Shown here piece by piece: positions 1-22,255 of a DNA stretch of 22,255 bases. The DNA is from a virus. The stretch lies in the IMG/VR virus record IMGVR_UViG_3300008448_000735, positions 1 through 22,255 of that record. One strand, written 5' to 3'. Each line of letters opens with the position of its first letter. The first letter of the stretch is position 1. The position numbers and the translations under genes were made by a program. A model generated the notes under the pieces. That model was not told where the DNA came from. It did not search any database and was given only the letters and a program-made list of their open reading frames with translations.

Positions 1-336
1 TTTAAAAATAGGACCGTAAATTTTAGCTGATGTGGTTGCAAATGTCTTACCTGGTAGTTCAGCTGCCTCACATTGTAGTGCAAGATACCTACTTATAGAT
101 GCGTTTGAAGTCTTCGACTGTTCTTCTGTTGGTGAGTTGCCAAGAACATCGTTTACAGATTGTGTTATGTCAGTAATTAAATTGTTAGGCAAGTTTAATA
201 TTTGTTCAATCAAACTCTGTGATATGAAGTTGTTGATATAATTTGGTATCGGCAGAACAACTTCAAAACGAGCTGGTCTTGCCAACCCATCCTTGGCTCT
301 GATGTTTGATAGAAATGATTGTGGTGTAAATGCCAT
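1..336 (-). CDS. Tail-tube family protein (gp19/gp54-like), C-terminus cut by window edge
   Basis: The reverse strand is open from an ATG at 336 to the window edge, giving the first 112 residues. The start overlaps the stop of the gene before it as TAATG. The N-terminus contains RAKDGLARPARFEVVLPIP and, near residues 83-98, RYLALQCEAAELPGKT. This layout (ARP..F.V near the start, then a QC.A..LPG strand) resembles T4 tail-tube protein gp19, with ARPNLFQVEI and FQCKATALPAG, and its relatives in marine T4-like phages. Such proteins form the tube or its first rings above the hub. Compared with T4 gp19 there are about 50 extra residues between the two motifs. I cannot tell tube subunit gp19 from tube initiator gp54 without the C-terminus. 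The tube-family identity is inference from two motifs. Confidence 0.6.
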   Translation of the reverse strand, partial: MAFTPQSFLSNIRAKDGLARPARFEVVLPIPNYINNFISQSLIEQILNLPNNLITDITQSVNDVLGNSPTEEQSKTSNASISRYLALQCEAAELPGKTFATTSAKIYGPIFK

Positions 337-914
337 TAGAATTTTGTCCTAGAGTCGTTATAAACTTTGTTGGCTGATGCACCTTGAAAGTTCTGAAACG
401 GTAATAATACAGCAATGTCCCATTCATTGGCCTCAATTTCTAAGAATCTACTGTCAACGTGTTTGAACAGGTACTTTTTTATACAGGGCTTGGCTTTGTA
501 TGCCTTACCGATATTCTTTAGTTTGCTGTATGTCAAACGCAATCTTGTTGTTTCATCATAATTTGAATTGTTTGCATATTCACTCAACGCATCCAGTAAT
601 ACCAGTCTTTGCTTTGGGCTGATATAGTGCAGGTTCAGACCTAGAAAACCATCACGGTAAGTTTCAATTGGAATCACCAGAGGAAACTTATCCCAATACG
701 GTAACATATCCTTTGTCTTAGGATCATAGTAATAGAAATACATTTTCCCAAGAATCGTGCTATCCTTCAATCTTTCCTTATCGCGGGTGACCGACTGTCT
801 GGTCGGATTGAGTTCAGCTATCTTGGCACGAAGCCAATCTCTTGCCGAGCCAGTGCGGGGTTTCAAACCCTTCTTGCTCAGTTCTTCATTAATTCTGTCT
901 ATTAGGTAAGCCAT
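336..914 (-). CDS. Conserved T4-like phage protein of unknown function
   Basis: A 192-residue protein that I do not recognise by function. It has a basic, helical N-terminus (residues 1-50, with SARDWLRAKIAEL). A central block follows with GKMYFYYYDPKTKDMLPYWD, then FPLVIPIE and GFLGLNLHYI. The Lys-rich region after this suggests DNA or RNA contact, but no catalytic motif is visible. The YYDP..K..LPY.D.FPLV and GFLGLN.HY signatures feel familiar from proteins of marine T4-like phages. It sits directly after gp4; in T4 the neighbour of gene 4 is gene 2 (DNA end protector), but I see no sequence basis for equating them. No Shine-Dalgarno stands before the start, and the only upstream in-frame codons before a stop are TAA AGC. 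The downstream gene is joined by TAATG, which suggests translational coupling. Confidence 0.8.
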   Translation of the reverse strand: MAYLIDRINEELSKKGLKPRTGSARDWLRAKIAELNPTRQSVTRDKERLKDSTILGKMYFYYYDPKTKDMLPYWDKFPLVIPIETYRDGFLGLNLHYISPKQRLVLLDALSEYANNSNYDETTRLRLTYSKLKNIGKAYKAKPCIKKYLFKHVDSRFLEIEANEWDIAVLLPFQNFQGASANKVYNDSRTKF

Positions 915-918
915 GCTT

Positions 919-926
919 TATTTATG
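919..926 (-). promoter_or_regulatory. Late-promoter-like box CATAAATA before the unknown gene
   Basis: The reverse strand reads CATAAATA, one base from the T4 late consensus TATAAATA. It lies only 4 bases before the ATG at 914. The following bases are identical to those in front of gp25 on the other strand (17 nt, CATAAATAAAGCATGGC). In T4 the transcript starts about 6 nt after such a box, which here would be at the start codon. Promoter function is inferred. Confidence 0.4.
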
Positions 927-986
927 TCACTCATCATTACCTTATTTTCTAGAGGATTTCTTATAAGTATCGGTGTCCGCTTTCAT

Positions 987-1433
987 TTAAAGACCTAGTT
1001 CCTTCTCGGTCATAATCATAAACTTCCAACCGTGTTCTTGGCAGAATATGTCTGCTGCTTTCCACTTCTCTTGGTTGACCACAAAAGTTGCTGCTTCCTG
1101 TAGGTACTTCCTTGTCTTTTTCTTCCGCACCGGTTGTTTTGTCTGTGCAAACGGCTTCACTTCAATAATGTAGGTCATCACCAGACCGTTTTTTTGCCTC
1201 ATTTTTGCGATAAAATCTGGAAAATAACGGTGTATCTTGTTGTCTATGGGTGACCGGTACGGTATGTAAAGTTCTTCAGAACCCCACCAGATTACATCAG
1301 GATGCTCGTCCAACCACTTCATAACACGCCGTTCCCATGAGGAACGATAGATGATGTTGGTCGCATCACCTTTGTATTTCGATGGATTGGTCGGTTTAAA
1401 CCAACCCTTATAGGTTTTATTGCCGAATGTCAT
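987..1433 (-). CDS. gp4: Head completion protein gp4
   Basis: A 148-residue protein, almost the length of T4 gp4 (150). It aligns by eye along its length with T4 gp4: SKYKGD near residue 18, then IIYRSSWERRVMKWLDE, WGSEELYIPY, RYFPDF and IIEVKP, and late in the protein EKWKAADIFCQEHGWKFMIM against T4 DKWKAAQSLAEKRGIKFRIL. In T4, gp4 acts after packaging to finish the head so that a tail can attach. E34, P72-D73 and E91-V-K93 are spaced like the PD-(D/E)XK nuclease core, so a nuclease-type fold is plausible. A basic stretch (KKKTRK) follows. It is the first gene of the leftward unit; no clear ribosome site precedes the ATG, which is 33 bases from the divergent gp48 start. Confidence 0.92.
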   Translation of the reverse strand: MTFGNKTYKGWFKPTNPSKYKGDATNIIYRSSWERRVMKWLDEHPDVIWWGSEELYIPYRSPIDNKIHRYFPDFIAKMRQKNGLVMTYIIEVKPFAQTKQPVRKKKTRKYLQEAATFVVNQEKWKAADIFCQEHGWKFMIMTEKELGL

Positions 1434-1440
1434 ATAAATA
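1433..1440 (+). promoter_or_regulatory. T4-type late promoter TATAAATA for the rightward operon
   Basis: TATAAATA matches the T4 late-promoter consensus exactly. This box acts alone at -10 with the gp55 sigma factor and needs no -35 element. It lies in the divergent gap between gp4 and gp48, with its first base shared with the gp4 ATG. Transcription would begin near 1446, leaving about 20 nt of leader. An AGGA ribosome site follows at 1457-1460, 6 bases before the gp48 start. Position and orientation suit the promoter of the whole rightward operon. Confidence 0.75.
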
Positions 1441-1466
1441 TCTAGTTAACTTTCATAGGAATTTCG

Positions 1467-2687
1467 ATGGGACTATTCAACTTAGGTGATATATCCTTCG
1501 ATACCAGCAATAGACCTGGTATCACAAATCTGGCTAAATCACAATACAATACCAGTTTATTGAGATATCCTATTGATTTAGGTGCAGCCGATAAGGGACA
1601 TTACATACTTATCAACATCAATGCACAGATAAATTCTAGTTACAAATATTCTGCGATAAGTGATATCTCTACAGTTGTCGCAAATCAAGCTGCAAGAAAT
1701 GCAACACTTGGTGTCAATACAACCGCAGGTACAGCTTCAAATTTTTTAGGTGCTACAAAAGAACTTACAGATGCGGCATTATCCACTCAAATAGGACAGA
1801 ATATAATTAATGGTGTTAATTCTGTAACAAATTTTGTTAATAATTTACCTGGTGGTCAAACTGCTGTTGATGCTGGAAAAACAACATTTGACACTATTAA
1901 AGATTTTGGAAAAAATATTGATCCAAATATAGGCATTCGAACAGTTAAGAGAATTGCTGATACGGTTGCGTTGTATATGCCTGATAATTTGAAATTTAAT
2001 TATCAACAAGAATACAATAGTAGTTTAGCTTTAGGTAATAGTGGTCTTCAAGCTCTAGGTAGTTACGCTAGTTCTGCGATTGATACTTATAGAAGTGGTG
2101 GCGGTGTAAACGGTCAAATCAATAATGCTGCACCCTTTATTTTCAACTACCTTGCAAATAAACTTGGTGATGTAGGTAAAGTTCTTTTCACTGCTGGTAG
2201 TGGCGGCATGGTTCAAAATCCTATGAGAGAAATTTTATATTCTTCTCCAGGATTCAGACAATTTCGTTTTGATTTTTTGTTAACACCTAGAGATGAAAAA
2301 GAAGCTAAGATGGTACAAGATATCATTGACAAATTGAGATTTCACCAGGCACCAGAAATAATTGCTGGATCTGGTGGATTTTTCATGTATCCTCCTTCTG
2401 AATTTGATATATCTTTTTATTACAACGGATCAGAAAATCCAAACATACCAAAAATTTCAACTTGCGTTTTAACTAACATAGAAACAGATTATGCACCTAA
2501 CGGATTTTCAGCTTATGAAATTGAGAGAGAACGCACACCAACTATGGGTAGAACAGGTATGCCTGTTGCGATTCGTCTAGGTCTATCATTCATGGAAACA
2601 GAATACATTGTTAAAGGCAGCCCATTACTTTCAAATTCTCAATATGATACTGAGAAAAAAGTAGCACAAAATTTTGTAGATTTCTAA
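1467..2687 (+). CDS. gp48: Baseplate tail-tube cap/junction protein, gp48-like
   Basis: A 406-residue protein. The conserved part is the C-terminal half: near residues 260-300 SPGFRQFRFDFLLTPRDEKE, then FFMYPPSEFDISFYY, and CVLTNIETDYAPNGFSAYE followed by GMPVAIRLGLSFMETEYI. This matches the T4 gp48 order FTWDLTPRS..., then IQSIRFDKTPNGNF and a final TFTLEITMRE strand, which is the tube-like fold of gp48 and gp54. These proteins sit on the hub and nucleate the tail tube. The N-terminal part (LRYPIDLGAADKGHYILI, then a Gly/Ala/Asn-rich linker near 70-200) is typical of marine T4-like versions. ATG 1467 has AGGA 6 bases upstream. It is the first gene of the rightward operon. gp48 and gp54 are related, so gp54 remains possible. 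Confidence 0.75.
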   Translation: MGLFNLGDISFDTSNRPGITNLAKSQYNTSLLRYPIDLGAADKGHYILININAQINSSYKYSAISDISTVVANQAARNATLGVNTTAGTASNFLGATKELTDAALSTQIGQNIINGVNSVTNFVNNLPGGQTAVDAGKTTFDTIKDFGKNIDPNIGIRTVKRIADTVALYMPDNLKFNYQQEYNSSLALGNSGLQALGSYASSAIDTYRSGGGVNGQINNAAPFIFNYLANKLGDVGKVLFTAGSGGMVQNPMREILYSSPGFRQFRFDFLLTPRDEKEAKMVQDIIDKLRFHQAPEIIAGSGGFFMYPPSEFDISFYYNGSENPNIPKISTCVLTNIETDYAPNGFSAYEIERERTPTMGRTGMPVAIRLGLSFMETEYIVKGSPLLSNSQYDTEKKVAQNFVDF

Positions 2688-2691
2688 AACT

Positions 2692-3330
2692 ATGTCAAAA
2701 TATTTTACCAATTTTCCAAAGACAGTCTATAGCCTAGAAGATAAGGTCATAGGTCTCGATACAGTTACAAATATTGTATCTCGTTTCTCTATGGAACAAT
2801 CATTTAAAAGTAATAGTTCTGTATACGAAAAATACAACATACAAGATAGTGATACACCAGAAATTATTGCGGCAAAATACTACGACCAACCAGAAAGACA
2901 TTGGATGGTTCTTGCTATGAATGATATTGTTGATCCGCAGTATGATTGGCCACTCGACTATAGAACATTCATCAGTTATGTAACCGACAAGTATAGTGCA
3001 AATGCTTCAGTTGGTCAAACTGGTTTAGAATGGGCACAAGGTCATACTCACTCATATATTTTGATTGAAACAAGAACTACTGTTGGTTCTAAAGATTCAA
3101 TCGAAAGTCGTGTTATTGTTGATGCAAATACATATGCAAATACAGCTGCCAGCACAACAACAGTAACTTTGAAAGATAACAACCAAGTAAAAATAGATAT
3201 AACAAAAGAAACTCAGTCTTACTATGACTATGAAGATGAAGAGAACGAAAAGAAGAGACAAATAAAATTGTTGAAGTCTGAATTTGCAAATAAACTTGAA
3301 ATGGAATTGAAAGAAGTTTTCGATAGATGA
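2692..3330 (+). CDS. gp53: Baseplate wedge protein gp53
   Basis: A 212-residue protein against 196 in T4 gp53. Residues 50-100 carry DTPEIIAAKYYDQPERHWMV and LAMNDIVDPQYDWPL. These parallel T4 gp53 PEELANAIYGNPQLYWVLLM and CNDNYDPYYGW; this LysM-like segment joins wedges around the hub. The C-terminal helix has EENEKKRQIKLLKS, like T4 ENEKLRQIKIIAKS. Between these lies a more variable, Thr-rich part. The gene follows gp48 after 4 bases and its stop overlaps the next start as ATGA. That pattern, and gp53 lying beside the hub genes, agrees with the T4 order 4-53-5. Confidence 0.92.
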   Translation: MSKYFTNFPKTVYSLEDKVIGLDTVTNIVSRFSMEQSFKSNSSVYEKYNIQDSDTPEIIAAKYYDQPERHWMVLAMNDIVDPQYDWPLDYRTFISYVTDKYSANASVGQTGLEWAQGHTHSYILIETRTTVGSKDSIESRVIVDANTYANTAASTTTVTLKDNNQVKIDITKETQSYYDYEDEENEKKRQIKLLKSEFANKLEMELKEVFDR

Positions 3331-4652
3331 GTTTCAATCTTAGACAACCTACTCAATTCACGGTAAAAAGTTTATTGCTTGTTACCAAATTTGGAAATAT
3401 AGATGTTAGAGCTATATACCAAGAATTGAATATATTTGATAGTATGTTTATGCCTTGTATGCGAGGCAACATATTGATTTTAGATTCTGTTGGTATGGCA
3501 GAAAAATTATTTCTTGATGGTAGTGAATACCTTAAAATTGAAATCAGTAAATCAGATGAACCATCATCATCACCTCTTACATTTACAAAAACTTTTCGCA
3601 TATACAAGTTAAGTAAGAGAACAAGTTACAACCAAAATTCAGAACTGTTTGTTTTGGATTTTATTTCTGATGAGATGATATATTCATTACAGAAAAAAAT
3701 CAAACAATCTTTTGTTGGTGAGCACAGCCGTATAGCAACAACGGTAATGAATGGTATATTACAAATCAAAAAACCTCAGCGTGTCGATACTACCAAAGGT
3801 ATACACACAGTTATTATTCCTAACTTGTCACCTTTTGATACGATGAATTGGTTAACAAAAAGAGCCGTTAGTAAAGAAAATTTACCAGATTTCTTTTTCT
3901 TTGAAAACAAATACGGATACTATTTTGCATCACTATCTTCATTGATAAGTGAGAAACCAATCACAGATATTCTGTTTGAACCTAAGAACATTGCAAATTC
4001 AAAAGATAGAGATTTTTATGGTGCAAGAGATGTTGAAGCTGTTAGACAATTCAATCTTTTAGAGAACATAAGTAATGGTGTATACTCTGGTACATTAATT
4101 ACGATTGATCCTTTGACTAGAAAAAAGAATTATGTCAAGTTGAACTTTAGTGACATTTATGGTCAACCTCAATCTCACTTGAACAAGAATCCAAATTTTG
4201 TTGGTGGCAAAAATAAAATTGGACTAGATGCTTCGCAGATGTTTGATTCTAAAGTATCATTGTATCCTACATTTACTTCAAGAGATTCTAGTGCATGGAT
4301 ACAAACGAACGATATACAAACAGGTAAAATTATTGACGATACCCACACTTATGTTTTTCAGAGAACGGCTATCATCACAAACTTACTACAAACAATTTTG
4401 CATGTGAATCTTCCTGGAGATTTTGGATTTACCTCAGGTCTTACCGTAAATATGAAGATGCCAGTTAGAGGTATTCAAGATCCCGATTCAAACCAGTTAG
4501 ACAGCACTTTAAATGCAAAATATATAATTACAGCTGCAAGGCATATAATTAAAGGTGACAGGCACGAAACAGTTTTGGAACTTGCGACAGATTCAACCAA
4601 CAAACCATTTTATAATATAGGACCTGATCCTAAATTCTTAGGACCATTTTGA
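3327..4652 (+). CDS. gp27: Baseplate hub protein, gp27-like
   Basis: A 441-residue protein, somewhat longer than T4 gp27 (391). The N-terminal barrel-like part reads SLLLVTKFGNIDVRA, then QELNIFDSMFMPCMRGNILI, a typical start of the gp27/gpD hub family in which an 'inclined' beta strand is followed by an insertion loop. Later FVLDFISDEMI, SPFDTMNWLTKRAV and FFFFENKYGYYFASL match the hub middle domain. The C-terminal barrel has LPGDFGFTSGLTVNMKMP and YIITAARHIIKGDRHETVLE, the usual 'field' strand ending of this family. Hub trimers sit under the tube and hold the spike. The gene overlaps gp53 by ATGA and directly precedes the gp5 OB protein, which binds gp27 in T4. Family assignment is by pattern; the closest name may differ between annotations. 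Confidence 0.8.
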   Translation: MSFNLRQPTQFTVKSLLLVTKFGNIDVRAIYQELNIFDSMFMPCMRGNILILDSVGMAEKLFLDGSEYLKIEISKSDEPSSSPLTFTKTFRIYKLSKRTSYNQNSELFVLDFISDEMIYSLQKKIKQSFVGEHSRIATTVMNGILQIKKPQRVDTTKGIHTVIIPNLSPFDTMNWLTKRAVSKENLPDFFFFENKYGYYFASLSSLISEKPITDILFEPKNIANSKDRDFYGARDVEAVRQFNLLENISNGVYSGTLITIDPLTRKKNYVKLNFSDIYGQPQSHLNKNPNFVGGKNKIGLDASQMFDSKVSLYPTFTSRDSSAWIQTNDIQTGKIIDDTHTYVFQRTAIITNLLQTILHVNLPGDFGFTSGLTVNMKMPVRGIQDPDSNQLDSTLNAKYIITAARHIIKGDRHETVLELATDSTNKPFYNIGPDPKFLGPF

Positions 4653-4654
4653 TT

Positions 4655-4954
4655 ATGGAGAACAAAAACTTTATAGGTAAAAATGGATTTATCTGGTGGG
4701 TTGGCGTTGTTGAAAACCGTGTCGATCCGCTTGCTGTTGGTCGTTGCCAAGTAAGAATCATTGGGTGGCACGAAGAGGATCCAAAAATAGTTCCTACAAA
4801 AGATTTACCATGGGCACAAGCAATGATACCATTAAACGATTCTAAAAATTTTTCATCACCTAGAGTGGGTGACTGGATTGTTGGATTTTTTATGGATGGT
4901 GAACAGGCTCAGTTACCTGTTATGATGGGTGTTTTACCAGGATTGAAACCATGA
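4655..4954 (+). CDS. gp5: Stand-alone gp5 OB-fold domain (spike base)
   Basis: A 99-residue protein equal to the N-terminal OB-fold domain of T4 gp5 only. IWWVGVVENRVDPLAVGRCQ matches T4 FIWWVGVVEDRMDPLKLGRV. Next come LPWAQAMIPL (T4 LPWMSVIQPI), GDWIVGFFMDGEQAQLPVMM and a final GVLPG. In T4 this domain docks the spike to gp27. Here the protein ends at GLKP, where T4 gp5 goes on into lysozyme and needle. I start at ATG 4655. A TTG at 4649, sharing ATTTTGA with the gp27 stop, would add two residues and has AGGA (4640-4643) at a better distance, so it cannot be excluded. The stop overlaps the next start as ATGA, so the subunits are probably made in coupled amounts. Confidence 0.88.
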   Translation: MENKNFIGKNGFIWWVGVVENRVDPLAVGRCQVRIIGWHEEDPKIVPTKDLPWAQAMIPLNDSKNFSSPRVGDWIVGFFMDGEQAQLPVMMGVLPGLKP

Positions 4955-5844
4955 CATTTAGTGTTGAAGAAGCTGGAACTAGTGTATCCGGTGGTGTTAC
5001 TGTTGAGACATTTCCACCAACACCGTTATATACGGGTGATGCGCCACAATCAGGAACACCATCTAATACACCTTCTTCTGGTTATGGTAATGTATCAGGC
5101 ACTATCATTGATGCAACTAACAAGAAGAGAGACCATGTTTGCGGATTTATTGACAGTCTGAAACACGACCTTGGTTTGAAAGATTTTTTTCGTGCAGTTG
5201 GTAAATACATAAGAGATGCTATTCGTGCTGTGCTTAAGGCTATGGGTTTTTCAGACCCATCAGGCAAATTAACTTACTATGCTAATTTGTTGAAAGCTCT
5301 TGCAAGAGAAATCAAAGCAATAAGAGTAGAGATTCTTCAGCCTATCATTGACTTTGAAAAATATGTTCTTGCATATGTTACAAAAATCAGAGCAATCATT
5401 CAATGGATTTTGAGTCTACCTCTTCAGTTATTAGCACTACTAAAAAATTGTTTAGAGAGACTGCTTAAATTAATTGGTAGTGTTTTCGCTGATATCATTA
5501 CTGGCGCGCTAGGTTCTTTACCCGATACACCTACTGAAGGTCTGTCAGATGCTATCGCTGCGGCGAAAGAGGTTGCACAAGAAGCATATAAGGCAGCACA
5601 ATCTGTTTCTACTATCGTTGGTCTTGCAATAACTATTCCTGCTGCAGCCACTATCGGTCTATTGGCACCAGTTAGTCAGTCTGACCTAGATGCAGCAAAC
5701 AACTATATACAGACCTACAATTCAGAGAATCCAACCGTATCTGAATTTACTGGTCGAAACACAAATATTTTGGTGCAATGGGGTATGCCAGACCAAAATG
5801 TTGTGAGTAACTACATTTTTGCTGCAAGCAAACCGGCATTTTAA
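4951..5844 (+). CDS. Helical, hydrophobic virion protein between the two gp5 parts; function unknown
   Basis: A 297-residue protein in the position of the T4 gp5 lysozyme domain, but with no sign of a lysozyme (no Glu/Asp/Thr catalytic pattern). Residues 1-50 form a Pro/Thr/Gly/Ser-rich linker. From about 55 it is almost all helix: HVCGFIDSLKHDLGLKDFF, then amphipathic Lys/Arg-Leu/Ile helices to about 190 including IQWILSLPLQLLALL. There is a hydrophobic run near 222-240 (VGLAITIPAAATIGLLAPV). The last 60 residues are polar and less helical, with ILVQWGMPDQN. I recall similar proteins as virion structural proteins of cyanophages, without a role. Its location, overlap with the OB gene and close link to the needle gene suggest a hub or spike component. 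A membrane-active, plug or tape-like role is speculation. Confidence 0.8.
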   Translation: MTFSVEEAGTSVSGGVTVETFPPTPLYTGDAPQSGTPSNTPSSGYGNVSGTIIDATNKKRDHVCGFIDSLKHDLGLKDFFRAVGKYIRDAIRAVLKAMGFSDPSGKLTYYANLLKALAREIKAIRVEILQPIIDFEKYVLAYVTKIRAIIQWILSLPLQLLALLKNCLERLLKLIGSVFADIITGALGSLPDTPTEGLSDAIAAAKEVAQEAYKAAQSVSTIVGLAITIPAAATIGLLAPVSQSDLDAANNYIQTYNSENPTVSEFTGRNTNILVQWGMPDQNVVSNYIFAASKPAF

Positions 5845-5853
5845 GAGAATATT

Positions 5854-6729
5854 ATGGCAACTAAAGAATTAGGTAATATACCACACTTGATAGATGATGA
5901 CGGTTGGACTGAACCAGAATCAGCAGCAAACACATCATATCAACCGGTTTATCCATATAACAATGTAAAACAAACAGAAGCTGGCCACTTGTTTGAGATG
6001 GATGATACTCCGACCCGTGAACGCATTCGACTACAACATGGTAAAGGTCTAACATTCGTTGAGATGCATCCAAACGGTGACCAGGTACATAAAGTATTTG
6101 GTGATGACTATGAAATCACCATAAAAAACAAGAATGTTCTTATCAAAGGTGCTTGTAATGTTCAGGTCGTTGGTGATTGCAATCTAAAAGTTGACGGTGA
6201 CTATAACATACAAGTTGGTGGTGATTACAATGTCCTTGTCGGTGGCAAGATGAAAACAAGGGTTGTTGGTGATTTGAAATTTGATTCTGATAGTGATGTT
6301 TCAATTAGTGCTAGTGAAAATTTTGGTGGTCAGATTCGTATGGCTGCCGCAGATAACCTGGCTCTAACTTCTGATTTGGTTGTCAATGGTGCGATATATG
6401 GTGATTTGATTACATCACAAACTAGGGTTGATGCTGGAACAGGTGTAAGTGCAGGATCTTTTGGTTTTGTTTCTCTAACAGGTGGTTTATCACTAGGTGT
6501 TCCTGTTGCAGTTCCTGGAACAGTCATAGCTACTAAAAGTGGAATTTTTGGATTTAGTGTAACAACGCCGTTTCTAACTTCAATAGTTAGCACAAACATA
6601 CTGGGTGCTTCTGTAGGATTTTATGATTTATTGAATTGGGCAGTTAAATATTCAACACATATTCATCCTGCTCCTCTTGGTATGACAGGACCACCAACTC
6701 AACCACCAACTCAAACTGTGTCGTGTTAA
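5854..6729 (+). CDS. gp5: Spike needle protein, gp5 C-terminal domain-like, with HxH tip
   Basis: A 291-residue protein corresponding to the T4 gp5 C-terminal needle. Residues 28-75 (YQPVYPYNNVKQTEAGHLFE, then DDTPTRERIRLQHGKG) match T4 YPYVHTMETESGHIQEFDDT and GQERYRLVHPTG. Residues about 104-143 hold five 8-residue repeats of the VxGDxxxx type (VVGDCN, VDGDYN, VGGDYN, VGGKMK, VVGDLK), the signature of the intertwined triple beta-helix. A longer Gly/Ser/Thr/Val-rich shaft follows. The C-terminus carries H269-I-H271-P-A-P. Two histidines spaced HxH near the end bind iron at the tip of the P2-type and phi92-type spikes. The protein is therefore probably a trimeric, self-tipped needle. An AGAGAA site precedes ATG 5854. 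It is a separate gene rather than the end of a gp5 polyprotein. Confidence 0.88.
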   Translation: MATKELGNIPHLIDDDGWTEPESAANTSYQPVYPYNNVKQTEAGHLFEMDDTPTRERIRLQHGKGLTFVEMHPNGDQVHKVFGDDYEITIKNKNVLIKGACNVQVVGDCNLKVDGDYNIQVGGDYNVLVGGKMKTRVVGDLKFDSDSDVSISASENFGGQIRMAAADNLALTSDLVVNGAIYGDLITSQTRVDAGTGVSAGSFGFVSLTGGLSLGVPVAVPGTVIATKSGIFGFSVTTPFLTSIVSTNILGASVGFYDLLNWAVKYSTHIHPAPLGMTGPPTQPPTQTVSC

Positions 6730-6750
6730 TTTTATTATGGAGAAAAAATA

Positions 6751-7572
6751 ATGGCAAATTACGGAATTTATAAAAGGTTAGGATATAATTTTGACGATTC
6801 TTCGTTAGGAATTATTAATCTTTCTCAAGAAGCAAAAGACCATCTAAATTCTACACCTAGCTTACTTTTAGATTGGCAGAAGAGAGATATTGCAGATTCG
6901 AATGTTTCTGGTTATGTAAAAAATCCAATGGATGACCTTTACATATCATTTCGTTCAAATGCTAATTCAATATTTACCGTTGCAAATAATGATCCTGCAA
7001 ACACTTGGAGCAGTTTCGATGCTGCAAATTTATTGATAAGTGTTTCAAGTTCTCTTGTAGCATCTCTTGATAGATTCAAGAGCCATACTGATAACATTTC
7101 AGGTGTTGCTGCTATTGAATCTGGAGGTGTTGACGCTGGAACACATCCATACAAAAAAACAGCAGCAGGAATAGGAAAGTTATTAGTTTACATAACAAGC
7201 GAATCAGATAGTATCTTAAATGCATCTCCAATACTAGGCAGTTTTACAAGTTTGTTTGTTGCAGATAGTTTTTCATCAAATTCAAATGTAATTATTTCTG
7301 ATAGTGCGACAGTAAATGCTGCTGTAAATTCGGGCGGCGGTATCTGTATTCTAACTTTAAGTCAAGCTAATGTCATAGCATCTCATATGAATACTGCAAA
7401 TGCTTTGATTGAGACAAGAAGAAATCACGATGTTCAGTTTTTTAGAAATTCATTGTCAGTAATTTCAGACTTTGGAAAAACACAAGAATTTGCAAATATG
7501 GGTGAAGTTGAGCACAATCTAGCCAATAATTATATTGGTACCGACAAACTACTTTCTAGAATTAACTCATAA
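6751..7572 (+). CDS. Uncharacterised virion-region protein
   Basis: A 273-residue protein that I do not recognise. The start has a strong ribosome site (GGAGAAAA, 5-12 bases upstream). The N-terminus (GIYKRLGYNFDDSSLGIINL) looks globular. The middle is Ser/Asn/Ala-rich and helical, with DAANLLISVSSSLVASLDRF near 90-110. The part from 210 on is helical and charged (HMNTANALIETRRNHDVQFF, then QEFANMGEVEHN). No signal peptide, membrane segment or catalytic motif is seen. Being between the needle gene and gp25 in a tight operon, it is probably a baseplate or hub-associated structural protein, or a chaperone for one. Its stop codon lies inside the CATAAATA box that precedes gp25. Confidence 0.75.
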   Translation: MANYGIYKRLGYNFDDSSLGIINLSQEAKDHLNSTPSLLLDWQKRDIADSNVSGYVKNPMDDLYISFRSNANSIFTVANNDPANTWSSFDAANLLISVSSSLVASLDRFKSHTDNISGVAAIESGGVDAGTHPYKKTAAGIGKLLVYITSESDSILNASPILGSFTSLFVADSFSSNSNVIISDSATVNAAVNSGGGICILTLSQANVIASHMNTANALIETRRNHDVQFFRNSLSVISDFGKTQEFANMGEVEHNLANNYIGTDKLLSRINS

Positions 7573-7575
7573 ATA
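7568..7575 (+). promoter_or_regulatory. Late-promoter-like box CATAAATA before gp25
   Basis: CATAAATA lies 4 bases before the gp25 ATG at 7580 and includes the stop codon of the upstream gene. The 17-nt block CATAAATAAAGCATGGC is identical to the one before the unknown leftward gene (reverse strand 926-910). If used as a T4-type late promoter it would start RNA at or next to the gp25 start codon. Function is inferred. Confidence 0.45.
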
Positions 7576-7579
7576 AAGC

Positions 7580-7984
7580 ATGGCAACCGTAACCACAGAC
7601 ATAGTTAGAGAATTTAAAGACCTGGATCTGAATTTTACCATTCATCCAGTCAAAAAAGACATTAACCGAAATCTCGGTGCGATGGCAGTCATCAATTCCG
7701 TAAAGAATCTGGTACTGACAAACCATTATGAAAAACCATTCCGACCAGAGATTGGATCTAATGTCCGTAGGTTGTTGTTTGAAAATCTTGATGTTGTTAC
7801 TGCGACAACCATAAGAAACGAAATACAACGAATGATTGAGAACTATGAACCTAGGGTTAGTATCATAAACCTTAAGGTTAATGCAGATTTCGACAATAAT
7901 GGGTTCAAAGTTTTTATGGAATTTTACATTGTGAATCAAACTTCGCCCGTCACAATTAATTTTTTCCTTGAACGGATTCGATAG
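7580..7984 (+). CDS. gp25: Baseplate wedge protein gp25
   Basis: A 134-residue protein, the usual gp25 size (132 in T4). It has the family layout: an early DLDLNFTIHPVKKDI, NSVKNLVLTNHYEKPFRPEI in the middle, and the conserved ENYEPRV with the E-P-R triad at residues 90-92. A final strand (FKVFMEFYIVNQ) follows. gp25 is part of the baseplate inner core with gp6 and gp7 and relates to TssE of type VI secretion systems; its sheath-like fold starts sheath polymerisation. The stop codon directly abuts the gp6 start. No Shine-Dalgarno is seen before the start apart from AAAG within CATAAATAAAG. Confidence 0.95.
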   Translation: MATVTTDIVREFKDLDLNFTIHPVKKDINRNLGAMAVINSVKNLVLTNHYEKPFRPEIGSNVRRLLFENLDVVTATTIRNEIQRMIENYEPRVSIINLKVNADFDNNGFKVFMEFYIVNQTSPVTINFFLERIR

Positions 7985-10036
7985 ATGGCTAACGCTCGTT
8001 TACAAATTACCGACCTTGATTTTGACCAAATCAAAAACAACTTAAAGTCTTACCTACAACAACAATCAGAGTTTACTGACTATGATTTTGAAGGTTCAAG
8101 TCTTGGTGTTCTATTGGACATTCTCGCATATAACACCCATTACAACGCATACTATCTGAACATGGTGGCAAATGAGGCATTTCTTGACACCGCAATGTTG
8201 CGTGATTCTGTCGTGTCTCACGCAAAGACTTTAAATTACATTCCATATTCATATGCTGCACCTAGAGCAATCACTACTATCACCGTTGAGACAAATGATA
8301 CAACACCAGGAACATTAACTCTTCCTAGAGGTCAGACATTCTCATCAAATCTAATTGATAACCTGTCATACACTTTTGTTACATTAGAAGATGCCACAGT
8401 AACCAAATCTGGCACACAGTTTGTATTTGAGAATGTTAGTCTATATGAAGGTAGACTAGTTAACTACAATTTCTCATACAACAAGAATTCAAATCCAAAA
8501 TCTATATTTCAGTTGCCTGATAACAATGTTGATACTAACACCTTATATGTTACAGTAACAGACAATGTTGGTAACACAGCAACACAGGTATACAACCATG
8601 TTAGTGATGTATTGGATGTTGATCCAACAACTAACGCATATTTTATACAAGAAGCCAGAAACGGTAACTATGAGATTTACTTTGGTGACGGTGTTATTGC
8701 TAAACAACTTGTTGATGGTTCAACTGTTTCTGTTAGTTACCTAGTTACCAACGGAACGGCTGCAAACAAAGCAAACGCATTTGTGCCTGATGGTCCTATA
8801 TCAACATACAATATCATTGATGTTGTAGTCAATGATGTTGCTGCTGGTGGTGGAGTTCGTGAGGCAGTAGATTCAATAAAGTATTCTGCTGCAGCTCAGT
8901 ATGCAACACAAAATCGTCTAGTAACATTCAAAGATTATGAGACATATATTCGTTCGAAGTATGCAAGTATCGACTCCTTATCTGTTTGGGGTGGTGAGAC
9001 TGATGTTCCGCCAGTATATGGTAAAGTTTATATCTCTCTGAAACCAAAGACAAACTACTACATTTCAGAAACAGAAAAACAAAGAATCATAACTGATATT
9101 GTTAATCCAAAAGCAATCGTAGCTGTTCAGGCAGAGATTCGTGATCCAGAGTACCTATATTTGATTGTTGAAACTTCAGTTCAGTATGATCCTAAAAAGA
9201 CTACACTAAAAGAAGATGCAATCAAAACAAATATTCGCAATTCTATTTTAGGTTATCGTGACACCAATCTGAATAGGTTTGGTGCAAGTTTTGTTCTATC
9301 AAAACTTCAAGATGCTGTTGATTCTACTGATATAAATTCTATCATTGGTTCGGAGGCTATTGTTCGTGTTCAACGCCGTTTTGAACCAAACATCGGCAAC
9401 TCAGCAAGTTATATGATTAAGTTTAATGTACCTCTACATCGCGGAACAATCACAAACAAATTAAAGTCAACAGAATTTGATGTATATGATACTTTTGGTG
9501 TTCGTAGAACCGCACAGTTTGATGAGACACCACAATCATATACTGGTATTTCTGAAATTCAAGTAACTAATCCTGGTGTTGGGTACACTACAGCACCAAC
9601 AGTTACTATCTCTGGTGACGGTTCAAATGCAACAGCTGAAGCCGTAATTGTGAACGGAAGAATTCAAAAGATTATCGTTACTAACCGAGGCATTGAATAC
9701 ACTCAAGCTACTGTAAGTATCACAGGTGGCAACGGTTATGGTGCAGAAGCAATCGTTGTCGTTGATGCAAAAGTTGGTGTTCTAAGAACAATATACTACG
9801 ACTCACTTGCACAGAGACAGATTATTAATGCAAATGCCGGTACTATTGAATATGATAACGGTATAGTAAACATCAACGACATAAGATTCTTGTCTGTAAA
9901 CTCTTCAGATGATTTGGTTCACCTAACGATTGAAGCTGAGAAAGGTATCATACAGTCTATTCGAAACACTATTCTGACAATCGACCAAGATGATCCAGTT
10001 TCAATCGTTACAACATTGACACAATATAGTAGCTGA
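7985..10036 (+). CDS. gp6: Baseplate wedge protein gp6
   Basis: A 683-residue protein, close to T4 gp6 (660). The N-terminus (ITDLDFDQIKNNLKSYL, then FTDYDFEGSSLGVLLDILAY and NTHYNAYYLNMVANEAFLDT) is the classic gp6/baseplate J start. Residues about 310-357 hold RLVTFKDYETYIRSKY, SIDSLSVWGGETDVPPVYGK and VYISLKPK, matching the gp6 core. gp6 dimers form the ring around the hub that holds the wedges together. Residues about 521-598 contain a Gly-rich beta module (NPGVGYTTAPTVTISGDG, then NRGIEYTQATVSITGG). I do not recall this in T4 gp6, and it is also present in the next three large genes. The final part (SLAQRQIINANAGTIEYDNG onward) resembles the gp6 C-terminus. It starts immediately after gp25. 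Confidence 0.93.
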   Translation: MANARLQITDLDFDQIKNNLKSYLQQQSEFTDYDFEGSSLGVLLDILAYNTHYNAYYLNMVANEAFLDTAMLRDSVVSHAKTLNYIPYSYAAPRAITTITVETNDTTPGTLTLPRGQTFSSNLIDNLSYTFVTLEDATVTKSGTQFVFENVSLYEGRLVNYNFSYNKNSNPKSIFQLPDNNVDTNTLYVTVTDNVGNTATQVYNHVSDVLDVDPTTNAYFIQEARNGNYEIYFGDGVIAKQLVDGSTVSVSYLVTNGTAANKANAFVPDGPISTYNIIDVVVNDVAAGGGVREAVDSIKYSAAAQYATQNRLVTFKDYETYIRSKYASIDSLSVWGGETDVPPVYGKVYISLKPKTNYYISETEKQRIITDIVNPKAIVAVQAEIRDPEYLYLIVETSVQYDPKKTTLKEDAIKTNIRNSILGYRDTNLNRFGASFVLSKLQDAVDSTDINSIIGSEAIVRVQRRFEPNIGNSASYMIKFNVPLHRGTITNKLKSTEFDVYDTFGVRRTAQFDETPQSYTGISEIQVTNPGVGYTTAPTVTISGDGSNATAEAVIVNGRIQKIIVTNRGIEYTQATVSITGGNGYGAEAIVVVDAKVGVLRTIYYDSLAQRQIINANAGTIEYDNGIVNINDIRFLSVNSSDDLVHLTIEAEKGIIQSIRNTILTIDQDDPVSIVTTLTQYSS

Positions 10037-10038
10037 TA

Positions 10039-12579
10039 ATGTCTGACAAAAAAACATCGTTACTGATTAATCGTCAGGTACCAGAATTTGTTCGTGACGA
10101 ATACCCTAAATTCGTTACCTTTCTAGAAGCCTACTATGAGTTTCTAGAAAACAAACAAACTGGTCAGAGCAACGATTTAATAGTAAAATCTAAAGACCTG
10201 CGTTATCTTTCTGATGTAGACTATTCGATAGACCAGTTTGAGGATGAGTTCCTTAACACTTACGCATCGTTATTGCCAAAAGACATTAGTGTAGATAAGG
10301 CACTAATGATTAAGAAACTTTTGCCTTTGTATCTGGCAAAAGGAAACGAAAAGTCGTTCAAGTTACTATTCAGAATTCTCTTTGATGAAGAAGTAGAAGT
10401 TATTCAACCAAAGAGTAACATTCTTCGTGCGTCTGATGGTAAATGGTTGATTGAGAAAGCATTCCGTATTTCACAAGATGTTTACAGTACCTATACTGCA
10501 AATGGTAATACATCTTCTAGTGCTACAGCATCAGGTAACACAGTTTTCCAAATGGCACAAGTTGCTGGTTTAGATGAGATTGCAGTTTATGTTGATGGCA
10601 CTTTGCAAACATCGGGTTACAAAGTTCGCCGTGAATCAAAGAAGGTTCTATTTGATACAGCACCTTCTGCAAATTCTCAGATTAAAATTCTATACAACAA
10701 TTTTGACTATGCATTGTTAGAAAATAGAAAACTTACAGGTGAAACATCAGGCGCATACGCTGTTGTTGAAAGAACTGCTCAAAAAACTATCAATGCAAAA
10801 TCAGCATTTGAATTGTATGTCAACGATAAAACACTTGTTGGCACATTTAGTAACGGTGAAAATGGTTTACTAAACATAGTTGGTGATAATGATGAACTGA
10901 TAACTATAGAGGTTTTAGGCCTTTCAACATTATCAACAATCAATGTAATTGACGGTGGTGCAAGTTACAATGTAGGTGATCCAGTTACAATAACGGGTGG
11001 TGGTGCAACCGAAACTGCTGAAGCAATAGTTTCAGAAGTATTCTCTGGTTTTATTAACCAAGTGCGCGTTCTTGCTGGTGGTGCAGGATTTAAAGTTGGT
11101 TCAAATGTTAATGTTATAGGCTCTACCTCAAATGCGGCACTGGTTCTTGCGATAGATGGCGTTGATGTTTCTGGTGCCAATACCGCAAATACCTTTGTTG
11201 TTGATACTACAAGAATTGCTAACTATGAATCAATTGCAATTAATGCAGCAGATTATGGATTTCCTAATACTTCTATATCAGAGAATGTCCAATCAAGAAT
11301 TATTGATGCACTTGCTTTCTCAAATGTAACAAGTATTGGCCCAATTACCAATGTATCAGTTTTGTTTGCTAACGCAATTTTCACTACTGTACCAACAGTT
11401 GATGCTGATTCTGCACCATTTATCAACGGCGCCACAGATGAACAACATGTTCTTTACACTCGTTCACTCGGAAGAATAACAATCTATGATGGTGGAGATG
11501 GTTATAAGATTGGTGATGAACTTCTCTTTATCAATTCAGGTGATATGAATTTTGGTTTTGGTGCTGCAGCAGCCGTAACGAATGTATCGGCAACAGGTGC
11601 AATTACTAAAGTAGAGTTGCAACCACCTCGTATTACCGGTGTTGCAAATACTTACGGATCTACAAATGTAACAGTCTTAGGTGTAAACACTCTATTCTTA
11701 GATGAATTGCGTGTTGGTGACAGAATTATCATAAACAACGAATCGCGTTACATCAATACGATTACTTCTAACACATCGTTGAATGTTAATGTAAACTTCA
11801 ACTATACAACAACAGGCGGCGGCAAGAAAATTGGTCTATACGGTGCATTGCCTGTAGGTGGTGTAAACTATGAAGAATCAAGATTGCCAACAATCAATGT
11901 CTCTTCTGTTATAGGTGCAAATGCCAACTTAGCAGTAACTGCATTGATGGGTAGTGGTGAGAATCTGTTCGCAACCGCAGACCAAGACCCTGGCGCAATT
12001 CTGAAAATCAGAGTTACAAATGCCGGTGCAGGATATCAAACACCACCAACAATTGACCTAACACAGAAAGGTGATGGAACTGCTACTGCCAATTCACAGG
12101 TTGAACCAAGTTATGTTACCTTCCCTGGTCGTTGGACTACCTCAGACAGTATACTATCTGCATCAGAAAGAGTTATACAAGGTAGAGACTACTATGTTGA
12201 CTACTCGTATGTATTGTCTTCAAAGGTAGAGTTTGCCAAATTCAAAGAATTGTTCAAGAGTTTGGTTCACCCAGCAGGATTTGTTGAGTATGGTGAATAC
12301 AGAATTGATGAAACTATCGCTGCTAACAACCTATCTACCATCAGTTACTCAAGCAATGTTATTTCAGGAACTGTAAATGTAAACAACAGTATCTATGTAA
12401 CAGGTACCAACACACTATTCAATGTTGCTTATGCTAACAGCACTATCACTATTGGAACACAAATTGCAATTGGTTCAGAAGTTAGGACAATCAGTAATAT
12501 CTTGAGTAATACCTCACTAAGAGTTACATCTGCTTTTACTCAAACTGCAAATAATCAAGAACTTGTAATCGTTACATAA
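10039..12579 (+). CDS. gp7: Baseplate wedge protein, gp7-like, without the T4 N-terminal half
   Basis: An 846-residue protein. Two regions match the C-terminal third of T4 gp7: residues 8-40 and 95-135, with PKFVTFLEAYYEFLE and LAKGNEKSFKLLFRILFDEE (T4 FEAFCEAYIQYLSDG and KGIEASYKFLFKVLYNEE); and residues 716-757, with RDYYVDYSYVLSS and LFKSLVHPAGFVEYG (T4 RSYYVMKI and IRFVHPVGFGFI). The roughly 600 N-terminal residues of T4 gp7 are absent. Instead, beta modules fill residues 200-700: GxGY-type at about 298-372, 477-527 and 654-690, and an 'NTLF' module at 542-592, repeated at 783-845. gp7 starts wedge assembly with gp10 and gp8. The position between gp6 and gp8 agrees with T4. The only upstream sequence before ATG is a TGATA after the gp6 stop, so coupling is likely. 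Confidence 0.8.
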   Translation: MSDKKTSLLINRQVPEFVRDEYPKFVTFLEAYYEFLENKQTGQSNDLIVKSKDLRYLSDVDYSIDQFEDEFLNTYASLLPKDISVDKALMIKKLLPLYLAKGNEKSFKLLFRILFDEEVEVIQPKSNILRASDGKWLIEKAFRISQDVYSTYTANGNTSSSATASGNTVFQMAQVAGLDEIAVYVDGTLQTSGYKVRRESKKVLFDTAPSANSQIKILYNNFDYALLENRKLTGETSGAYAVVERTAQKTINAKSAFELYVNDKTLVGTFSNGENGLLNIVGDNDELITIEVLGLSTLSTINVIDGGASYNVGDPVTITGGGATETAEAIVSEVFSGFINQVRVLAGGAGFKVGSNVNVIGSTSNAALVLAIDGVDVSGANTANTFVVDTTRIANYESIAINAADYGFPNTSISENVQSRIIDALAFSNVTSIGPITNVSVLFANAIFTTVPTVDADSAPFINGATDEQHVLYTRSLGRITIYDGGDGYKIGDELLFINSGDMNFGFGAAAAVTNVSATGAITKVELQPPRITGVANTYGSTNVTVLGVNTLFLDELRVGDRIIINNESRYINTITSNTSLNVNVNFNYTTTGGGKKIGLYGALPVGGVNYEESRLPTINVSSVIGANANLAVTALMGSGENLFATADQDPGAILKIRVTNAGAGYQTPPTIDLTQKGDGTATANSQVEPSYVTFPGRWTTSDSILSASERVIQGRDYYVDYSYVLSSKVEFAKFKELFKSLVHPAGFVEYGEYRIDETIAANNLSTISYSSNVISGTVNVNNSIYVTGTNTLFNVAYANSTITIGTQIAIGSEVRTISNILSNTSLRVTSAFTQTANNQELVIVT

Positions 12580-12582
12580 ATA
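12575..12582 (+). promoter_or_regulatory. Late-promoter-like box CATAAATA before gp8
   Basis: CATAAATAAAG spans the stop codon of gp7 and ends 7 bases before the gp8 ATG at 12593. It is the third copy of this box in the window. A T4-like start site about 6 nt downstream would give a leader of only a few bases. Function is inferred from consensus and position. Confidence 0.4.
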
Positions 12583-12592
12583 AAGAATTACT

Positions 12593-14146
12593 ATGGCTAC
12601 TTCATACACATCTAAAAAACTCTCGTTTAATAACGCAGAGCAATTCAAAGAATCTTTTACCGAACCACAACCAACGGTCGGTTACTTGTTCATTGGCAAT
12701 AATGTTCCTTATGCAAACGAAGCATCACCAGACTCTATTGTAGATTCTACATCAGATGAGAAAAGTGTTTGGGACAACATGTTTGCTGCAAAGAAAGTTA
12801 CAGGTAACGATGTTGAGTTAGTTGTTCCGCGTGTCAACTGGACATTAAACAACCGATACAAACAGTTTGATGATAAAATTTCTACAGACGAATTGGTGAC
12901 CGCAGATAGTAGCGCTAACGGTAACAGCAAACCGATGTATGTTATGACAAGTGGTAGAAATGTCTATAAGTGTATATCAAACAACGCAAACGCAGTTTCT
13001 ACTGTAGAACCTTCTGGTGACTACAGTACCGCCAACGGAACAATTCGTACCGCAGACGGATACATCTGGAAATACCTATACAATGTCAAACCTTCAAATA
13101 AGTTTTTGACCGCAGATTGGATGCCAGCACCAATTTCTACTTCAAAATTGGACTATAATGTTAGTTCAACAAGTGTTATTGACGGTGAAGTTTCTGCAAT
13201 TATTGTCGTTAATGGTGGCACAGGCTATGCAAATCCAACAATAAGTGCAACAGCCTTTGGTACTGGTGTAACTACAATTGCTTTGGCCAACACAGTCAAT
13301 GTGGCTGCAAATATGAAGGTGACAGGTACTGGAATTGCAACAGGAACTCTAGTTTCTACTGTAAATACAATTCTAAACATCATCACAATTTCTTCTGCAA
13401 CCACAGCCAATGGTGGTGGAACTGGTAACAACCTGACATTCAGCACTAGAGTCTATATCAACGGTGATGGTTCTGGTATAGAGGCTAGTGCTAATATCGT
13501 AAATAGTGCGGTTTCTAAGGTCACCGTTGATGTTGACGGTATAGGTTACTCATACGCCAACGCAACAATTTACGGTTCAGGTACTAATGCTACTGCTAGG
13601 GTCGTTTTACCACCAAAATTTGGTCATGGAATGAATCCAGCTAAGGAACTGGACGGTGCGAATGTCATGGTTTCCGAAAGAATTGGTCTGGTTGATTCAA
13701 CGGAAAGTGGATTAATTTCTTCATCTACCTCAATAAGACAGTACGGTTTGTTGAGAGACCCGTATAAATATGGTTCGAATACCTCAGTTTCGAGTTCTAA
13801 TGCGAACACCGTTATATCACAAACTGTCAATTTGACAATGGTTGCTGGTACCGCATATACTCAAGATGAATTTGTCTATCAAGGTAGTTCAGCAAATAGT
13901 GCGTATTTTTATGGATTCGTTAACTCTCAATCATCAAATGAGGTTCGCCTAACTAAAGTAAGAGGTGATGTTGTTGTTGGTGGTACATTGATTGGTGCAA
14001 CTTCAGGTGTCAATAGAACGGTTGTTAAGAAGTATGACCCTGAGTTTGAACCGTATACTGGTGATATTGAGTATGTTGAAAATGTTACAAAGATTCAAAG
14101 AGCAGACGGCCAAGCCGAAAATATCAAATTTGTTATCAGATTTTAA
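12593..14146 (+). CDS. gp8: Baseplate wedge protein, gp8-like, enlarged by inserted beta modules
   Basis: A 517-residue protein against 334 for T4 gp8. The first 190 residues follow T4 gp8: PTVGYLFIGNNVPYANE (T4 NTIFITFGRSEPWSS), SVWDNMFAAKKVTGNDVELV, VPRVNWTLNNRYKQFDD (T4 IPRRDW.DTRY), and TADGYIWKYLYNVKP (T4 EPGDGYVWEYLFEIPP). The C-terminus, IQRADGQAENIKFVIRF, matches T4 MDQTEEINILFTF. The extra length lies mainly at residues 195-345: a GxGY module (199-222 and 285-340) interrupted by a second module (about 223-284, with AANMKVTGTGIATGTLVST). gp8 dimers join gp7 and gp10 in the wedge. Its position after gp7 supports the call. The upstream box is CATAAATAAAG, and no strong Shine-Dalgarno is seen. 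Confidence 0.85.
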   Translation: MATSYTSKKLSFNNAEQFKESFTEPQPTVGYLFIGNNVPYANEASPDSIVDSTSDEKSVWDNMFAAKKVTGNDVELVVPRVNWTLNNRYKQFDDKISTDELVTADSSANGNSKPMYVMTSGRNVYKCISNNANAVSTVEPSGDYSTANGTIRTADGYIWKYLYNVKPSNKFLTADWMPAPISTSKLDYNVSSTSVIDGEVSAIIVVNGGTGYANPTISATAFGTGVTTIALANTVNVAANMKVTGTGIATGTLVSTVNTILNIITISSATTANGGGTGNNLTFSTRVYINGDGSGIEASANIVNSAVSKVTVDVDGIGYSYANATIYGSGTNATARVVLPPKFGHGMNPAKELDGANVMVSERIGLVDSTESGLISSSTSIRQYGLLRDPYKYGSNTSVSSSNANTVISQTVNLTMVAGTAYTQDEFVYQGSSANSAYFYGFVNSQSSNEVRLTKVRGDVVVGGTLIGATSGVNRTVVKKYDPEFEPYTGDIEYVENVTKIQRADGQAENIKFVIRF

Positions 14147-14158
14147 GGGAATTATTTA

Positions 14159-17100
14159 ATGTCGTTAAATACCAATTTTAATGTCAATCCGTATTATGAC
14201 GATTTTGACGAAGACAAAAAATTTCTTCGCCTATTGTTCAAGCCAGGATATGCGGTTCAAGCTCGTGAGTTAACACAGTTACAAACTCTGTTACAGAACC
14301 AAACTAGTCGTTTTGGTAATCATATTTTTAGAAACGGCTCTCTTGTAACTGGTGGTCAAACATTCATTCAGGATGCAACATACCTTAAATTAAATTCTGA
14401 TTATGCAAATACAGCAATTTCTGTATCTAATTTCAACGGTCTATCAATAACAAATTCTGACGGTTCAAAACGCGGTGAAGTTATTGCCGTTTATGATGCT
14501 GATGCAGGAACTGGTGACCCTAAAACTCTTCTAGTTAAACAGATTTACGGTAATACATTTACTTCTGGTGAAACAATTCAAACAATTCAAGATGCACCTG
14601 TATATGCAAACATATCAACATCGGGTGTAGGAACAGGTCAAACATTTTCTATTAGTGAGGGTGTTTTTTACTATGATGGTTACTTCATTAAAAATAGTGC
14701 TCAAACCATCGCAACATCAAAGTATGATAATACAACAGCCAATGCCAGAATTGGTTTTGAGATTACAGAATCTATCGTAGTATCTTCACAAGATACCTCA
14801 TTACTTGACCCAGCTCAAGATGCATCAAACTATCAAGCACCAGGTGCCGACCGTTACAAAGTCGATTTGATTCTTGCAACAAGGTCACTAACATCTACTG
14901 ACACTTCTCAGTTTATCGAACTTGCTCAGGTTGAGAATGGCGTATTAGTTTCTGCAAACAAATACCCTCTATATGCGGTATTGGAAGATACTTTCGCTCG
15001 CAGAACATACGATGAGTCAGGCAATTATACTGTTCGCCCATTTCAACTATCATTAGAAACAAGTGCTGCGAACTCAGCAAAAGCAAATGTAATAATGTCT
15101 CCTGGTAAAGCCTATGTCTATGGCTATGAGTATGAGACTATTGCACCAACAACAATCACTTTTGATAAACCAAGAACAACTGACAATGTGGTTGGTAAGA
15201 GAATTTCTGCCGACTACGGATACTATGTCTATGCAAATACAGCAAATGGATCATTACCGATTGATACATTTTCAACTGTTGATTTGCATTGCGTTCCAAA
15301 CTCAAGTATAAATGTTACTTCAACAGGAACAATAACCAATACAAAAATTGGTACAGCAAGAATTAAATCTATAGAATTTGAAACAGCATCAAACACTTCA
15401 AATGCTGCAACATATGAATTCAGAACTTATCTGTTTGATATCAATGTTGGTTCTATATTTGGTGGCAACGTAACTACAAAATTAGATTTCTCTAACACCT
15501 CTTATCTTGGCATAGCAAATACTGTTGTTAATGCATACCAGTATTCTATGTCAAATAACGCCTATGTTGGCGCACAGTTTAGAATCGTTACCGGTCCAGG
15601 TGCGGGCGAGCCATCGAAGACAATTGTTAATTATAACGGTGCAACACAAACAATTCAACTATCAAGCCCATTTACAGCAAACGTGCAACAAAATACTAGC
15701 ACATGGGCAATTGATTTTGAGTTAGCTCAAGTAGAATCTTTGGCTGTTACAAGTGGAACACAGAGAGTTTCTTCAGTAGATATTGCACCTGCTTCAAAAG
15801 ATCCAGCTTCACTATACGATGATGCTATTCTGTCTGATAGAAACTTAGAACCTTTAATTTTCCCATTAGGTCAAAATTATGTTGCTCTAAGCTCTATTAC
15901 TGATTTCTACTACTCATACAGAAGACTGATACATAACCAAACATTTAATGCTTCATCACAAACTATTCTTCCAGCTCTTGGTAGTGGTGAAACTTATGCT
16001 GCGGCTACTTCAACTTCTTCAAAGGCACAGAAATATCAAATTATTGTAACAACACAAGGAACAAGTCCTTATCCTATCGGTAGTTACATACCAGCAAATT
16101 TAATTTCTGATGTTGATGTTCCTAACCGTAGAATTACTGTTACTGGTGCCACTACCGATATGGTAGTTGATGTTATTTGTACCATTGATGCTGTTAATCC
16201 AGGTTCAAAAACAAAAACATATGTAACTGCAAACTCTCAAATTCAAGTTGGTGATATTGCAGGTACTAGTATCTTCGCAAACAATGGTGTGATACTTTAT
16301 ACTGCTCAAGGTCAGACTCATGTTATGGCCAACACAGTAGTTAAGATACCAGGCATATCACAATCTTTATTTGTTGCCGATGTGGTAAACCTTGTTTCTG
16401 TAATAGATTACAACGGTTACAATATCACACTTGCAAACAGCGCATATGCAACCGATATTACTTCAAAGTATACACTAGATAACGGTCAAAGAGATTCTTA
16501 CTATGACCATGCTGTAATTAAATTAAAGTCAGGTGTTTCTGCACCTAATGGTCCTCTTGTTATAAAATACAACTACTTCAGCTCTGCTGATGCTGGTGGA
16601 TATTTTGATGTAGACTCGTATAGTGGTTACACATACGGTTCTGTTCCTCCATATACTTCTACTTCGACCGGATTATTTTACAGATTGTCTGACTGTTTAG
16701 ATTTTAGAAGTGTTAGAGCTATACCTACAACACCTACTCTTGCTAATACTGTAACATTCAGTTCTGGAAGCAATCCAAAGATTCCAGAAAATGGTTCAGA
16801 TATTATTCTAACTTATGACTATTACCTACCAAGAATTGATAAGGTTGCACTAAACAAGAATCGTTCTTTTGAAGTTATTCAAGGTAATCCATCTTTGAAT
16901 CCTGTGCCTCCACAAGACAAAGACGGTGCGATGACTCTTTACATTCTTCGTGAACCTCCATATCTTGCAAATACCTCAAATGTAAATGTTGAGTATGTTG
17001 ATAATCGCCGTTACACGATGAAAGATATCGGTACAATTTCGAAGCGTGTTTCTAACCTAGAATACTACACTTCATTGTCCTTGTTAGAACAATCAGCAGT

Positions 17101-20100
17101 TAATAAACAAGATTTGACTATTCTTGATTCTACCAATACACCAAGATTTAAAAACGGTATTATTGTAGATTCGTTTACAGGTTCATCTGTTGCTTCAGTA
17201 GCCAGCCCTGACTACAAGGCTGCTATTGATCCAAAACTAAATGAGATGCGCCCAACATTCAATGTATCATCAAGAATGTTGAATTTTAATCCTGCAACTT
17301 CAACAAATTATTTGCAGTCTGGTGCATTGGTGACAGCTAATGCTACTCACACAATGTTTATTGACCAGAATAAATCATCGAAGGTCTATAATGTTAACCC
17401 ATTCAACGTAATCAATTACTTGGGTAAAATTAAACTTGATCCACCTTCGGATGTTTGGGTAGATACAAGTAAACAACCTGATGTTCTAGTTAACCTTGAA
17501 GGTGACAAAGATGCATGGGCTCAAATTGCTCAAGCCTCATACAGTTATGATTGGGGTAACTGGCAGACATATTGGACTGGTACACCAGTAGTTAGTGGTG
17601 CTCAAGAAGGTAATGAATGGATTGGTGATGGTGCCGGCACCGTGCGCCAGGCAACCGGCACACAATACATCACCACATCTGTAGGTCAAGTTCGTAGTGG
17701 TATTGCTACTCAAGTTGTTCCTTCTACAATTACCAAATCACTAGGTGATAAAGTTATTGATGTTTCTATCATTCAATACATGAGAAGCAAGAATGTAGTG
17801 TTTACTGGTTCTGGATTTAAACCAACAACAACACTATACGGTTTCTTTGACAATATTGATGTGAACAGTTACATTTCTAGACTGAACAAATTTACTCTTG
17901 CTACCAATAAACTTTCATATCAGACTACAACAGGTTCACTAGAAACAGTTGCCATTTATGACAACACATTAGCTGCAAACGTAGGTACAGCTCTGATTGC
18001 TCTAACATCAAACTATGAAGCGTTTGTTGTTAGTGTTAACCCATCAGCCGCTTTCAATGTATCAACTGCTAGTGTAAACTTAATTGGTTCTACTACAGGC
18101 ACAAGTGTTCGAATCAATGGTTATGAACACTATAGCGGTCGTGCTGCAGCAGGTACAACAAATACTATTACCTTGCGTGTTGATGCACTTAATGCTAATA
18201 ACACTGGTACATATGTTGGTTCTTCAATCTACATCGTATCAGGCACAGGTGCCGGTCAAAAGAGAACAATTAGTGGATATGTTGCAGGAACAAGAGTGGC
18301 AACAGTTTCTGCCGATTGGGCAACAACACCAGACACAACCTCTGTTTACTCTATCGGTAACCTGTATACAACTCTTGCCGGTGATGTTGCTGGATTGTTC
18401 TTCATACCGAGTGGTACATTCCGCACAGGTGAAAAACATTTCAGATTAATTAACAACCAAACTGGTGACCTTCCTTCTTCATCAACTAACGGTGATGCAT
18501 CATTCTATGCACAAGGTTTGTTGCAGAAGACAGAGAATACAATCATATCAACCACAGTTCCAACTATTCAGAGAGCTGCTGTAACATCTGAGCGTGTTGT
18601 AACTTCTACAACCACAAGAGAGGTTGTAACTGGTTACTATGATCCGTTGGCACAAACATTCTTGGTTTCAAGAGATAATTACCCTGATGGTATCTTTATC
18701 AGTAAGGCAAGATTCTGCTTTAAGACTAAAGATGCAACAATGCCAATCACGTTGCAACTTCGCCCAACTGTAAACGGATATCCTTCTTCGTCTGTAGTGT
18801 TCCCAAATTCTACTGTAACACTAACGCCAGACAAGATTAATGTATCTGATAGCCCAGACTTGAATGATGAAACAAAATATACAGACTTTGTATTTGATTC
18901 TCCAATATATGTTCAACCCGGTGAATACACCTTTGTTCTAATTACGAACTCACTAGGGTATGAAGTTTATGCTGCTGAGATAGGAAAACTTGACACCGTA
19001 ACTGGAGAACAAATATCAGAACAACCTTATGGTGGTTCATTGTTCTTGTCACAGAACGGTTCAACATGGACAGCAGAACAAAACTCTGACTTGATGTTCC
19101 GCCTATACAGATACACCTTCGATACAGGTACTGTAACAGCTAAATTCCAAGTTGATGTTCCTTCTGCAAACACACCATACGATTTGATGAACTTGATGAG
19201 TTCAGAGGTTGTGTTGGGTAATACTTCTCTTGCATATTCATTCACATCAGAGAAAGATACTACTGGTGGAATTGTTACATCAATACCAATTACTCCATAC
19301 ACAGACTATCTAATGACTGATGGTTATGGTCGTAGAGTATTGAACCCATCAACAGGTAACACTTCGATGGTTGTTACTGCAACAATGAGCACCTCTAATC
19401 CAGATGTTTCTCCAATATTAGATACATCACGATTTGGTTCTATCTTTGTTGAGAACATCATCAACGGTCTGCCACTAAGCAATTCAGATATTGTTATCAC
19501 CAACGCAGGTACAAAATACGGACCTAACGGTTCTGTAACAATAACAATAACTGGTGGTGGTGGATCAGGTGCGACAGCTAATGTCCTTGTTGCAAATACT
19601 GGAACAGGTGCAGCACCAGGCAACTCAATCATTTCTGTTACCTTGACCAATCCAGGAAGTGGTTATACAACATCACCAACATTTACAATTAGTGATGCTA
19701 ACACCACACCAGGTACTGGTGCAACAGTCATCTATAATGGTGAAGATAAAAAATCTGGCGGTAACTCAAATGTTCGTTACATTACCCGCAAGGTTACTCT
19801 GGCTGATGGTTTCGATTCTGGCGACCTGCGTGTTTATGTAACTGCATACAAACCTGCCGGTTCTGATATCAATGTATACTACAAACTATTGTCTGTATCT
19901 GATAACGAAACCTTTGATGATAAATCATGGCAGTTAATGACACAGTTGAGCAATGTTAACTTTGCGTCAAACAATTACCAAGATTACCGTGAAATTGCTT
20001 ACGCACCTGGTATCTCCAATGCTGCAAACAATTCAGTATTGTATTCTACCAGTTCAACAACATTTAACACTTTCAGAACCTTCGCAATTAAGATTGTTCT

Positions 20101-20173
20101 GAGTGGTACTTCAACTGTTGATGTTCCAAAGGTTCGTGACTTCCGTGCAATCGCATTGCCTGCTGGATCGTAA
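14159..20173 (+). CDS. Giant DUF4815-like baseplate/tail-periphery structural protein
   Basis: A 2004-residue protein, the largest in the window. The N-terminus (YYDDFDEDKKFLRLLFKPGY, then AVQARELTQLQTLLQNQTSR and FGNHIFRNGSLV) is the signature I know as the DUF4815 family of phage structural proteins. Residues about 1485-1670 (YYDPLAQTFLVSRDNYPDG, KARFCFKTKDATMPITLQLR and YVQPGEYTFVLITNS) match the conserved C-terminal part of such proteins. Inserted modules are visible: a 'GPGAG' module near 466-520, a related 'GTGAGQKRTISGY' module near 1320-1405, and a GxGY module near 1777-1860. The N-terminus has AAGGGA 6-12 bases upstream. The protein follows gp8, where T4 has gp9 and gp10, so an outer-wedge or fibre-platform role is inferred. 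No fibre receptor tip is recognised. It may function as an elongated homotrimer, but that is a guess. Confidence 0.88.
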   Translation: MSLNTNFNVNPYYDDFDEDKKFLRLLFKPGYAVQARELTQLQTLLQNQTSRFGNHIFRNGSLVTGGQTFIQDATYLKLNSDYANTAISVSNFNGLSITNSDGSKRGEVIAVYDADAGTGDPKTLLVKQIYGNTFTSGETIQTIQDAPVYANISTSGVGTGQTFSISEGVFYYDGYFIKNSAQTIATSKYDNTTANARIGFEITESIVVSSQDTSLLDPAQDASNYQAPGADRYKVDLILATRSLTSTDTSQFIELAQVENGVLVSANKYPLYAVLEDTFARRTYDESGNYTVRPFQLSLETSAANSAKANVIMSPGKAYVYGYEYETIAPTTITFDKPRTTDNVVGKRISADYGYYVYANTANGSLPIDTFSTVDLHCVPNSSINVTSTGTITNTKIGTARIKSIEFETASNTSNAATYEFRTYLFDINVGSIFGGNVTTKLDFSNTSYLGIANTVVNAYQYSMSNNAYVGAQFRIVTGPGAGEPSKTIVNYNGATQTIQLSSPFTANVQQNTSTWAIDFELAQVESLAVTSGTQRVSSVDIAPASKDPASLYDDAILSDRNLEPLIFPLGQNYVALSSITDFYYSYRRLIHNQTFNASSQTILPALGSGETYAAATSTSSKAQKYQIIVTTQGTSPYPIGSYIPANLISDVDVPNRRITVTGATTDMVVDVICTIDAVNPGSKTKTYVTANSQIQVGDIAGTSIFANNGVILYTAQGQTHVMANTVVKIPGISQSLFVADVVNLVSVIDYNGYNITLANSAYATDITSKYTLDNGQRDSYYDHAVIKLKSGVSAPNGPLVIKYNYFSSADAGGYFDVDSYSGYTYGSVPPYTSTSTGLFYRLSDCLDFRSVRAIPTTPTLANTVTFSSGSNPKIPENGSDIILTYDYYLPRIDKVALNKNRSFEVIQGNPSLNPVPPQDKDGAMTLYILREPPYLANTSNVNVEYVDNRRYTMKDIGTISKRVSNLEYYTSLSLLEQSAVNKQDLTILDSTNTPRFKNGIIVDSFTGSSVASVASPDYKAAIDPKLNEMRPTFNVSSRMLNFNPATSTNYLQSGALVTANATHTMFIDQNKSSKVYNVNPFNVINYLGKIKLDPPSDVWVDTSKQPDVLVNLEGDKDAWAQIAQASYSYDWGNWQTYWTGTPVVSGAQEGNEWIGDGAGTVRQATGTQYITTSVGQVRSGIATQVVPSTITKSLGDKVIDVSIIQYMRSKNVVFTGSGFKPTTTLYGFFDNIDVNSYISRLNKFTLATNKLSYQTTTGSLETVAIYDNTLAANVGTALIALTSNYEAFVVSVNPSAAFNVSTASVNLIGSTTGTSVRINGYEHYSGRAAAGTTNTITLRVDALNANNTGTYVGSSIYIVSGTGAGQKRTISGYVAGTRVATVSADWATTPDTTSVYSIGNLYTTLAGDVAGLFFIPSGTFRTGEKHFRLINNQTGDLPSSSTNGDASFYAQGLLQKTENTIISTTVPTIQRAAVTSERVVTSTTTREVVTGYYDPLAQTFLVSRDNYPDGIFISKARFCFKTKDATMPITLQLRPTVNGYPSSSVVFPNSTVTLTPDKINVSDSPDLNDETKYTDFVFDSPIYVQPGEYTFVLITNSLGYEVYAAEIGKLDTVTGEQISEQPYGGSLFLSQNGSTWTAEQNSDLMFRLYRYTFDTGTVTAKFQVDVPSANTPYDLMNLMSSEVVLGNTSLAYSFTSEKDTTGGIVTSIPITPYTDYLMTDGYGRRVLNPSTGNTSMVVTATMSTSNPDVSPILDTSRFGSIFVENIINGLPLSNSDIVITNAGTKYGPNGSVTITITGGGGSGATANVLVANTGTGAAPGNSIISVTLTNPGSGYTTSPTFTISDANTTPGTGATVIYNGEDKKSGGNSNVRYITRKVTLADGFDSGDLRVYVTAYKPAGSDINVYYKLLSVSDNETFDDKSWQLMTQLSNVNFASNNYQDYREIAYAPGISNAANNSVLYSTSSTTFNTFRTFAIKIVLSGTSTVDVPKVRDFRAIALPAGS
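17630..17641. repeat. 12-bp perfect palindrome in a GC-rich patch of the giant gene
   Basis: GGTGCCGGCACC equals its own reverse complement. It starts a GC-rich run (about 17630-17672, GCC GGC ACC GTG CGC CAG and so on) inside otherwise AT-rich coding sequence. The encoded residues are near 1157-1170 of the giant protein (GDGAGTVRQATGTQ). It may be chance, a recombination scar or a recently acquired segment. Confidence 0.6.
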
Positions 20174-20175
20174 TC

Positions 20176-20412
20176 ATGTATGCTAAAGTAAGAGACCATG
20201 ATAACTTGGTGCGAGATATGAGTTCCAAAGCTGTTCTAAATACTGACAAAGAAGGTTTGCAAGAGTATCTTCGTAAGAGAGACCTTGCAAAGAAGCAGCA
20301 AGAAGAGCAGTTTGAAACAAAGAATCGTTTGGAAAAAATAGAACAAGATATGTCAGACATAAAAACTTTACTGAAAGAACTTGTAAACTTAAGGTCAAAA
20401 GATGGCAATTAA
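20176..20412 (+). CDS. Small charged coiled-coil protein
   Basis: A 78-residue protein. The first 25 residues (YAKVRDHDNLVRDMSSKAVL) resemble the start of small proteins found next to structural genes in T4-like phages. Residues 28-75 form a charged helix with heptad-like hydrophobics (LQEYLRKRDLAKKQQEEQFE, then LEKIEQDMSDIKTLLKELV). This predicts a coiled coil that could oligomerise. It begins 2 bases after the giant gene stop and overlaps the next gene by 11 bases. I do not know its function; adaptor or scaffold in the fibre region is a guess. It has no strong Shine-Dalgarno, so coupling to the giant gene is likely. Confidence 0.75.
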   Translation: MYAKVRDHDNLVRDMSSKAVLNTDKEGLQEYLRKRDLAKKQQEEQFETKNRLEKIEQDMSDIKTLLKELVNLRSKDGN

Positions 20413-20719
20413 TCAATTAACAACTGCCAATACATTCCAGCATTGGTTGACGGCTACACAGTCTTTAATTTCAACAGCCAATACTTTGACTGATGGTAAC
20501 GGTGCGACATTTGTTGCCAACACGAAACTTGATGTTTCAGGTACAGGTTCTACTCTAAACGTAAGAACATCTTCTGCTATCAATCAGTTATATGTCAATA
20601 GTGGAAATCTATTAATTGCCGATGTTACTAGTCTTACAGGAACTGCAAACACAGCAATATATACTAAAATTGCCGCAGCAGAAGCATCAGCTCTAGCATT
20701 TGCGATTGCATTAGGTTAA
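20402..20719 (+). CDS. Small fibre-region protein
   Basis: A 105-residue protein with a ribosome site AAGG 6-9 bases before ATG 20402. The first 45 residues (INQLTTANTFQHWLTATQSL, then ANTLTDGNGATFVANTKLDV) look like the N-terminal segments of fibre-type proteins of marine T4-like phages, in which a helix of type TFQ.W...TQ.LI is followed by Asn-rich strands. The rest is Ser/Thr/Asn-rich with alternating hydrophobics (LNVRTSSAINQLYVNSGNLL), ending in an Ala-rich helix. It could be a structural adaptor that attaches a fibre. Its N-terminus stands alone here, as if a longer fibre protein had been divided into separate genes. Function is inferred from composition only. Confidence 0.75.
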   Translation: MAINQLTTANTFQHWLTATQSLISTANTLTDGNGATFVANTKLDVSGTGSTLNVRTSSAINQLYVNSGNLLIADVTSLTGTANTAIYTKIAAAEASALAFAIALG

Positions 20720-20741
20720 TCAATACAAAGAAAGTCATTCA

Positions 20742-21068
20742 ATGGCAAACAACTTTAAAAATTACTTTTTGAAAAATGCTACCACAACAGCAGCTAATGT
20801 GTATGTTGGTCAAGCAGCAACTCAGGCTACAATTATCGGTATGACAATCAGTAATACAACAGCATCACCGATTAGTTGTAATGTAACCATAGTTTCTGGT
20901 GGTACCACTTACTTTATGATACAGAATGCCACTATCTCTAACGGTGGTGCATTAGTACCTGTTGGTGGTGACCAAAAACTAGTTATGGAAGCTGGTGACT
21001 ATATGCAAGTTCAAACATCAGCAACTAACTCAGCTGATGTGATTGTATCAGCTCTGGAGATTACATAA
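20742..21068 (+). CDS. Small beta-sandwich-like structural protein, first copy of a tandem family
   Basis: A 108-residue protein. It is mainly beta by pattern: NVYVGQAATQATIIGMTISN, then SCNVTIVSGGTTYFMIQNAT, VMEAGDYMQVQTSA and a final VIVSALEIT. The N-terminal stretch from NVYV to TISN matches the C-terminal domain of the next protein (NVYVVPAATSAAIGTITVCN) and the partial gene at 22080 (NVYVVPAATSTVINSIQIAN). It is therefore one of three related units. An AAAGAAAG stretch lies about 8-15 bases before ATG 20742. Likely a virion protein at the tail periphery, with exact role unknown. Confidence 0.8.
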   Translation: MANNFKNYFLKNATTTAANVYVGQAATQATIIGMTISNTTASPISCNVTIVSGGTTYFMIQNATISNGGALVPVGGDQKLVMEAGDYMQVQTSATNSADVIVSALEIT

Positions 21069-21069
21069 T

Positions 21070-22080
21070 ATGTCATACATCGGCAACGAGCCTAATGTAG
21101 GGACTTTTATTGTTGGCGTTGAACGCTTTAATGGTACAGGTTCTTGCACAGAATTTACTCTAACGCAAACAGGCATTCAAGACCCTAATGCAATTGAGGT
21201 TCTTGTTAACAGTATTCAACAAGATCCAACAAATTCATATTCTGTTGCCAATGGTGTAATTACATTTACTGAAGCACCTTCTACAGGTGCAAACAACATC
21301 ATTGTTACTTACCGTGCAACAACAGTTATTACATACGGTAATATACAAGGCAACCAAATATTAGATGGCTCAATCACTCTATCTAAGTTAGCATCTGGTG
21401 TATTACCTGATGCAAAGGCTAACTCTGCAGCAGTATATGCCAATGGTGCGTTTATCTCGGCTAACTCTGCTGGTGTATATGCTAACGCAGCATTCGCACA
21501 AGCAAACACAGGTGGTGCTGGTGCATCTTACGCAAACTCTGCATTTCTACAGGCAAACACTCCAAGTTATGTTGCTAACTCAGCTGCAACATATGCTAAC
21601 TCTGCTTTTGCAACGGCTAACTCTGCATCACTATATGCAAACTCTGCCTTCACAAAAGCAAATAATGCAGGTTCAAACGGTTCTTTCTCTGTAACAGGAA
21701 CAGGTATTGCAGTTTCTCTAGTTGGTACCGCAATCACTGGTTACAAGATTCTTGGTCAAATTGTAACAACTGCAAACTCAATTTCAAATGTCTATGTTGT
21801 TCCAGCAGCAACAAGTGCAGCAATCGGAACTATTACTGTCTGTAACGGTACAGCAACCGATGTTCTGTTTGACCTTGTAATGAGACCATCAACAGAAGCA
21901 TTAGCCACAAAACATTATTTACTAAAGAGTATAACAGTACCTGCTGCTGATACACTTATCATAGATAGTGGTGTGACACTTAACACAGGTGCGATTCTAG
22001 CAGCAAATACAATCGGTGGCAACGCTTCAGCAGCCGCAGCCGGTATTTCTGTTCACGCTTATGGAGTTGAAATCGTATAA
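21070..22080 (+). CDS. Fibre-like protein with N-terminal domain, Ala/Asn repeats and C-terminal beta domain
   Basis: A 336-residue protein starting at ATG 21070, with GGAGA 9 bases upstream; an in-frame ATG at 21043 lies inside the previous gene and has no such site. Residues 1-85 form a beta domain (VERFNGTGSCTEFTLTQTG, then NNIIVTYRATTVITYGNIQG) like the N-terminal fibre modules of tailed phages. NQILDGSITLSKLASGVLP (about 97-115) is a typical fibre linker. Residues about 117-200 are A-N-S-A/Y-A-N-x-A-F repeats. From residue 224 a domain begins with GYKILGQIVTTANSISNVYV that is also found in the flanking genes. It is probably a trimeric tail fibre or fibre-attachment protein. It lacks an obvious receptor-binding tip of known type. 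Confidence 0.82.
   Translation: MSYIGNEPNVGTFIVGVERFNGTGSCTEFTLTQTGIQDPNAIEVLVNSIQQDPTNSYSVANGVITFTEAPSTGANNIIVTYRATTVITYGNIQGNQILDGSITLSKLASGVLPDAKANSAAVYANGAFISANSAGVYANAAFAQANTGGAGASYANSAFLQANTPSYVANSAATYANSAFATANSASLYANSAFTKANNAGSNGSFSVTGTGIAVSLVGTAITGYKILGQIVTTANSISNVYVVPAATSAAIGTITVCNGTATDVLFDLVMRPSTEALATKHYLLKSITVPAADTLIIDSGVTLNTGAILAANTIGGNASAAAAGISVHAYGVEIV
21418..21669 (+). repeat. Degenerate in-gene tandem repeat, mostly 42-bp period
   Basis: Units start with GCTAAC/GCAAAC at 21418, 21460, 21502, 21553, 21616 and 21658. The unit lengths are 42, 42, 51, 63 and 42 bases (14, 14, 17, 21 and 14 codons). Each encodes A-N-(S/T)-x-x-Y-A-N-x-A-F type residues in the fibre-like protein. 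Most units are whole multiples of 7 residues, which suits a coiled-coil-like shaft. Confidence 0.8.
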
Positions 22081-22255
22081 TGGCAAACACTTATAAAATT
22101 CTTGGGCAGTTAAACCCATCAGCAAATACGCAAGGCAATGTCTATGTTGTCCCTGCAGCAACATCTACAGTAATCAATTCAATTCAGATTGCTAATCAAG
22201 ATGCAACAAATGCATCATATAGTTTGATTGTTATACCAGCAACCGACTTTGCAAA
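22080..22255 (+). CDS. Small beta-sandwich-like protein, cut by right window edge
   Basis: The open frame starts at an ATG overlapping the stop of the fibre-like gene as TAATG and runs to the window edge (58 complete codons). It opens TYKILGQLNPSANTQGNVYV, then VPAATSTVINSIQIANQ. This is clearly related to residues from 224 of the preceding protein and more weakly to the 108-residue protein at 20742. It has no independent ribosome site, so translation is probably coupled. Its full length and function are not visible. Confidence 0.8.
   Translation, partial: MANTYKILGQLNPSANTQGNVYVVPAATSTVINSIQIANQDATNASYSLIVIPATDFA

Follow-up and report, generated by a model that had tools for sequence, protein, structure and literature searches.

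A phage jelly-roll domain encoded both as a tail-fibre tip and as free-standing neighbours: a candidate socket for variable downstream proteins

Among the closest described counterparts of the locus reported here are two arrangements at the ends of phage tail fibres. In the sections of the Pam3 account on which we draw (PMC9608196), the tail fibre gp24 is a single polypeptide comprising a helical shaft, a TNF-like β-sandwich and a glycine-rich receptor domain, with gp25 as its chaperone. In long tail fibres of the T2/S16 type, according to the parts of PMC12892980 considered here, gp37 forms a fibre tip with a separate glycine-rich adhesin, gp38, which docks by its N-terminus and carries variable loops. 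The present locus and its relatives, likened by description only, resemble both. The order of shaft, sandwich and glycine-rich part is that of Pam3 gp24 but is spread across genes, with shaft plus head, second head and glycine-rich part encoded separately (loci L004, L005 and L006). As with gp37 and gp38, a separate glycine-rich gene follows the fibre gene or genes in these three loci and in others, outside the stretch analysed here; unlike in that pair, one or two jelly-roll genes lie in between, an adaptor not described in those parts of PMC12892980. We regard the jelly-roll family as a variation on an established type of fibre tip, not as a system of a new type; new from this work are the fused-then-stand-alone tandem of the domain, which belongs to the protein family phrog_1276, and its link to variable downstream proteins.

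The window, that is, the whole stretch of DNA analysed, is the complete IMG/VR record IMGVR_UViG_3300008448_000735 of 22,255 nucleotides, and its end is the end of the record. It contains T4-like baseplate and fibre genes, including one for a 517-aa protein that matches phrog_438 (baseplate wedge) and whose matches at the head of the list, at ~28–31% identity, come from Ochrobactrum phage OC, Pelagibacter phages Mosig and HTVC008M and the Melnitz phages. A 273-aa protein encoded amid the baseplate genes (6751–7572) had no PHROG match at E ≤ 1. The domains of interest, designated A, B and C, lie at the end of the window (Table 1). The whole 336-aa fibre matches phrog_18673, "tail fiber protein", at E 2.6e-6, and a profile seeded with its N-terminal domain collected 59 domains, 45 of them distinct; the stalk, to judge by its repeats, may be helical or coiled. 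The ATG of C overlaps the last base of the fibre stop codon, and in L004 and L005 the full C protein has 113 aa and is followed by glycine-rich proteins. The 105-aa protein that precedes A has a counterpart of 176 aa in L015, with a similar start and end.

Table 1. Features at the end of the window, in positions of the 22,255-nucleotide record.
Feature	Position	Strand	Basis
105-aa protein 5' of A, no family match	20402..20719	+	Genomic context only
A: stand-alone 108-aa jelly-roll protein (MANNFKNY type), directly 5' of the fibre gene	20742..21068	+	Sequence, homology, AlphaFold
Fibre gene, 336 aa; ATG at 21070, stop 22078-22080	21070..22080	+	Open reading frame
Fibre N-terminal domain, residues 1-115 (boundary our own)	21070..21414	+	phrog_18673 match of the whole fibre; profile
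Fibre stalk, A/N/S-rich repeats (YANSAF..)	21415..21696	+	Sequence
B: C-terminal jelly-roll tip of the fibre, residues 221-336 (21730-22077), ~116 residues	21730..22080 including stop	+	Homology, AlphaFold
C: stand-alone jelly-roll gene, first 58 codons, remainder beyond the record end	22080..22255	+	Homology; 113 aa in L004 and L005

A sequence-only reading of the window had proposed that A, the C-terminal domain of the fibre and C share one domain, and BLASTP, profile and PHROG comparisons agree that the three are homologous. The BLASTP E-values are 3e-16 for B–C, 5.7e-4 for A–B and 5.8e-4 for A–C; the pairwise score was reached by none of 2000 shuffles for B–C and A–C and by 2 of 2000 for A–B, so that the A–B link rests on profiles. 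Searches with A-only and with B/C-only profiles both ended on one set of 109 domains, overlapping loci included, of which 61 are distinct in sequence, and hhalign of disjoint sets of 28 A and 34 B/C sequences gave E 7.3e-10 with a probability of 96.5. At E ≤ 1e-3, phrog_1276, annotated as of unknown function in PHROGs v4, is matched by 31 of 31 B/C members and 26 of 28 A members, and the C fragment matches it at E 0.0019. B alone does so at E 5.6e-7, whereas the whole 336-aa fibre used as query does not list this family. The motif of the sequence-only reading, NVYV..AAT....I..I.I.N, occurs as printed in none of the three, being off by one position and in residue class, and the form common to A, B and C is NVYV..AAT...I..[IM].[IV].N. 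As that reading also had it, YKILGQ is common to B (from fibre residue 225) and C (from residue 5); it is absent from A. Pfam gave no match above the cut-off for A, the fibre or C, a search of PDB sequences with the B/C profile returned nothing up to E 1, and a literature search over titles and the beginnings of abstracts yielded nothing pointing to this domain family. The sole PDB sequence match of A, to "Tako8" at E 0.002, was taken as chance, no single stretch of it passing.

The fold of A and B was modelled with AlphaFold from input alignments that had no sequences in common. The model of A is all-β with a mean pLDDT of 94.5; that of B has a mean pLDDT of 89.5, falling to ~60 over the first 10 residues of the folded piece. 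Both are predicted as the same jelly-roll β-sandwich, with several strands that correspond in order and length (18–22, 28–38, 44–52 and 98–107 in A; 25–29, 35–45, 51–59 and 112–121 in B) and an extra short helix at 105–111 in B. The sequence-only reading had made a common domain depend on a common fold, and for A and B the comparison came out in its favour, 27 of the 50 PDB matches listed for A being also in the list for B. The leading solved folds listed for the two are nucleoplasmin-type cores, trimeric phage cement proteins, turret proteins, with that of HFTV1 among the closest, and endospore pilins, the VIA-align Z-scores to the cement proteins and nucleoplasmin-type cores being ~8–10. Those of the trimeric cement proteins of the Helicobacter pylori phages KHP30 and KHP40 are 9.7 (A) and 10.4 (B) for 7dou and 8.3 (A) and 9.3 (B) for 7dn2, over 101–110 residues and at 5–13% identity. 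A baseplate-cup protein of Klebsiella phage KP1 (9f4b, Z 9.1) is listed for B, and among the matches listed adiponectin (Z 8.0–8.1) and C1q heads (Z 7.6–7.7) appear for A only. Since the jelly-roll is a common fold, likeness of this kind is no proof of descent. In the list of 50 predicted viral proteins obtained for B, most are small (~100–130 aa); five exceed 350 aa, two of which are named tail fiber-like (P-SSM2 and S-CAM1).

The history of the family was examined with a midpoint-rooted tree of 59 domains over 117 columns, from which 3 truncated rows including the window's C were omitted and in which 18 of 56 inner branches are open. All A copies form one group (100/100), as do the 8 fused tips (100/95); 4 stand-alone copies, designated D, are sister to the fused tips (joint group 100/91). 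The C copies closest to that of the window make up a separate group (98/97). The A, fused-tip and C groups each run across different phages, and on this sequence-based tree the paralogues seem to predate the divergence of the phages sampled; with such grouping, recent tandem duplication is not supported. Fused tips occur on different shafts (that of the window, that of L006, and shorter ones in L008, L020 and L010). Between L004 and L005, A is 92%, B 89% and C 82% identical, the gene after C 57% (41% without shared glycines), and A is the most conserved paralogue. Pairwise dN/dS over the whole domain is 0.025–0.153 for A, 0.079–0.144 for B and 0.091–0.185 for C (for which L003, with 87 codons, represents the window), by simple Nei–Gojobori counts with dS up to 1.2; in none of the pairs compared does it exceed 1 over the domain, an average that may mask a few selected loop sites.

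Relatives whose sequence runs past position 22255 carry further copies in some records. A 135.9-kb record has one A and five B/C-type copies, the other 13 records searched 0 to 4 B/C-type copies; a 162-kb record has one copy of each type. Any of these records may be a fragment. After A, the 135.9-kb record encodes a tipless fibre, a stand-alone D, a C, three glycine-rich genes, small genes, a mini-fibre, a jelly-roll protein, a glycine-rich gene, a fused-tip fibre and another C. This variation in copy number, together with the capacity of jelly-rolls to bind ligands, would suit a reading in which the copies are tandem receptor-binding duplicates that diversify host contact, B and C themselves binding the receptor. 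We consider it unlikely: the dN/dS values are low, with the reservation about loop sites just given, the paralogues group across phages, and the gene that follows is more variable than the jelly-roll domains. The suggestion of the sequence-only reading that duplication served to diversify host contact finds no support for these domains, and the comparison of the domains among relatives revealed no positive selection.

Of the loci in which gene order was followed, L011–L052 were fetched with A as query, so that A is present in them by construction, and the eight loci L003–L010 with B. Among the latter, A was found in the records of L003–L007 and L010 (E 4.6e-39 in L010); in L008 and L009, both 4-kb pieces, the only A matches were weak and fell on their own B/C copies. 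In relatives extending beyond the end of the window the recurrent order is A, the fibre, B (either fused or replaced by the stand-alone sister D), C, and a variable, usually glycine-rich protein. The gene after A carries the fibre N-terminal domain in 25 of 33 cases in a first sample and in 18 of 20 in a second, in which several contigs of the first recur. The misses among the 33 are L024, L034, L040, L043, L048, HTVC010P, S-TIM5 and one contig end, and in HTVC010P, S-TIM5 and HTVC103P no fibre N-terminal domain was found in the gene immediately following the A-type gene. The next gene after a fused copy is a stand-alone one in 8/8 cases in the first sample and 16/16 distinct cases in the second, the two samples overlapping; the N-terminal profile recognised only 4 of the 8 fused rows. 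This constancy, with the sister grouping of fused tips and D, fits the proposal in the sequence-only reading of a fibre whose head and cap are separate subunits. A-type and B/C-type genes also stand beside fibre genes, as annotated, in the isolates OC, CRP-13 and RHph_Y65. Methylophilales phage Melnitz-2 (L053) is similar in having two A-type proteins, each encoded directly before a gene with the fibre N-terminal domain, one of which is fused to a glycine-rich (PF21722) domain; unlike in the window, no fused jelly-roll tip was found in the 24.3-kb stretch searched, and the A-type genes are annotated as hypothetical.

Downstream of the stand-alone B/C-type copies, a glycine-rich protein, called by simple rules of composition or motif, is the usual neighbour. 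It is the next gene in 16 of 25 rows of the first sample, the remainder being 3 partner jelly-rolls, 3 cut-short frames that read glycine-rich, 1 fibre and 2 ends. In a larger, partly overlapping sample it follows 93 of 138 distinct copies with a next open reading frame, against 8 followed by a jelly-roll and 37 by neither; where these 37 were read, many are other possible tip bodies and a few are unclassified. A glycine-rich gene directly precedes such a copy in only 11 of 141 cases, the next and previous genes being picked by slightly different rules. We use this contrast because the glycine-rich share of all open reading frames of at least 140 aa (275/761) is a poor control, including as it does the genes after jelly-rolls and wrong frames. 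Before removal of A-type copies, stand-alone copies were followed by a glycine-rich gene in 96 cases, a jelly-roll in 11, another gene in 53 and an end in 5, and fused copies by a jelly-roll in 16. Another count, after dropping 27 duplicates, 22 A-type copies and 11 without a next frame, gave 101 glycine-rich, 24 jelly-roll, 20 HLQIR, 6 kelch, 5 proline-threonine and 7 other, of which 3 are HLQIR by eye; the totals differ because gene-calling windows and de-duplication differ. The order of jelly-roll then glycine-rich gene also occurs in the small phages phiPsal1 (31-kb record), whose host is, according to a published abstract, an actinobacterium, and ct2KA10 (39 kb, no annotation). In phiPsal1, a 299-aa glycine-rich open frame with a GTG start lies directly after the jelly-roll (L077:4346-5242), where the record annotates two smaller hypothetical genes.

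The downstream proteins vary in body. PF21722, of which the literature searched made no mention, was matched in all three glycine-rich proteins tested (L004, Melnitz and L161). Those after nine jelly-roll copies are 43–62% identical, or 23–48% without shared glycines, which is not a pure comparison of orthologs because some of the nine are paralogues of one record. Mean identities were computed for cassettes with distinct next proteins of at least 150 aa. In 68 small-phage cassettes, from loci found with the ct2KA10 copy, the mean is 0.76 for the jelly-roll, 0.44 for residues 1–35 of the next protein and 0.30 for its residues 41–150; in 63 cassettes nearer the window the corresponding values are 0.48, 0.29 and 0.36. 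Near the window the start of the next protein is thus not more conserved than its body, and it is only among the small phages that a shared plug is clear. There, 64 of the 68 next proteins begin with MS.SS.KTG...SLL.GN, as do 2 of the 63 nearer the window, and the bodies under this start are glycine-rich in 40, HLQIR-type in 18, kelch-like in 4 and other in 2; the start RP.GY.FP.GL is found in 27 of the 63, all glycine-rich. Both motifs were written after viewing the sequences. Five non-glycine bodies tested had no Pfam match, and for such bodies "adhesin" is therefore a guess. In L206, L208, L219, L221 and L142 the gene after the jelly-roll has a similar short start and a body without a Pfam match, with SIP.TY.HLQIR-like and kelch-like GNATDFGDL repeats. 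In L143, L147, L150, L154 and L158 that gene has a long proline-threonine (PTPTP) run.

The observed homology, the predicted fold of A and B, the gene order and the conservation of the domains against the variability of their neighbour incline us to a reading in which B and C would together make up a constant socket at the end of the fibre, with the downstream protein as the exchangeable receptor binder. The shaft would consist of the fibre N-terminal domain and the repeat stalk, with B as a jelly-roll head at its end; C would cap or extend this head, and the socket so formed would hold a separately encoded, fast-changing adhesin, usually glycine-rich, from the next gene; in relatives this gene is situated shortly beyond the position where the present record stops. 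As some relatives encode a stand-alone D followed by C, the fused and the split head may be two forms that one part can take. A is probably a component of the fibre or of its attachment, perhaps securing the fibre at the opposite end, but could have another position in the virion. We infer that these proteins touch, are oligomers and are located at the tip of the fibre, and likewise that host binding falls to the downstream protein.

Alternatively, the C-type proteins could serve the fibre tip or the glycine-rich protein as dedicated chaperones or assembly factors and be absent from the finished particle, as fits the place of C between the genes for those two proteins and the existence of fibre chaperones that leave the particle, T4 gp38 and, as proposed, Pam3 gp25, in the parts of PMC12892980 and PMC9608196 used here. 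This has little chance of being right in our judgement: as B, this domain is covalently built into the fibre, so that its release is hard to reconcile, and related proteins are labelled virion structural in several isolates, by annotation. Still less probable is that the proteins are capsid decoration (cement) or head-fibre proteins merely placed in a tail-fibre cluster, for although the capsid cement proteins 7dou and 7dn2 are among the best solved folds for A and B and an entry for the capsid of cyanophage Pam1 (7eel) is listed for B, fold alone is silent on place in the virion, B ends a protein with a tail-fibre match, and A and B/C adjoin fibre genes in many loci and in the three isolates named above.

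A wider form of the socket reading can be offered tentatively, as a possibility that we hold less firmly. The phrog_1276 jelly-roll, fused or free and often doubled, might be the constant socket of a modular receptor platform into which interchangeable tips (glycine-rich, HLQIR-type, kelch-like and perhaps proline-threonine) would fit by a short, group-specific N-terminal plug; the platform would be common to T4-like and much smaller phages, including one that infects an actinobacterium, and grip on the host would be changed by the swap of one gene. In viral sequence data, the phrog_1276 domain marks a site adjoining a variable, probably host-recognising gene, and the search for determinants of host range moves from the repeated domain to the gene behind it. 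If the socket reading is true, the domain would aid in identifying which gene of an uncultured phage encodes the receptor binder and in understanding how tips come to be shared between quite different phages.
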